Origin: an uncultured Alphaproteobacteria bacterium | GTDB taxonomy: Bacteria > Pseudomonadota > Alphaproteobacteria > HIMB59 > GCA-002718135 | DNA length: 64,000 bases | Assembly (NCBI GenBank): GCA_902577945.1 | Contig: CACHBB010000004.1 | Location: forward strand, 1 to 64,000 | Direction: 5' to 3' | In this document: piece after piece, positions 1 through 64,000 of the stretch | How positions within the stretch are numbered: position 1 is the first letter of the stretch | Layout: each line of letters starts with the position of its first letter | Made by a program: the position numbers and the translations under genes | The notes under the pieces: generated by a model | Told to the model about the DNA's origin: nothing | Seen by the model: only the letters and a program-made list of their open reading frames with translations | Database searches by the model: none

Positions 1-252
1 AGTACTATAAATTTCACTATTAATTTTTGCATCGTTTAGAATATTAACTATTCTTTTGCACTTAGATTTATCTCCATCTAAAATATGAACTACTGCGTTA
101 ATTCTAATATCTCTTACGATCGGTATTTCTCCAAAACCAAAATATTGCATTCCACACATACAAACTCTTTTTTCAACATCACAAGTTCCAGCATTTGATA
201 TGTTAAAAAAGCTCAAGGATAACAAAATAATCGAAAAATATAAAATTTTCAT
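1..252 (-). CDS. secreted hypothetical protein, truncated by window edge
   Basis: Minus-strand frame open from ATG (rc of 250-252) to base 1: MKILYFSIILLSLSFFNISNAGTCDVEKRVCMCGMQYFGFGE...; signal peptide followed by Cys-rich segment. Not in the supplied ORF track because it has no stop inside the window. Confidence 0.6.
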   Translation of the reverse strand, partial: MKILYFSIILLSLSFFNISNAGTCDVEKRVCMCGMQYFGFGEIPIVRDIRINAVVHILDGDKSKCKRIVNILNDAKINSEIYST

Positions 253-302
253 ATTTTTTTTATAAATATTATTAATTTTAAGGAAATATTAAAATTTAAT
301 AG

Positions 303-1370
303 TTATATTTTCTTAGCTACACTGATTTCTTTTATATCTGTAATTTTTGTATATCTATCTATCATCTGAGTAGTTTTATGTCCGCTCATTTTCATAATTT
401 CATGAGTTGGAACTCCATTCATTCTTGCTTGAGTTATAGATCCAATTCTTAAACTATGGCCTGATATTTTATCACATTCACTTAATCCAGCTTCTTTAGC
501 TCTTTTTTTTAAAATTAAAACAAAGCTTGTATCAGTTAAACTAATTTTTTTATTATTCTCATTAAGCTCATATTTTCGAATTGAATTAGCTTTATCAATA
601 CGATAGAAAAGGGGACCTGAGTTTACCATTGATATCTCTAGCCAATGATTTAGCGCTCTAACTGGACAATATAAAGCTTCTTCATCACTTTTTTTCTGTA
701 AATAAATTACCCTACCTTCACCTTTTTGATCAGTTTTAGAAAATGGTATCATTATTTGAATTCCTTCATTGTCATATTTTAGATGTTCATATTTCATGCC
801 TAGTAACTCTGATCTTCTACAAAAACTAAAATAACCTACTAAAATTAATGCTTTATCCCTTATATTTTTATAATCATCTGAATTATTAGGTATCAAATCT
901 ATTATCTGCTCAATATCTTTTCTAAGTAATTCCTTTGCTTGTCCTGCTTTATTATTTTTTTCATCTCTTACAATAGCGCTTATAGTTTCTGAAATGGCTG
1001 GGTTTTTTCTATCAAATTGAAATCCACCTAATCTATATTTATACGTTATTGAGGCTAATATTCTTTGTATTGTAGAAGCTTTATAAGCTGATGAAGAGTA
1101 GGGGTTATTATTTATATTTTCTCTTCCTGGTATATTGCTCAATCCTTTTAGAACTTTAGCTTCAGGATCTTCGTGTAACCAATGCATGTAGTTTGCAACA
1201 AGTGAATAAGCGCTATCTAAATCATCGACGTCTAGAGGTTCACATTTGTAATTATTTTTACAGTAATCTATAAATTTTAACCAATCTCCATTATATTTAT
1301 CTTTAGTGTTCTTGGCTTTAGATTTCTCTCTAAGTTTACTTACATTATCATTTATTGATATTTTAACCAT
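303..1370 (-). CDS. tyrosine recombinase / phage-type integrase
   Basis: C-terminal catalytic pattern: FCRRSELLGMKYEH, SGHSLRIGSITQARMNGV, MSGHKTTQMIDRYTK (R...HxxR...H...Y). Confidence 0.92.
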   Translation of the reverse strand: MVKISINDNVSKLREKSKAKNTKDKYNGDWLKFIDYCKNNYKCEPLDVDDLDSAYSLVANYMHWLHEDPEAKVLKGLSNIPGRENINNNPYSSSAYKASTIQRILASITYKYRLGGFQFDRKNPAISETISAIVRDEKNNKAGQAKELLRKDIEQIIDLIPNNSDDYKNIRDKALILVGYFSFCRRSELLGMKYEHLKYDNEGIQIMIPFSKTDQKGEGRVIYLQKKSDEEALYCPVRALNHWLEISMVNSGPLFYRIDKANSIRKYELNENNKKISLTDTSFVLILKKRAKEAGLSECDKISGHSLRIGSITQARMNGVPTHEIMKMSGHKTTQMIDRYTKITDIKEISVAKKI

Positions 1371-1378
1371 TATATATA

Positions 1379-1402
1379 TTACGATAATTACAGTTATCGT
1401 AA
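1379..1402. repeat. perfect 9-bp inverted repeat with 6-nt centre (TTACGATAA-TTACAG-TTATCGTAA) upstream of the integrase start
   Basis: Read directly; arms pair at all nine positions. Architecture resembles XerCD/dif-type core sites or a dimeric operator. Confidence 0.8.
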
Positions 1403-1531
1403 ATAATAGTCAAGAAGAAATAATAATATATATAAATCAATATTTTAAATATATAAATTAATATCATTTATAATATCATAAACTAGATATAGATTTTCAC
1501 GTGTAATAAAATACTGTATATAGTGTATAAA

Positions 1532-2257
1532 ATGGAACAATTACCGCAGATTTCAGCTGATTCCCAGATCTTTGTATTAACGGGTGCTGGTATAAGTAAA
1601 GAGTCTGGAATTGAAACATTTAGAGACTCAGATGGTTTATGGAATAATCACAGGATTGAAGATGTTGCTAGTCCGGAAGGATTCTATAGAAACCCTACTC
1701 TTGTCTACGATTTTTATAATAAACGTCGAAAAGAACTAAATTCAGGAATAAAGCCAAATAGGGCTCATATTTTACTACATGAATTAGAAAAAACATATAA
1801 AATTCATATAGTTACACAAAATATCGATAATTTACATGAAATTGGAGGATCATCATCAATTATTCATATGCATGGTGAACTCAATAAAGCTAGATGTATC
1901 ATGAATGAAAACCATGTATTTGATTGGTTAGAGGACCTAAATGAGACTCACAAATGTCCTGAATGTGGATCTCAAATGAGGCCTCATATTGTGTGGTTTG
2001 GTGAAATGCCAATGCAAATGGATGAAATTCATGATTTAGCAGAGCAATCTAGTCTATTTGTTTCAATAGGTACTTCTGGACAAGTCTACCCTGCTGCTGG
2101 TTTTGTTACGATGTTTAGAGATATGCGTAAACCAACAGTTGAATTAAATCTGGAACCATCAAGTAATCAAGAACAATTTGATTTTGCTATTCATAAACCT
2201 GCTACAGTTGCGGTTGAAGAATTTAAAAATTTACTTTTAAGCAATATAAAAAACTAA
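1532..2257 (+). CDS. cobB: NAD-dependent protein deacylase, Sir2 family (CobB-like)
   Basis: VLTGAGISKESGIETFRDSDGLW, TQNIDNLHE, HMHGEL, CPECGSQMRPHIVWFGEMP, GTSGQVYPAAGF. ORF track start is 1523; an internal Met (MEQLP) at 1532 is equally plausible. Confidence 0.92.
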   Translation: MEQLPQISADSQIFVLTGAGISKESGIETFRDSDGLWNNHRIEDVASPEGFYRNPTLVYDFYNKRRKELNSGIKPNRAHILLHELEKTYKIHIVTQNIDNLHEIGGSSSIIHMHGELNKARCIMNENHVFDWLEDLNETHKCPECGSQMRPHIVWFGEMPMQMDEIHDLAEQSSLFVSIGTSGQVYPAAGFVTMFRDMRKPTVELNLEPSSNQEQFDFAIHKPATVAVEEFKNLLLSNIKN

Positions 2258-2340
2258 TTTATTCACGTTATTAAATTTTTTTTAACAAAAAAATTTTTCT
2301 AGAACTTTCTTTATAAAGAATCATTCGCATTAATGTTGTT

Positions 2341-2796
2341 ATGACAAAAATACGTCCTGATTACACTAAAGCGCGTAATTATTATATTAAAGGAGAGGGA
2401 AATGAGTACCCTACTCTTCAAGATATCGCTACTGAATTTAATTATTCTTTATCAACACTAAGAAAACAAGCAGCAAATGAAGGCTGGCTTTCAAAAAGAA
2501 AAGAAAGAATTGATCTTAAAGAAACAATTAAAATGAGAAAAGATTTTATGGGAAAAGCTTCTAAACTTACCAATGTTTCTTTTAATGCAATAAGTGCCGC
2601 AGAATATATAATCAATAAAATTCAAGAAGAGCAAAAGCAAATTGAATTAGGACATAAAAGTTTTGATGTTCACATTGCTACTAAGCAAATTTGGGCTTTA
2701 AATAATGCAATGAAACTTGTTGAAAGAGGTCAACAAACACTTGATGAAATTGAAAATGGCCACATGTCCCCTCTTGAAGATTTTACTTTTTTATAA
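2341..2796 (+). CDS. HTH-containing protein resembling a phage terminase small subunit
   Basis: TKARNYYIKGEGNEYPTLQDIATEFNYSLSTLRKQAANEGWLSKRKE looks like the N-terminal HTH of terminase small subunits; weak assignment. Confidence 0.45.
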   Translation: MTKIRPDYTKARNYYIKGEGNEYPTLQDIATEFNYSLSTLRKQAANEGWLSKRKERIDLKETIKMRKDFMGKASKLTNVSFNAISAAEYIINKIQEEQKQIELGHKSFDVHIATKQIWALNNAMKLVERGQQTLDEIENGHMSPLEDFTFL

Positions 2797-2839
2797 AACC
2801 TTATCTTTACATCATAATAAGCTGAACTAATTTAAAACT

Positions 2840-3385
2840 ATGCACAAAATAGTTTTTCTATTTATTTTCTTATTTTCTAGCAGTCTTTTCTCTGCTGCAT
2901 CTCCTCCATCAGAGGAAGAAAGTTCCCCTCCATCAAATAATAATTCAAGTAGTAATACTGCTGAAGATAATAGTTCTACTTCAGGTCCATCAGCTAATAT
3001 TAATATTTCTAGAGATGATCATTTATTTATTTTGTACAAAAAATCGTATGACCTTGTGTATGAAAAAAAATACACAAAAGCTATTAAGTTACTCGAAAAA
3101 GTTATTAAACGAAAAGATTTAAATGAAAGAACAGCCGATTTTTATAATCTACTTGGATATTCTTACCGTAAACAAAGTAATCCTGATTTAGATAAATCGT
3201 ATTCTTTTTATATGATTGCCCTTGAAGCAGATCCAAATCACATCCCTACTCTTGAATACTTATCAGAATTATACGTTACACTTGGTAATGAAAACAAATC
3301 AAAAGAATTATTAGAAAAGATACAATATTTAGATAATAATAATTCTTCTAAATATCCAAAAGTAGAAAAAAAATTAGATTATTAA
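2840..3385 (+). CDS. secreted TPR-like repeat protein
   Basis: Signal peptide, Ser/Pro/Asn-rich linker, then TPR-like helices (AIKLLEKVIKRKDLNERTADFYNLLGYSYRKQ...ALEADPNHIPTLEYLSELYVTLG). Confidence 0.65.
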   Translation: MHKIVFLFIFLFSSSLFSAASPPSEEESSPPSNNNSSSNTAEDNSSTSGPSANINISRDDHLFILYKKSYDLVYEKKYTKAIKLLEKVIKRKDLNERTADFYNLLGYSYRKQSNPDLDKSYSFYMIALEADPNHIPTLEYLSELYVTLGNENKSKELLEKIQYLDNNNSSKYPKVEKKLDY

Positions 3386-3386
3386 A

Positions 3387-6300
3387 TTACCACTTATATT
3401 GGCCAGTTAAACTCATTCTAATACCAGAATCATTTCCTTCAACGTGATTGTAATCATTAATTTGACTAAGGTTGATGCCAATATCAACATTATTACTAAA
3501 TGATTGCGTATAATTAATACTCATATCTAATTGTCTTCCTGAGCTTTCTAAATCTATTTCTTTATATGCATAAGGAATATTTCCATCAAGATCTGCTAAT
3601 CCAGGAATACGAACTTTTAAGGCACCACTTTCAATTCTATTTGGCTGACTAACCGAGAATGATAACTTGTTTTGTTTACCTTGAAGGTTATGCAATGAAA
3701 TAGATGCGTTTAAACTTGAACTAATAACATTAGTTGTTCCTTCTATTAAACTATGATTTGCATTATCCATTCTTGATTGACCAAGTGTCCCAGAGAAACT
3801 TAAAGATAAATTATCAATTCTTTTTCCTAAATTCATACCAGTAAATAAAGAATTAGGATTTGCATTGCGATATCCTAATGCTCCTTTTCCTTCTGAGAAT
3901 AAGAATGTATCTTTTTCATCTAGCGTTCCAATCAGGAATTCAACTTTTGTATTTTCATCTGTATCTAATTCAAAGGAAGCAGCTAAAGTTTCTGTTTTTA
4001 ATTCATTATCTAATTCCTCACCTTTATATTCAGAGTTATGATATCCTAATACTGCTTTAATATTTCCTATTGTGTATTCACTATTCACACCAAGACCATT
4101 TGTTTTACCAACAAATGGATTACGTTGCGGTCCAAAATAAAAATTATTTCCATTATTAAAGCTAGCAAATTTTTGTATTGCTGCATTTGGCGACTCAAGA
4201 GTAATATATGCAGTTTTTTCTTCATCCGTTGTATATGATAATGCGTTAGCTGCATTAAATTCACTTTCAAATTGTGTGTTATCTTTTATCTGACCAAGTT
4301 TAGCTAAATCTTTATTAATATTATAGGCCGGTGGTTTTTGAATTGTCTTTTCATCATTTAGAAGAGAAGACATATTAAATTTAAATCCACCATTTAATCC
4401 ATCATAGAAGTATCCAGTTTCATTTGAAAGTCCTTCACTTATTGCATCTCCCATTAAACCAGGTACTGATAATGTTGTTGCGGCAACATCATATCTAGTT
4501 TCTGATAAATATGTTTGATCGTTATTTCCATTATTTTGACCTACGTGATTTGTGTTACCTGTAGTTATAGAGGCAGGATTGGCATTAGATGTAATTGGAG
4601 ACATTGCTGCCATGAAATCAGGTAGTCCATGACCCCATGTATTATGATATCCGTGTTTAATGCTAGCTCCATGTGTTGTAAATGTAGTATTACCAGCAGG
4701 AGTGAACCAACCATTATTTGCTGAAGCTAAAATTCTATCTACGATTTGCTCTGGTGTATGATTAGGAAATGCCTGTTTAACTAATGCAACTCCACCTGCT
4801 ACCATTGGCGCTGTATAAGACGATCCCCCAACTTGCAAAGTTGCATAATATGAAGTTCCAGTAGATTCATCATAATAAGTTTGATGATTTGTTGCATAAC
4901 TATCTGCTGTGAGGCAAAACTCTCGTGCTTTACCACAAGGATTTCCATAGAGAGTAAACTCAGATTCAGTAATACCAGACATATCTGTGCCAGTAAAATC
5001 TGCCCAAATAACTGACAACCAAGCATCGGATAAATCTTCTAAAGAATTACCTAAATTATCAGTACCACCATTGTACCAATATGGTAACGCAGCTAACCAG
5101 GAAGCGTCACTATCTGTGCTATAATTTCCATTCGCAAAAACAATTACACCAGATTGCTGAAAATTATCTAAAGCAGTTACGTATGTCTGCCAATCACTAG
5201 TTTGTGCTGCTGGAACACTTGCATTACCACTAAAGTTATATCCAGCAATTTGATCCATTGTAAACGATGCTTTATTATTGTCATACAAGGTTTGAAACTC
5301 TGTAGCGTCTTTCATAGATGTAGAAGTATCTTTTTGACCCCAACTATTATTTGAAGCGATCGCACTGTAACCTCTTGCAGCATCTAGATCTGCTGCAAAG
5401 TCATCACCATCATAAGTTCCTTGTGTATCGGGTATTGATGAAAGTACTAAATCAGCATCTGGTGCAACGCCAGAAAATAAACTTGATGTACCTGCAGTAT
5501 TATCTCCAGCAGCAAATGTTGCAACAGCGTTACAATGATAATCTGTTGCAGTATCATTTTGGAATGTACTTTCACCTGAACCTCCATCATCAAGGTTATA
5601 AATTGTTTTATTATTAAAAACGGGTACGTTAGTATTGCAGTTAAAATCAGCTATATGAATTGTTTGACCAACACCAGTTAAATAATTTGATCCATCTGTC
5701 ATAGCTTGAACCTCATTTATTCTCATTTGAGTATATGGATGCACAGAACTTCCAACAAGATGAGTATCAATATTTGAATATTGAGCATCAGATGCAACAC
5801 TCGAACTTGTTACTGAATCAGACCCACTATCTGCAAATGCAGTAGCTGTTCTTAATGCATATTCTGTTATCGTGATGGAAACAGAGGTTGTTCCTGAAGT
5901 AGAAGAGTCAGCTCCTGAAACACTTGAAATAGATATCGTTGCTGTCTCTGATCCTTCATTAACTGTATCTTCAGTTGGATTAAATGTTGCCGTACCTGTT
6001 GTAGCTCCAGCACTAATAGTTATGTTTGAAATTTCAGCATAATCACTTGTTTCTGTTGCTGTACCACTTGTTCCTATTACAACAGTTATGTCTTCATCCG
6101 CTACTTGTGTTGAGGTTGCTGTTAAGGTTATATTAGATCCATTATCATAAACACTTGTACTACTGGTACTCAACGATACTGTTGGTGCAGATTCATTTTC
6201 TGTAATAGTAATAGTTTGTGTTTGAGTTCCATCTTCTAGTACTCCTGATTTACCAGAAACAGTATTTATACTAACTGTAACAGCTTCATTACCTTCATAT

Positions 6301-9300
6301 ACTGAGTCGTCCTCTGGAGTAAAATTAACTGTTCCCGTTGTGCTAAGAGCAGAAATAGTAATATTATCCACACTACCACTTCCATCTGTAAAATCTGTTC
6401 CTTCTGTTGCACCGGAGAACGAAAGATCAACAGTAATATTTTCATCTGTTGCTCCACTTAAGGTTGCGGTCATAACGACAGAAGAGCCTGAATTTTCGGC
6501 TATACTTGAAGAAGCAACACTTAATGCTACAGTAGGAGCACTATCATCTTCAGTAATAGTAAAGGTACCTGTTTCATCACCGCTATTAATTGTTGCATTA
6601 CTTGGACTCGATAAAGTCATCGTAACAGTTTCATTACCTTCATAAACATTATCTTGAATAACTGTTACAGGAATATTTCCTGTTGTAGCACCAGCGCTTA
6701 TTGTTAACGTTCCATCTGTTGCCGTGTAATCACTACCAGCTGTCGCTGTTCCATTAGATGAATCATAATCAACTGTCACATCTTTGCCCGAAGCTGCTGA
6801 TAGAGTTACTGTCATGTTTGTTGATGTACTGCTTTCATTTGTTGATGAAGGACTGTTAATAGATAATGTAGGAGCACTATCATTATCTGTAATTGTTAAG
6901 GTTCCAGTTCCACCTGTGATTGTACCACTTGAAGGGTTACTCAGGGTAATTGTTACTGTTTCATTATTTTCATCTAATGTGTCGTTTGTTATTGCTACTG
7001 TAAATGTTTTAGAAGTGTCCCCAGCACTAAATGTTAATGTACCATTTGTAGTTGTGTAATCTGAACCTGCTGTTGCTGTACCAGCAGATGTTGCATATTG
7101 TATTGTCTGGGAGGAAGAATATGCACTGCTCAAAGCCACCGTAATAGTGGCATTACCAACATCTTCTGCAACAGTAACATCTGCTACTGAGAAATTACCA
7201 CTGTCATCATCAGTTATAGTTATAGTAACAGATTGATTACCATCCTCAGTGGCACTTCCCCCAGATACTGTATCAATTGCAATCGTAGCTGTTTCATTTC
7301 CTTCAACAGTTGAATCATTAGTTGGTGTAAAATTAGCTGTCGTTGTCGTCGATCCAGCACTTATTGTCATATCATCTATTGTACCACTACCATCCGTATA
7401 ATCAGTTCCCTCTGTTGCGGTACCGCTTGTGCTTAAGGCAACAGTTACATCAGCTGTTGTTGCAACTGATAAGGTAGCTGTTAATGTAAGTGAAGTACCA
7501 GCATTCTCGGCAATAGAAGTATCACTAGTAGTAAGAGTTACTGTTGGTGCTGAGTCACCATCTGTTATTGTAATGGTTATTGATTGCGTTCCACTTTCTG
7601 TTGCGCCTCCCCCTGATACATTTGACATACTTACAACAAGAGTTTCATTTCCTTCATAAAGAGAGTCAGCTGTTGGATCAAAACTATAACTCGCTTGAGT
7701 ATTACCAGCATTAATAGTGATATCACCAGATGCTAAATAATCACTGGAATAATCTGCTGAACTTGCCGTTCCACCCAAAGTGACACTTACTGTAACTGTC
7801 TGAAACGTAGCTCCAGACAGTATAGCTGTTATACAGCTTGCTCCCGCACTTTCAGAGACAGTTGATGAAATAGAATTTGTATTACTACAATTGTTTAAGG
7901 TCATAGTAACTGTTGGTGCACTCTCATCATCTGTTATTGTTATGGTAACTTCTTGCGGTGTACTATTTTCTGCTACTCCTGTTTTTCCTGATACACTATT
8001 TATAGCAATTACCGCTGTTTCATTAGACGTTGCATCATAGATACTATCATTTGTTGGAGTAAACGAAACAGTTCCTGTTGTTGCACCAGCACTAATAGTA
8101 ATATCAGAAAGATTACCATAATCTGTTCCTTCAGTCGCTGTTCCCGAAGTATCTAAAGTAACTGTAATGGCAGAGTCTGTTGTACCACTTAAAGTTGCCG
8201 TCAATGTTAAAGAAGATCCTGCATTCTCAGCAATACTTGTAGCACTTACTGCCAAAGTAACAGTTGGTGCACTTTCGTCATCTGTTATTGTTATAGTAAC
8301 TTCTTGCGGAGTACTATTTTCTGCTACTCCTGTTTTTCCTGATACACCGTTTATAGCAATTATGGCTGTCTCATTACCTTCGTAAACAGAATCATTAGTT
8401 GGGTCAAATGTAACAGTTCCTGTCGTTGCACCAGCACTAATAGTAATATCATCAAGATTTGATGTACCACCATCATCAGAATAATCAGTTCCCTCTGTTG
8501 ATGTACCTGAAGTATCAAGGGCAACAGTAATATCTTCATCTGTTGTTCCACTTAATGTTGCTGTTAGAGTAATAGTTGAACCAGAATTTTCAGCTATTGA
8601 TGATGCGTCTACGGCTAAAGAAACTACAGGCGCAGATTCATCTTCAGTGATTGTTACAGTGACAGATTGAGAACCACTTTCAGTTGCACTACCTCCTGAC
8701 ACACCTGAAATAGATATGCCGGCTGTTTCATCTCCTTCATACACATTATCATTTGTTGGATCTACTGCTGCCGTTCCTGTTGTAGAACCAGCACTTATTG
8801 TAATATCTGAAACCGTTGCAAAGTCAGTGCCTTCTGTACCTGTTCCCCCTGTACCATCAATAGTAACCGTTACGTCTTGAAATGTTGCATTCGATAACGT
8901 TGCAGTAATTGCAACAGTACTAGAAGAATCTTCATCTATAGCATCTGCACCTTTTGATAATGTAACTGTTGGAGCGCTTTCATCATCCGTAATTGTTATT
9001 GTTACATTTTGTGTTCCATCTTCAGTGGCGCTACCACCAGACACACCACTGATATCTATTGTTGCTGTCTCATTTGAAGTTGCATCATAGATACTATCAT
9101 CTGTTGGAGTAAAATTAACGGTTCCTGTTGTCGAGCCAGCAGAAATTACAATATCATCAATTGATCCACTTCCATCGGTGTAATCCGTTCCCTCAGTTGC
9201 TGTGCCAGAAGTTGATAGAGCAACAGTGACATCAGCAGTTGTTGCTACAGATAGAGTTGCAGTTAGTGTTAACGATGAACCAGCATTCTCTGCAATGGAT

Positions 9301-12300
9301 GTTGCACTTGTTGAAAGGGTTACAGTTGGTGCTGATTCATTATCCGTAATCGTTATTGTTGCTGATTGTGATCCACTCTCTGTGGCACTTCCACCAGAGA
9401 CACTATTAATAGCAACTGTTGCTGTTTCATTTCCTTCATAAACACTATCATTGGTTGGTGTAAATAAAACAGTACCTGTAGTTGCTCCTGCACTGATTGT
9501 AATGTCATCGAGATTACCTGACCCATCGGTGTAATCGGTTCCTTCTGTTGCTGTACCACTTGTACTTAAAGCAACAGTGACATCAGCTGTTGTTGCAACA
9601 GACAGAGTTGCTGTTAAAGTTAACGATGAACCAGCATTTTCCGCAATAGTTGTATCACTGACAGTTAATGTAACAGTTGGTGCACTTTCATCCTCTGTTA
9701 TTGTGATTGTAACTGATTGATCACCGTTTTCTGATGCATCTCCACCAGAAACACTACTAATAGCAACTGTTGCTGTTTCATCATCTTCATACACACTGTC
9801 ATTTGTTGGTGTGAAATTTACTGTACCAGTTGTAGATCCAGCACTGATTGTAATATCATCTATTGCTCCACTTCCATCCGTGTAATCAGTTCCTTCTGTT
9901 GCTGTTCCTGACGTTGATAGCGCAACAGTAACATCTTCATCACTTGTGCTAGAGAGAGTTGCGGTTATAGTAAGAGAACTACCGGCATTCTCTGCAATAG
10001 AAGTTGCGCTAACAGTTAAAGTAACACTTCCCGCACTTTCATTATCTTGAATCGTAATCGTAGCTGATTGTGATCCACTCTCTGTTGCACTTCCACCTGA
10101 GACACTACTAATAGCAATCGTAGCCGTTTCATCACCTTCATAAACTGAATCATCAGTTAGTGTGAAGTTAACTGAACCTGTCGTACTTCCTGCGCTAATA
10201 GTGATGTCATCAAGATTGCCAGAACCATCAGTGTAATCAGTTCCTTCTGTTGCTGTACCACTTGTACTTAAAGCAACAGTTACATCTTCATCTGTTGCAC
10301 CAGATAATTTTGCTTCTATTTTTAAAGACGTCGATGAATTATTCTCCCTAATGGATGTACTTGCGTAATCATATCCTAAACTATCTATTTTAATAGATAA
10401 AGTAACAGTAGGCGCTGATTCATTTTCTGTAATAGTTATAGTAACTGCTTGAGTTCCACTCTCACTTGCTTCACCGGTAACGCTACTTATAGCAATTGTA
10501 GCAGTTTCATTTCCTTCATAAACACTATCATCAGTTGGCGTAAAGTTAACTGTACCTGTTGTACTTCCAGCACTAATAGTAATATCATCAACATTGCCAC
10601 TTCCATCGGTATAATCCGTTCCTTCTGTTGCCGTACCAGATGTACCTAATACAACGGTAACATTTTGATCGGTTGCTCCAGATAACGTTGCTGTTAAAGT
10701 TAATGACGTTCCTGCATTTTCTGCAATAGACGTTGCACTAACAGCAAGTGTTACTGTTGGTTCAGATTCATCTTCTGTAATTGTAACGGTAACAGATTGT
10801 GAACCACTTTCACTAGCTCCTCCACCTGAAACGGTATCAATTGCAATGACTGCTGCTTCATCATCCTCATATACCGCATCATTTGTTGGATCAAAGGTTG
10901 CTGTTCCCGTTGTTGAGCCTGCGCTGATAGTAATATCGGAAATTGTTCCGTAATCTGTTCCTTCTGTTGCAGCTCCACTAGTACTTAATGCAACTGTTAC
11001 AGCTTCATCTACTTTTATAGAAAGAGTTGCTGTTAATGTTACGGTTGATCCAGAGTTCTCAGCAATGGATGCAGCACTTCTTGCTAATGTTACTGTTGGT
11101 GCACTTTCATTTTCTGTAATTGTTATTGTTACCGATTGTGATCCACTCTCTGTGGCACTTCCACCAGATACACCATCAATCGAAATGATGGCTGTTTCAT
11201 TTTCTTCATAGACTGGATCTGATGCATCATCAGTTGGGGTGAAACTTACGGTACCAGTTGTACTACCAGCACTAATCGTAATATCATCGAGATTACCAGA
11301 ACCATCCGTGTAATCAGTTCCTTCAGTGGCGGTACCAGCTGTTCCAATAGTAACTGTTACATCCGCAGTCGTAGCTGTAGATAAGGTTGCTGTAATGGTT
11401 AATGATGATCCAGCATTCTCTGCAATTGATGTATCACTTACAGTTAATGTAACTGTTGGAGCACTTTCATCTTCCGAAATTGTAATCGTAACAGATTGCG
11501 TTCCACTCTCTGTGGCACTACCACCAGAGACACTACTAATAGCAACTGTTGCTGTTTCATCACCTTCATACACACTGTCATTGGTTGGTGTAAAGTTAAC
11601 TGTTCCTGTTGTGCTACCAGCACTAATAGTAATATCATCTATATTCCCTGACCCATCGGTGTAATCGGTTCCTTCTGTTGCTGTTCCAGAAGTTGATAAT
11701 GCAACTGTAACATCAGCTGTTGTTGCAACTGATAATGTCGCTGTTAATGTGAGAGATGATCCTGCATTCTCTGCTATACTTGATCCACTAGTACTTAAAG
11801 TTACTGTTGGTGCACTTTCATTTTCTGTAATTGTAATAGTAACAGCTTGTGTACCACTTTCACTTGCTCCACCACCTGACACACCAGACACAGAAATACC
11901 TGCTGTTTCATTTCCTTCATAAACATTATCGTCTGTTGGATCAAAAGTTACAGTACCTGTAGTACTGCCAGCACTAATCGTAATGTCTGATACTGTACCA
12001 AAGTCTGTTCCTTCAGTTCCTGTTCCACCAGTACCATCAATGGATACTGTAACATCTTGGAAGGTGGCAGTTGATACAGTAGCTGTTAAGGTAATTGTAT
12101 CACTAGAATTTTCTGCAATAGATGATGACGCCGCTGCTAAAGTAACGGTTGGTGCACTTTCATCATCCGTTATTGTTATAGTAACTGCTTGCGGTGTACT
12201 ATTTTCAGCAACACCCGTTTTTCCTGAAACGCCATTAATTGATATGGTTGCAGTTTCATTTGACGTTGCATCATAGATACTATCATTAGTTGGGGTAAAT

Positions 12301-15300
12301 AAAACAGTACCTGTAGTTGCTCCTGCACTAATCGTAATATCATCGATGTTGCCCGAGCCATCGGTATAATCTGTACCTTCAGTCGCTGTTCCCGAAGTAT
12401 CTAAAGCAACGGTAATATCTGCATCTGTTGTACCAGATAATGTTGCCGTTAAGGTTAAAGATGATCCTGCATTCTCCGCAATAGTTGTATCACTTACTGC
12501 TAAAGTAACAGTTGGTGCACTTTCATCATCCGTTATTGTAATAGTTACTGATTGTGTTCCGTCTTCACTTGCATCTGCTCCTGATACACCGTCAATAGAA
12601 ACTATTGCTGTTTCACTTCCTTCATAAACACTATCATTGGTTGGTGTAAATAATACAGTTCCAGTTGTTGAATTAGCGGAAATAGTTATGTCATTTAAAT
12701 TTCCACTTCCATCGGTATAATCGGTTCCCTCTGTGCCTGTTCCACCAGTTCCAATTGTAACTGTTACATCTTCATCTGCTTTTCCAGATAGTGTCGCTGT
12801 AATAGTAAGAGATGATCCTGCATTCTCTGCAATACTATTTGCACTAACACTTAAAGCAACTGTTGGTGCACTTTCATCCTCTGTTATTGTAATGGTTACT
12901 GATTGTGTTCCACTCTCTGTAGCGCCACCTCCTGAAACAGATCCAATAGAAATAATAGCTGTTTCATTTCCTTCGTAAATGGCATCATTTGTTGGTGTAA
13001 AATTAACGGTACTTGTTGTACTACCGGCGCTAATAGAGATGTCATCAACATTACCACTTCCATCAGTGTAGTCTGTTCCTTCTGTTGATGTACCACCTGT
13101 ATCAATACCAACAGTTACTGTTTCATCAGTTGCACCAGATAAGGTTGCTGTTAAAGTTAATGATGTCCCTGCATTTTCTGCAATACTTGTATCGCTAACA
13201 GAAAGTGTTACAGTTGGTGCAGATTCATCTTCTGTTATTGTAACGGTAACAGATTGAGAACCACTCTCACTAGCACTTCCGCCGGAGACGCCATCAATCG
13301 TAATAGTTACAGTTTCATCATCTTCATAAATATTATCATCAGTTGGATCAACAGACGTTGTGCCTGTTGTGCTACCTGCACTAATAGTAATATCAGAAAT
13401 AGTTGCATAATCTGTTCCTTCTGTTCCACCTGATGCACCAATTGTAACGGTAACATCTTGGTATGTTGCATTTGATAATGTTGCGGTAATCGTAACAGTA
13501 CTAGAAGAATCTTCATCAATAGCTGGAGCACCTCTTGTTAGTGTTACTGTTGGTGCACTTTCATTATCGGTAATAGTAATTGTTACTGATTGAGTTCCAT
13601 TTTCTAATGCATCACCTCCTGAAACTGTATCAATGGACACCGTTGCTGTTTCATTTGATGTTGCATCATAAATACTATCATCTGTTGGCGTAAAAGTTGT
13701 CGTTCCTGTTAATGATCCAGCAGTAACAGTAATATTCGACAAAGATCCATAATCTGTTCCTTCAGTAGCACTACCAGATGTACCAAGTGTAACGGTAACA
13801 TCTTCTGATGCCGTTTTAGATAGCGTTGCCGTTAAGGTTAACGTTGAACCTGAATTTTCTGCAATCGATGCTGAGCTCACAGTTAACGTAACTCGAGGAA
13901 CACTTTCGTCATCTAAAATACTAATGGTAACAGATTGCGATCCACTCTCTGTAGCACCACCACCACTGACACCACTAATGGCAATTGTTGCAGTAACAGT
14001 ATCTGTTTCATCGGAGTCATCGGTTGGATCAAAAGTTGCTGTTCCTGTTGTGGAACCAGCACTAATAGTAATATCAGATATATTACCATAATCCGTTCCC
14101 TCTGTTGCCGTACCAGATGTACTAATTGCAATAGTTACATCTTGATAAGTTGCATTTGATAGTGTCGCTGTTAACGTAATAGTTGAAGCAGAATTTTCTG
14201 CAATACTAGTTGATGATGCTGCTAATGTAACAGTGGGTGCACTATCATCATCTGTTATTGTAATTGTTACTGATTGTGAACCACTCTCACTAGCACTTCC
14301 ACCTGAAACACCACTAATAGCAATGGTGGCAGTCTCATCGGATGCCGCATCATACAAACTATCATTTGTAGGTGTAAAGCTTACTGTACCTGTTGTTGAT
14401 CCAGCCGAAATAACAATGTCATCTAAATTTCCTGAACCATCGGTGTAATCCGTTCCCTCAGTTGCGGTACCACTTGTACTTAAAGCAACAGTGACATCAG
14501 CTGTTGTTGCAACTGATAACGTTGCAGTCAGTGTTAACGAAGAACCAGCATTCTCTGCAATTGTATTATCACTTGTTGCAAGTGTGACGGTTGGCGCTGA
14601 TTCATTTTCTGCAATTGTAACACTTACTTGTTGTGTTCCATTTTCAGTAACACCAGATTTTCCTGAAACACTTCCAATATCAATGGTCGCTGTTTCATCT
14701 CCTTCATAAATATTATCATCTGTTGGATCGAGTGTTGACGTACCTGTTGTTGCACCTACACTAATGGTAATATCCGAAATTGTTCCATAGTCTGTTCCCT
14801 CTGTTGCGGTACCAGATGTATCTAGTGCGACGGTAACAGCTGTATCTGTTACACCAGAAATAGTCGCCGTTAATGTGATAGTAGAAACAGAATTTTCATC
14901 TATTGACGCTGCACTTCTTGTTAACGTAATAGTTGGTGCTGATTCATCTTCAGAGATCGTAATAGTAACAGATTGTGAACCACTCTCACTAGCATCAGCT
15001 CCCGAAACACTACTAATAGCAATTATTGCCGTTTCATCACCTTCATACACACTGTCATTTGTTGGTGTGAAATTTACTGTACCAGTTGTAGATCCAGCAC
15101 TGATTGTAATGTCATCTATATTCCCTGACTCATCTGTATAATCGGTTCCTTCTGTAGAAGTTCCAGAAGTAGATAAAGCAACGGTTACAGCTTCATCGGC
15201 AGCACCTGATAACGTAGCAGTAATTGTTAAAGATGATCCAGCATTTTCGGCAATACTTGTTGCACTAACACTTAAAGCTACTGTAGGTGCAGATTCATCT

Positions 15301-18300
15301 TCTGAGATAGTAATAGTAACAGATTGAGAACCACTTTCACTAGCTCCTCCTCCAGATACACCAGTGATAGCAATCGTTGCTGTTTCATTTCCTTCATAAG
15401 TCGAATCATTAGTCGGAATAAAGTTTACTGTTCCTGTAGTTGATCCAGCACTAATAGTAATATCATCTATATTTCCTGACCCATCGGTGTAGTCCGTTCC
15501 TTCTGTTGCTGTACCAGAAGTTCCAATAGCTACTGTTACCGTTTCATCAGTTGCTCCACTTAAAGTTGCAGTTAATGTTAATGATGATCCTGCATTTTCC
15601 GCAATTGATGTATTACTAACTGTAAGAGTAACTGTTGGAGCACTTTCATTCTCTGTAATCGTAATGGTAACTGATTGCGTCCCACTTTCAGTTGCATCTG
15701 CACCAGAAACGGTATCAATAGCAATAACTGCTGCTTCATCATCTTCATAAATATTATCATCTGATGGATCAAAACTAACTGTACCAGTCGTAGAGCCAGC
15801 TGAAATTGTTATATCATCTAAATTACCTGCACCATCCGTATAATCAGTACCTTCCGTAGCTGCGCCGCTAGTACTTAATGATACAGTTACATCTTCATCC
15901 GCTATATTAGATAATGTTGCTGTTAAGGTAAGAGTAGAATTTGAATTCTCAGTTATACTACTTGCGCTTGTTGCTAGAGTTACCGTTGGTGCTGATTCAT
16001 CTTCTGTAATTGTAACGGTAACAGATTGAGAACCACTTTCACTAGCGCCTCCACCTGAAACGGTATCAATAGCAATAACTGCTGCTTCATCACCTTCATA
16101 TACTGCATCATTTGATGGATCAAAACTAACTGTACCAGTGGTAGAGCCAGCTGAAATTGTTATATCATCTAAGTTACCACTTCCATCTGTATAATCTGTT
16201 CCCTCTGTTGCAGCACCACTTGTACTCAAAGATACTGTTACAGCCTCATCTACTTTTATAGAAAGGGTTGCTGTTAATGTTACCGTTGATCCAGAGTTTT
16301 CAGCAATGGATGCAGCACTTCTTGTTAAAGTTACTGTTGGTGCTGATTCATTTTCTGTAATTGTTATTGTTACTGATTGCGTTCCACTCTCTGTTGCTCC
16401 ACCTCCTGAAACAGATGCAATAGAAATAATCGCTGTTTCATTTTCTTCATACACAGGATCTGATGCATCATCAGTTGGTGTGAAACTTATTGTACCAGTT
16501 GTACTTCCTGCACTAATCGTAATATCATCAAGATTACCACTACCATCGGTATAGTCTGTTCCTTCTGTTGCAGTTCCAGCTGTATCTATTCCAACCGTAA
16601 TATTTTCATCTGTTGCTCCTGATAGAGTTGCAGTCAGTGTTAACGAAGAACCAGCATTCTCTGCAATTGTATTATCACTTACAGTTAGAGTTACAGTCGG
16701 TGCAGATTCATCTTCTGAAATTGTAATCGTAACAGATTGTGATCCGCTCTCTGTTGCTCCACCTCCTGAAACAGATCCAATAGAAATTGTTGCACTTTCA
16801 TCATCCTCATAAATAGAGTCATTCGTTGGTGTAAAGTTAACTGTTCCTGTTGTGCTACCAGCGCTAATGGTTATGTCATCAATATTTCCTGACCCATCAG
16901 TGTAGTCCGTTCCCTCTGTTGCACCACCCGATGTATCAATACCAACAGTAACATCTTGGAATGTTGTACCTGATAAAGTTGCTGTTAAAGTTAAAGATGA
17001 TCCAGCATTCTCTGCAATAGACGTAGCACTAACACTTAAAGTAACAGTTGGAGCACTTTCATCATCATTAATAGTAATAGTAACTTTCTGATCTCCACTT
17101 TCACTAGCCCCTCCTCCTGATACACCACTTATAGAAATGATGGCAGTTTCATCTGAAGTAGCATCATATACATTATCATCTGTCGGCGTGAAGGTAGCTG
17201 TTCCAGTTGTTGATCCAGATGAAATAGTTATATCAGAAACTGTTCCATAATCTGTTCCCTCAGTTGCTGTACTTGAACTTGATAACGAAACAGTTACATC
17301 TTGACTAGTTGTTCCACTTAATGAAGCAGTAATTGTAATGGATGAATCAGCATTCTCGGCAATACTTGTTCCACTTGCTGCAAGTGTAACAGTAGGAGCA
17401 GATTCATCTTCGTTAATTGTAATTGTTACAGATTGTGTTCCATTTTCCGTTGCTGATCCACCACTAACCGTATCAATAGCAACTGTTGCTGTTTCATCTG
17501 TTGATGTTTCATACATATTGTCATTAGTAGGTGTGAACGTTGTTGTTCCTGTTGTTGATCCAGCGCTAATGGTAATATCAGATAGAGATCCATAATCTGT
17601 TCCCTCTGTTGCTGTACCACTAGTGCTAAGTGTAACGGTAATGTCTGAACCTGAAACAATTGAACTGGTTGCTGTTAAAGTTAAAGATGATCCTGCATTT
17701 TCTGCAATCGATGTTGCACTAACAGTTAATGTAACAGTTGGTGTTGCTTCATTATCATTTATCGTAATTGTGACTGATTGCGACCCACTCTCTGTTGCAT
17801 CAGCTCCTGAGACACTACTTATTGCAACTATAGCTGTTTCCGCTACATCAGAAATAATATCATCGGTTGGATCAAAAGTAGCCGTACCAGTTGTATTGCC
17901 GGCTGTAATTGTAATATCAGAAATTGTCCCGTAATCTGTTCCTTCCGTAGCAGTACCTGATGTAGAAATACCAACTGTAATGTTTTCATCGGTTTCTACA
18001 GATGAAGTAGCAGTAATGGTTAAGGTTGAGTCAGAATTCTCAGCAATACTTGAAGCACTAACAGAAAGTGTAATTGTTGGAGCACTTTCATCTTCAGAAA
18101 TGGTTATTGTAACAGCTTGAGTACCGTTTTCTGATGCTTCACCACCTGAAACACTATCAATAGAAATCGTTGCTGTTTCATCACCTTCATACACACTATC
18201 ATTTGTTGGTTTAAAACTAATTGTCTCTGTTGTATTGCCAGCTGTAATAACAAGATCATCGATATTCCCACTTCCATCAGTATAATCCGTTCCTTCTGTT

Positions 18301-19991
18301 GCAGTACCTGAAGTTGCAATAGTAACTGTAACATCAGCGGTTGTTGCAACTGATAACGTTGCAGTTAAAGTTAATACAGATCCAGAATTTTCATCAATAC
18401 TAGTTGCACTTGTTGATAGTGTTACAGTTGGCGCACTTTCATTCTCTTCAATTGTTAGTGTTACTGATTGAGATCCACTTTCAGTAGCACTTCCACCGGA
18501 AACACCGGTAATAGAAACAGTTGCTGTTTCATCAGTACTTGTTTCATATAAATTATCATCTGTTGGTGTAAATGATGCTGTCCCTGTAGTATCTCCAGAA
18601 GAAATAATAATATCAGAAATTGTTCCATAATCTGTTCCTTCTGTTGCACTACCAGATGTTCCAATTGAAACAGTTACATCTTCACTTGTGGGGTTAGATA
18701 AAGTTGCTGTTAAAGTAATAGAAGTGCCAGCATTCTCTTCAATACTCGATGAACTAGCAGCCAATGTAACTGTAGGTGCACTATCATTTTCTTCAATTGT
18801 TAATGTTACTGATTGAGACCCACTTTCAGTTGCTCCTCCTCCTGATACAGTGCCAATTGCAATCGTGGCCGTTTCATCTGTTGATGTTTCATACATACTA
18901 TCATCAGTTGGGGTGAATGTTGTTGTTCCTGTTGTTTCACCAGCACTAATGGTAATATCAGATATTGTTCCATAATCTGTTCCTTCTGTTGCAGTACCAG
19001 AAGTATCAAATGATACAGTGATATCTGAGCCAGAAATAATTGAACTTGTTGCTGTAAGGGTAATTGATGATCCTGCATTCTCTGCAATACTAGATGCACT
19101 AGCTGCCAAAGTTATAGTTGGAGCAGCTTCATCATCTACAATTGTTACAGTTTGAGAGTTTAAAGTATTTTTACAAAATGTAATATCTCCACCACTTGGA
19201 GTAAGACTGATATCAACCGTTTCATTTATATCCGAAATTGAATCATCTATAGTTGAAATTGAAAAAGATGTATTTGATCCATTTGCATTTATAATTTCAT
19301 AATCTGTGTCTTCAGTTGCAGAACCAGAAGTAGAAATAGTGTAAGATACTCCACCCGGAGCACCCGTAATGGTAAAATCAATAGTACTTGATGAATCTTC
19401 ATCAATTGAAGAAGAATTTTGGGATAATGAGGCATTAACGTTACATCTTATTTCATCATCACTATTTATAAGATAAAGAAAGTAGCCAGTTACAAGAGTT
19501 GCAAAATTTGTTTCTTGTTTGATCTGTTTTGCACTTTTATTATTTTCAATTATTTCAACAGTTGGAATATTTGAAAATAATTTTGGTAGAAGATCTGATT
19601 TTCTTAACTGAAAATCGCTAATAATTGCATCTTTACCTCTTAATAAACTGTCAATTGTAAAAATATGATTTGGATATTTTTTGATAAATTCATCAATCGT
19701 TAATTCAGGATTATTAGGGATATATTTTTTATCTATAAATTGATTTATATTTTTGCCAAAATTAACTCTATCATGAAAATTCTTTGGTAATTTTGTTTTA
19801 AAAGATTGGATTAAATTATCTTCTATTGATAAATTTTTAGAGTCTAAACAGCTTTGAAAATTCTTTTTATATTGCTCAAGATCTTCAGAATACTTAATAC
19901 ATTTATCAACCTCCTGAAATGTATTAAAATCAAACGCTAATAATTGAGAACTAGATAAAATTAGAAAAAGTGAAATAACTATTTTTTTCAT
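3387..19991 (-). CDS. giant secreted Calx-beta repeat protein with C-terminal S8 subtilase domain and beta-barrel-like C-terminus (autotransporter-like)
   Basis: One uninterrupted 5534-codon ORF. Signal peptide MKKIVISLFLILSSSQLLAF; about 38 repeats starting (D/E)SAPTVTL...IAENAG; subtilase Asp (IHIADFNCN), His (DYHCNAVATFAAG), Asn region (FANGNY), Ser (GGSSYTAPMVAGGVAL); C-terminal alternating beta pattern ending in aromatic W. Confidence 0.9.
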   Translation of the reverse strand: MKKIVISLFLILSSSQLLAFDFNTFQEVDKCIKYSEDLEQYKKNFQSCLDSKNLSIEDNLIQSFKTKLPKNFHDRVNFGKNINQFIDKKYIPNNPELTIDEFIKKYPNHIFTIDSLLRGKDAIISDFQLRKSDLLPKLFSNIPTVEIIENNKSAKQIKQETNFATLVTGYFLYLINSDDEIRCNVNASLSQNSSSIDEDSSSTIDFTITGAPGGVSYTISTSGSATEDTDYEIINANGSNTSFSISTIDDSISDINETVDISLTPSGGDITFCKNTLNSQTVTIVDDEAAPTITLAASASSIAENAGSSITLTATSSIISGSDITVSFDTSGTATEGTDYGTISDITISAGETTGTTTFTPTDDSMYETSTDETATIAIGTVSGGGATESGSQSVTLTIEENDSAPTVTLAASSSSIEENAGTSITLTATLSNPTSEDVTVSIGTSGSATEGTDYGTISDIIISSGDTTGTASFTPTDDNLYETSTDETATVSITGVSGGSATESGSQSVTLTIEENESAPTVTLSTSATSIDENSGSVLTLTATLSVATTADVTVTIATSGTATEGTDYTDGSGNIDDLVITAGNTTETISFKPTNDSVYEGDETATISIDSVSGGEASENGTQAVTITISEDESAPTITLSVSASSIAENSDSTLTITATSSVETDENITVGISTSGTATEGTDYGTISDITITAGNTTGTATFDPTDDIISDVAETAIVAISSVSGADATESGSQSVTITINDNEATPTVTLTVSATSIAENAGSSLTLTATSSIVSGSDITVTLSTSGTATEGTDYGSLSDITISAGSTTGTTTFTPTNDNMYETSTDETATVAIDTVSGGSATENGTQSVTITINEDESAPTVTLAASGTSIAENADSSITITASLSGTTSQDVTVSLSSSSTATEGTDYGTVSDITISSGSTTGTATFTPTDDNVYDATSDETAIISISGVSGGGASESGDQKVTITINDDESAPTVTLSVSATSIAENAGSSLTLTATLSGTTFQDVTVGIDTSGGATEGTDYTDGSGNIDDITISAGSTTGTVNFTPTNDSIYEDDESATISIGSVSGGGATESGSQSVTITISEDESAPTVTLTVSDNTIAENAGSSLTLTATLSGATDENITVGIDTAGTATEGTDYTDGSGNLDDITISAGSTTGTISFTPTDDASDPVYEENETAIISIASVSGGGATESGTQSVTITITENESAPTVTLTRSAASIAENSGSTVTLTATLSIKVDEAVTVSLSTSGAATEGTDYTDGSGNLDDITISAGSTTGTVSFDPSNDAVYEGDEAAVIAIDTVSGGGASESGSQSVTVTITEDESAPTVTLATSASSITENSNSTLTLTATLSNIADEDVTVSLSTSGAATEGTDYTDGAGNLDDITISAGSTTGTVSFDPSDDNIYEDDEAAVIAIDTVSGADATESGTQSVTITITENESAPTVTLTVSNTSIAENAGSSLTLTATLSGATDETVTVAIGTSGTATEGTDYTDGSGNIDDITISAGSTTGTVNFIPTNDSTYEGNETATIAITGVSGGGASESGSQSVTITISEDESAPTVALSVSATSIAENAGSSLTITATLSGAADEAVTVALSTSGTSTEGTDYTDESGNIDDITISAGSTTGTVNFTPTNDSVYEGDETAIIAISSVSGADASESGSQSVTITISEDESAPTITLTRSAASIDENSVSTITLTATISGVTDTAVTVALDTSGTATEGTDYGTISDITISVGATTGTSTLDPTDDNIYEGDETATIDIGSVSGKSGVTENGTQQVSVTIAENESAPTVTLATSDNTIAENAGSSLTLTATLSVATTADVTVALSTSGTATEGTDYTDGSGNLDDIVISAGSTTGTVSFTPTNDSLYDAASDETATIAISGVSGGSASESGSQSVTITITDDDSAPTVTLAASSTSIAENSASTITLTATLSNATYQDVTIAISTSGTATEGTDYGNISDITISAGSTTGTATFDPTDDSDETDTVTATIAISGVSGGGATESGSQSVTISILDDESVPRVTLTVSSASIAENSGSTLTLTATLSKTASEDVTVTLGTSGSATEGTDYGSLSNITVTAGSLTGTTTFTPTDDSIYDATSNETATVSIDTVSGGDALENGTQSVTITITDNESAPTVTLTRGAPAIDEDSSSTVTITATLSNATYQDVTVTIGASGGTEGTDYATISDITISAGSTTGTTSVDPTDDNIYEDDETVTITIDGVSGGSASESGSQSVTVTITEDESAPTVTLSVSDTSIAENAGTSLTLTATLSGATDETVTVGIDTGGTSTEGTDYTDGSGNVDDISISAGSTTSTVNFTPTNDAIYEGNETAIISIGSVSGGGATESGTQSVTITITEDESAPTVALSVSANSIAENAGSSLTITATLSGKADEDVTVTIGTGGTGTEGTDYTDGSGNLNDITISANSTTGTVLFTPTNDSVYEGSETAIVSIDGVSGADASEDGTQSVTITITDDESAPTVTLAVSDTTIAENAGSSLTLTATLSGTTDADITVALDTSGTATEGTDYTDGSGNIDDITISAGATTGTVLFTPTNDSIYDATSNETATISINGVSGKTGVAENSTPQAVTITITDDESAPTVTLAAASSSIAENSSDTITLTATVSTATFQDVTVSIDGTGGTGTEGTDFGTVSDITISAGSTTGTVTFDPTDDNVYEGNETAGISVSGVSGGGASESGTQAVTITITENESAPTVTLSTSGSSIAENAGSSLTLTATLSVATTADVTVALSTSGTATEGTDYTDGSGNIDDITISAGSTTGTVNFTPTNDSVYEGDETATVAISSVSGGSATESGTQSVTITISEDESAPTVTLTVSDTSIAENAGSSLTITATLSTATTADVTVTIGTAGTATEGTDYTDGSGNLDDITISAGSTTGTVSFTPTDDASDPVYEENETAIISIDGVSGGSATESGSQSVTITITENESAPTVTLARSAASIAENSGSTVTLTATLSIKVDEAVTVALSTSGAATEGTDYGTISDITISAGSTTGTATFDPTNDAVYEDDEAAVIAIDTVSGGGASESGSQSVTVTITEDESEPTVTLAVSATSIAENAGTSLTLTATLSGATDQNVTVVLGTSGTATEGTDYTDGSGNVDDITISAGSTTGTVNFTPTDDSVYEGNETATIAISSVTGEASESGTQAVTITITENESAPTVTLSIKIDSLGYDYASTSIRENNSSTSLKIEAKLSGATDEDVTVALSTSGTATEGTDYTDGSGNLDDITISAGSTTGSVNFTLTDDSVYEGDETATIAISSVSGGSATESGSQSATITIQDNESAGSVTLTVSATSIAENAGSSLTITATLSSTSDEDVTVALSTSGTATEGTDYTDGSGAIDDITISAGSTTGTVNFTPTNDSVYEDDETATVAISSVSGGDASENGDQSVTITITEDESAPTVTLTVSDTTIAENAGSSLTLTATLSVATTADVTVALSTSGTATEGTDYTDGSGNLDDITISAGATTGTVLFTPTNDSVYEGNETATVAINSVSGGSATESGSQSATITITDNESAPTVTLSTSATSIAENAGSSLTLTATLSVATTADVTVALSTSGTATEGTDYTDGSGSIDDIVISAGSTTGTVNFTPTDDSIYDATSNETATIDISGVSGGSATEDGTQNVTITITDDESAPTVTLSKGADAIDEDSSSTVAITATLSNATFQDVTVTIDGTGGTGTEGTDFATVSDITISAGSTTGTAAVDPTNDNVYEGDETAGISISGVSGGSATESGSQSVTVTITEDESAPVVSLAVDASSIAENSGSTITLTATLSGTTDEDITVALDTSGTSTEGTDYSDDGGTSNLDDITISAGATTGTVTFDPTNDSVYEGNETAIIAINGVSGKTGVAENSTPQEVTITITDDESAPTVTLAVSATSIAENAGSSLTLTATLSGTTDSAITVTLDTSGTATEGTDYGNLSDITISAGATTGTVSFTPTNDSIYDATSNETAVIAINSVSGKTGVAENSTPQEVTITITDDESAPTVTMTLNNCSNTNSISSTVSESAGASCITAILSGATFQTVTVSVTLGGTASSADYSSDYLASGDITINAGNTQASYSFDPTADSLYEGNETLVVSMSNVSGGGATESGTQSITITITDGDSAPTVTLTTSDTSIAENAGTSLTLTATLSVATTADVTVALSTSGTATEGTDYTDGSGTIDDMTISAGSTTTTANFTPTNDSTVEGNETATIAIDTVSGGSATEDGNQSVTITITDDDSGNFSVADVTVAEDVGNATITVALSSAYSSSQTIQYATSAGTATAGSDYTTTNGTLTFSAGDTSKTFTVAITNDTLDENNETVTITLSNPSSGTITGGTGTLTITDNDSAPTLSINSPSSTNESSTSTNMTVTLSAASGKDVTVDYDSSNGTATAGSDYTATDGTLTISAGATTGNIPVTVIQDNVYEGNETVTMTLSSPSNATINSGDETGTFTITEDDSAPTVALSVASSSIAENSGSSVVMTATLSGATDENITVDLSFSGATEGTDFTDGSGSVDNITISALSTTGTVNFTPEDDSVYEGNEAVTVSINTVSGKSGVLEDGTQTQTITITENESAPTVSLSTSSTSVYDNGSNITLTATSTQVADEDITVVIGTSGTATETSDYAEISNITISAGATTGTATFNPTEDTVNEGSETATISISSVSGADSSTSGTTSVSITITEYALRTATAFADSGSDSVTSSSVASDAQYSNIDTHLVGSSVHPYTQMRINEVQAMTDGSNYLTGVGQTIHIADFNCNTNVPVFNNKTIYNLDDGGSGESTFQNDTATDYHCNAVATFAAGDNTAGTSSLFSGVAPDADLVLSSIPDTQGTYDGDDFAADLDAARGYSAIASNNSWGQKDTSTSMKDATEFQTLYDNNKASFTMDQIAGYNFSGNASVPAAQTSDWQTYVTALDNFQQSGVIVFANGNYSTDSDASWLAALPYWYNGGTDNLGNSLEDLSDAWLSVIWADFTGTDMSGITESEFTLYGNPCGKAREFCLTADSYATNHQTYYDESTGTSYYATLQVGGSSYTAPMVAGGVALVKQAFPNHTPEQIVDRILASANNGWFTPAGNTTFTTHGASIKHGYHNTWGHGLPDFMAAMSPITSNANPASITTGNTNHVGQNNGNNDQTYLSETRYDVAATTLSVPGLMGDAISEGLSNETGYFYDGLNGGFKFNMSSLLNDEKTIQKPPAYNINKDLAKLGQIKDNTQFESEFNAANALSYTTDEEKTAYITLESPNAAIQKFASFNNGNNFYFGPQRNPFVGKTNGLGVNSEYTIGNIKAVLGYHNSEYKGEELDNELKTETLAASFELDTDENTKVEFLIGTLDEKDTFLFSEGKGALGYRNANPNSLFTGMNLGKRIDNLSLSFSGTLGQSRMDNANHSLIEGTTNVISSSLNASISLHNLQGKQNKLSFSVSQPNRIESGALKVRIPGLADLDGNIPYAYKEIDLESSGRQLDMSINYTQSFSNNVDIGINLSQINDYNHVEGNDSGIRMSLTGQYKW
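5860..19450 (-). repeat. tandem array of Calx-beta-like coding repeats (about 38 recognisable units plus a degenerate first unit, each about 110-120 codons)
   Basis: Counted by eye from the translation using the repeated (D/E)SAPTVTL / TATEGTDY / VSGGxATESGxQSVTITI landmarks. Confidence 0.85.
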
Positions 19992-20121
19992 AAAAAGCTT
20001 ATTTTATTTATGAATCTATAAAGATTTTTGTCTAATTTTTAAGTAAAACAAGTATTGAGCAAAATTTTAATAATAAATAAATGTAAATTATTTATAAAAA
20101 AAATATATATTTTTCAATTAA

Positions 20122-21036
20122 TTATAATAAATTTCTAATATTATTAATTAATTCTTTTGCTATTTTAATATTTTCTTCAAAATAAGGGTAATGTTTAGGT
20201 AATAATTCAAAATTAAAATTAGTATTTTTAGGAAATTGCAATTCATCAAATATTTCATCAAAGGGGATATTACCCCATCCTAATGGCAAATGAATATCAC
20301 CCAAACCATAACTAACTGCTTCAGATTTATAAAACGTTGGCATTTTTTGCAATAATCCAAAAGAGTCGTGCATGTGGAGATGCTCACTTAATGGAGCCAT
20401 TGTTTTTATTTCACTTATATAATCAGCATTATTATAATTACAGTTAATATAAGCGTGGGAAAAATCTAAACATGCTTTAATTCTTTTATGATTGATTTGA
20501 TTTAAATTATGCGCAATTTCACTTGGTAAAGGAGCGTAAGCCTCCATATTAAATGGAAATAAGCACTCAATAGCTAGAGTAACGTTACAAGAATCAGCTA
20601 AACTCGATAATTCTTCATAACACTCGTTTTGTTTTTCTAATAATTCACTGTAATGATTTTTATCTTCAAATATTTTTTTGGTTGTATATCCAAAATGGGT
20701 CACTAAATGCGAAGCACCTAATTCACCTGATACTTCAATATTTTTTTTTAAAACCTCTTTGTGATCAGTAAAAAACTCTTCATCCATTAAGTTTACTGAA
20801 AGTTCTCCGTGAACAGTATAATTAAAGTCAAAAGTAGAAATAATTTTTTTTAGTTTATCTATTTCGGGTTTAAAAATTTTTTTTCCCACAATTATATCTA
20901 AAGCATAAATTGGTAATTCTATTGAATCTACTTCTAATAATTTAAATTGAGTAAGTTCTCCTTCTAGAATTTCTAAATTACTACTACTATTATTGTTTAC
21001 AGATGTTCCAGTAATTGAAAATCCAACTTTATTCAT
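20122..21036 (-). CDS. sugar phosphate isomerase/epimerase-type TIM barrel (AP endonuclease family 2)
   Basis: VHGELSVNL, SHLVTHFGY, LAIECLFPF, ACLDFSHAYIN, HLHMHDSFG, HLPLGWGNIPFDEIF are the conserved metal-site strands of this fold. Confidence 0.75.
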   Translation of the reverse strand: MNKVGFSITGTSVNNNSSSNLEILEGELTQFKLLEVDSIELPIYALDIIVGKKIFKPEIDKLKKIISTFDFNYTVHGELSVNLMDEEFFTDHKEVLKKNIEVSGELGASHLVTHFGYTTKKIFEDKNHYSELLEKQNECYEELSSLADSCNVTLAIECLFPFNMEAYAPLPSEIAHNLNQINHKRIKACLDFSHAYINCNYNNADYISEIKTMAPLSEHLHMHDSFGLLQKMPTFYKSEAVSYGLGDIHLPLGWGNIPFDEIFDELQFPKNTNFNFELLPKHYPYFEENIKIAKELINNIRNLL

Positions 21037-21121
21037 AAATTTTCAAGTAGGTTATATTTATTAAAATAATGTTAAGAAAAAAAAACTTTTTTAATTTTAT
21101 ATTCTTAGTAAAGTAATCATA

Positions 21122-22339
21122 ATGTTACATAAAGTTCCCGTTCATAAACTGGGTATAGGTTCGATTTTTTCTTATGGTTTTCTTTTTTATTTATTTGCAC
21201 CAGTAAAACCTTATTTGTCTAATTTTTTAGAAACTTCAGAAACTTCCATCCTTATAATTTTAACTATAAATTTACTAATTCAAGCAGCAATAATGCCTAT
21301 CATTGGTAAATATATTGACAAATTTGGTGGATTAAAGGTGATGAGGATAGGTTTTATTATTGGCAGCATAGGTATTTGTTGTTTGGGTTTAATTGAATTG
21401 AATTATATATATTTTCAAAATTTTTTTTGGTTATCGTTATGTCTTATTTTAATATCAACAAGTCTTTCTATGTGTGGTTATGAATGTTCATTTAGTACAG
21501 TCATACAATTAGATGAAAAAAATTCTAGGAAAAATATTTCCATAATTACTTTTTATGGCGGAATTGCAAGTACTATAACCTGGTTATGTATTTTCCCACT
21601 AATAGATATTTATAATCTATTAATTTCTTGTCTCATAATAAGTAGTTTATTATTAATTTATTCATTGATTATTAATTATGAAATTAAAAATCATACGCAT
21701 TTAAATATACAAAAAAATAAATTTAAAAAATTCAATTTCCTTAAATTGGATATAAAACAAAGATTAATTTTTCTAATATTAAGTATATCAAATTTCTTAA
21801 ATGTCTTGGTATTTGCATCACTAACACTTTTTTGGATAAATTGGTTTTCAGAAATTTATGAAAACCCAAGCTTAGCAATAATATTAGCAAGCATTTATGG
21901 CCCCTTCCAAACTATTGGAAGATTAATCGAGATGTTTTTTGGATCAAAATTTGACGCAAGAATAACGGGAACGATTGGATGCATTATTACTGCAATTAGT
22001 CTTATTTTAGTTCAATTTGATAATATATACTTTTCAATTTTATCAATGATCTTATTTGGGATGGGTCACGGTGTCATAACTGTTACATTTGGATTTGTTA
22101 CTAATCTTTACTTTGATGCAAAGATTTATGGTCAGGCAAAAAGTTTAATTGCATCTACAAGCAATATAGCAATGGCTATTGGCCCAAGTCTTGGTTCATT
22201 TTTATATTTTTATAGTGGGTATTTGATGTTTACATCTATGCTTGTAATTAAAATAATAATGACTTTGATGTTTGCTTTATTAATAATTTTCGAACCAACG
22301 AATGCTGTTCATAAAAACATAAAATTTCACAGAAAATAA
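21122..22339 (+). CDS. MFS transporter
   Basis: About 12 hydrophobic segments; GKYIDKFGGLKVMRIGFIIGSIG resembles the MFS loop 2-3 motif. Confidence 0.8.
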   Translation: MLHKVPVHKLGIGSIFSYGFLFYLFAPVKPYLSNFLETSETSILIILTINLLIQAAIMPIIGKYIDKFGGLKVMRIGFIIGSIGICCLGLIELNYIYFQNFFWLSLCLILISTSLSMCGYECSFSTVIQLDEKNSRKNISIITFYGGIASTITWLCIFPLIDIYNLLISCLIISSLLLIYSLIINYEIKNHTHLNIQKNKFKKFNFLKLDIKQRLIFLILSISNFLNVLVFASLTLFWINWFSEIYENPSLAIILASIYGPFQTIGRLIEMFFGSKFDARITGTIGCIITAISLILVQFDNIYFSILSMILFGMGHGVITVTFGFVTNLYFDAKIYGQAKSLIASTSNIAMAIGPSLGSFLYFYSGYLMFTSMLVIKIIMTLMFALLIIFEPTNAVHKNIKFHRK

Positions 22340-22395
22340 TAATTAAAAGAAAATTTTAATAAAAAATTCATCAAAAAAGTATATTTTACGAAATT

Positions 22396-22830
22396 ATGAA
22401 TAAATCAGTTTTTATAGGTTTATTAGCAATATCTTTTTACGTTCAAGCTGATAATCATAAAGTCTATATTCCCATTGAAAGTGGTGCAGGTAAAATTGAG
22501 GATCCAGAAGCGTATTTTAAAGAATACTTTTATAATTGTAATGATCCTGAAATTTTAAATCTCAATGCTAGATTAGAAAATGCTCTAGGAAGAATAGCTG
22601 AAGAAAAGAAAAAAGAAATAAATGATATCAGAAATGAAGGTGTCAACCTATGTAATGAAGGTAAAACTTTTTTTGCAAAAAATAAACTCACTGAAGGCTT
22701 TACCAAAGCAGAAGCTGCCGGTGAAGAGTATCTAAAGGACAGTGATAGTTTTTTTACCGGATCAGAACTTCAAGATTCAAAAAAAGATGAGACTAATCAG
22801 GATAAAAAACCTTGGTGGAAGTTCTGGTAA
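22396..22830 (+). CDS. secreted hypothetical protein
   Basis: Signal peptide-like N-terminus; no family recognised. Confidence 0.55.
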   Translation: MNKSVFIGLLAISFYVQADNHKVYIPIESGAGKIEDPEAYFKEYFYNCNDPEILNLNARLENALGRIAEEKKKEINDIRNEGVNLCNEGKTFFAKNKLTEGFTKAEAAGEEYLKDSDSFFTGSELQDSKKDETNQDKKPWWKFW

Positions 22831-22858
22831 ATTTTTAATTATCTCTTAAAAAAAAATT

Positions 22859-24238
22859 TTACTTCACTATAGCAACAAATACGTTACCAATTAATTTCCT
22901 TCTCAACCATTGTGAAAATGTATCCATCAAAAAAACAACAATTAAAATTAAAATTGACATATAAGCAACGTTTTCAAAATTAGCACCTGTCATTATCGAG
23001 TCAAGAAATAACAAACCAATACCTCCCGCACCCATTGCACCTAAAATGACAGCACTTCTTGTGTTTGACTCAAAATAGTAAAGTGATTGAGAAACAAAAA
23101 CTGGAAGAATTTGCGGTATTATTCCAAACCTGTGTTGTTGATTTCTTGTTGCGCCTGTTGATTCAACTCCTTCATTTTGATTTTTTTCAATATTCTCAAT
23201 TGCTTCAGACATTATTTTTCCTAAGGTACCTGTATCTGTGAATGCAATTGCTAGAATACCCGTATAAAGACCAGGTCCAAAAGCTCTTAAAAAAATCAAA
23301 CTCCAAATTAAAAAATCAATTCCTCTTAAGGAGTCAAAAAATCTTCTTATAAAAAACCTAACAAAATTAAAAGGAGTTATGTTTATTGCTGCTAAAAATG
23401 CTAAGAGAAGACCAAATATAGTAGCAAATAATGTTCCTATCACAGCCATAAAAATGGTATCCCTTAATGAAGAAAAAACCAATCCATGAAACCACTGCTC
23501 ATTAGATAGAAATTCATTAAACATAAAGCGAGCATTTGATATTTCTGGATCTAATCTATTTGACGAAAAAAATAATAAAAATAATTCTGATGATGAATAC
23601 TTATTAAAAGGGCTTGCAAAATCAAAAAAGAAATATTTCCAACCAAATTGGAATCTATGTATTTCAATTTTTTCCGAATAAACTTGCAATCTTTCAAATA
23701 AACTTGGCCTAACCTCAACTTTGTTTTCAGTAATCCTAATCCATTTAGGTAATTTTGGATCATCAAATGTATACCCTTCAACTGTAGGTTTTCCATTTAA
23801 AAGTTTAAAAGTTAGCAGGAGATTTTTTTCTTCCTCATCGCCAAATCCTTTCATTTCAATTCTGTCTTTAAAAATATCGATTATTCCTTGATTATTAAAT
23901 ATTACTGAATGTTTATTAGTATCTGAAAGGAACCATTCTGGAAAATCTTTAGGATCATATTTAGTAAATGCCCCTCCTTCATAGCTTATAGTAACATCGC
24001 TTGTATCACTCCATTTTGTATTGATATGATCTTTGTAAGAGTATGAATCTTGAATCAATTTAGCTGCAAAATCAGGCTTAAATTGATCTGTTAGCTTGTT
24101 AAAACCAAGAGAGTAAAATGCAAAAATAGAGTATGAAATAATTAAGAATAAATAAAAAAAGCTTCTTAAGTATTTAGAAAATTTAATATTTATGATATCA
24201 CTGTGTTTTTCTAAAAATTCTTTACTAACCTTATCCAT
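22859..24238 (-). CDS. phnE: phosphonate ABC transporter permease PhnE (second copy, with long insertion after TM1)
   Basis: Permease signature SEAIENIEKNQNEGVESTGATRNQQHRFGIIPQILPVFVSQSLYYFESNTRSAVILGAMGAGGIG; adjacent to phnE1/D/C. Confidence 0.9.
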   Translation of the reverse strand: MDKVSKEFLEKHSDIINIKFSKYLRSFFYLFLIISYSIFAFYSLGFNKLTDQFKPDFAAKLIQDSYSYKDHINTKWSDTSDVTISYEGGAFTKYDPKDFPEWFLSDTNKHSVIFNNQGIIDIFKDRIEMKGFGDEEEKNLLLTFKLLNGKPTVEGYTFDDPKLPKWIRITENKVEVRPSLFERLQVYSEKIEIHRFQFGWKYFFFDFASPFNKYSSSELFLLFFSSNRLDPEISNARFMFNEFLSNEQWFHGLVFSSLRDTIFMAVIGTLFATIFGLLLAFLAAINITPFNFVRFFIRRFFDSLRGIDFLIWSLIFLRAFGPGLYTGILAIAFTDTGTLGKIMSEAIENIEKNQNEGVESTGATRNQQHRFGIIPQILPVFVSQSLYYFESNTRSAVILGAMGAGGIGLLFLDSIMTGANFENVAYMSILILIVVFLMDTFSQWLRRKLIGNVFVAIVK

Positions 24239-25113
24239 TATTTATCTTTCGGAATAATAAAGCTTCCACCAATTAATTTCTGCCGGGTAAAAGTTGAAAA
24301 ATAATCAAGTAACGTAATAGTCAAAATTAGTAAAAACATTACAGCAGTGATTTTGGCTCCAAAATTCCATTGAATTAAAGTGTTAAGCTGTTCACCAATT
24401 CCTCCGGCTCCAACAAACCCGAGTATTGTTGATGCTCGAACATTTATTTCTGCTCTTAATAAACCATAACTTAGTAAAATAGGCATTACTTGTGGCAAAA
24501 CACCAAATCTTATTCTAGACAACCAGGATGACCCAACAGACTCTAATCCTTCAATCTGTTTATTATCTGCATTTTCAATAGCTTCAGAAAATAACTTTCC
24601 CAAAGCACCCGCTGTATGAATAATTATTGCTATAACGGCTGGTATCGGAGATCGACCTAGTAAATAAAGTAAGGTTATAGCAAGAACCAATTCAGGAAAA
24701 GCACGACAAATATCCATAATCCTTCTTGCAGTCCAAACAATAGTTTTATTTTTAATTAAATTTCCACTTGCAAATACACTAAGAATTAAGGCTAATATTG
24801 CACCAACAATTGTAGAAAATAAAGCCATATTAAAAGTATAAAGAAGATCAGGAACGTAATCTAAGACGTATCCAAACCAACTAAAACCAGCATCAAAAGT
24901 TTTAGCAAATAAAGCAATGGGATAATCAAAAAAATTATCTATTCCTCTTACAAAACTTCCAGCATTAGATTCTTCTGCAACATATGTTCCCGTTGCTAAA
25001 ATTAAAATAATAGCTGCTATAGAGATTACAGAATAAAGCATTCTCGTTCTAGCCATCTTGTTAAGATTATCTTCAAGATATTTTAAGTGATTAGGTAGCT
25101 CTTTATTATTCAT
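24238..25113 (-). CDS. phnE: phosphonate ABC transporter permease PhnE (first copy)
   Basis: LFSEAIENADNKQIEGLESVGSSWLSRIRFGVLPQVMPILLSYGLLRAEINVRASTILGFVGAGGIG. Confidence 0.92.
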   Translation of the reverse strand: MNNKELPNHLKYLEDNLNKMARTRMLYSVISIAAIILILATGTYVAEESNAGSFVRGIDNFFDYPIALFAKTFDAGFSWFGYVLDYVPDLLYTFNMALFSTIVGAILALILSVFASGNLIKNKTIVWTARRIMDICRAFPELVLAITLLYLLGRSPIPAVIAIIIHTAGALGKLFSEAIENADNKQIEGLESVGSSWLSRIRFGVLPQVMPILLSYGLLRAEINVRASTILGFVGAGGIGEQLNTLIQWNFGAKITAVMFLLILTITLLDYFSTFTRQKLIGGSFIIPKDK

Positions 25114-25132
25114 AATATAAAATAAAAGGAAA

Positions 25133-25158
25133 TCAAAGCGAGCTTATACTCGCTTTGA
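25133..25158 (-). promoter_or_regulatory. perfect 10-bp stem-loop in the phnD-phnE1 intergenic gap (attenuator or 3'-end-stabilising hairpin)
   Basis: TCAAAGCGAG-CTTATA-CTCGCTTTGA, immediately downstream of the phnD stop and upstream of phnE1. Confidence 0.75.
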
Positions 25159-25170
25159 CACTTTAGAAGA

Positions 25171-26100
25171 TTAACCTCCAATTTTAGCTAATCTTGCAGC
25201 AACGATACCTTCGTAGAATGAATGATCAACGTCAACATATTGCTTAATTTCACCATAAGCTATATTTTTAGAACATTCTTTATCATTTGCATGAATCCAT
25301 TCTAATAAATTTCTCATATGTTCAATCATAGCGATTGGCAAATCAGTGCTTAATGATTGAGGGCCCTCAGGAATAAGTGAAGAAGACCATAATTGAACTA
25401 GATCATCCATATTAAGAATACCTTTATCAACCATTCTTCTTAAATTTCCATTTGAGTAACCTTCTTCCCATTTACCTACACCAGATACCCAAGTAAAAGA
25501 TGCATCAACATCGCCATTTAAAACGCCTAAGACTCCTGGCTCATGTCCACCCATAAAGTTAACTGATTCAAAGAAATCTTCATTAATACCCATACTTGCA
25601 AGTTCAGTAGATGGTATTAGAAAGCCAGATGTTGAATTCGGATCCGCATAACCTAATTTCTTTCCAGCCATATCTTCTAGGGATTTTAATCCAGAATCTT
25701 TTCTAGCTACTAAGACAGAATAATAACCAGTAGCTCCGGCGGGATTCATCCAAGTTGATATTGGTACGATTGCAGTAGGATCTTCAATATATACACCAGC
25801 GTAAGAAGAAGCTCCAAATCCTGCCATATCTAAGTTTCTACCAATTATTGATTGCATGGTACCAGCGTAATCTTTGAATGTAAAAATTTTTGCAGGTACA
25901 TTTAAAGATTCGGTTGCATAATCTGCAAAGCATTGTTGTAATCTAATTTGATCAGAGGCATTTTCACCTCCAAGTATTCCAATTCTAAAGTCTGGTCTAA
26001 ATTTACTTAGGTCAAACTTCGGCATTTCATGACCTCCGGCAAAAGAATTTGAAGAGATAAATAAGCCAAGCAAGACTGTAAATATAAATTTTCTAATCAT
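25171..26100 (-). CDS. phnD: phosphonate ABC transporter substrate-binding protein PhnD
   Basis: Signal peptide; FRIGILGGENASDQIRLQQCFADYA, YYSVLVARKDSGLKSLEDMAGKKLGYADPNSTSGFLIP. Confidence 0.93.
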   Translation of the reverse strand: MIRKFIFTVLLGLFISSNSFAGGHEMPKFDLSKFRPDFRIGILGGENASDQIRLQQCFADYATESLNVPAKIFTFKDYAGTMQSIIGRNLDMAGFGASSYAGVYIEDPTAIVPISTWMNPAGATGYYSVLVARKDSGLKSLEDMAGKKLGYADPNSTSGFLIPSTELASMGINEDFFESVNFMGGHEPGVLGVLNGDVDASFTWVSGVGKWEEGYSNGNLRRMVDKGILNMDDLVQLWSSSLIPEGPQSLSTDLPIAMIEHMRNLLEWIHANDKECSKNIAYGEIKQYVDVDHSFYEGIVAARLAKIGG

Positions 26101-26141
26101 ACGTTCTCCTTTAAATATTAGTAAAATTTAAGTTTAATTTA

Positions 26142-26966
26142 TCAATCAAGACCTTCCCCCTTTTTGTTACCAATTAGCCTTTCTTGATTATCACCCAAAG
26201 ACGTAGAGGTAATAGCGGCTTCAAAAGCTTCTTCAGCTTCGGCGCCGTAAATATCTCTTGCAGTTTCATCTTTAAGTAATTCAGGTTGGTCATCGAAAAC
26301 TATGTTTCCTGTTTTCATACCAATTATTCTGTCGCAATATTTTTTTGCTGTATCCAATGTATGTAAATTACATATAACCGTAATATTCTTTTCTTTATGT
26401 ATTTTTTGCAATGACTCCATTACTAATCTTGCATTATAGGGATCTAATGATGCTATGGGCTCATCAGCCAGAATCATGGAAGGGTTTTGCATTAAGGCTC
26501 TGCAAATAGCTACTCTTTGTTGTTGACCGCCTGAAAGAGTTTCCGCTCTTTGTAAAGCAGTTTCTGCCATTCCTAATTTATCAAGATTAATAAGAGCCTC
26601 TGTTCTCTCTTCTTTAGTAAAAAGTTTTAAAGAACTTTTAAAAAAACTTTGTTCATTTAACGTGCCTAGAATTACATTTGTCAAAACATCAAGTCTTGGA
26701 ATAAGATTAAATTGCTGAAAAATCATTGCACAATTTTTTTGCCATGCTCTTTTTTTATTTTTTTTAAAATCTAAAATATTTTCATCTTTAACTATAATTT
26801 TTCCACTAGTTGCATCCGTTAATCTATTAATGATTCTTAACATTGTAGATTTACCAGCCCCTGATCTTCCAATAATACCTATCATTTGAGGTTTATTGAT
26901 ATTTAAGGAAATGTTATTTACCGCTTTGTTGTCACCAAAATGTTTCGAAAGATTTATTATTTGCAT
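26142..26966 (-). CDS. phnC: phosphonate ABC transporter ATP-binding protein PhnC
   Basis: Walker A GRSGAGKST, signature LSGGQQQRVAICRAL, Walker B ILADEPIASLDP; next to phnD/phnE. Confidence 0.92.
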   Translation of the reverse strand: MQIINLSKHFGDNKAVNNISLNINKPQMIGIIGRSGAGKSTMLRIINRLTDATSGKIIVKDENILDFKKNKKRAWQKNCAMIFQQFNLIPRLDVLTNVILGTLNEQSFFKSSLKLFTKEERTEALINLDKLGMAETALQRAETLSGGQQQRVAICRALMQNPSMILADEPIASLDPYNARLVMESLQKIHKEKNITVICNLHTLDTAKKYCDRIIGMKTGNIVFDDQPELLKDETARDIYGAEAEEAFEAAITSTSLGDNQERLIGNKKGEGLD

Positions 26967-27020
26967 AAAAAATAATTGGTAAATTATTTTTATTACAAAA
27001 AGGTTAATGTTATTTTACGA

Positions 27021-28157
27021 TTAGTTTACTCTTTTGCCTTTAATATAAACTTCTTTGATTAACGGTGTATTTTCTACAAAGGCAACTCTAAGAAAATCCG
27101 ATCTTTTATTAATTTCAATGTGACCCCTGTCATCTAAACCAACTGAATTTGCTGGATTATAAGAAACTAATTTAGTAGATTCACTTAAATTCACACCTTT
27201 ATGTAATAATTTAAATACAGATTGTATTAGACTCAAAGGAACATAATCAGATGAAAATATATCAACTAAATCAAAGTTGTTATCCACTAAATCATTTACC
27301 GAAACATTATCCGAGTGTGATTTATTTCTTATAAAATTTGGAGCACCTAAAACTGTTTTCATTTTGAGTTTTTTTGCTTGTTTAACAGCTTCTAAGGTAG
27401 TTGGAAATTCACTAATATAAATTCCATTTTTGCTTGCTTCATTTACATGTTCTTCTGTCGTATCATCGTGAGAAGCCATAATAATTTTTTTCTCTCTCCA
27501 TATTGTTGATACTTTTGGTCTATTCTTTTTTTCTGCTTCTTTTGCCGTTTCCTCTAGTCTTAACATTTTTTCATCAAAATCATATGCACCATGGGATGTA
27601 AAATTACTTCCTTTACCGTAAAATTCTAGCATTTTTTCTTTATTTCTCCATTGTCTCTGTCCAGGAGTATGATCCATTAAAGAAGCTAATGCTATATATT
27701 TGTTATCATAGTATTTTTCTAATGTTTCTAAGAGCTCAGGATCAGATAATTCACATCTATAGTGAAGATGGTGATCAGCTTTGAATAAACCTAAATCCTT
27801 ACCTCTGGTAATCGAAGTTATTATATCATCCAAAATACTTGTTCTAATTTTTGTATAGTTTCCAACTAATATTGCATCAAAAACCGTTGTTATACCAGAA
27901 GAAATAATTTCATTATCATTAGCTATTGCAGCTGCAATTTTATTAGGCCAAATTGCATTTGGTCTAGGAATAAAATGTTTTTCTAAGTTATCTGTATGAA
28001 GCTCTATAAATCCTGGTAATAAATAATCACCTTCAAAATCAATTGCATTAGAGTTATTTAAATTACCCTTATCAATGTTTAAAATTGTTTCATCAAAATT
28101 TATTGAGCCAATAAAAGTATCATTTAAAGTAACTATATTTGCATTTTTAATTATCAT
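27021..28157 (-). CDS. phnM: alpha-D-ribose 1-methylphosphonate 5-triphosphate diphosphatase PhnM
   Basis: Amidohydrolase fold: DYLLPGFIELHTDNLEKH, DHTPGQRQ, MASHDDTTEEHV, GAPNFIRNKSHSDN, FSSDYVPLSLI. Confidence 0.93.
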   Translation of the reverse strand: MIIKNANIVTLNDTFIGSINFDETILNIDKGNLNNSNAIDFEGDYLLPGFIELHTDNLEKHFIPRPNAIWPNKIAAAIANDNEIISSGITTVFDAILVGNYTKIRTSILDDIITSITRGKDLGLFKADHHLHYRCELSDPELLETLEKYYDNKYIALASLMDHTPGQRQWRNKEKMLEFYGKGSNFTSHGAYDFDEKMLRLEETAKEAEKKNRPKVSTIWREKKIIMASHDDTTEEHVNEASKNGIYISEFPTTLEAVKQAKKLKMKTVLGAPNFIRNKSHSDNVSVNDLVDNNFDLVDIFSSDYVPLSLIQSVFKLLHKGVNLSESTKLVSYNPANSVGLDDRGHIEINKRSDFLRVAFVENTPLIKEVYIKGKRVN

Positions 28158-28842
28158 TTGGAATGTATTTTTCTAAATTAATTTCTCTTGTACATATTTC
28201 ATTTCTAATTTTTTTATCATGAACTATAACTATTATTGTTACATCTTTTTTAAGTTTTGATTTAATCATATCAATGACGATGGATTTATTAATATCATCG
28301 AGAGATGCTGTTGGCTCATCTAATAAAAGAATAGAATAATTCCCAATTAATGTTTTAGCTAAATTTACTCGTTGTTGTTCACCTCCAGAAAAAGTCAATG
28401 GTGATAAATTCCACATAGATTCTTGTATATTTAATTCAGATAAAAGTTTTTTTATTTTTATTAATGAGTGTTCATCAAATAAAGACTGTTGTTTTAGAGT
28501 ATCAGATACTATTTCAATTGTTGGAACCCTAGGCAAAACTCTTAAAAACTGACTTACATATCCAATGAAATATTTACGAAGATTTATTATTTGATGTTCT
28601 AATGAATTAGCAATATTGATTTTATTATTATTATAAATATTAATTTCACCTGAAGATGGTAAATAATTTCCATATAACATTTTTAAAAATGTAGATTTAC
28701 CAATTCCAGATTTTCCAACTAGCGCAATACATTCTCCTGTCTTTATTTCTAAATTAATATTTTTTAAAACATTTAATACGGTGCCCTTCTGATTATGCAG
28801 AATAAATTTCTTATTAACGTTTTTTAATTCGATAATTTTCAT
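28147..28842 (-). CDS. phnL: C-P lyase system ABC-type protein PhnL
   Basis: Walker A GKSGIGKST, FSGGEQQRVNLAKTLI, LLLDEPTASLDD; between phnK and phnM. Confidence 0.9.
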   Translation of the reverse strand: MKIIELKNVNKKFILHNQKGTVLNVLKNINLEIKTGECIALVGKSGIGKSTFLKMLYGNYLPSSGEINIYNNNKINIANSLEHQIINLRKYFIGYVSQFLRVLPRVPTIEIVSDTLKQQSLFDEHSLIKIKKLLSELNIQESMWNLSPLTFSGGEQQRVNLAKTLIGNYSILLLDEPTASLDDINKSIVIDMIKSKLKKDVTIIVIVHDKKIRNEICTREINLEKYIPNDN

Positions 28843-28844
28843 TA

Positions 28845-29621
28845 TTAAACTTGTAAAATAGATGAAGTTAAAAGCTGTGTGTAGGAATGTTGAGGATCAT
28901 CCAAAACTCTATCTGTTAATCCTGTTTCTACAACTATGCCATCTTTCATAACCAATAATTTATCAGTTAAAAATCGCACAACTGCTAAATCGTGTGTTAC
29001 TATAATCATAGTAACATTAATATCTCTTACAATACTCTTAATAGTATCTAGTATTTTAGCTTGTACAGACACATCCAACCCCCCTGTTGGCTCATCCATA
29101 AACACTATCTGCGGGTTTGATGATAATATTTTTGATATTTGAAGTCTTTGCTGCATTCCGCCTGAAAAACTTAAAGGAAATTCATCAATTCTATCTGAAT
29201 CCATCTCAGTTTTTTCCATCCAATATTTTCCAGTATTTCTTAAAAATGAATAGTTTTTTTCAGATACATTGAGAAGTCTCTCTGCAATGTTACCTCCAGC
29301 ACTAATTCTTAAATTTAAACCATCTCTTGGATTTTGATGAACTATTCCCCACATGGATCTCATCAATTGTCTTTTTTCTTGTTCAGGTAGAGAAAGAAAG
29401 TCTTTTACACCCCCTTGATCTAGCGATATGTTAATTTTTCCTGCAGATGGAGAAATTTCTCCTGACAAGCACTTCAACAGTGTACTTTTACCTGAACCAG
29501 ATTCACCAACAATGCCTAAAATTTCACCTTTATACAAATCAAAATTTATACCTTTGCAACCAATTTGGTTTCCATAAAAATGTGTAAGGTTTTCCACATG
29601 CATTATTTTTTTAATATTCAT
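28845..29621 (-). CDS. phnK: C-P lyase system ABC-type protein PhnK
   Basis: GESGSGKST, MWGIVHQNPRDGLNLRISAGGNIAERLL, FSGGMQQRLQISKIL; overlaps phnJ by 4 nt. Confidence 0.92.
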   Translation of the reverse strand: MNIKKIMHVENLTHFYGNQIGCKGINFDLYKGEILGIVGESGSGKSTLLKCLSGEISPSAGKINISLDQGGVKDFLSLPEQEKRQLMRSMWGIVHQNPRDGLNLRISAGGNIAERLLNVSEKNYSFLRNTGKYWMEKTEMDSDRIDEFPLSFSGGMQQRLQISKILSSNPQIVFMDEPTGGLDVSVQAKILDTIKSIVRDINVTMIIVTHDLAVVRFLTDKLLVMKDGIVVETGLTDRVLDDPQHSYTQLLTSSILQV

Positions 29622-30454
29622 TTATTTTTCTCAAGATTGCTTTTACAAAAATCTGTATCTGAACATATAAAATTTTTCTTTCCCTCATTATTGATAATTA
29701 TTTCATCTAAGTAACTCTTCGTTGAACCACATATTGAACAACATTCATCCCATGTTTGTATTTCAAAGGGATGATCATCAAAATCAAGACTTTTAACTTT
29801 AGTGTAAGGTGGAATTGCGTAAATTCTTTTTTCTCTTCCTGCGCCAAATAATTGCAACGCTTCCATATTATTCATTTTGGGATTATCAAATTTAGGTATT
29901 GGTGTTGGATCAGTAATATATCTGTTATTTGTTTCTACTGGATAAGCCCAAGTTTTTATTACTGAGCCAAATTGAGAAATTTCTTCGTATAATTTTACAT
30001 GCATTAATGCATATTCTTTATACGCATGGAGTTTTCTAGTTTCTTTTTCTTTAGGCTCTAATTTCCTTAGTGGTTCTGGTTGAGGAACTTGATAAACAAT
30101 GATTTGATCTTTATTTAATGTTGTTTCAGGAATTCGATGTCTAGTTTGTATCAAGGATGCTTCTGCAGTTCTATCTGTAGTCATGATATTGCATACACGT
30201 TTAAAAAAATTTTTAATAGAAACAGCATTAGTAGTATCATCAGCACCCTGATCAATTACTTTTAGAATATCTTGCTTACCAATTATAGAAGCTGTAACCT
30301 GGATACCTCCTGTTCCCCATCCATATGCTAATGGCATTTCTCTTCCTCCAAATGGACATTGATAGCCTGGAATGCAAACAGCTTTTAGAATTTTTCTCCT
30401 TATCATTCTTTTAGTTGCTTCATCCAAATACGCAAAATTAAAACCAGTTTTCAT
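29618..30454 (-). CDS. phnJ: C-P lyase core radical SAM subunit PhnJ
   Basis: FNFAYLDEATKRMIRRKILKAVCIPGYQCPFGGREMPLAYGWGTGG; C-terminal CSICG...CSDTDFC (CxxC-x20-CxxxxxC). Confidence 0.96.
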   Translation of the reverse strand: MKTGFNFAYLDEATKRMIRRKILKAVCIPGYQCPFGGREMPLAYGWGTGGIQVTASIIGKQDILKVIDQGADDTTNAVSIKNFFKRVCNIMTTDRTAEASLIQTRHRIPETTLNKDQIIVYQVPQPEPLRKLEPKEKETRKLHAYKEYALMHVKLYEEISQFGSVIKTWAYPVETNNRYITDPTPIPKFDNPKMNNMEALQLFGAGREKRIYAIPPYTKVKSLDFDDHPFEIQTWDECCSICGSTKSYLDEIIINNEGKKNFICSDTDFCKSNLEKNK

Positions 30455-31539
30455 AATTTTTTTCCCTGCAGAATTTCATTTCTAAGTTTTCGAATAAGGT
30501 TTAGTTCTCCTTGAAAGTCAACATAATGAGGAAGTTTTAGATGTGTTACAAATCCTTGTGCCTCAACATTGTCAGCATGATAGAGAACAAATTCTTGATC
30601 TTGAATTGGGAATTTGATTTCTTCACCGTACCCTTCACTCTTTAATGCTCTATCCACAATAGAAATAGCCATGGATTTTCTTTCATTATAGCCAAATGTT
30701 AAACCATAACCTCTCGTAAATTGGGGCGGGGTATTTTTATTTCCTGCAAATTGATCTATCATTTGACATTCAGAGATTTCAATTTCGCCAATACAAATTT
30801 CAAAACCTAATTCATCTGGTGAAATAAAAATATCAACAATACCGTATTTAATTTCTCCAACAAAAGGATGAGTTCCTTTACTTCCAAATCCCCTAATAGC
30901 AGAATAAGATAAACCTAGAAGAAAACCCTCATCACCCCTAGCTAGTATTTGCATCCATTGATCTCTGGATGCAGGAAATTTCATAGGATCTCTCGTAACA
31001 TCAAATGGATTATCATTTAAATTGTTAATTTCCTGCTCTAATAAATTCTCATTATTAAGATAATCAATAACACTAGGAAATTCTTTATTTTTAGGTTCTT
31101 GGTTATTGATGTTTTCATATGAATTTATCTCATCTTCTTTCATTAGAGAAAAATCTAATAATCTGTGAGAATAATCAAATGTTGGGCCAAGTATTTGTCC
31201 GCCCGGTATATCTTTAAAACTTGCAGATATTCTTCTTTTTATAATAATTTTGCTTGTATCTATAGCAGTTGAGTAAGCATATCTTTCTAAAGTGGTTCTA
31301 TAAGCTCTCAATAAAAAAATTGCCTCGACCAAATCTCCTTGAGATTGTTTTATTGCTAAAGCAGATAAATCTTTATCATATAATGAACCTTCATTAATTA
31401 CTCTATCAACTGCAAAACTTAGTTGTTCTTTAATTTGATTTATCTCAATACTTTTAGTGCCAGTTTCTTTTCTTTTTTTCTCTAAAAGTTTCAATGAGCT
31501 TTTGATTGCTTTTTCCCCTCCTTTTACTGCTACATACAT
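30451..31539 (-). CDS. phnI: C-P lyase core subunit PhnI
   Basis: MYVAVKGGEKAI start; RISASFKDIPGGQILGPTFDYSHRLLDF; DNVEAQGFVTHLKLPHYVDFQ. Confidence 0.96.
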   Translation of the reverse strand: MYVAVKGGEKAIKSSLKLLEKKRKETGTKSIEINQIKEQLSFAVDRVINEGSLYDKDLSALAIKQSQGDLVEAIFLLRAYRTTLERYAYSTAIDTSKIIIKRRISASFKDIPGGQILGPTFDYSHRLLDFSLMKEDEINSYENINNQEPKNKEFPSVIDYLNNENLLEQEINNLNDNPFDVTRDPMKFPASRDQWMQILARGDEGFLLGLSYSAIRGFGSKGTHPFVGEIKYGIVDIFISPDELGFEICIGEIEISECQMIDQFAGNKNTPPQFTRGYGLTFGYNERKSMAISIVDRALKSEGYGEEIKFPIQDQEFVLYHADNVEAQGFVTHLKLPHYVDFQGELNLIRKLRNEILQGKKL

Positions 31540-32111
31540 TATTTTAACACCTTTGATGTTCGTGGCAGACAGAAAAAATCATCTTTACACGTAAGAATTA
31601 AGTCGACACCTCTTGGAAAAATAAAATTATTATTTTGCCATTGAGATTGAAAATTTTTAGGTAAATTAGTTGGGGATATTGATTTTGTTTTTTCAATACC
31701 AGGACCTTCAATTATTAATTCTTCACCGTTAATCAGATCTTCAACTTCAATAATTATCGTGGATGAGTTGTCAGGATATTCATCTGAGCCAAGATTAAAA
31801 TTTTCAATATTAAATTCCTTATTTTGAATAATTGCAAAGTCACAATGATTAGATTTTTCTATACAATTTGCATTTGTGTTGAATGTTATAAAGTTTTGTA
31901 TTTTTGATATCTTTTCAGAATCTATAAAAATTTTAGTATCAATATCAAATAACGTAAAAATAATATTAGCTGTTGAAGAATAAAGAACATTATCTGTTTC
32001 AAGATTTTCTGGAACTGTGAATATAGATCCAGGAAAAGAGGTTGCTTTTAAAATTGTTCTAAACATATTTTGTGATGAATGTGTTTGATCTTGATATCCA
32101 ATATATTCCAT
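31539..32111 (-). CDS. phnH: C-P lyase core subunit PhnH
   Basis: FRTILKATSFPGS..., LEIEGPGIE-like LIIEGPGIEKTKSISP, FPRGVDLILTCKDDFFCLPRTSKV; operon position. Confidence 0.9.
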   Translation of the reverse strand: MEYIGYQDQTHSSQNMFRTILKATSFPGSIFTVPENLETDNVLYSSTANIIFTLFDIDTKIFIDSEKISKIQNFITFNTNANCIEKSNHCDFAIIQNKEFNIENFNLGSDEYPDNSSTIIIEVEDLINGEELIIEGPGIEKTKSISPTNLPKNFQSQWQNNNFIFPRGVDLILTCKDDFFCLPRTSKVLK

Positions 32112-32551
32112 TATCCATCACCTCTCACTAGTGTAAAGAAATCAACTTTTGATGAGTTACTTTCATTAATAATGTGATTTTCTTTTTTATTAATTTTATC
32201 TTTTAAATCTAAAATCATACTTTGAAGTTTAGAATAATAATTATTATCTTGCATTAAAGCATCTAAAACTGCTGCATACTCAGCTCTAATTTTATCTCTA
32301 CCTAGATGATACGAATAACCAGTTGTTCCTTCTTCTAATTTTATGACACATTTAGTTAATGTTGCTTCGCCTAGATTATAAGGATCTCCATTACCTCCTA
32401 ATCTTGCCCTTATCATGATCGACCCAACATTTGGTCCGTAAATTATTTTATAATCTTTAGTATAATTTATATTTTCAATACAATTTTTTAAATCTATTGT
32501 TTCTGTTTTTGACAAAATAGAAATCCAATCTTTTCTTTGTATTTCAGACAT
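32111..32551 (-). CDS. phnG: C-P lyase core subunit PhnG
   Basis: YGPNVGSIMIRARLGGNGDPYNLGEATLTKCVIKLEEGTTGYSYHLGRDKIRAEYAAVLDAL. Confidence 0.95.
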   Translation of the reverse strand: MSEIQRKDWISILSKTETIDLKNCIENINYTKDYKIIYGPNVGSIMIRARLGGNGDPYNLGEATLTKCVIKLEEGTTGYSYHLGRDKIRAEYAAVLDALMQDNNYYSKLQSMILDLKDKINKKENHIINESNSSKVDFFTLVRGDG

Positions 32552-32552
32552 T

Positions 32553-32801
32553 TTATTTTGCTCTTAAATCTTGATTTGAACTTGAAAATGAACCAAGAGG
32601 AGTAATAATATTTCTTTTGTTATGTTCATTAAAAGTACTTATTAAATCTAAATGTTGAAGAGACTCACATAATTGATCATCTGTTAGTTGCTCAGCTTTA
32701 ATATTATTCGTCACTAAATCAGTAAGTAATTTATTTACTTCATTTGATTTAGCATGAATTAAAGAAGGGAATATTAAAAGAAAAAATAAAAAAAGTTTCA
32801 T
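32553..32801 (-). CDS. small secreted protein heading the phn operon
   Basis: 82 aa with signal peptide MKLFLFFLLIFPSLIHA; stop TAA lies 1 nt from the phnG ATG, implying co-transcription. Confidence 0.65.
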   Translation of the reverse strand: MKLFLFFLLIFPSLIHAKSNEVNKLLTDLVTNNIKAEQLTDDQLCESLQHLDLISTFNEHNKRNIITPLGSFSSSNQDLRAK

Positions 32802-32856
32802 TTAAATTGATTTTTTATACTAAGTTATTTAATTTATTAATACGCTTCTTAATTAA

Positions 32857-32877
32857 AAGCACCCTAATAGAGTGCTT
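32857..32877 (-). terminator. Rho-independent-like terminator of the GYD-domain gene
   Basis: AAGCAC / GTGCTT stem followed on the minus strand by TTTTAATT, directly downstream of the 32884 stop. Confidence 0.6.
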
Positions 32878-32883
32878 CATGAA

Positions 32884-33201
32884 TTATGCAGTAGGAGGAG
32901 AAAAATCAACTTTATTTCCCATTTCCCTTACTTTGTTTAAATCAACAGACTCTAAAGTAACTGCCTCGGTAAGAGTTCCTGCTGCTTTTGCTTTTAATGC
33001 ACATGCAGCCATACTTTCAAATGAGTCTGCTTCAGTAATCATGACAAAATCATACTGCCCTCTTGTTATATGATAATCAATTAATTTGCCCCCAACACTG
33101 CTAACCATTTTTTCCATAGCTTCTTTTCTGTCTGAGTCTCCATTAATGATACCATCTGCACCTTTTTGGGAATAAATACCTAATGATATAAAAATTGACA
33201 T
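32884..33201 (-). CDS. GYD domain-containing protein
   Basis: MSIFISLGIYSQKGADGI...GGKLIDYHITRGQYDFVMITEADSFESMAACALKAKAAGTLTEAVTLESVD. Confidence 0.8.
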   Translation of the reverse strand: MSIFISLGIYSQKGADGIINGDSDRKEAMEKMVSSVGGKLIDYHITRGQYDFVMITEADSFESMAACALKAKAAGTLTEAVTLESVDLNKVREMGNKVDFSPPTA

Positions 33202-33435
33202 TTAATAATCTCCTTTCAATTTAATTATAAATTATGATAGAATTTTTATTAAAAATTTATGAAGATCAACAATCTTTTTATTAATAAACCTAAAAGGTTT
33301 GAATAACTATTCGTCAATATTTATTATTTTTTATTAATAATATTATTTTTACTTAACTTAATTATTATTCAATAATAGAATATTCATAAAATTGTAAAAT
33401 TTTAATCTTAGGTTTTAAAAAGCAAAAGGAGATTT

Positions 33436-33756
33436 ATGTTATTTGAAAAATTACAAAAAGCATTTGAAGAAAAAGATGCAAAAGCTCACAGAGCTCTTTT
33501 CCATGAAGATCATGAATTTATTAGCCATAAGCAAAATAAAGTTTTTAAAAAAAGTGAAGGAAGCGAGGAGCAAACTTTAGAAATGTTTAATAATATTACT
33601 GAAGATAAAGTTCGTTGTATTTATGAAAATGATGAAATTTTAGTTACACATCGCTTTAATACTTATGCATCTGGCGATAAAGAAGCTTTAATGATGGTTG
33701 CATTAAAAAAAGATGGATTAATATGGAGAACAGAGACTGGTGCCACAGAAATGTGA
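33436..33756 (+). CDS. SnoaL/NTF2-like protein
   Basis: Short alpha+beta protein with KAFEEKDAKAHRALFHEDHEFISH; RBS AAAGGAG upstream. Confidence 0.6.
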   Translation: MLFEKLQKAFEEKDAKAHRALFHEDHEFISHKQNKVFKKSEGSEEQTLEMFNNITEDKVRCIYENDEILVTHRFNTYASGDKEALMMVALKKDGLIWRTETGATEM

Positions 33757-33785
33757 ATAAATTTTAATTTTATAAGGAGATAATT

Positions 33786-34130
33786 ATGAATTTAGGAGAA
33801 AAATTTGCTGAAGTATTTTTTAATTACACTGGTGAAACAAATGATGAAACACTTTCTTCTCTATTAGCAGATGATTTTATTTGGGAAACTATAACAAAAG
33901 CAAGGATTAATGATAAAATTTATGAAAACAAAGAAGAAACATTAAATACACTTGCACAAATTAAATCACCTCCTGATTGGAAAATTTTTTATAGTACTGA
34001 TGAAATACTAGTTGCATCATTACAAACAATTGCTCCAACAGATAATACTAAAAGAGGATTAATCGTTTCAGTTTTATTTGAAAAAGGTAAAGCAATTAAA
34101 ATGATTTCAGCAAATGGAGATGGAATATAA
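33786..34130 (+). CDS. SnoaL/NTF2-like protein (second copy)
   Basis: LSSLLADDFIWETI...; same size class and adjacent to 33436-33756; RBS AAGGAG. Confidence 0.55.
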   Translation: MNLGEKFAEVFFNYTGETNDETLSSLLADDFIWETITKARINDKIYENKEETLNTLAQIKSPPDWKIFYSTDEILVASLQTIAPTDNTKRGLIVSVLFEKGKAIKMISANGDGI

Positions 34131-34152
34131 ACATTAAATATTAGGAATTCTT

Positions 34153-34422
34153 ATGAAAATTATTATGAATGTTAAATTAAAAGAAGGTTATGAAAAATGG
34201 AAAAATCTTTTTCTCAGTGTCGATACACATAGAGAAAAGTATGGAATAAAAGTTTTAGCATATGGCCATCCAAAAGATAATGAAAATAAAATTTATCAAG
34301 TTTTAGAGATTGAATCGATGGAAAAAATGCAAGAAGCAATGAAAGATCCAGAATTAGCAAAACTTAGAACTGAGGCTGGTGTTGATTTGGATAGTCAAGA
34401 AATTGTTTTTTTAGTTGAGTAG
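34153..34422 (+). CDS. small uncharacterised protein (possible ferredoxin-like fold)
   Basis: MKIIMNVKLKEGYEKWKNLFLSVDTHREKYGIKVLAYGHPKDNENKIYQVLEIESMEKMQEAMKDPELAKLRTEAGVDLDSQEIVFLVE. Confidence 0.55.
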   Translation: MKIIMNVKLKEGYEKWKNLFLSVDTHREKYGIKVLAYGHPKDNENKIYQVLEIESMEKMQEAMKDPELAKLRTEAGVDLDSQEIVFLVE

Positions 34423-34431
34423 GTTTTAATT
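34386..34431 (+). repeat. 46-bp direct repeat, copy 1 (end of ORF 34153-34422 and 3' flank)
   Basis: 41/46 identical to 36204-36249. Confidence 0.85.
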
Positions 34432-34460
34432 TTATAGAAAAAGATACGGTATGAATTAAA

Positions 34461-34466
34461 TATAAT
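34461..34466 (+). promoter_or_regulatory. -10-like TATAAT upstream of the alkB-like gene
   Basis: Consensus TATAAT 17 nt before the ATG; the same TATAATTAAA lies at 36261 in the duplicated segment. Confidence 0.45.
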
Positions 34467-34482
34467 TAAAGACTTCTTCACT

Positions 34483-35526
34483 ATGGAAGCTTTTTTTTAT
34501 ATTATTATTTTAATATTAATGATTTTTTATCTTGTAACACCGCTGATATTGATTTTTTCAAGCTCTTTAGGCTTAATTATTGACCCTTTCTGGTCTATTT
34601 CACCATTTGTTTGGGTATTTATTCTAGTTCCCATTATTGATTTAGTTTTACCTTATTTAAATAAGCAAGATGTCGATTTAGAAGAAAATATATTCCATAA
34701 TTTTTCTATTTTGATTGTTCTTCCTTGTATTTTATTTCTAATAATTTTTGGTTTAATTGTTGTATCTAATCCTTCAATAACATTTTTAACTGCTGCTGCT
34801 TTAGGTGCAGCTGTTGGTATGTCAGGTGGTTCAATTGGTATTACAACAGCCCATGAGCTAATTCATCGACAAAATAAATATATGCGAGGTATTGGTGTGT
34901 TATTATTAATTGTATGTTGCTATGGTCATTTTCGCATAGAGCATATTTATGGTCATCACCGAAATGTTGCTACTAAAGAAGATCCAGCTACTGCTAGAAG
35001 AGGTGAAAATTTTTATTTTTATTTTGTTCGCTGTGTTATTAATAGTGTCATCTCTTCATGGAATATTGAAAAAAATATACTTTTAAAAAGAAATATAAAT
35101 TTATTAAATATTCGAAACAGAATGTTGCATTATTTCGTATTAGAATTTTTATTTTTAATAATTTCTTTTTATATTGCTGGTATAAATGGACTAGTATTTG
35201 TTTTGTTTCACTCTTTTATTTCAATACTATTACTTGAGCTTGTTAATTACATTCAACATTATGGTTTAGAAAGAAAAATGGAAAATGGTAAATATGAAAA
35301 ATTTACTGATCATCACTCATGGAATAGTCGTCATATATCCGCTAACTGGTCTACATTCAATTTAGGCCTGCATGCAGAACACCATCATAGAGCATCAAAA
35401 CACTATCCTCTTTTATCACAAGAAGAAAAATCAGTAGAAATGCCTGCCAACTATTCCATAATGTTAATAATGGCTTTAATTCCACCTTTATGGTTTTTTG
35501 TAATGGATAAAAAAATACATAATTAA
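34483..35526 (+). CDS. alkB: AlkB-like membrane di-iron hydroxylase (alkane 1-monooxygenase family)
   Basis: His motifs HELIHR, EHIYGHHRNVATKEDPATARRGE, NYIQHYGLER, LGLHAEHHHRASKHYPLL. Confidence 0.88.
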   Translation: MEAFFYIIILILMIFYLVTPLILIFSSSLGLIIDPFWSISPFVWVFILVPIIDLVLPYLNKQDVDLEENIFHNFSILIVLPCILFLIIFGLIVVSNPSITFLTAAALGAAVGMSGGSIGITTAHELIHRQNKYMRGIGVLLLIVCCYGHFRIEHIYGHHRNVATKEDPATARRGENFYFYFVRCVINSVISSWNIEKNILLKRNINLLNIRNRMLHYFVLEFLFLIISFYIAGINGLVFVLFHSFISILLLELVNYIQHYGLERKMENGKYEKFTDHHSWNSRHISANWSTFNLGLHAEHHHRASKHYPLLSQEEKSVEMPANYSIMLIMALIPPLWFFVMDKKIHN

Positions 35527-35549
35527 ATTACTATAGAAAACAATAAATA

Positions 35550-35575
35550 AGCGGGAAATTAATCCCGCTTTTATT
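35550..35575 (+). terminator. Rho-independent terminator after alkB-like gene
   Basis: AGCGGGA-AATTAA-TCCCGCT followed by TTTATTTT. Confidence 0.8.
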
Positions 35576-35614
35576 TTAATTAAAACAAGCGGCTATTAAA
35601 ACGTTTGATATATA

Positions 35615-36046
35615 TTAATACCCCTCAAATATTGTTCTAATAATAATTAAAATTAATCCAACTAATGGGAACATAACTCCTCTAATATTAGGAGTAATTC
35701 CATAATTATTTACAAGATTAAAGTACCTAACTAATGAACTAATTAAAGCTATTGCAAAAAGCATAAATAAAAATGAATACCAAAACTTATATTGTACTAC
35801 ATTTTCTTCATAAGTATTCCCAGTAACATCAAAAGTTAATAATATTGACATTAATAACATTGTTAAAAAAACAGCACCTAAAGGGCCTCTAAAAACTAAC
35901 TTGGGTTCTTCATTTGAAAAACCTAATTCATTAAAAAATTTATTATTAAAATAAAACTGATAAATAATAAATAAATTAAAAAGCATAAATAAAACATGGA
36001 ATGTAAATGCCATTGTTCCTCCAGCCTCTAAAATATATTGGGCCAT
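35615..36046 (-). CDS. small membrane protein, paralogous to 48996-49397
   Basis: About 4 TM segments; EAGGTMAFTFHVLFMLFNLF...FNNKFFNELGF...RGPLGAVFLTMLLM aligns with the 48996 protein. Confidence 0.6.
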   Translation of the reverse strand: MAQYILEAGGTMAFTFHVLFMLFNLFIIYQFYFNNKFFNELGFSNEEPKLVFRGPLGAVFLTMLLMSILLTFDVTGNTYEENVVQYKFWYSFLFMLFAIALISSLVRYFNLVNNYGITPNIRGVMFPLVGLILIIIRTIFEGY

Positions 36047-36203
36047 AAAATCTCCTTTTTTAAAATAATTATAAAATTAATGATGATTCTTAATAAAAAA
36101 CTATTAAAAAATTATGAATAAAAATATTTTAATCTAATTTAATTGCTGTTGAGAGTTATACTCTAGTTTTTGTACAGAAATTTCTAAATTTTCTATTAAA
36201 TCA

Positions 36204-36249
36204 TTTAGATAGCCAAGAAATAGTTTTTTTAGTTGAGTAGATTATAATT
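36204..36249 (+). repeat. 46-bp direct repeat, copy 2 (displaced gene tail)
   Basis: Encodes LDSQEIVFLVE* in one frame, identical to the C-terminus of ORF 34153-34422; 41/46 nt identity. Confidence 0.85.
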
Positions 36250-36260
36250 AAAAAATAGAA

Positions 36261-36309
36261 TATAATTAAACGGGGTATAAAGCCCTCTCCACTGAGGGAG
36301 TTTTGCCCC
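36261..36309 (+). promoter_or_regulatory. TATAAT -10 element plus structured short leader hairpin sequestering the Shine-Dalgarno
   Basis: TATAAT 36261-36266; GGGG(36272-75)/CCCC(36306-09) outer stem and CCCTC(36283-87)/GAGGG(36294-98) inner stem; the 3' arm contains the SD-like GAGGGAG before ATG 36310. Confidence 0.55.
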
Positions 36310-37170
36310 ATGATAAATATGAAAATACAAGAAGAAAATATTAGTTATTTTATTAATCTTGATAAATTTCCTATACACGAACCTCAAAGTTCAAAATATC
36401 AAACAATTGTAAAAGAAGCACGTGAAGCACTAGATTATGATGGTTGCTATGTTTTGAAATCCATTGTTAATTCAAATGCAATTAAAGATATGCAACATGA
36501 AGCATCAAGTATTGAGAGTTTTGCGCATTATACATCTAATAAAGTAAATGTTTACTTTAGTAAGGATGATCCATCGTATCCTAAAGACCATCCACGTCGT
36601 TTTTTTATGGAAAGAAGTAACGGATTTGTTTCAGGTGATAAATTTCCAGAAAAATCCAAGATAAAAGATTTATATTATTCTGAAATACTAAAAAACTTTA
36701 TTGCAGATTGTTTGGAAGTAAAAATGTATCACTATGCTGATCCTTTAGCTTCGCTAACAATAAATGTAAATAAACCAGGTGATCGTTTTTCTTGGCATTA
36801 CGATACAAATGAATTTACTGTCACTATGCTTGTGCAAGATTGTGATAAAGGAGGTATATTTCAATACGTACCAAGTATTAGAAATAAAGATGATGAATGT
36901 TATGATGAAGTTCAAAAACTTCTTCATGGAGATACCTCAAAGATAAAAGAAATAAAACTTAATGAAGGTGATCTTCAATTATTTAAGGGTCGCTATGCAC
37001 TTCACCGAGCAACTAGAGCAGAAGGAAATAAAACAAGAAATTTAGTTGTATTCACATACACTGAAAAAGAAAACGTTATTGGCTCTACTTATAGAACAGA
37101 AGAGCTCTACGGCAAAACTCTTGACGTTCATAAACAGACAAAAGTTAGAAGTGATAATTTAACAGATTAA
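36310..37170 (+). CDS. 2-oxoglutarate/Fe(II)-dependent oxygenase (HalD/BesD/ArpA-like family)
   Basis: HxD facial triad WHYDTNEFTVTMLVQD, distal His/Arg ALHRATRAEGNKTRNLVVFTYTE. Confidence 0.72.
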   Translation: MINMKIQEENISYFINLDKFPIHEPQSSKYQTIVKEAREALDYDGCYVLKSIVNSNAIKDMQHEASSIESFAHYTSNKVNVYFSKDDPSYPKDHPRRFFMERSNGFVSGDKFPEKSKIKDLYYSEILKNFIADCLEVKMYHYADPLASLTINVNKPGDRFSWHYDTNEFTVTMLVQDCDKGGIFQYVPSIRNKDDECYDEVQKLLHGDTSKIKEIKLNEGDLQLFKGRYALHRATRAEGNKTRNLVVFTYTEKENVIGSTYRTEELYGKTLDVHKQTKVRSDNLTD

Positions 37171-37174
37171 AATT

Positions 37175-38107
37175 ATGAAAAAAATTGGAATGATTGGTCT
37201 TGGAAATATGGGAAGTGCAGTTGCACGGAATATTCAAAGAGCTAAATACCCTCTTTATGTTTATGATATTAACAAAGAAGCTGGAAAAAATGTAATAAAT
37301 AATGGTGGTATAGTTACTAACTCTCCAAAAGAACTTTTAAATGATGTTGATATAGTTGTTTCAATGGTTTTTGGACCAAAAGAAATTGAGGATGTTTTAA
37401 AGGGTGAAAATGGTATGCTCCAAACATCTTGCAAAGATAAAATTTGGATAGATTTAACAACTAGCTCCCCTACTCTTATGAGGAATTTAGCAAATGAATT
37501 TGAAGATGCTGGTGGATATGCAGTAGATGCCCCTGTTACAGGATCATTAGACTCAGCTATTCGCGGAGATATGATAATGTTTGTTGGTGGATCAGAAATT
37601 GCTTTAAAAAAAGCTAAGGAAGTTTTGGATAGAATTGGTAAAACAAGACGAGTGGGAAAATATGGCAATGGATACGTAGCAAAACTTGTTAATAATCAAT
37701 TATGGAAAATTCATGCTTCAGCAATTGGAGAGGCAATGGTCTTAGCTAAAAAAGCAGGTTTAGAACCAGATGTTTGGTGGGAAGTAATGAAAGGTGGTGC
37801 AGCAGATAGCTTTGTTCTTCATCACGATGTGCCATCAATATTTGCTGGTCATTATGATCCATCATTTCGCGTAGAATTAGCTTTAAAGGATTTAGATTTG
37901 ATACAAGAATTAATTAAAGAAAATAATACTAGAGCAGAATTAACTAATGCAGCACACAAAAGATTTAAAGAAGCCAAAGAACGTTACGGTGATGAAGCTG
38001 GAGAAATGACAGTTTGTAAATTAATTGAAGAAGATGGAAATGTTAATTTACAAGTAGATGGTGATTGGGTTGCGCCATGGGAAGTAAAACATCCTAATGA
38101 TACATAG
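37175..38107 (+). CDS. NAD(P)-dependent 3-hydroxyisobutyrate/beta-hydroxyacid dehydrogenase family protein
   Basis: MIGLGNMGSAVARNI (Rossmann), DAPVTGSLDSAIRGDMIMFVGG, GYVAKLVNNQLW. Confidence 0.88.
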   Translation: MKKIGMIGLGNMGSAVARNIQRAKYPLYVYDINKEAGKNVINNGGIVTNSPKELLNDVDIVVSMVFGPKEIEDVLKGENGMLQTSCKDKIWIDLTTSSPTLMRNLANEFEDAGGYAVDAPVTGSLDSAIRGDMIMFVGGSEIALKKAKEVLDRIGKTRRVGKYGNGYVAKLVNNQLWKIHASAIGEAMVLAKKAGLEPDVWWEVMKGGAADSFVLHHDVPSIFAGHYDPSFRVELALKDLDLIQELIKENNTRAELTNAAHKRFKEAKERYGDEAGEMTVCKLIEEDGNVNLQVDGDWVAPWEVKHPNDT

Positions 38108-38110
38108 CTT

Positions 38111-38437
38111 ATGTTATTAACTTATATATTTTTACTTTCAGCTGTTGTCCTAGGAACTGCATCTAATATTTTTGCCAAAGAAGCTTATGGATTTACAAAA
38201 TTATTTCCCTCCTTTTTAAGTGCGTTAACAATAATTCTGTGTATGTATTGTTTATCACAAGTGATGAAAACAATTTCAGCAGGATATACTTATGCTACTT
38301 TTGCTGGACTATGTATTATTGCAACCACAATCCTAGGTATTTTAAGATTTAATCAATGGCCTAATTTATATGCCTTTTTAGGATTAATTTTTATTATTAT
38401 TGGAGTTATATTAGTAAATCTTTTAGGAAAAAATTAA
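38111..38437 (+). CDS. SMR/EamA-like small membrane transporter
   Basis: 108 aa, 4 hydrophobic helices, GTASNIFAKEAYGFTKLFPS, ISAGYTYATFAGLCIIATTILGI. Confidence 0.7.
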   Translation: MLLTYIFLLSAVVLGTASNIFAKEAYGFTKLFPSFLSALTIILCMYCLSQVMKTISAGYTYATFAGLCIIATTILGILRFNQWPNLYAFLGLIFIIIGVILVNLLGKN

Positions 38438-38439
38438 TC

Positions 38440-39375
38440 TTAAGTTCTAAGTGTTGTTTTAGCAACAACTAAAGATTTTTTTCTATTTTCTCTAAAGACT
38501 ATATATATACCACTTGCAACAATAAGAATGATACCAATAAAAGAATAAAAATCTGGCAATTCATCAAAAATAAAAAAACCTAAAATTACCGCAAAAATTA
38601 AATGAACATATTCTGCAGGTGCATTTATTAATGGAGACCCTACTCTATAAGCTGCAATTAAAGACATAATGCCTAAACTTCCTAAAACTCCAATGAATAA
38701 AATAAAGATAACGGTTTGAATGTCATTAAGGATCCAGGGATTATTTAAATTATCAAGAATATTAAAATTTATATCTGAGTTATATATCAAAGCACTAATT
38801 AAAGTTCCTCCAATAAATGAACCTATATAAATATGAAAAGTCTGTTGAAATAACGAATCTTTATCAGAAGTCTTTTTCGCTAATGTCATGGACAGAGCAT
38901 AACTGAACGCTGTAATAATAGGAAATATCATATAGATATTTATATTTGTGAAATCAGGCTTAATAATTAGCAGTGTTCCAGAGAAACCAACGATAATACT
39001 AAATATTCTATTCATACCTATTTCATTTTTTAAAATTAAATAAGAGAATATTGTAATAAAAAAAGGACTAACAAAAAATAAGGCTGTTGCTTCAGCAAGG
39101 CCAATTTTACTTAATGAAATAAAAAATAATAAAAAACCAAAAAAAAATGATATGCCTCTAAAGACAGCAACATAAGGATATGCAGAACTAAAGACAATAT
39201 TCTGTTTTGTATAAAGTAAATAAAAAATTAAAATTAAAGATCCTACTGTTGCTCTGAAAGATAGTATTTGAAGCAATGACAGATCATTAACTGTTAACTT
39301 TATTAAAGTATCGTGGACAATGAACAACAACATTCCAAATATAATCAGTATTAATCCTTTAATATTGTTATTCAT
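38440..39375 (-). CDS. DMT superfamily (EamA) transporter
   Basis: About 10 TM; FRGISFFFGFLLFFISLSKIGLAEATALFFVSPFFITIFSYLIL. Confidence 0.85.
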   Translation of the reverse strand: MNNNIKGLILIIFGMLLFIVHDTLIKLTVNDLSLLQILSFRATVGSLILIFYLLYTKQNIVFSSAYPYVAVFRGISFFFGFLLFFISLSKIGLAEATALFFVSPFFITIFSYLILKNEIGMNRIFSIIVGFSGTLLIIKPDFTNINIYMIFPIITAFSYALSMTLAKKTSDKDSLFQQTFHIYIGSFIGGTLISALIYNSDINFNILDNLNNPWILNDIQTVIFILFIGVLGSLGIMSLIAAYRVGSPLINAPAEYVHLIFAVILGFFIFDELPDFYSFIGIILIVASGIYIVFRENRKKSLVVAKTTLRT

Positions 39376-39433
39376 TAAATAAGGTATTAATACTATTTTT
39401 GTTTTAGAATAAACAAAAAATGGATTTTATAAG

Positions 39434-40120
39434 GTGATAGATTTTTTTTCTAAATTGCGAGATAACCGAATTTTTCAATTTACTGTTGTAATCATTATAA
39501 TTCTCAATGCAGTATTAATTGGAGCAACTACCTATGAATTAGAACCTTTATTTTTAAATTTCATTCATCTTCTTGATTATGCAATCACAATTTTTTTTGT
39601 TATTGAAATTTTGATACGATTTATAGGAGAAAAGGAGAAAAAAAACTTCTTTAAAGATGGTTGGAATGTATTTGATACAATTATAGTAGCTATATCACTT
39701 ATCCCTATACCAAATAATTCTAGCTACTTAGTTTTGAGATTGCTAAGAATATTTAGAGTATTAAGGTTAATTTCAGTTATTCCAGAGCTAAAAAAGATTA
39801 TTGAAGCAATTCTAGCATCAATAAAAAGAGTTTTTTACGTTAGTCTTCTTCTTTTTATAATACTGTATATTTACGCAACTATGGGCTCAATCTTATTTGG
39901 TGAAGATGATCCTGAAAGATGGGCAGATCTTGGTATTTCTCTAATAACACTTTTTCAGGTATTAACATTATCTAGCTGGGAAAATGTAATGTTACCTATG
40001 CAAGCAATTTATTGGTGGTCGTGGATTTATTTCTTTAGTTTTATAACAATATGCTCAATTACGATTTTAAATTTAGTAATTGCCATTCTGGTAGACGTTG
40101 TAAATCATCAAAAAAATTAA
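39434..40120 (+). CDS. bacterial voltage-gated-type ion channel (ion transport protein)
   Basis: Six-TM layout; S4-like VLRLLRIFRVLRLISVIPELKKI, pore FQVLTLSSWENVMLPMQ. Confidence 0.85.
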   Translation: MIDFFSKLRDNRIFQFTVVIIIILNAVLIGATTYELEPLFLNFIHLLDYAITIFFVIEILIRFIGEKEKKNFFKDGWNVFDTIIVAISLIPIPNNSSYLVLRLLRIFRVLRLISVIPELKKIIEAILASIKRVFYVSLLLFIILYIYATMGSILFGEDDPERWADLGISLITLFQVLTLSSWENVMLPMQAIYWWSWIYFFSFITICSITILNLVIAILVDVVNHQKN

Positions 40121-40211
40121 AATTAATATATTTTAATATAAAATTATGTTAATTAGAGATTAAATTGCAGTCGTAGAATACCTGCATTATCAAAACACAA
40201 TGGAGGGATAA

Positions 40212-40670
40212 ATGTTTGATAAAAAAGAAGATAATACTACTTCAACGCCAGATGTATTTAGACCTGCAAAGGGTTCAGCAAAGGTTGTAATTGGTAATGG
40301 AGTAACCATTAGCGGTGAGATTAAAAAAGCAGATGAAGTACAAATTGATGGAGAAGCAGACGTTATAATGAAAACAGATAATTTAGTTGTAGGCGCAACT
40401 GGTAATTGCAAAGGTGATATTGAAACTCATAATGCAGATATTTGGGGTGTGTTTGACGGTGATATCAAGGCTTCAGGAACATTAACTATACAAGAACAAG
40501 GAAGAGTATCCGGTAAAATAGAGTATCAGAACATGCAAATTAAGCTTGGTGGTCAAGTAAGTGGTGATATTAAATTATCAGATAAAATTCAATCCATTAA
40601 AAAAGATCCTAAAACTGTAGCTGATGATAATGTATCTTTACAAGATGCAATGAAGAAAGATGGAAAGTAG
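40212..40670 (+). CDS. bactofilin family protein
   Basis: VVIGNGVTISGEIKKADEVQIDGEADVIM...VVGATGNCKGDIETHNADIWGVFDGDIKASGTLTIQEQGRVSGKIEY. Confidence 0.88.
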   Translation: MFDKKEDNTTSTPDVFRPAKGSAKVVIGNGVTISGEIKKADEVQIDGEADVIMKTDNLVVGATGNCKGDIETHNADIWGVFDGDIKASGTLTIQEQGRVSGKIEYQNMQIKLGGQVSGDIKLSDKIQSIKKDPKTVADDNVSLQDAMKKDGK

Positions 40671-40718
40671 AAATTAAATTAATTTTTAACAATTAATTAT
40701 TATTTTTAACTTATCACT

Positions 40719-40768
40719 TACATGTCGATAACTTGGCAATTTGCTAAACTCGACACATGTTTTTTTTC
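40719..40768 (+). terminator. long terminator-like hairpin downstream of the bactofilin gene
   Basis: ACATGTCGA ... TCGACACATGT followed by a T tract. Confidence 0.6.
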
Positions 40769-40839
40769 AATTTTTAGCTCTATTGTTATTCTAATAAATT
40801 AATATTAATAATCTGTTGTCGATTTGTTAAATAAATGAA

Positions 40840-41451
40840 TTATAATCCACCATGAGATAATAAAAAATTTGAAATCTTATCAATACCATTATTATTTTTC
40901 ATTTCACCAAAAACATATGGCAAACCATTTCTGGCTTCATTTACATCTTTTTTCATTTGTTCTAAATCCACATTAACATATGGAGCGAGATCAACCTTAT
41001 TAATTACAAGTAAATCAGATTTCTTTATTGCTGGAGCTTTTTTTCTTGGTATGTCGGCACCTTGCGCTACATCAATCATATAAATTGTTAGATCAACTAA
41101 CTCAGGACTAAACGTTGCTGCTAAATTATCACCACCAGATTCAATAAGTATTAATTCTAGATCAGGAAATTTTTTTTTCATTTCATCTACAGCTAGTAAA
41201 TTAATACTACAATCTTCTCTTATAGCAGTATGAGGACAACCGCCAGTTTCTACACCTTTAATTCTCTCTATGGGTAGAACTTGTGCTTTCATTAAGTATT
41301 CAGCATCTTCAGTTGTATAAATATCATTTGAAATAACTGACATAGAGATATTTTTAGATAAATGACGACATAACGCTTCAGTTAAACTAGTTTTACCTGT
41401 TCCTATTCCGCCGCCAATACCTACTTTTAAAGGTCCATTAATATTATTCAC
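40840..41451 (-). CDS. ureG: urease accessory GTPase UreG
   Basis: [57 protein letters not shown]. Confidence 0.97.
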
Positions 41452-42083
41452 GTTAGATATATCCTTGAGTCTAAATTTTCATGTTTAATAGCATAAATAT
41501 CGCCTATAAAAAAAGATGTACCAATATCTTTAAGAGTAAATTGCTTAGATTGTTCTAAAAATTTTTGAATTTGATCAATAAAGTTTACATTTAAAGTTTG
41601 TCCATCTTTTTGTGACATTGGTATATGCTTGACACTTACATTAATTAAATTCGAGATGAATGATTGCAGATAAAATTTAATTAGATCCTCAAAATTAATA
41701 TTAAAATACATTCCAGCTTTTGCTAAACAATAAATAAAAGAAGACTTTTCAGGTAAAAATAATTCCCAGCTATCTTTCATAATTTTTCTAAAAGAATTTC
41801 CCATATCAATCATTTCTATTTGTCTCTCTTTAGAAGATGCACTTGCTAAAATTAAATCATTGATATCATTATTATGATAAATTGACTTAATAAAAATGTA
41901 GTCATTTCTTAATGTTCCATAAAATAAAAGAGCATTTAAATATTCTTTAACATCATCTTTGTTATTAATTTTTTTATAATCTATTAGAGCTTCTAAACCA
42001 TGAGAGTAAGCATAAGAACCAATTGGGAAAGAGGATGAAAACCATACTTGTAATATTTGATGTGGATCTCTAATTGTACTCAT
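41448..42083 (-). CDS. ureF: urease accessory protein UreF
   Basis: [25 protein letters not shown]. The ORF track start (42149) overlaps ureE by 65 nt; the internal Met (MSTIRDPHQ) at 42083 abuts the ureE stop. Confidence 0.9.
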
Positions 42084-42084
42084 T

Positions 42085-42528
42085 TTAGTGTTTATGGCTA
42101 TGTGTTCTTCCCATACCATAAGCGCCACCTTCTGGTTTAAATTTTTCAAAAACTTTTTTTACTTTTCCATTTAATTTTAGAATCATATCAAGAATTATAG
42201 CATCATCTTGAATTAGAATTCTGTTATCTTCAATTTGACAAGGTAAGTGCCTATTTCCTATGTGCCATATGATTTGTTTTAAATTATCACCTTTAATTTC
42301 AATTAAATTTTCTTCCTTAGATAATACTTTGATTAAATTTCCATTCTCTAATTCAAAAAAATGATTTTCATCCACACTTACCGTCTCTTTAAGATTTACT
42401 ATAAATTCAGTACCATTATTTGCTATTAATTTTTTTCGACGAATAAACCTCTCTTCATAAGAGAGAGTAATTTCATCTAATATTTCTTTATTTTGATTTT
42501 GATTAGTTATTTTGAAAGAAGTTTCCAT
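42085..42528 (-). CDS. ureE: urease accessory nickel chaperone UreE
   Basis: IIWHIGNRHLPCQIEDNRILIQDD, C-terminal GGAYGMGRTHSHKH. Confidence 0.93.
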   Translation of the reverse strand: METSFKITNQNQNKEILDEITLSYEERFIRRKKLIANNGTEFIVNLKETVSVDENHFFELENGNLIKVLSKEENLIEIKGDNLKQIIWHIGNRHLPCQIEDNRILIQDDAIILDMILKLNGKVKKVFEKFKPEGGAYGMGRTHSHKH

Positions 42529-42529
42529 T

Positions 42530-44236
42530 TTAGTACATAAAATAACGTTGCGCTAAAGGCAATGTTTTAGCTGGTTCACATGTAATTAACTCACCATCAG
42601 CTACTACTTCATAAGTCTCTGGATTAACTTCTATATTTGGGCAATAATCGTTTAAAATCATATCCTTCTTAGAAATTTTTCTAATATTTTTAACGGGTAA
42701 TAAAGATTTACTAATTCCAGAATTTTCAAATGAATTTTTTTCTAAAGATGCTTTACTCACGAAAGTCGCAGTAGATTTTTCTAATGATTTTCCAAATGAA
42801 GAGAACATTGGTCGTGAATACACTGGTTGTGGTGTTGGAATTGAAGCATTTGGATCACCCATTTGTGCACAAGAAATATTCCCACCTTGCAAGATTATTT
42901 CAGGTTTAACACCAAAGAACGCTGTGTCCCAAATAACAATATCCGCGCGTTTATTTTTTTCTATACTCCCAATATGATCAGAAATACCGTGAGCTATTGC
43001 AGGATTGATTGTATATTTAGCAATATATCTTTTTACACGAAAATTATCATTATCACCTTGCTCTTCTTTTAGTTTTCCACGTTGCACTTTCATTTTATGC
43101 GCGGTTTGCCATGTTCTAATAATAACTTCACCAACACGACCCATGGCTTGACTATCAGAAGCAATAATTGAAAAAGCACCCATGTCATGCAGTATATCTT
43201 CTGCGGCAATTGTTTCTTTTCGAATTCGACTTTCAGCAAATGCCACATCTTCAGGTATTGATTTATCTAGATGATGACAAACCATCAACATATCTAAATG
43301 CTCTTCAATTGTATTAACCGTATATGGTCTTGTTGGATTTGTAGATGATGGAATAACATATTCTTCACCACAAACTTTAATTATATCTGGTGCATGACCT
43401 CCACCAGCTCCTTCAGTATGAAAAGCATGAATTGTTCTTCCATTAATGGCTTTAATTGTACTCTCAACAAATCCACTTTCATTTAATGTATCTGTATGAA
43501 TCATTACTTGAATGTCATTATCATCAGCTACATTTAAACAATTATCTATTGCAGCTGGAGTTGTGCCCCAATCTTCATGTAATTTTAGTGAAGATGCACC
43601 AGCAATTACTTGTTCTTCAAGAGCTTGAGGCAATGAACTATTTCCTTTTCCCGCAAATGCCAAGTTCATTGAAAATGCATCTGCAGATTGTATCATTTTT
43701 TCTATATGCCACGGTCCAGGAGTAACTGTTGTTGCTAATGTACCATGTGCTGGACCTGTCCCCCCTCCTAACATTGTTGTGATACCTGAGTGAAGAGAGT
43801 CATCAATTTGCTGAGGACAAATAAAATGAATATGACTATCAAATCCTCCAGCTGTTATAATTTTTCCTTCTCCTGCAATTATTTCTGTTCCAGGTCCAAT
43901 AATAATATTTACATTTGGTTGTGTATCAGGATTACCAGCATTTCCAATTTCGTTAATTAATCCATCTTTAAGACCAATGTCGGCTTTGTAAATTCCATTT
44001 ACATCAACAATTAAAGCATTGGTTATAACAGTATCAACCGCACCCTCTTGACGAGATACTTGAGATTGACCCATTCCATCTCGAATAACTTTTCCTCCGC
44101 CAAATTTTACTTCCTCTCCATATGTTGTTAAATCTTTTTCTACTTCAATAAAAAGTTCTGTGTCAGCAAGTCTGACTTTATCTCCAGTTGTTGGTCCATA
44201 CATATCTGCATATGCGTTTCTATCTATTTTTTTCAT
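42530..44236 (-). CDS. ureC: urease alpha subunit UreC
   Basis: [90 protein letters not shown]. Confidence 0.98.
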
Positions 44237-44544
44237 TATAATGCACCCATAACTTTATTATTAAAACCAAATATTTTTCTATTTCCAGCTATTGGAATTA
44301 ATTCAACATCTTTTGATTGACCTGGTTCAAATCGAACAGCAGTACCTGATGGTATGTCTAAACGCATACCATTTGATTTTACTCTATCAAATTTTAAATA
44401 TTCGTTTGTTTCAGCAAAATGATAATGACTTCCAACTTGTATAGGTCGATCTCCACTATTTGAAACTTTAATAGTGATTGAGTGTCTGTTATCATTTAAA
44501 CAGATATCACTATTTTGTTTGATAATTATTTCTCCAGGTTTCAT
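44236..44544 (-). CDS. ureB: urease beta subunit UreB
   Basis: [47 protein letters not shown]. Confidence 0.97.
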
Positions 44545-44846
44545 TATCTAATCGGTTTATGTACTGTTACTAACTTTGTTCCATCAGGAAATGTTGCTTC
44601 AACTTGCACCTCTTGAATCATATCAGGTATTCCATCCATACAATCTTGTTTTTTAACAACATGTGCTCCAGTCTCCATCAATTCTGATACCATTTTACCA
44701 TCTCTTGCTCCTTCAATGACAAAGTCTGTAATTAAAGCTATAGCTTCTGGATAATTAAGTTTAACTCCTCTTTGTAAACGATTTCTAGCAACGTTTGCTG
44801 CCATACTGATCATTAACTTATCTTTTTCTCTTGGTGTTAGTTTCAT
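44544..44846 (-). CDS. ureA: urease gamma subunit UreA
   Basis: [39 protein letters not shown]. Confidence 0.97.
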
Positions 44847-45641
44847 TTATAAATCCCATGTTGTTGGAAGTTTATCATGAATTATTTTATTCATAATAAA
44901 TTTTAGTGTTTTTTTTAAATGATAATTATCATCTGCTAGGCATCTGATAATAATTTTATCATCAAATTTTGTCATTTCAACGTAGTGTTTATTTATATTT
45001 TTAAGGGTTTTTCTTAATTCATCTTCAATTTGGTTAATTATTTCACCAAATATTAAAATTGTTGATAAAGTTGATTGATTAGAAAATGTATAATTGTTTT
45101 TATAATTTGCATTGATTAAACCATTTATATTTACTGTTTCAAAATGTTTCAAAGATGAATTTACATAAATTTTCCAATTATCAACTAATGAAATTTTTTT
45201 AATTTTTTCAGACATTGCCTTTCGTCCAAAAATTGATGTTTCACAAAATATTAAATTTGAATTGTTTGTAAGATTTATATTTATTTTCCTATCTAACTTT
45301 GAATTATTAAATAAAATTAATTCTTTTGGTAACCAATATAAAGTTGAATTTTTAAGTGTTATATTAATTTCTACATTGGCAGGATCTCCTATACCTGCAT
45401 AAATTTTTTCTGCAGCTTGCGTGCTTACACTTATATCAGAATTAGTCGCAGTTATGTTTGTTTTAATTTTATCATTACACGTTATTCCACCAGCTGTATT
45501 AATTAAAACAATTTCTTGATTTGTATTATAATTATTAGGAAATAAAACTCTACAACAGCCATTTTGAAATAATTTTATTATATTGTTATTTTTAAATTTA
45601 ATATCACTAAAACCATTAGATCGTTCTAAAATTTTATGCAT
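44847..45641 (-). CDS. ureD: urease accessory protein UreD
   Basis: VLINTAGGITCNDKIKTNI, VSTQAAEKIY, NLIFCETSIFGRKAMSE. Confidence 0.93.
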   Translation of the reverse strand: MHKILERSNGFSDIKFKNNNIIKLFQNGCCRVLFPNNYNTNQEIVLINTAGGITCNDKIKTNITATNSDISVSTQAAEKIYAGIGDPANVEINITLKNSTLYWLPKELILFNNSKLDRKININLTNNSNLIFCETSIFGRKAMSEKIKKISLVDNWKIYVNSSLKHFETVNINGLINANYKNNYTFSNQSTLSTILIFGEIINQIEDELRKTLKNINKHYVEMTKFDDKIIIRCLADDNYHLKKTLKFIMNKIIHDKLPTTWDL

Positions 45642-45742
45642 ACAATTAATTTATTGAAAATAAATCTAAAATAAATATAAATTTTTATAAAATACACTTT
45701 TTAATATACAATCTAGATTAAAATATAGGATATAGTTTAAAT

Positions 45743-46150
45743 TTGATGAATAAATACATTTTAATATTTTTTATATTTATTTTTATCTCACCTGTGAATG
45801 TTATTGCAAATCAAATTAAACCTTTAGCTGAATTAAAATTATATGACTCTGAAAATTATACTCTTCATTTAATGGAAAGATGCTCTGTTTTATATGCAGC
45901 GTTATCTATTTTAGAAAACAATAATGACTATGAAAATAAATATAAAGTTTTTTTACAATCTTCAATAATTGCAAAAAATAAACTATTCCCAGATATAGAT
46001 GAAGCAACATTATATAAAAACAGCATAGAAGATTTTAAAATATCACTTAGTTTTTTTCTTCAAATATTAAAACAAAATTACCTAAAAAATAAATCATATT
46101 TAAGTGAAGAATGGTTAGTGGATGATTTTAATACATGTTTAAAGTTATAA
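45743..46150 (+). CDS. secreted hypothetical protein
   Basis: Signal peptide YILIFFIFIFISPVNVIA; no family recognised. Confidence 0.55.
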   Translation: MMNKYILIFFIFIFISPVNVIANQIKPLAELKLYDSENYTLHLMERCSVLYAALSILENNNDYENKYKVFLQSSIIAKNKLFPDIDEATLYKNSIEDFKISLSFFLQILKQNYLKNKSYLSEEWLVDDFNTCLKL

Positions 46151-46180
46151 AACATATAAAATATTTTTATTTTTTTTGAC

Positions 46181-46948
46181 TCACCATCTAAGACTCATAC
46201 AACTTAATCCAGCATCAATTTTTGATATTTCATTTATATTAATTTTTATTAGATCGTATTTCGATGATAGTATTTCTTCTATTTTAAAAAAACCATCCGC
46301 TATAAGTATTTTGTTATTAACTCTCAAAGCATTTGCCGCAAGCTCTTCTCCCTCTGGCAATTTAATTAATTGAAAATTTTTACGAAGATAATCAATTTTT
46401 GACATTCTCTGACTAACTAATAATGTTTCTTCATCAATATAACTACATTCTGATTTAAAATGTAGAATGTCATTAGAAGTTTTACAAATTTTAACAGATG
46501 CGCCTAATAATTTAAGTAAAATTGATAAGTTTTTTGCACCTAATTCATTAGTTCTTTTCGACAAACCTATAATAAAATGGTTATTAATATTTAAAATATC
46601 ACCTCCTTCAATATTGCCATTTTCAATAATAAATATATTTTGAAAATAATTTACGATTTCATTTTTTATTATTTTACTTTCGCCTATTCTTGACGGATGA
46701 TATGGTTTTAAAATGATACAATTAGATTTATAAATAAGAGCTGGATCTTCAATAAACACACTATCAGGAAAATTTTTCAAACTCTCAAGATTGTGAATTA
46801 AAATTCCAGAATTTTTTAAACCTTTGACATAATCATTATGTTCTTTTAAAATTAGTTCATATTCAGGCTTAATATTACGAGAACTTAAAGCATTTATAAT
46901 ACTTTTACTTGGTTTTCTTACTAATGCATTTTTAAATATATGTGTCAT
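46181..46948 (-). CDS. dimethylarginine dimethylaminohydrolase-like amidinotransferase-superfamily enzyme (DDAH)
   Basis: FPDSVFIEDPAL, NIEGGDILNINNHFIIGLSKRTNELG, C-terminal GLSCMSLRW with catalytic Cys. The track start at 46969 overlaps the tRNA; internal Met MTHIFKNAL at 46948 is preferred. Confidence 0.82.
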   Translation of the reverse strand: MTHIFKNALVRKPSKSIINALSSRNIKPEYELILKEHNDYVKGLKNSGILIHNLESLKNFPDSVFIEDPALIYKSNCIILKPYHPSRIGESKIIKNEIVNYFQNIFIIENGNIEGGDILNINNHFIIGLSKRTNELGAKNLSILLKLLGASVKICKTSNDILHFKSECSYIDEETLLVSQRMSKIDYLRKNFQLIKLPEGEELAANALRVNNKILIADGFFKIEEILSSKYDLIKININEISKIDAGLSCMSLRW

Positions 46949-46954
46949 AATTAA

Positions 46955-47031
46955 TGGCGTGCCCGGCATGATTCGAACATGCGACCCCCAGATTAGGAAT
47001 CTGGTGCTCTATCCTACTGAGCTACGGGCAC
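46955..47031 (-). tRNA. tRNA-Arg (anticodon CCU), with encoded CCA
   Basis: Reverse strand GTGCCCGTAGCTCAGTAGGATAGAGCACCAGATTCCTAATCTGGGGGTCGCATGTTCGAATCATGCCGGGCACGCCA: full cloverleaf, 7-bp acceptor, anticodon loop TTCCTAA, T loop TTCGAAT. Confidence 0.95.
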
Positions 47032-47047
47032 TAGATTTATATTAAAA

Positions 47048-47734
47048 TTAATTATAAAATTTTCCTACTAAAAATAAACCTAATGAAACAGAAAAACCTA
47101 TACCAACTGCATATATAACTGTTCCTATCCCTACTATACCACCAAGATAAAATCCAATTCCAACCGCGCTAAGTTCAAGTAAAGTTCTTATAAGGGCTAT
47201 GGATTGATTGGTTTGCTTATTAATACCAGTCATTAATCCATCACGAGGTCCAGGACCTAAATTTGCAGCAAGATAATATCCACTTCCTATTCCAATAATA
47301 AATATACCAATAAAAACTTGGATTAATTGAAATAAGAATTCTTTAGGGTACGGTAAAAAAAATAATGATAGATCTATTACAACTGATATTAAAATTGCAT
47401 TTAATATAGTCCCAACGCCTGGCTTTTGTTTTAGAGGAAACCATAATAATAATACAGCAACACTTACTATGAATGTTGTAATACCGATTGTATAACCTGT
47501 TTTAAAAGCTAAACCTTGATGAAGAACAAACCATGGACTAACTCCTATATTTGCAGTAATTAATAGAGCTTCACCAATACCAAATAAAATTAAACCTAAA
47601 ATTAAATAAAAAATGGTTTTTATTTTTGGCTTTAAATTATACTCATATTCAGAACTCCAATGTAATTCAGGTATTTTTTTCAGAGTTAATATATAAATTA
47701 GGTTTTTAAGCATAAATTTTGTTTCCTTTATCAC
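47048..47734 (-). CDS. YczE/YyaS/YitT-like integral membrane protein
   Basis: LFGIGEALLITANIGVSPWFVLHQGLAFKTGYTIG...LGPGPRDGLMTGI. Confidence 0.75.
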   Translation of the reverse strand: MIKETKFMLKNLIYILTLKKIPELHWSSEYEYNLKPKIKTIFYLILGLILFGIGEALLITANIGVSPWFVLHQGLAFKTGYTIGITTFIVSVAVLLLWFPLKQKPGVGTILNAILISVVIDLSLFFLPYPKEFLFQLIQVFIGIFIIGIGSGYYLAANLGPGPRDGLMTGINKQTNQSIALIRTLLELSAVGIGFYLGGIVGIGTVIYAVGIGFSVSLGLFLVGKFYN

Positions 47735-47761
47735 ATAATAGAATTAAGCTTCTATTTATTT

Positions 47762-48940
47762 ATGAGTGAGATCTATAATTATATTGATCAAAGTAAGTTG
47801 TCTGTTGTTTTAAAATCTATTGAACACGCTCATGGACTACCAAATGAATGTTATCTTGAAGGTCCATACAATAAAATTGAAAGAAAAAAAATTTTTGAAA
47901 ATAATTGGGTTGTTGTAGGAACTGCAAGTTCTATACCTGTTCCAGGTGATATAAAGTCATTCAATTTATTAGGTATACCATTAATTTTAGTAAGAGATAA
48001 TAACTATAAAGTTAGAGTTTTCCATAATGTTTGTAGTCATAGAGGATACAAACTAATCAGCCAAGATTGTCATTTAAGAAAAGTTATTAAATGTCCTTAT
48101 CATTCATGGTCTTATGATTTTACAGGTAAATTAGTTGCTACTCCACATATTGGTGGTGTCAATATTCATGATCATAATGATTTTAGAAAAGATGATAGCG
48201 GGTTAAAAGAAGTTAAATCAATAATTTGGTTGGATTTAATTATTGTTAATATTTCTAATGATGCAATTCCATTTAATGAATATATAAAGCCATTAGAAAA
48301 AAGATGGTCAACCTTTATTGCTAAAGAAGATTATAATTTAATTTACCATCCTAAAGATTATGGTTATTTTAATTTTGAAGCTAAGTGTAATTGGAAATTT
48401 GCTATTGAAAATTTTTGTGAAAGTTATCATCTACCTTTTGTGCATCCAAATCTTAACAAATACTCTAAAATTGATGATCATTATCATATTCAAGGCCTGC
48501 CTAATCGTTTTGCCGGTCAAGGAACATTAGTATACAATCCAAAATTTAAGAATAATAAGTCATTTCCAAACTTTCCTAGTTGGCCAAGTAAAAAAGATAA
48601 GCAAGCAGAATATGTGGCATTATTTCCTAATGTAATGATAGGAATTCATAAAGATCATTATTATGCTTTCTGGTTAGAGCCCATTAATCATGAAAAGACA
48701 CTTGAGCATATGGAAATATATTATGTAGGAGAAGAAGCAGCTTTTTCAGATAAGTATAAAAATATTAGAGAAGAAAATTTTATTCAATGGAAAAATATAA
48801 TGAGAGAAGATTTAGATATTATAGAAGGTATGCAAGAGGGAAGAAATTCTCCAGCTTATAATGGTGGAAATTTTTCACCTGCGCTTGATAATCCAACACA
48901 CCATTTTGCGAAATGGGTTGCAAGTTCACTAATTAATTAA
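47762..48940 (+). CDS. Rieske 2Fe-2S oxygenase alpha subunit (quaternary-ammonium oxygenase-like)
   Basis: Rieske CSHRGYKLISQDCHLRKVIKCPYHSWSYD (CxH...CxxH); mononuclear iron NWKFAIENFCESYHLPFVHP with Glu at the bridging position. Confidence 0.9.
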   Translation: MSEIYNYIDQSKLSVVLKSIEHAHGLPNECYLEGPYNKIERKKIFENNWVVVGTASSIPVPGDIKSFNLLGIPLILVRDNNYKVRVFHNVCSHRGYKLISQDCHLRKVIKCPYHSWSYDFTGKLVATPHIGGVNIHDHNDFRKDDSGLKEVKSIIWLDLIIVNISNDAIPFNEYIKPLEKRWSTFIAKEDYNLIYHPKDYGYFNFEAKCNWKFAIENFCESYHLPFVHPNLNKYSKIDDHYHIQGLPNRFAGQGTLVYNPKFKNNKSFPNFPSWPSKKDKQAEYVALFPNVMIGIHKDHYYAFWLEPINHEKTLEHMEIYYVGEEAAFSDKYKNIREENFIQWKNIMREDLDIIEGMQEGRNSPAYNGGNFSPALDNPTHHFAKWVASSLIN

Positions 48941-48995
48941 ATATATCCAGAATCATATAATACTTATAAAGTATAATAATTTAAAAGGAGGTAAA

Positions 48996-49397
48996 ATGAT
49001 AGAAACTGCTGGAGGAATGATTCCTTTCTTATGTCATGTTTTTTTAATTTTATTCGGAGGTTTCTTTGGCTTAAGTTTTGCTTTTAATAAAAACTTTGTC
49101 AAAAACAGTATAGGTTTTGAATCAAAAGATGCGATGTACATGGGAAGACCACTAGGCTTCTTAATGATAGGAGTTGTATTGATGCTAATAGCTACGTTAT
49201 TTCAAATTGGTGATTTTAAATCACCCAATGAAGTAATCGGTATTATGTTTATTTTTACTATTATTGCTTTTTGTTACAATGTTGGAACAACATTAAAAAT
49301 TTTTGAAAGTTTTGATGGAAAAGATTGGCCAATAAAGCATGCTATAAGACCATTAATACCAATGATAGTAATTATAATCAGATATTTTACTTTATAA
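48996..49397 (+). CDS. small membrane protein, paralogous to 35615-36046
   Basis: ETAGGMIPFLCHVFLILFGGFF...FNKNFVKNSIGFESKDAMYMGRPLG; SD AAAGGAGG. Confidence 0.6.
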   Translation: MIETAGGMIPFLCHVFLILFGGFFGLSFAFNKNFVKNSIGFESKDAMYMGRPLGFLMIGVVLMLIATLFQIGDFKSPNEVIGIMFIFTIIAFCYNVGTTLKIFESFDGKDWPIKHAIRPLIPMIVIIIRYFTL

Positions 49398-49405
49398 ATC
49401 TTAAT

Positions 49406-49429
49406 GCGGCATTTAATGCCGCTTTTTTT
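49406..49429 (+). terminator. Rho-independent terminator
   Basis: GCGGCAT-TTA-ATGCCGC followed by TTTTTTT. Confidence 0.85.
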
Positions 49430-49826
49430 AATTAAAATAACTTCTAATTCTATTTCTTGATGCAAAATGTAAGATTAATGAAACTATAAACAAAAATAAA
49501 ACAAAATAATATTCTCTATATTCAACTTGGCTTGTGTAAAAAACAAATAAACAACAAAGTGTAAATGATTTAATGTAAATTTCTAAAAACTGAAGAGGAT
49601 AAAGTTTTTCTGATTGAAAAAAAATATATCTAAAACCAAAGTATGCAAAAGTTAAAAAAACAGCTAATCTGACTGAAGTAATTCTATGATATGGTATTTC
49701 TTGTTTTTCAACTATAGTGAATGGAAAATAAATAGTTACACCCATAATCTCTGCAATTATAAATACTATTGCCCATAAGCTTAATAAACCAATTATAATT
49801 TTAGCTAATGTTTTTACCATAATCAA
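49428..49826 (-). CDS. hypothetical membrane protein
   Basis: About 4 hydrophobic segments; no family recognised. Confidence 0.5.
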   Translation of the reverse strand: MIMVKTLAKIIIGLLSLWAIVFIIAEIMGVTIYFPFTIVEKQEIPYHRITSVRLAVFLTFAYFGFRYIFFQSEKLYPLQFLEIYIKSFTLCCLFVFYTSQVEYREYYFVLFLFIVSLILHFASRNRIRSYFN

Positions 49827-49936
49827 AAATATGGTCTTTTTTTTACAAGGGTTTTGACCAACCTTTTTTTACATTTAAACTAAATTTTAAAAAAAAACAT
49901 AAATATTGATTTGATTGCAGAAAACTATGTTATTTT

Positions 49937-50332
49937 TTACCTAAAGTTTTCTTTAATTGGTGAAAAATAAAGCAAAATTAAGATAGCACCAGATACCATG
50001 CCTCCTAATTGATCTAATACAGTACCTAAAGAAGTATAAACAACTGAACCATTAAAATAATTTATGAGTATTCCTGAGACTATTAAAAACAAATATAATT
50101 TTTTACCATAAGAAATAAAACGATAAAGTAAGTTTAAAGTTAATAGATACAAAAAAAATAAGATTATCGATAATATCATAGAAAAATTTTCATATTTAGC
50201 AAGTAAGCCTTTTTCTAAATATTGATTAATAGCATTTAAATTATTGGAGTCGTAAGTAGATGACACAACAATAAGGACTAAAAGAGCAAAATCAATGATA
50301 ATTAAATTTTTAAAAATTTTCTCAATTTCCAT
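49937..50332 (-). CDS. hypothetical membrane protein
   Basis: About 4 hydrophobic segments; no family recognised. Confidence 0.5.
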   Translation of the reverse strand: MEIEKIFKNLIIIDFALLVLIVVSSTYDSNNLNAINQYLEKGLLAKYENFSMILSIILFFLYLLTLNLLYRFISYGKKLYLFLIVSGILINYFNGSVVYTSLGTVLDQLGGMVSGAILILLYFSPIKENFR

Positions 50333-50411
50333 ATTTATTAAAAATTAACCCTTTATAATTTTAATAATAATTAACTTTATTTTATTCATTTTATAAAAAC
50401 CAAATTAATTA

Positions 50412-51140
50412 TTAATTTTCATAATCTTTTAATGATCTAATAAAACAAATCCATGTAAAATAGCCTGTACAGATTAACCAAATTATTAAAACAATAGTAT
50501 CATTAATTATTAAATTAAATTCCGACTTAGTTACTAATCTTAGGGTAGTAGCTGCCCATATAACTGTAAAAAAAATAGTTAAATTTCTAAATGATTTTAC
50601 TCTTAATGGATGAACAAATTTCCAGGGAACAAATGTCAAGATAGATAAGATGATTATAACAATTAAATTGATCCATTCATTTGTATTTAAGATAAAAAAA
50701 TATAAAACAACAACATTCCATACTGCAGGAAAACCTTGAAAATAATAATCATCAGTTTTCATATTAACATTGATAAATGTGTATAAAGAAACTCCAAAAA
50801 TTAATGCAGGTAAAATTAATTCAAAACCGTTTGGAACCATTTGAAACCAATAAATCATAAGTGCAGGATTAATAACGTAATTTAAATAATCAATTATAGA
50901 GTCTAAAATTATACCATCAAGGTTTGGTGCTTTTTCTTCTACACCTACTCTTCTTGCAAGAGTCCCATCAACTCCATCAACAAGTAAAGCCATTCCAAGC
51001 CATAGAAAACTCCCAACCTGATCATCATTTAAAATTGATACTAGAGCTAAAAACCCTAGGATAGCGCCAGAACCTGTAAATGCATGAACTCCCCATGCTG
51101 AAATTTGATCTTTATTGACTTTCATATAATGCCAGTCCAT
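50412..51140 (-). CDS. pcs: phosphatidylcholine synthase (CDP-alcohol phosphatidyltransferase)
   Basis: DGVDGTLARRVGVEEKAPNLDGIILDSIIDYLNYVINPALMIYW fits the CDP-OH-P motif as spaced in bacterial Pcs. Confidence 0.85.
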   Translation of the reverse strand: MDWHYMKVNKDQISAWGVHAFTGSGAILGFLALVSILNDDQVGSFLWLGMALLVDGVDGTLARRVGVEEKAPNLDGIILDSIIDYLNYVINPALMIYWFQMVPNGFELILPALIFGVSLYTFINVNMKTDDYYFQGFPAVWNVVVLYFFILNTNEWINLIVIIILSILTFVPWKFVHPLRVKSFRNLTIFFTVIWAATTLRLVTKSEFNLIINDTIVLIIWLICTGYFTWICFIRSLKDYEN

Positions 51141-51207
51141 TTAACATTAAATTTAAACAAAGTTTAGTTAATTAAAACTATTCCTAGAGTTTTGGGAAAT
51201 AATATAT

Positions 51208-51585
51208 TTATAAAAGAGATATTATATCTTTGTCTCCTTCAGCAAAATTATAATTATTAAATTCTTCTTTTGATACCCAAGCTGCTTCTTCATGTTCTTT
51301 TAAAGTAATATTCCCTTTTATAATTGTGCAAAAAAAATAATGTAAATGAACATTAATTTTTTTATCACTATAATGTTCTTCACCTAACTTACTATCTACT
51401 GTAATATCAACATTTAATTCTTCTTTTATTTCTCTTATTACGGTTTCCTCTAGAGTTTCATTATCATCTTGTTTCCCCCCTGGAAATTCATAATAACCTC
51501 CGAGATGTTTATCTTTATTTCTTTTAGCAATAAAATATTTATTATTTTTTTTAAGAACAGCAGCAGCAACATTAATTTTTTTCAT
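51208..51585 (-). CDS. NUDIX hydrolase, MutT-like
   Basis: GGYYEFPGGKQDDNETLEETVIREIKEELNV NUDIX box. Confidence 0.9.
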   Translation of the reverse strand: MKKINVAAAVLKKNNKYFIAKRNKDKHLGGYYEFPGGKQDDNETLEETVIREIKEELNVDITVDSKLGEEHYSDKKINVHLHYFFCTIIKGNITLKEHEEAAWVSKEEFNNYNFAEGDKDIISLL

Positions 51586-53069
51586 TAAGTAGTATTATCA
51601 CGTATGAATTGATTTGCTTTTTTTATTATATATTTTTTTCTTTCAGGTTTCATTTTATCATAAATTTTAACCATCATGTTTAAACGAGGATTAGACTGAA
51701 AAAAACTTCTATTTTTATTGATAAATCGCCAGTACAATCCATCCATTATATCATTCCAATTACCTTTTTTAAAATTCATCATTTTCATAAAATAACTAGA
51801 TCCACAAATATATGGCTTTGTACTAAAAATTCCTCCATCACTAAACAATCCCATTCCATAAACATTGGGTGACATTACCCAATCGGAGCTATCGACAAAC
51901 ATTTCCATAAACCAATTATAAACTTCACTAGGTTTAATTTCACATAAGTTCATTATGTTACATAAAATCATTAATCTTTCAATATGATGTGTGTATCCAT
52001 ACCTTTGAGCATTTTTGATTGAATGGTCTAAAGGATCTAAACCTGTAGTGCCATCATACCATTTATTAGTAAGAGAATTTTTATGTTTAAAGAAATTATT
52101 TTCTTCTAATTGCTTATCATAATTTTGGTAAATACCTCTAATAAATTCCCTCCATCCAATAATTTGTCTGATATACCCTTCATAAGAATTGATTTTAATT
52201 TTATTTTCAACTTTTTTTAATCTCTCAATAATAATTTCAGGTGTTAATAAACCTAAATTAATCATGGGGCTTAGTGCACTATGAAATAAAAAATTATTAT
52301 TAGTATCGACTGCATCTTCGTAGTCACCAAATAAATTAAATTTTTTTATAATAAAATAATCTAACCATTTAACCGCATCACTACAAGTTGTTGGCAGCCA
52401 AAAATTATCAACTTCACCTGGGTGATTTTTAAAAATTTTATTAATTTGTTTTTTTAAAACTTTTGTATGTATTGTTTCTTTTGCAATTATCATTTCTGGT
52501 ATTTTAATATCTTTAGGAAGTTTTTTTCTGTTATCTTCATCAAAACTCCATTTTCCACCCTTAGGTTTATTATTTTCCATTAAAATATCTGTTTTAGTAC
52601 GAGCAATTTTATAAAAATTTGCCATAAAAGGTTTTTTTGTTTTACTTAAATAATTTTTAAATTCATCTCTGGAGTTTAAAAACATAGGTGATTGTATAAA
52701 AGTTAATTTAATATTATTTTTCTTACATAATGCGATTATTTTTTTTTCAAAAAATTTATCTTCAATTTCAAAAGAAGTTAATTCTTCATATTTATTTTTT
52801 TTTATAAAATTCTCTAATTTTTTTTCATAGGTAATTTTAAAATCCTTATTTAAATCAATATAATTTACTTTAAATTTATTTTTTTTTAATTCATCAGCAT
52901 AAGATCTCATTGAGGACAAAAAAAGTATAAGTTTTAATTTATGATGTTTTTGAAAAGTACAAAGATCATAACTTTCACACATAAAAATCGTTGAATTTAT
53001 GTGTTTTCTCAGATATTTTTGAGGGAATAATTGATTTCCTAATATTAAAAATAAATTTTTCATAAACAT
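51585..53069 (-). CDS. cryptochrome/photolyase family protein (FeS-BCP/PhrB-related)
   Basis: N-terminal LFLILGNQLFPQ, RQIIGWREFIRGIY, HHIERLMILCNIMNLCEIKPSEVYNWFMEMFVDSSDWVMSPNVYGMGLFSDGGIFSTKPYICGSSY, DGLYWRFI. Confidence 0.9.
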   Translation of the reverse strand: MFMKNLFLILGNQLFPQKYLRKHINSTIFMCESYDLCTFQKHHKLKLILFLSSMRSYADELKKNKFKVNYIDLNKDFKITYEKKLENFIKKNKYEELTSFEIEDKFFEKKIIALCKKNNIKLTFIQSPMFLNSRDEFKNYLSKTKKPFMANFYKIARTKTDILMENNKPKGGKWSFDEDNRKKLPKDIKIPEMIIAKETIHTKVLKKQINKIFKNHPGEVDNFWLPTTCSDAVKWLDYFIIKKFNLFGDYEDAVDTNNNFLFHSALSPMINLGLLTPEIIIERLKKVENKIKINSYEGYIRQIIGWREFIRGIYQNYDKQLEENNFFKHKNSLTNKWYDGTTGLDPLDHSIKNAQRYGYTHHIERLMILCNIMNLCEIKPSEVYNWFMEMFVDSSDWVMSPNVYGMGLFSDGGIFSTKPYICGSSYFMKMMNFKKGNWNDIMDGLYWRFINKNRSFFQSNPRLNMMVKIYDKMKPERKKYIIKKANQFIRDNTT

Positions 53070-53158
53070 CTAAATAGTAAGTTATTAGAAAATTTATATA
53101 AATTATTAAATTTAATTGCTTATTTTAAACAATTTTTAATTATAGTAATTGATAATTA

Positions 53159-53668
53159 ATGACCAAATTAATAAAATTATTAGTAATTCCATCAATAATA
53201 AGTTTTGTACTAATTTCTTGCAATACCTCATCTCCAAATAAGGTAAAAAAATCTGATGCACAGAAAATAACTAATATAGAATATGGAACAATCAAAACCT
53301 CTCTTCCAGTAAAAATAGAAGGTGAAAGTGATTGGATTGGCGCAACTGCAGGAGCAATGATTGGGGGTCTTTTAGCATCTCAAATATGTGGAGAAGAAGA
53401 AATTCTAGGAACTAAGTGTCAAGATATTGCTATAGTATATGGAACAATTGGTGGAGCAGCTATGGGTTCAGTAATACAAGCTAAAATTGGTAATCATGAT
53501 GGATTCCAGTATATAGTAAATATTGATCAATGTGGTAATGACAATTCTAACTGTAAAAATGATCAAGAGAAAGCTTTTGTGCAAGGAGATGATAATGCTC
53601 TTCCAAATGGTCAAAGAGTTGTAATAATCTACGGTGATATAATAAGAGTTATGCCTTATGAAGAATAG
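53159..53668 (+). CDS. glycine-zipper outer membrane lipoprotein (17-kDa surface antigen/SlyB-like)
   Basis: Lipobox LISC; GATAGAMIGGLLASQICG...GTIGGAAMGSVIQAKIG. Confidence 0.7.
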   Translation: MTKLIKLLVIPSIISFVLISCNTSSPNKVKKSDAQKITNIEYGTIKTSLPVKIEGESDWIGATAGAMIGGLLASQICGEEEILGTKCQDIAIVYGTIGGAAMGSVIQAKIGNHDGFQYIVNIDQCGNDNSNCKNDQEKAFVQGDDNALPNGQRVVIIYGDIIRVMPYEE

Positions 53669-54518
53669 TTTAGTAAAATTCATTTTTTGCTTTCTTTTAT
53701 TATTACCATTTAACCTAAATGCAGAATTAATTTTTGAAGACAATTTTCCAAAAGACATACAAGGTATTTGGAGCGATGATTGCAGCGCAGAATATCAAGT
53801 CTTCATAATATCAAATAACACAAGTATGTGGATTGATGATACATATGTTGGGTTTAATGTATCGAAAACCTCAAAGGTAAAAGAATGGTCAGCATATAAA
53901 TGGGGTGAATTAGATGGTAGTTATTATTATTTTTTAAAAAAAGATGGTGATAATTTACTTGAAGTTACTGCTCCTGATGATTGGGATGGTATAGATTATT
54001 CTTTTTTAAATTCGTCAGAGTATTCAGTTTATGAAAAATGCGAGTCAATACCTGGTGTCTTTCAAATTATTTATGGTGAAATTATTAATTTAATGAATTC
54101 TCAATTAATTGAAACATGTAATAATGATAATAATCCTGCAAATTGTATTAATGAAACTTTTGAATTTTTAGATGTATCTCAAGATGATGAATTGTCAGTA
54201 GCGGAATTAACTCGTGCAGCAAGAATAGCTATATACTTTACATTTATTGATAAAAGACGAGACGAAGATAGAGATATAGGTTTTGCGACCTACACTACAA
54301 CATCACTTATATTTCCTGCGTTATCAAAAATTATAATAGGGAATTATGATTATGATAATTCAAATACAATTTCTTTAAAAGAAATTTATACGGATCGTAT
54401 TGATACATTAGATTATCAAAATTTATTTAAAGAAAATTTAAAAGGAATAGATCCAGAAGAATTAAGAAGATTAATTGAAAACTTAGATTTTTTAAAGTCA
54501 TTACTAATGTTAAATTAA
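53658..54518 (+). CDS. secreted EF-hand-like protein
   Basis: Signal peptide; two EF-hand-like loops LDVSQDDELSVAEL and YDYDNSNTISLKEIY. Confidence 0.6.
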   Translation: MKNSLVKFIFCFLLLLPFNLNAELIFEDNFPKDIQGIWSDDCSAEYQVFIISNNTSMWIDDTYVGFNVSKTSKVKEWSAYKWGELDGSYYYFLKKDGDNLLEVTAPDDWDGIDYSFLNSSEYSVYEKCESIPGVFQIIYGEIINLMNSQLIETCNNDNNPANCINETFEFLDVSQDDELSVAELTRAARIAIYFTFIDKRRDEDRDIGFATYTTTSLIFPALSKIIIGNYDYDNSNTISLKEIYTDRIDTLDYQNLFKENLKGIDPEELRRLIENLDFLKSLLMLN

Positions 54519-54562
54519 ATTACTTTCTTGACTTTTAAGTATATTTTTAAATATAAATAGAT

Positions 54563-54646
54563 ATGAACAAAAGAAATTTATATGCTGTTATTTCTTTAGT
54601 CTTTATATTTGCTGCTTTAAATCTAACTATTTATTTTTTTTATTAG
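54563..54646 (+). CDS. putative 27-aa single-TM small protein
   Basis: ATG...TAG encoding MNKRNLYAVISLVFIFAALNLTIYFFY; no strong RBS seen. Confidence 0.3.
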   Translation: MNKRNLYAVISLVFIFAALNLTIYFFY

Positions 54647-54649
54647 ATT

Positions 54650-54853
54650 ATGGTAATTAGAAGTAAATCCAGTATTAATAAAAAAATTTACGAAATTAAT
54701 GGGCAAAAAACTATGTTTGGTTATGATAATGTTAATTTTAAAACAGTAAATTTACCTAAGAAACAAAAATATAAAAACTTATGTAGTAAATTTCGTTTAA
54801 AAAAATTTAATAAAATAAAGACAATATACCTTAATACATTAATTATTAATTAA
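54650..54853 (+). CDS. small basic hypothetical protein
   Basis: 67 aa Lys-rich ORF whose stop abuts the GTG start of the next gene. Confidence 0.4.
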   Translation: MVIRSKSSINKKIYEINGQKTMFGYDNVNFKTVNLPKKQKYKNLCSKFRLKKFNKIKTIYLNTLIIN

Positions 54854-55828
54854 GTGAAAAATATAGCCATAATAGGTGCTGGAATGACTGGTTTATCTCT
54901 AGCCTATAATCTTCAAAATACTAATATAACTATATTTGATAAGTCTTGGCGAGCTGGTGGCAGAGCATCTACTAGAAAACATGATGATTTAATATTTGAT
55001 CACGGAGCACATTATTTATCTCAAAAACATAAAGTTAAACAGCTAAATGATGTTTTAAATAAATTAAATTTGTTAAAAGAAAAAGAAATCATATTCTATG
55101 CTGATTTTAAAAAAAATGAAAAAATTAAAAAAAAGATTTTTGTTGGTAAAAATGGAATAAATTCAATTCCAAAAGGCATCTTTGAAAATATAAAAATTAA
55201 TAGTCATTTTAATACTAAAGTTTTAAAAATTTTTAAAAATAAAAAAAACAATTACGATTTATACACTGAAAATGAAGTATTTAAAGATTATGATATAGTT
55301 TTAGTTTGTATCCCTTTTTTTCAAGCTAAAGAATTAACTACAGATTACATAAAATTTTCAAATAATCACATACCTGAATATGATCCAATTTATACACTAA
55401 TGCTATCTTTTAAAGAAAAAACACATTTAAAAATTGATGGTGGATTAAATTTGCATGATGATATTAGTTTTTTTATGAAACAAAATTTCAAATTCCCTAA
55501 ATTGAAGAGTGAAAGTTGGGTTTTAAATATGAGTAGTGAATATACAAAAAAAAATTTAGATATAAGTAATGTTGAATTAGAAAATTATGCTTTTTCAATA
55601 TTTAAAAAGATATTAAAAGTAGATAATAAACCTTTTTTTATAAAAACCCATCGATGGCTATACGCACAAACGAAAACAACATATAATTCATTATCAAAAA
55701 AAAATTGGATAAATTCAAAAGATAATAAAATATTCCTTACTGGTGATTGGGTTTTAGGTAAGAGTTTGAGTGATGCTTGGAATGCTGGTTTGCAATTATC
55801 ACATTATTTAAAAATATTAGATATTTAA
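54854..55828 (+). CDS. FAD-dependent NAD(P)-binding oxidoreductase (renalase/amine oxidase-like)
   Basis: IAIIGAGMTGLSLAYNLQ...FDKSWRAGGRASTRK...FDHGAHYL; C-terminal LTGDWVLGKSLSDAWNAGLQLS; GTG start. Confidence 0.82.
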   Translation: MKNIAIIGAGMTGLSLAYNLQNTNITIFDKSWRAGGRASTRKHDDLIFDHGAHYLSQKHKVKQLNDVLNKLNLLKEKEIIFYADFKKNEKIKKKIFVGKNGINSIPKGIFENIKINSHFNTKVLKIFKNKKNNYDLYTENEVFKDYDIVLVCIPFFQAKELTTDYIKFSNNHIPEYDPIYTLMLSFKEKTHLKIDGGLNLHDDISFFMKQNFKFPKLKSESWVLNMSSEYTKKNLDISNVELENYAFSIFKKILKVDNKPFFIKTHRWLYAQTKTTYNSLSKKNWINSKDNKIFLTGDWVLGKSLSDAWNAGLQLSHYLKILDI

Positions 55829-55895
55829 CAATTTTTTCTTTATTTTCCTTGCAATAGATTAAATTAAAAATATCTATATAATTCTCAGATTAATT

Positions 55896-56786
55896 ATGTG
55901 TGGAATAGTTGGTATTTATTTAAAAAAGAAAAATTTACATCAAAAACTTGGCAATTACTTGTCTGGTATGCTTGATAATATGTCATCAAGAGGTCCTGAT
56001 TCTGCTGGCTTTGCCATATATAATAAAAACAACTCATCAAGAACCTACAAATACTCTGTTTGTTGTCCTTCAGATTTCGATATAAAGAAATTTGAAATAA
56101 GTGTTGGCAATGAATTCAAAGACATCTTAATTAAGAGTGTTTCTGATCATTTAGTTATTTCAACTAAAACAAGTCCAAAACTTTTTCTTTCATTTTTAGG
56201 TAATAATTATAAAGAATTAAAAATAATTGGTTATGGTAAATCTATCGAAATCTTTAAACAAGTTGGTAACCCAAAAGAAATAGTTAAGAAATTTAAGTTG
56301 AACAAATTACAAGGCAGTCATGCAATTGGACATACCCGTATGGCAACAGAGAGTGCTATTACTTTAGATGGCTCTCATCCTTATTCTACAGGTGAAGATG
56401 AATGTTTGGTCCATAACGGATCTCTTTCAAATCATAACAATTTAAGAAGAAAATTAATTAAAAAAGGAAAGAAATTTGATTCATTTAATGATACTGAAGT
56501 TGCTGCAGGATATATTAGTAATCAATTATCAGAAACCAAATCTATGAAAAAAACACTAACGAAATGTCTTTCAAATTTAGATGGTTTTTACACATTTATA
56601 GCAGGTACAAAAAATGGTTTTGCAGTTTTAAGAGATGAAATAGCATGTAAACCTGCTGTAATTGCTGAAACTAAGGATTATGTTGCAGTTGCATCTGAGT
56701 TTCAAGCAATGGCACATCTTCCTGATGTAAATAAAGCAAAAATTTATGAACCAGAACCTGGAGTAGTTTATACATGGGGAAATTAG
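55896..56786 (+). CDS. glxB: class II glutamine amidotransferase (GlxB / N-methylglutamate synthase subunit A-like)
   Basis: MCGIVGIYLKKK, SRGPDSAGFAIY, GHTRMATESAITLDGSHPYS, LVHNGSLSNHNNLR. Confidence 0.87.
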   Translation: MCGIVGIYLKKKNLHQKLGNYLSGMLDNMSSRGPDSAGFAIYNKNNSSRTYKYSVCCPSDFDIKKFEISVGNEFKDILIKSVSDHLVISTKTSPKLFLSFLGNNYKELKIIGYGKSIEIFKQVGNPKEIVKKFKLNKLQGSHAIGHTRMATESAITLDGSHPYSTGEDECLVHNGSLSNHNNLRRKLIKKGKKFDSFNDTEVAAGYISNQLSETKSMKKTLTKCLSNLDGFYTFIAGTKNGFAVLRDEIACKPAVIAETKDYVAVASEFQAMAHLPDVNKAKIYEPEPGVVYTWGN

Positions 56787-57469
56787 AAAACTTAGATTTT
56801 AAGAAAAACAGTCTTAGAAATATCAATAATTTTCTCCAAAATATTGATTTTAAAAAAAATCTAAGAGAGTTTGTAATTAGAAATCCAAGTGGCAATCATG
56901 CAATTTGTGCAGGTTTAAAAGAAGATATTTCTGTAAACATCAAAGGACATGTTGGATATTACTGTGGAGGTATGAATCAAAATGCAAACATAACCATTGA
57001 AGGTAACGCAGGTACTGGACTTGGTGAAAATATGATGTCTGGACTAATACATGTAAAAGGAAATGTTTCACAATCAGCTGGAGCAACAGCTCATGGTGGT
57101 ACAATAATTGTAGATGGTAACGCTAGTTCAAGATGTGGAATTTCAATGAAGGGTGTGGACATCATTATCAAGGGTTCAGTCGGTCATATGTCAGCATTCA
57201 TGGCTCAATCAGGCACTCTATTAATTTGCGGAGATGCCGGTGAAGCTTTAGGCGATAGTATTTATGAAACAGTTATTTATATTGCAGGAACACCAAAAAG
57301 TTTAGGTGCGGATTGTGTAGAAAAAAAAATAACAAAAAAAGATTTAATTAAAATAGATGAATTACTTAATATTGGAAAAATAAAAAAAATTAAATCATCC
57401 AAATTTAAAAAATATGGATCTGCAAGAAAATTGTACAACTTTAAAATAGACAATGTATCAGAATATTAA
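56774..57469 (+). CDS. glxC: GXGXG-motif protein (GlxC / N-methylglutamate synthase subunit B-like)
   Basis: Gly-rich beta-helix VGYYCGGMNQNANITIEGNAGTGLGENMMSGLIHVKGNVSQSAGATAHGGTIIV. Confidence 0.87.
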   Translation: MGKLENLDFKKNSLRNINNFLQNIDFKKNLREFVIRNPSGNHAICAGLKEDISVNIKGHVGYYCGGMNQNANITIEGNAGTGLGENMMSGLIHVKGNVSQSAGATAHGGTIIVDGNASSRCGISMKGVDIIIKGSVGHMSAFMAQSGTLLICGDAGEALGDSIYETVIYIAGTPKSLGADCVEKKITKKDLIKIDELLNIGKIKKIKSSKFKKYGSARKLYNFKIDNVSEY

Positions 57470-58816
57470 ATGAAAAATAAAAGACAAAAAAATTCAACAA
57501 AACCAAGACAATCATGGACTTTTGATGAATACACCAACTCTGAAATTAGAAGAGCAGCTGAAACTGGTATTTATGATATTAGGGGCGGCGGTTCAAAAAG
57601 AAAATTACCTCATTTTGATGATTTGCTTTTCTTGGGAGCATCAATGTCCAGATATCCATTAGAAGGATATAGAGAAAAATGCTCTACTGATGTCATATTG
57701 GGCACTAGGTATGCAAAAAAACCTATTGAATTGAAGATACCAATTACAATAGCAGGAATGAGTTTTGGCGCACTCTCAGGCCCTGCTAAAGAGGCTTTAG
57801 GTAGAGGTGCTTCAATCGCTGGCACATCTACCACAACTGGTGATGGAGGAATGACAAAAGAAGAAAGAGGTCAATCAAAAACTTTAGTTTATCAGCTTTT
57901 GCCTTCAAGATATGGAATGAATCCAGATGATTTAAGAAAAGCAGATGCTATAGAAGTGGTTATTGGTCAAGGTGCAAAACCAGGTGGTGGAGGAATGTTA
58001 CTTGGTCAAAAAATTTCAGACCGTGTAGCCGAAATGCGCACATTACCAAAAGGAGTAGATCAAAGATCAGCTTGCAGACACCCAGATTGGACTGGTCCAG
58101 ATGATTTAGCAATAAAAATAACAGAATTAAGGGAAATAACTCAATGGAAGGTTCCAATTTTTGTAAAAATTGCAGGTGCACGTCCCTATTATGATACAGC
58201 TCTAGCTGTTAAAGCTGGTGCAGATGTCGTAGTTCTTGATGGAATGCAAGGAGGAACTGCCGCTACACAAGAGGTGTTCATTGAAAATGTTGGTCAACCT
58301 ACCCTAGCCTGTATTAGACCCGCAGTAGATGCGTTACAAGACTTAAACGTTCATAGAGAAGTTCAATTAATTATTTCTGGTGGAATTAGAAACGGCGCAG
58401 ATGTTTCAAAAGCATTAGCTCTCGGAGCAGATGCCGTATCAATTGGTAGTGCTGCAATGATTGCCATTGGTGATAATGATCCAAAATGGGAAAAAGAATA
58501 TAACAGAATTGGTTCAACAGCAGGTGCATACGATGATTGGCACGAAGGTAATGATCCAGCAGGTATCTCTACTCAAGATCCAAAATTAATGAAAAGATTA
58601 GATCCTAAAAAAGCTGGTAAAAAATTATCAAATTATCTTAAGGTGATGACTCTTGAAGCTCAAACTATTGCTAGAGCATGTGGTAAAAATGATTTACATA
58701 ACTTAGAACCAGAAGATTTGTGTGCTTTAACTGTAGAAGCAGCTGCAATGGCGAGAGTTCCTCTAGCTGGTACAAACTGGATACCTGGATCTGACCAAAA
58801 GAATAATTTAACTTAA
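57470..58816 (+). CDS. glxD: FMN-binding glutamate synthase family protein (GlxD / N-methylglutamate synthase subunit C-like)
   Basis: ITIAGMSFGALSGPAKEALGRGA, IGQGAKPGGGGMLLGQKIS, VVLDGMQGGTAATQEVF, SGGIRNGADVSKALALGADAVSIGSA. Confidence 0.92.
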   Translation: MKNKRQKNSTKPRQSWTFDEYTNSEIRRAAETGIYDIRGGGSKRKLPHFDDLLFLGASMSRYPLEGYREKCSTDVILGTRYAKKPIELKIPITIAGMSFGALSGPAKEALGRGASIAGTSTTTGDGGMTKEERGQSKTLVYQLLPSRYGMNPDDLRKADAIEVVIGQGAKPGGGGMLLGQKISDRVAEMRTLPKGVDQRSACRHPDWTGPDDLAIKITELREITQWKVPIFVKIAGARPYYDTALAVKAGADVVVLDGMQGGTAATQEVFIENVGQPTLACIRPAVDALQDLNVHREVQLIISGGIRNGADVSKALALGADAVSIGSAAMIAIGDNDPKWEKEYNRIGSTAGAYDDWHEGNDPAGISTQDPKLMKRLDPKKAGKKLSNYLKVMTLEAQTIARACGKNDLHNLEPEDLCALTVEAAAMARVPLAGTNWIPGSDQKNNLT

Positions 58817-59992
58817 AAATTTTTTAATATTTTTTGCAGCCTGCCTTATCCGTTGTGTATTTTCAACTAAACCAATACGAACAAAACCCTCTCCGTTATT
58901 ACCAAATGCTAACCCTGGTGCTACAGCAACATCAGCTTTTATCATTAATTTTTTTGCAAATTTCATTGATCCAAATTTTTTAAATTTATGTGGAATAGGT
59001 GCCCAAACAAACATACTTGCCTTTGGTTTAGGAATATCCCACCCAGCCCTTCCAAATGACTCAATAAGAACGTCTCTTCTTTTTTTATAAATTTGTCGGA
59101 TTTCTTCTACACATTGCTGAGAGCCATTTAAAGCTGCTGTTGCTGCAACTTGAACAGGAGTAAACGCACCATAGTCAACATAAGATTTAATCTTAGTTAA
59201 TGCCTCAATAAGTGTTTTATTTCCAACTGCAAAACCAATTCTCCAACCAGCCATTGCATATGTTTTTGATAAAGTTGTAAATTCTACCGCTACCTTTTTA
59301 GCTCCATTAACTTCTAAAATTGATGGTGGAGGATTATTTTCAAAATAAATTTCAGAATAAGCTAAATCAGATAAAATATAGATACCATTTTTTGAAGCTA
59401 ATTTTACAAGATCTTTATAGAAATCTATATTAACTATTTGTGCAGTAGGATTTGAAGGAAAAGAAACTATTAGGGCTTTTATTTTAGAATTTTTTTTTAT
59501 ATTTCTTTCAATATTTATTAGATATTTTTGTGGATTAAATTCTCCGTTATAAATTGTTTTTAATGGAATTAATTTTGCACCAGCTATAGTAAAACCATAT
59601 GGATGCACAGGATACGAAGGGTCTGGACACAAAATTTTGTCACCTTTAGATGTAATTGCCTGCGCAAGGTTGGCCAAACCTTCTTTAGAGCCAATTGTTA
59701 CAATTATTTCTTTATTAATATCAAGATTTACACCAAACCTTCTCTTGTAATATTTTGCCTGAGCTTTTCTTAAACCATTAATACCTTTTGAAACAGAGTA
59801 TCTCCCTACTCCAGGTTTATCAATTGTTTCTTTTAATTTTTGCCTAATATGGATAGGTGTTGGCATATCAGGATTGCCCATACCAAAATCAATAATATCT
59901 TTTTTTTCTGAACGTAGTTTAATCTTAAGACTATTAATTTCTGAGAAAATGTATGGTGGGAGTCTGTTAATTCTTTCAAATTTAGATTTCAT
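58808..59992 (-). CDS. class I/II pyridoxal-phosphate aminotransferase (AlaC-like)
   Basis: DFGMGNPDMPTP, SKTYAMAGWRIGFAVGN (PLP Lys), SFPSNPTAQIV, GFVRIGLVENTQRIRQA. Confidence 0.9.
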   Translation of the reverse strand: MKSKFERINRLPPYIFSEINSLKIKLRSEKKDIIDFGMGNPDMPTPIHIRQKLKETIDKPGVGRYSVSKGINGLRKAQAKYYKRRFGVNLDINKEIIVTIGSKEGLANLAQAITSKGDKILCPDPSYPVHPYGFTIAGAKLIPLKTIYNGEFNPQKYLINIERNIKKNSKIKALIVSFPSNPTAQIVNIDFYKDLVKLASKNGIYILSDLAYSEIYFENNPPPSILEVNGAKKVAVEFTTLSKTYAMAGWRIGFAVGNKTLIEALTKIKSYVDYGAFTPVQVAATAALNGSQQCVEEIRQIYKKRRDVLIESFGRAGWDIPKPKASMFVWAPIPHKFKKFGSMKFAKKLMIKADVAVAPGLAFGNNGEGFVRIGLVENTQRIRQAAKNIKKFLS

Positions 59993-60073
59993 ATTTTTTT
60001 AATAGATAATTTTTAAAAAAAAACTACTTTTAATAAAATTGATTTTTAACAATATTATTACTATTTTTAAGAT

Positions 60074-60775
60074 ATGACTAAATTATTATTTTATATTTTA
60101 CCGTTTTTGTTAGTTTTTCTCCCAAGCTTATGGGTAAACTATGTTTTAAAAAAATTTAATGTAACTTTTTCTGATATGCCATTTACAGGGAAAGAATTAG
60201 GTAAAATAATACTAGAAGAGCATAACATAAATAACGTTAGCATAAATTCAATAAAACAATTAGATCATTATAATCCAATAGATAAAAAAATTCACATTTC
60301 AGAAGATAAAATTAATAAAAAAAGTATTACTAGTATATCTGTAGTTGCACATGAAATTGGTCATGCTATTCAAGATAAGTATAATTATAAACCACTTAAA
60401 TTAAGACAAACTTTAATAGAGAAAACTTCTATCTTACAAAGAATAGGTTCATTTCTTTTAATTATAGGACTTCCATCAATTTTTGCTTTTACTAAAAGTC
60501 CTTTTATTACTTTACTAGCTGGAATTATAATAATGGGATGCCTATCAACGAATGTTTTAATTCATTTAGTAACACTACCTGTTGAATTTGATGCTAGTAA
60601 GAGAGCATTAAAAATTTTAGAAAAATATGTTCCAAAGAAAAATATTAAACAATGTAGAGCGGTATTGACGGCTGCTGCATTTACTTATTTGGCCCAATCA
60701 ATAGTCAGTATATTCAGATTAAAAATTATACTGTTATCTTTTGTTAATATTTTTAAATCACTAATTAGAAGATAA
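60074..60775 (+). CDS. YugP-like zinc metallopeptidase
   Basis: SVVAHEIGHAIQDK (HExxH), TLPVEFDASKRAL, AAAFTYLAQS. Confidence 0.85.
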   Translation: MTKLLFYILPFLLVFLPSLWVNYVLKKFNVTFSDMPFTGKELGKIILEEHNINNVSINSIKQLDHYNPIDKKIHISEDKINKKSITSISVVAHEIGHAIQDKYNYKPLKLRQTLIEKTSILQRIGSFLLIIGLPSIFAFTKSPFITLLAGIIIMGCLSTNVLIHLVTLPVEFDASKRALKILEKYVPKKNIKQCRAVLTAAAFTYLAQSIVSIFRLKIILLSFVNIFKSLIRR

Positions 60776-60816
60776 TTTTTCTTTCATTTAAATTATAATT
60801 ATTTAATTATTAACTT

Positions 60817-63429
60817 ATGAATATTGCAGAGAGAATTTCATTAGTTTTAATTGATAAAGGATTTAATTTAAGTCCTAATTATAAAACAGAAAAAATTATT
60901 AATGATGCTTCTAAATTAAAAAAAACATCAGAAGAAATATTAATTGCTAAACAGCATGGTATTGCAGATAAGCTTTTTATATTAATTAATGGAGAAGCAG
61001 AATTTACAAAAGATCATAATAATAAATTATATAAATTAGCTACTTTAAGAGGTGTGGGAATTCCTCTTGGTGTTTCTGGACTAAATCCACCAAGCAGATA
61101 TATGGCTGATATTTATGTAAAAGCAAATGCAGAATATATTGAAATTGATCTAAACAAACTAAAAGAAATTGAAAATAGTGACCCCTCTTATGCCAGTGTT
61201 TTTTATTCATATCTTGTGCTTCAATCAATGAATTTAATATGGTCATCAAGAAATTTAAATGATTGTCATTTACAAGATGATATCAGAATGTCTGAAGGAG
61301 TTAAAACGGGTGGAGAAATTATTAATACGAAAAGAATAAAAGATACAGCTTTTCTCGCCTTTCTCAATGATCAAGATTTATTAAAATTATTGAATTATAG
61401 TAGTATAAAACTTTTTTCTGCAAATGAATATATAACTTCTGAAGGACAAATATCAGATGGTATTAATATTCTACTTAAGGGAAAAGTTGATGCATCATTT
61501 AATAGTCACAAAAAAAATATTTTAGAAAAAAATACTAGGACAATTGCAAGGTCTGGAGTTGCTTTGTCACTTTCAGCGGGGTTACATGATATTAAATCTC
61601 CTTATACAATAAAGGCAACAAGAGATACGACTATTATAAAATTCTCAAATGAATTCATTGATAATTTAATTAAAAAAGATCCAGACTTAGCATTAAAATT
61701 TTTAAAACGTCAATTATGGCAATTAGGAAAATATATTCAATCTTCATCAGGTTTAACTACATATCCTGCTAAAGATGAAGCTGAATTGTTCAATTTTCTT
61801 TTAAATGATAATTCTTCAAGAATACCAGTGAATTCTAAACTTTATAATATACCACATCTTCTAAAAAACCATTTAACACATTCATTAGCATTTAATATTA
61901 TTTATGAAGTTGTAGTATCTGGTAATGAAAATGAAAAATCTATTGCCAGTCTTATGATAGACGCGATGTCTGGTTTAGAGAAAAAAAATAGATTTTTTAA
62001 TCAATTAAATAAAATTTATAATAGAGTTGCGACATCTCATGAAGAAATTAATAAAAAAACTTTGCAGAAACTTACAAATGCAGATTTTGTAAAAGCTTTT
62101 GATCAAGTACCTTATGTTATTAAAGGAATGGAAAACTTACCCGAAGAACCAACAAATATTTTTTTTTATAATCATCTAGCGAGCATTGAAGAAAATACAT
62201 TAGCTAATGGACATTCATTCAGTATAGATAGTCATTTTATATCAGCTAAAATCTTGTTTCCAAAATACGGAGATGGAGGTCAAAGGATAGCTAGGTATAG
62301 TAGAAATACAGAATTTTGGCGATATAATTATTATGAAAATTTAGATTATATTTTTGTTCACACACCTGAATCTGATAGACTAGAAGAAACCAATTTAGAA
62401 AAAAAGAAAAGAAAAGAAAAACTATTTGTAGAAACACAAAATATTTTTGATCAAAATAGACCACTTGTTATTGCTCCAGAAGGAACTAGCGAAACTGAAG
62501 ATAATATAACCGTTAACTCTCCAGGGCCTTTGAAGCCTGGTGCATTTTTATTAGCTAATCAACTAGAGCCAGAACCCTTTCTAGTTCCAATTGCTCTAGC
62601 TAATTTTGATCATTCAATATCAAATACAGTTTATTCAGCGATAATCAAAGAACCAATAAAAATAAATGATTATGTTAAAGATATTAAAAACAAAAAAGAA
62701 TTAGAAAAATTTTTAAATAATTATAGAGTAAAATTTAAAAGTTATGTTCAAGAAGCAATTGAATTGGCAAAAAATATTCATAATGATAAAAAAAAATTAG
62801 ATAATGTGGAAACAAATATTAATCTTGTTAGCCCCATTGAAGAGGAATATGAGGCTGATGTAAGAGAATTAGAAATTAATCTTCATAATAAGGAATTAGA
62901 AAACAAAAAAACAATCTTATATGGAAGTTCAACTTTTAAAGATTGGATAAATGCAGATAAGGATTTATCAATTAATAATCTAACAAACCTGGGCTTTGGG
63001 GGTTCAACTTTAGTAGCTTGTAGAAATTATTTCAATAGAATTGTTGTTCCGTACAGTCCTGATACAATGTTATTTTATGCTGGTGATAACGACATTGGTA
63101 GTGGAACTTCTGCTAGTGAATTATTAAGTGAATTTATTTTACTTACTTCTGAAGTTAGTGAGAAAATTCCACATACTAGATGTTTTTTTATTTCAATCAA
63201 ACCGAGTATTTTTAGAAAAGATTATCTAGATATTATTTTAGACGCTAATGAAAAAATAAAAAACGCTATCAATCATTTAGGCCAATGGAAATATATTGAT
63301 TTATGTTCTCCAATGTTAGAAACAGGATATGAAAAATTTTATGGTGATGACCCACTACATATGAACGTCTTAGGTTATAGTTTACTTAGTAAGTTGATAA
63401 GAGATGAATTAGCTGTATTTAACAGTTAG
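60817..63429 (+). CDS. multidomain protein: two cNMP-binding-like domains, PlsC-like acyltransferase, SGNH hydrolase
   Basis: cNMP-like beta-rolls (KLFILINGEAEF; NILLKGKVDASF); NHLASIEE and APEGTS (motifs I and III of acyltransferases); SGNH blocks GSSTFKDW, GFGGST, GDND, DDPLHMNVLGY. Confidence 0.8.
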   Translation: MNIAERISLVLIDKGFNLSPNYKTEKIINDASKLKKTSEEILIAKQHGIADKLFILINGEAEFTKDHNNKLYKLATLRGVGIPLGVSGLNPPSRYMADIYVKANAEYIEIDLNKLKEIENSDPSYASVFYSYLVLQSMNLIWSSRNLNDCHLQDDIRMSEGVKTGGEIINTKRIKDTAFLAFLNDQDLLKLLNYSSIKLFSANEYITSEGQISDGINILLKGKVDASFNSHKKNILEKNTRTIARSGVALSLSAGLHDIKSPYTIKATRDTTIIKFSNEFIDNLIKKDPDLALKFLKRQLWQLGKYIQSSSGLTTYPAKDEAELFNFLLNDNSSRIPVNSKLYNIPHLLKNHLTHSLAFNIIYEVVVSGNENEKSIASLMIDAMSGLEKKNRFFNQLNKIYNRVATSHEEINKKTLQKLTNADFVKAFDQVPYVIKGMENLPEEPTNIFFYNHLASIEENTLANGHSFSIDSHFISAKILFPKYGDGGQRIARYSRNTEFWRYNYYENLDYIFVHTPESDRLEETNLEKKKRKEKLFVETQNIFDQNRPLVIAPEGTSETEDNITVNSPGPLKPGAFLLANQLEPEPFLVPIALANFDHSISNTVYSAIIKEPIKINDYVKDIKNKKELEKFLNNYRVKFKSYVQEAIELAKNIHNDKKKLDNVETNINLVSPIEEEYEADVRELEINLHNKELENKKTILYGSSTFKDWINADKDLSINNLTNLGFGGSTLVACRNYFNRIVVPYSPDTMLFYAGDNDIGSGTSASELLSEFILLTSEVSEKIPHTRCFFISIKPSIFRKDYLDIILDANEKIKNAINHLGQWKYIDLCSPMLETGYEKFYGDDPLHMNVLGYSLLSKLIRDELAVFNS

Positions 63430-64000
63430 TTGAATTGAGGAAGATAATTTTTATGAGCATTTAATAATTGATCAACCATTGAATATATTTCATCAATAGA
63501 GAGAATGGAAGAAGTCAAAGGATCTAGCATTGCTGCATGATAGATATGCTCTCTCTTCTCAGTAATTGCAGCCTCAGCAGTTAAAATTTGAACATTAATG
63601 TTAGTGCGCATTAAAGCAGTTAATTGTTCGGGTAAATTGCCAATTTTTTGAGGTTTGTATCCATCAGAATTAATTAAACAAGGAACTTCTACACAGCAAT
63701 TATCTGGTAGATTGTTAATTAAATTACTATTCATAACATTCGCATTAATTGTAATAGTCTTATTATTTGTTACAGCCTCCATTATATGTGAGGCATATTC
63801 ATGGCTTAATTTTAAAGGTTCATTTTGTAAAGGCGTAATGTCCTTTTCTAATTCTTTCCAGGTTTTAGCATGATATTCACATCTATCTAAATACTCATCA
63901 ATTGGAATTTGATACTTGTTAATTATGTCATCTCTATTATTTTTTATAAACCATGGAACATATTCAGCAAAATGCTCACTTGATTCAGTTACAAAATAAC
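63426..64000 (-). CDS. glycoside hydrolase family 4 (alpha-glucosidase/galactosidase/galacturonidase-like), truncated at window edge
   Basis: VEVPCLINSDGYKPQKIGNLPEQLTALMRTNINVQILTAEAAITEKREHIYHAAMLDPLTSSILSIDEI; frame stays open upstream of the track Met to base 64000 (FVTESSEHFAEYVPWFIKNNRDDIINKYQIPIDEYLDRCEYHAKTW...HEYASHIMEAV). Confidence 0.9.
   Translation of the reverse strand, partial: YFVTESSEHFAEYVPWFIKNNRDDIINKYQIPIDEYLDRCEYHAKTWKELEKDITPLQNEPLKLSHEYASHIMEAVTNNKTITINANVMNSNLINNLPDNCCVEVPCLINSDGYKPQKIGNLPEQLTALMRTNINVQILTAEAAITEKREHIYHAAMLDPLTSSILSIDEIYSMVDQLLNAHKNYLPQFN

Follow-up and report, generated by a model that had tools for sequence, protein, structure and literature searches.

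A tripartite gene joining tandem CNB-like domains, a GPAT/PlsC-like acyltransferase domain and an SGNH hydrolase domain in an uncultured HIMB59 alphaproteobacterium

Addition and removal of a given chemical group are usually carried out by two proteins, each with its own control. NTE/PNPLA6, a tandem-CNB phospholipase, is a precedent for combining cyclic-nucleotide-binding (CNB) domains with an esterase in one protein. Among acyltransferases, the squash plastidial enzyme CmGPAT has a four-helix bundle that precedes its acyltransferase domain, while the relay acid of PatA is E200, contributed by block 3 (PMC4792965). Trypanosomatid PKA regulatory subunits (6hyq, 6hyi, 6ftf) have tandem CNB domains with an altered cassette and bind nucleosides (PMC10959531).

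The window (the whole stretch of DNA analysed, 64,000 nucleotides) contains a gene in which CNB-like, acyltransferase and SGNH domains are joined. The first-pass annotation had described a single 870-aa ORF, which was recovered at exactly 60817-63429 on the plus strand with an ATG start. Its parts and its upstream neighbor are as follows.

60074..60775, plus strand: Zn_peptidase_2 (PF04298) gene, 41 bp upstream of the tripartite gene (locus comparison).
60817..63429, plus strand: the 870-aa tripartite gene, CNB1-CNB2-helical region/acyltransferase-SGNH (ORF, homologue searches).
60874..61251, plus strand: CNB1, residues ~20-145, with the R94 codon at 61096-61098 and V86 in place of the cassette Glu (AF2 beta-roll plus helices, Foldseek matches to tandem CNB proteins, conservation).
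61327..61749, plus strand: CNB2, residues ~171-311, without the cassette Glu and Arg (PF00027 above cut-off, AF2, Foldseek, conservation).
61777..62100, plus strand: helical region, residues ~321-428, before the acyltransferase core (AF2 secondary structure, Foldseek to plastidial GPAT).
62101..62775, plus strand: acyltransferase (LPLAT-type) core, residues ~429-653, with block I N452-H453, the HX4E acid E458, D471, block II R490/R493/E499, block III P554-E555-G556-T557 and block IV P591 (AF2, Foldseek, conservation, relatives over the Pfam cut-off).
62173..62175, plus strand: H453, predicted catalytic base (88 of 92 sequences; Ser in the other four, alongside D471C).
62227..62229, plus strand: D471, predicted charge-relay acid, at the start of helix 470-484 (invariant with H453, AF2 helix start).
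62833..63423, plus strand: SGNH hydrolase, residues ~673-869, with S705, G728/G729, N758, D845 and H848 (PF13472 above cut-off, Foldseek 6xpg, conservation).

The ORF is not a chance reading frame, because the gene was present without internal stops in 56 of the 110 genomes in the family survey and dN/dS was low in every domain (~0.05-0.09 for the acyltransferase and SGNH segments, ~0.05-0.25 for the CNB segments). Purifying selection acts on every domain. All 56 carriers belong to one of six genera, that of the window, and share ~71-91% identity; a version at ~55% identity occurs in a different neighborhood in at least 35 further SAR11-like (Pelagibacteraceae-titled) genomes, and distant full-length homologues were found outside the genus. 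The protein family is rare: among 385 genomes sampled from the class, 5 carry it. The window genome (G000; 1.2 Mb, 82% complete) carries a single copy, its paralogues and cyclases having been sought by family search only. Relatives were not found in phages or viral contigs, and with zero matches there a phage origin was rejected. A plasmid origin was also rejected: the plasmid search gave a full-length match only from Persicobacter, plus stand-alone SGNH.

Within the genus, the tripartite gene lies in a constant housekeeping set, with metallopeptidase and aminotransferase genes as neighbors. The Zn_peptidase_2 gene adjoins it in every genus locus that reaches far enough upstream, and not in the 55% group; the two are probably not functionally linked, and the association was set aside as genus-level synteny. 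At 63426-63429 the stop-codon end of the tripartite gene overlaps by 4 bp with that of a convergent GH4 glycosidase gene, which occupies that place only in the closest relatives.

The full-length protein was modeled by AF2 with a mean pLDDT of 83.6, from an alignment built without two plasmid-derived rows, and residues 312-662 alone gave a pLDDT of 86.5 and a pTM of 0.83. Structure prediction and Foldseek confirm all four predicted domains, and with them the first-pass view that sensors, acyltransferase and SGNH hydrolase share one chain. In Pfam, cNMP_binding (PF00027, 199-288) and Lipase_GDSL_2 (PF13472, 720-855) exceeded their cut-offs, while Acyltransferase (PF01553, 508-593) scored 18.9 bits, under its cut-off of 23. 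Of the five relatives scanned that retain the block I His, four exceeded the cut-off for that family, and the scores in relatives were 31.0, 30.9, 39.1 and 38.9, with 14.1 at L161 and 15.1 at L165. The motifs read at first pass were all located: NHLASIEE in block I (N452/H453), APEGTS in block III (P554-S558) and the four SGNH blocks GSST (703), GFGG (726), GDND (756) and DPLH (845). The protein is a new arrangement of known domain families; as first surmised, no characterized protein of this domain order, and no paper on a cNMP/CNB-acyltransferase-SGNH architecture, appeared in the open-access literature searched, which omits most subscription journals.

Our preferred reading, whose probability we place a little short of even, is that the tripartite protein works in the cytosol as a bifunctional acyl-ester enzyme under ligand control, in which O-acyl transfer is coupled to ester hydrolysis. 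The GPAT/PlsC-like domain would take an acyl group from acyl-ACP or acyl-CoA and attach it to a hydroxyl acceptor, the SGNH triad (S705/D845/H848) would hydrolyze an acyl ester of the same pool, and the two CNB domains, in a tandem arrangement like that of PKA/PKG regulatory subunits, would gate one or both activities on ligand binding. If transfer and hydrolysis act on one pool, the protein would set the acylation level of one product, with acyl cycling or Lands-cycle-like remodeling as the outcome. A hydrophobicity scan of the protein suggested neither a membrane-like segment nor a signal peptide (maximum 19-residue Kyte-Doolittle mean 1.05).

For residues 312-662, Foldseek ranked plastidial GPAT first (8ia1/1k30/1iuq; E=2.4e-6), followed by PlsC (5kym; 2.3e-5) and PatA (6.9e-5), with moderate TM-scores of 0.42 to GPAT and 0.60 to PlsC. 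The GPAT alignment covers 373-395 columns and spans the pre-core helices, at that TM-score of 0.42 and an rmsd of ~12 Å, and the helical region at residues 321-428 may correspond to the four-helix bundle of the plastidial enzyme. A PDB sequence search with the acyltransferase profile returned PlsC alone, as a weak match. As modeled, the domain is at least as close to soluble plastidial GPAT as to PlsC, which modifies the earlier label “PlsC-type”.

Across 92 distinct sequences, N452, P554, E555, G556, T565, P569 and P591 are fully invariant, and H453, D471, R490 and E499 are conserved in 88. H453 would serve as the base, with D471 (or E458) as the relay acid. D471 lies 18 residues after H453, in the first turn of the helix following block I, and appears the more likely relay acid because it is invariant with H453, whereas the HX4 acid varies (acidic, as E or D, in the lineages of the window and the 55% group, and P/T/A/M/K in other His-keeping rows). 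Profile comparison with the organism's own PlsC, used to place the relay acid, gave a low-probability match. In that PlsC (L175, G000 C15), block I reads KHQSAFE, not NHX4D. If the relay acid is indeed displaced, the acyltransferase superfamily would gain another active-site layout in addition to the one in PatA. Block III occurs as EGTS, EGQS, EGNT or EGED and never with the Arg of EGTR, which speaks against plain G3P or LPA as the acceptor; because this phosphate-site Arg is missing, we propose a different acceptor, which is probably the hydroxyl of a polyol, sugar or lipid.

The other four sequences, the G277/G381/G904 clade, carry H453S, D471C, R490W and E499A together with a shortened block II, while their SGNH residues are intact. 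Since this clade keeps its SGNH domain with a dead-looking acyltransferase, both reactions are not always needed, and it is the strongest evidence against a strict requirement for both. The same substitutions would fit an acyltransferase reduced to a ligand-binding or scaffold remnant, leaving a CNB-gated SGNH esterase as the sole enzyme. However, the window and other lineages keep all acyltransferase residues, the domain is among the most constrained, and three genomes have the acyltransferase without SGNH, and we consider such a remnant improbable. As for the hydrolase itself, S705, G728/G729, N758, D845 and H848 (blocks I, II, III and V) are kept in all rows with an SGNH domain, and the C-terminus matched the sialate O-acetylesterase 6xpg in Foldseek (TMt 0.83, rmsd 2.6).

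The gating step of the bifunctional reading depends on the CNB domains. The N-terminal half of the protein matched tandem CNB proteins in Foldseek (PKG and PKA-R, including the nucleoside-binding trypanosome PKA-R); CNB1 of the window protein was missed by Pfam, but several relatives score CNB twice and the AF2 model shows both domains. The CNB1 motif is G85-x-S-x-L...P-x-R94, in which R94 does not vary in any of 90 sequences and Glu never follows the cassette Gly. CNB2 also lacks the cassette Glu, leaving it absent from both domains throughout the alignment, and its Arg is missing in most rows, including the window protein. The first-pass statement that the CNB domains lack the Arg motif thus holds for CNB2 and fails for CNB1. 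A family search for PF00211 cyclases found none in the window genome or in its nearest carriers (G021, G031, G070 and G092), whereas a PF00211 class III cyclase is present in 30 of 61 genus genomes and many carriers of 72%-identity versions do have cyclases. The class III cyclases of the genus are mostly of two types, ~430 and ~600 aa; the subclade of the window yielded none. Cyclase absence is weak evidence because genus genomes are incomplete (82% for that of the window). The gating ligand is probably something other than cAMP or cGMP, on evidence that is weak but consistent.

Alternatively, the CNB domains may bind cAMP, cGMP or c-di-GMP even though the Glu is missing, and the protein would then be an acyltransferase/esterase under cyclic-nucleotide control. 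The invariance of R94 and the class III cyclases seen in roughly half of the genus genomes sampled are consistent with such binding, and diguanylate-cyclase-type genes near two relatives are a weak lead to c-di-GMP: in G549, an FHA-GGDEF diguanylate cyclase gene (L163 8987-10012) lies 71 bp upstream of the CNB-CNB-acyltransferase gene on the same strand, and the acyltransferase homologue of G552 has a GGDEF-EAL gene nearby. We judge cyclic-nucleotide binding quite improbable, given the loss of the cassette Glu throughout and of the CNB2 Arg in most rows, and a window subclade that retains the protein yet has no PF00211 match. Nucleotide sensing could also suggest a Pycsar/CBASS-type anti-phage effector, with a CNB sensor and a lipase killing module: the CNB at the N-terminus of L161 is similar to that of PycTIR effectors (1.6e-10), and esterase effector domains are known among defense systems. 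This reading was rejected as very improbable, since the PADLOC match is limited to the CNB, no PF00211 cyclase turned up in the window genome, and the constant housekeeping neighbors in the genus, the lack of relatives among the phages and viral contigs searched, and purifying selection throughout all point elsewhere.

The esterase partners of related acyltransferases bear on the coupling of the two reactions. A fused SGNH domain occurs in 13 of 17 tree rows; it is present in the window genus, the 55% group, G277/G381/G904 and G677/G662. In Persicobacter (Bacteroidota; L126), the CNB-CNB-acyltransferase gene (655 aa) runs to position 9851, and a separate SGNH gene (209 aa) begins 1 bp downstream, at 9853. 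Three genomes (G549, G552 and G343) have the acyltransferase without SGNH, and at all three loci there is an unrelated esterase, AXE1: in G549 it adjoins the acyltransferase gene in convergent orientation, in G343 it adjoins the upstream CNB1 ORF divergently, and in G552 it lies ~2.6 kb from the acyltransferase with a PhoD-like gene between. The CNB1 and CNB2-acyltransferase ORFs of G343 share a frame and are separated by a single TGA followed immediately by ATG (L166 3559-3561), representing either a split gene or an interrupted one. Because the three AXE1 proteins (mutually ~45% identical) and their acyltransferase proteins (39-44%) show similar identities, the pair probably traveled together; the association comprises three genomes, two of them from one family (G549 and G552), with G343 in another class. 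No AXE1 was found near the SGNH-type loci examined, and no SGNH near the AXE1-type loci. In the CNB2-acyltransferase tree, the fused-SGNH, Persicobacter and AXE1 rows separate with two changes, the minimum, with long branches making the deep part uncertain.

This genomic association suggests a functional pairing of the acyltransferase with an esterase, whether SGNH or AXE1. Gene order elsewhere (SGNH adjacent in Persicobacter, AXE1 nearby in the three SGNH-less genomes) lends independent support to the original idea that acyl addition and removal are coupled; the description “self-contained” does not hold for the family, as its modules also occur split and, in one clade, an intact SGNH domain stands beside a dead-looking acyltransferase. 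A broader generalization, possible but rather unlikely in our estimation, is a patchily distributed bacterial acyl-switch family in which the soluble acyltransferase is GPAT-like, has its relay acid displaced (H-X17-D) and non-cyclic-nucleotide CNB gating, and is always accompanied by an exchangeable esterase (fused SGNH, adjacent SGNH or AXE1), with one signal setting acylation and deacylation of one product.

The two activities could instead work in the same direction, as a one-protein Lands cycle in which the SGNH domain strips an acyl chain from a (lyso)phospholipid that is damaged or unwanted, and the acyltransferase then puts one back. A deacylase and a reacylase in a single chain would suit this remodeling, as would the NTE/PNPLA6 precedent and a PAP2 superfamily (lipid-phosphatase-like) gene upstream of the acyltransferase/SGNH pair in Persicobacter (L126 6481-7341). 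On the other hand, the SGNH fold matches listed are sugar O-acetylesterases, the alternative partner AXE1 belongs to a short-acyl esterase family, block III is without the Arg used by LPA acyltransferases, and Pfam gave no patatin match in the window protein; a Lands cycle therefore seems unlikely, if worth considering. Under the preferred reading of a ligand-gated bifunctional enzyme, a single chain carrying both activities beneath tandem sensors would be a compact acylation switch, in ocean bacteria whose streamlined genomes keep few regulators. Because the acyltransferase is retained while its esterase partner is swapped, the family offers a direct way of searching for the shared substrate.

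The closest known systems compare with the protein as follows. SGNH/GDSL esterases of the GSS/GFGGS/GDND type share all SGNH blocks and the same fold (~31% identity to an Agrobacterium plasmid protein), but they are stand-alone proteins, whereas the window SGNH forms the C-terminal end of a multidomain chain that has no signal peptide. Trypanosomatid PKA regulatory subunits keep the ribose-binding Glu that is absent from the window CNB domains. NTE/PNPLA6 likewise places several degenerate CNB domains ahead of a lipid-ester hydrolase, although that hydrolase is patatin rather than SGNH, the acyltransferase is absent and the protein is membrane-anchored. Mycobacterium PatA shares the LPLAT fold and sets a precedent for a relay acid other than the HX4D Asp; its relay position differs, and it is without sensors and esterase. 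Compared with PlsC/LPLAT proteins (PF01553; Thermotoga PlsC, 5kym), blocks I, III (PEGT) and IV are shared, the window lineage keeps HX4[D/E] and several relatives exceed the Pfam cut-off, while the window protein falls below it, has PEGTS for PEGTR and is without the membrane segment, and the HX4 acid varies across the family. Plastidial GPAT (squash CmGPAT, 1k30/1iuq; Myrmecia, 8ia1) differs in having 4 residues between the His and the invariant Asp versus 17 in the window protein, which is also without the block III Arg, is fused to CNB and SGNH domains and shares 13-14% identity; it is the best fold match, with an alignment that takes in the preceding helices, and is soluble, as the window protein is predicted to be, with the same block I His and block III/IV arrangement.
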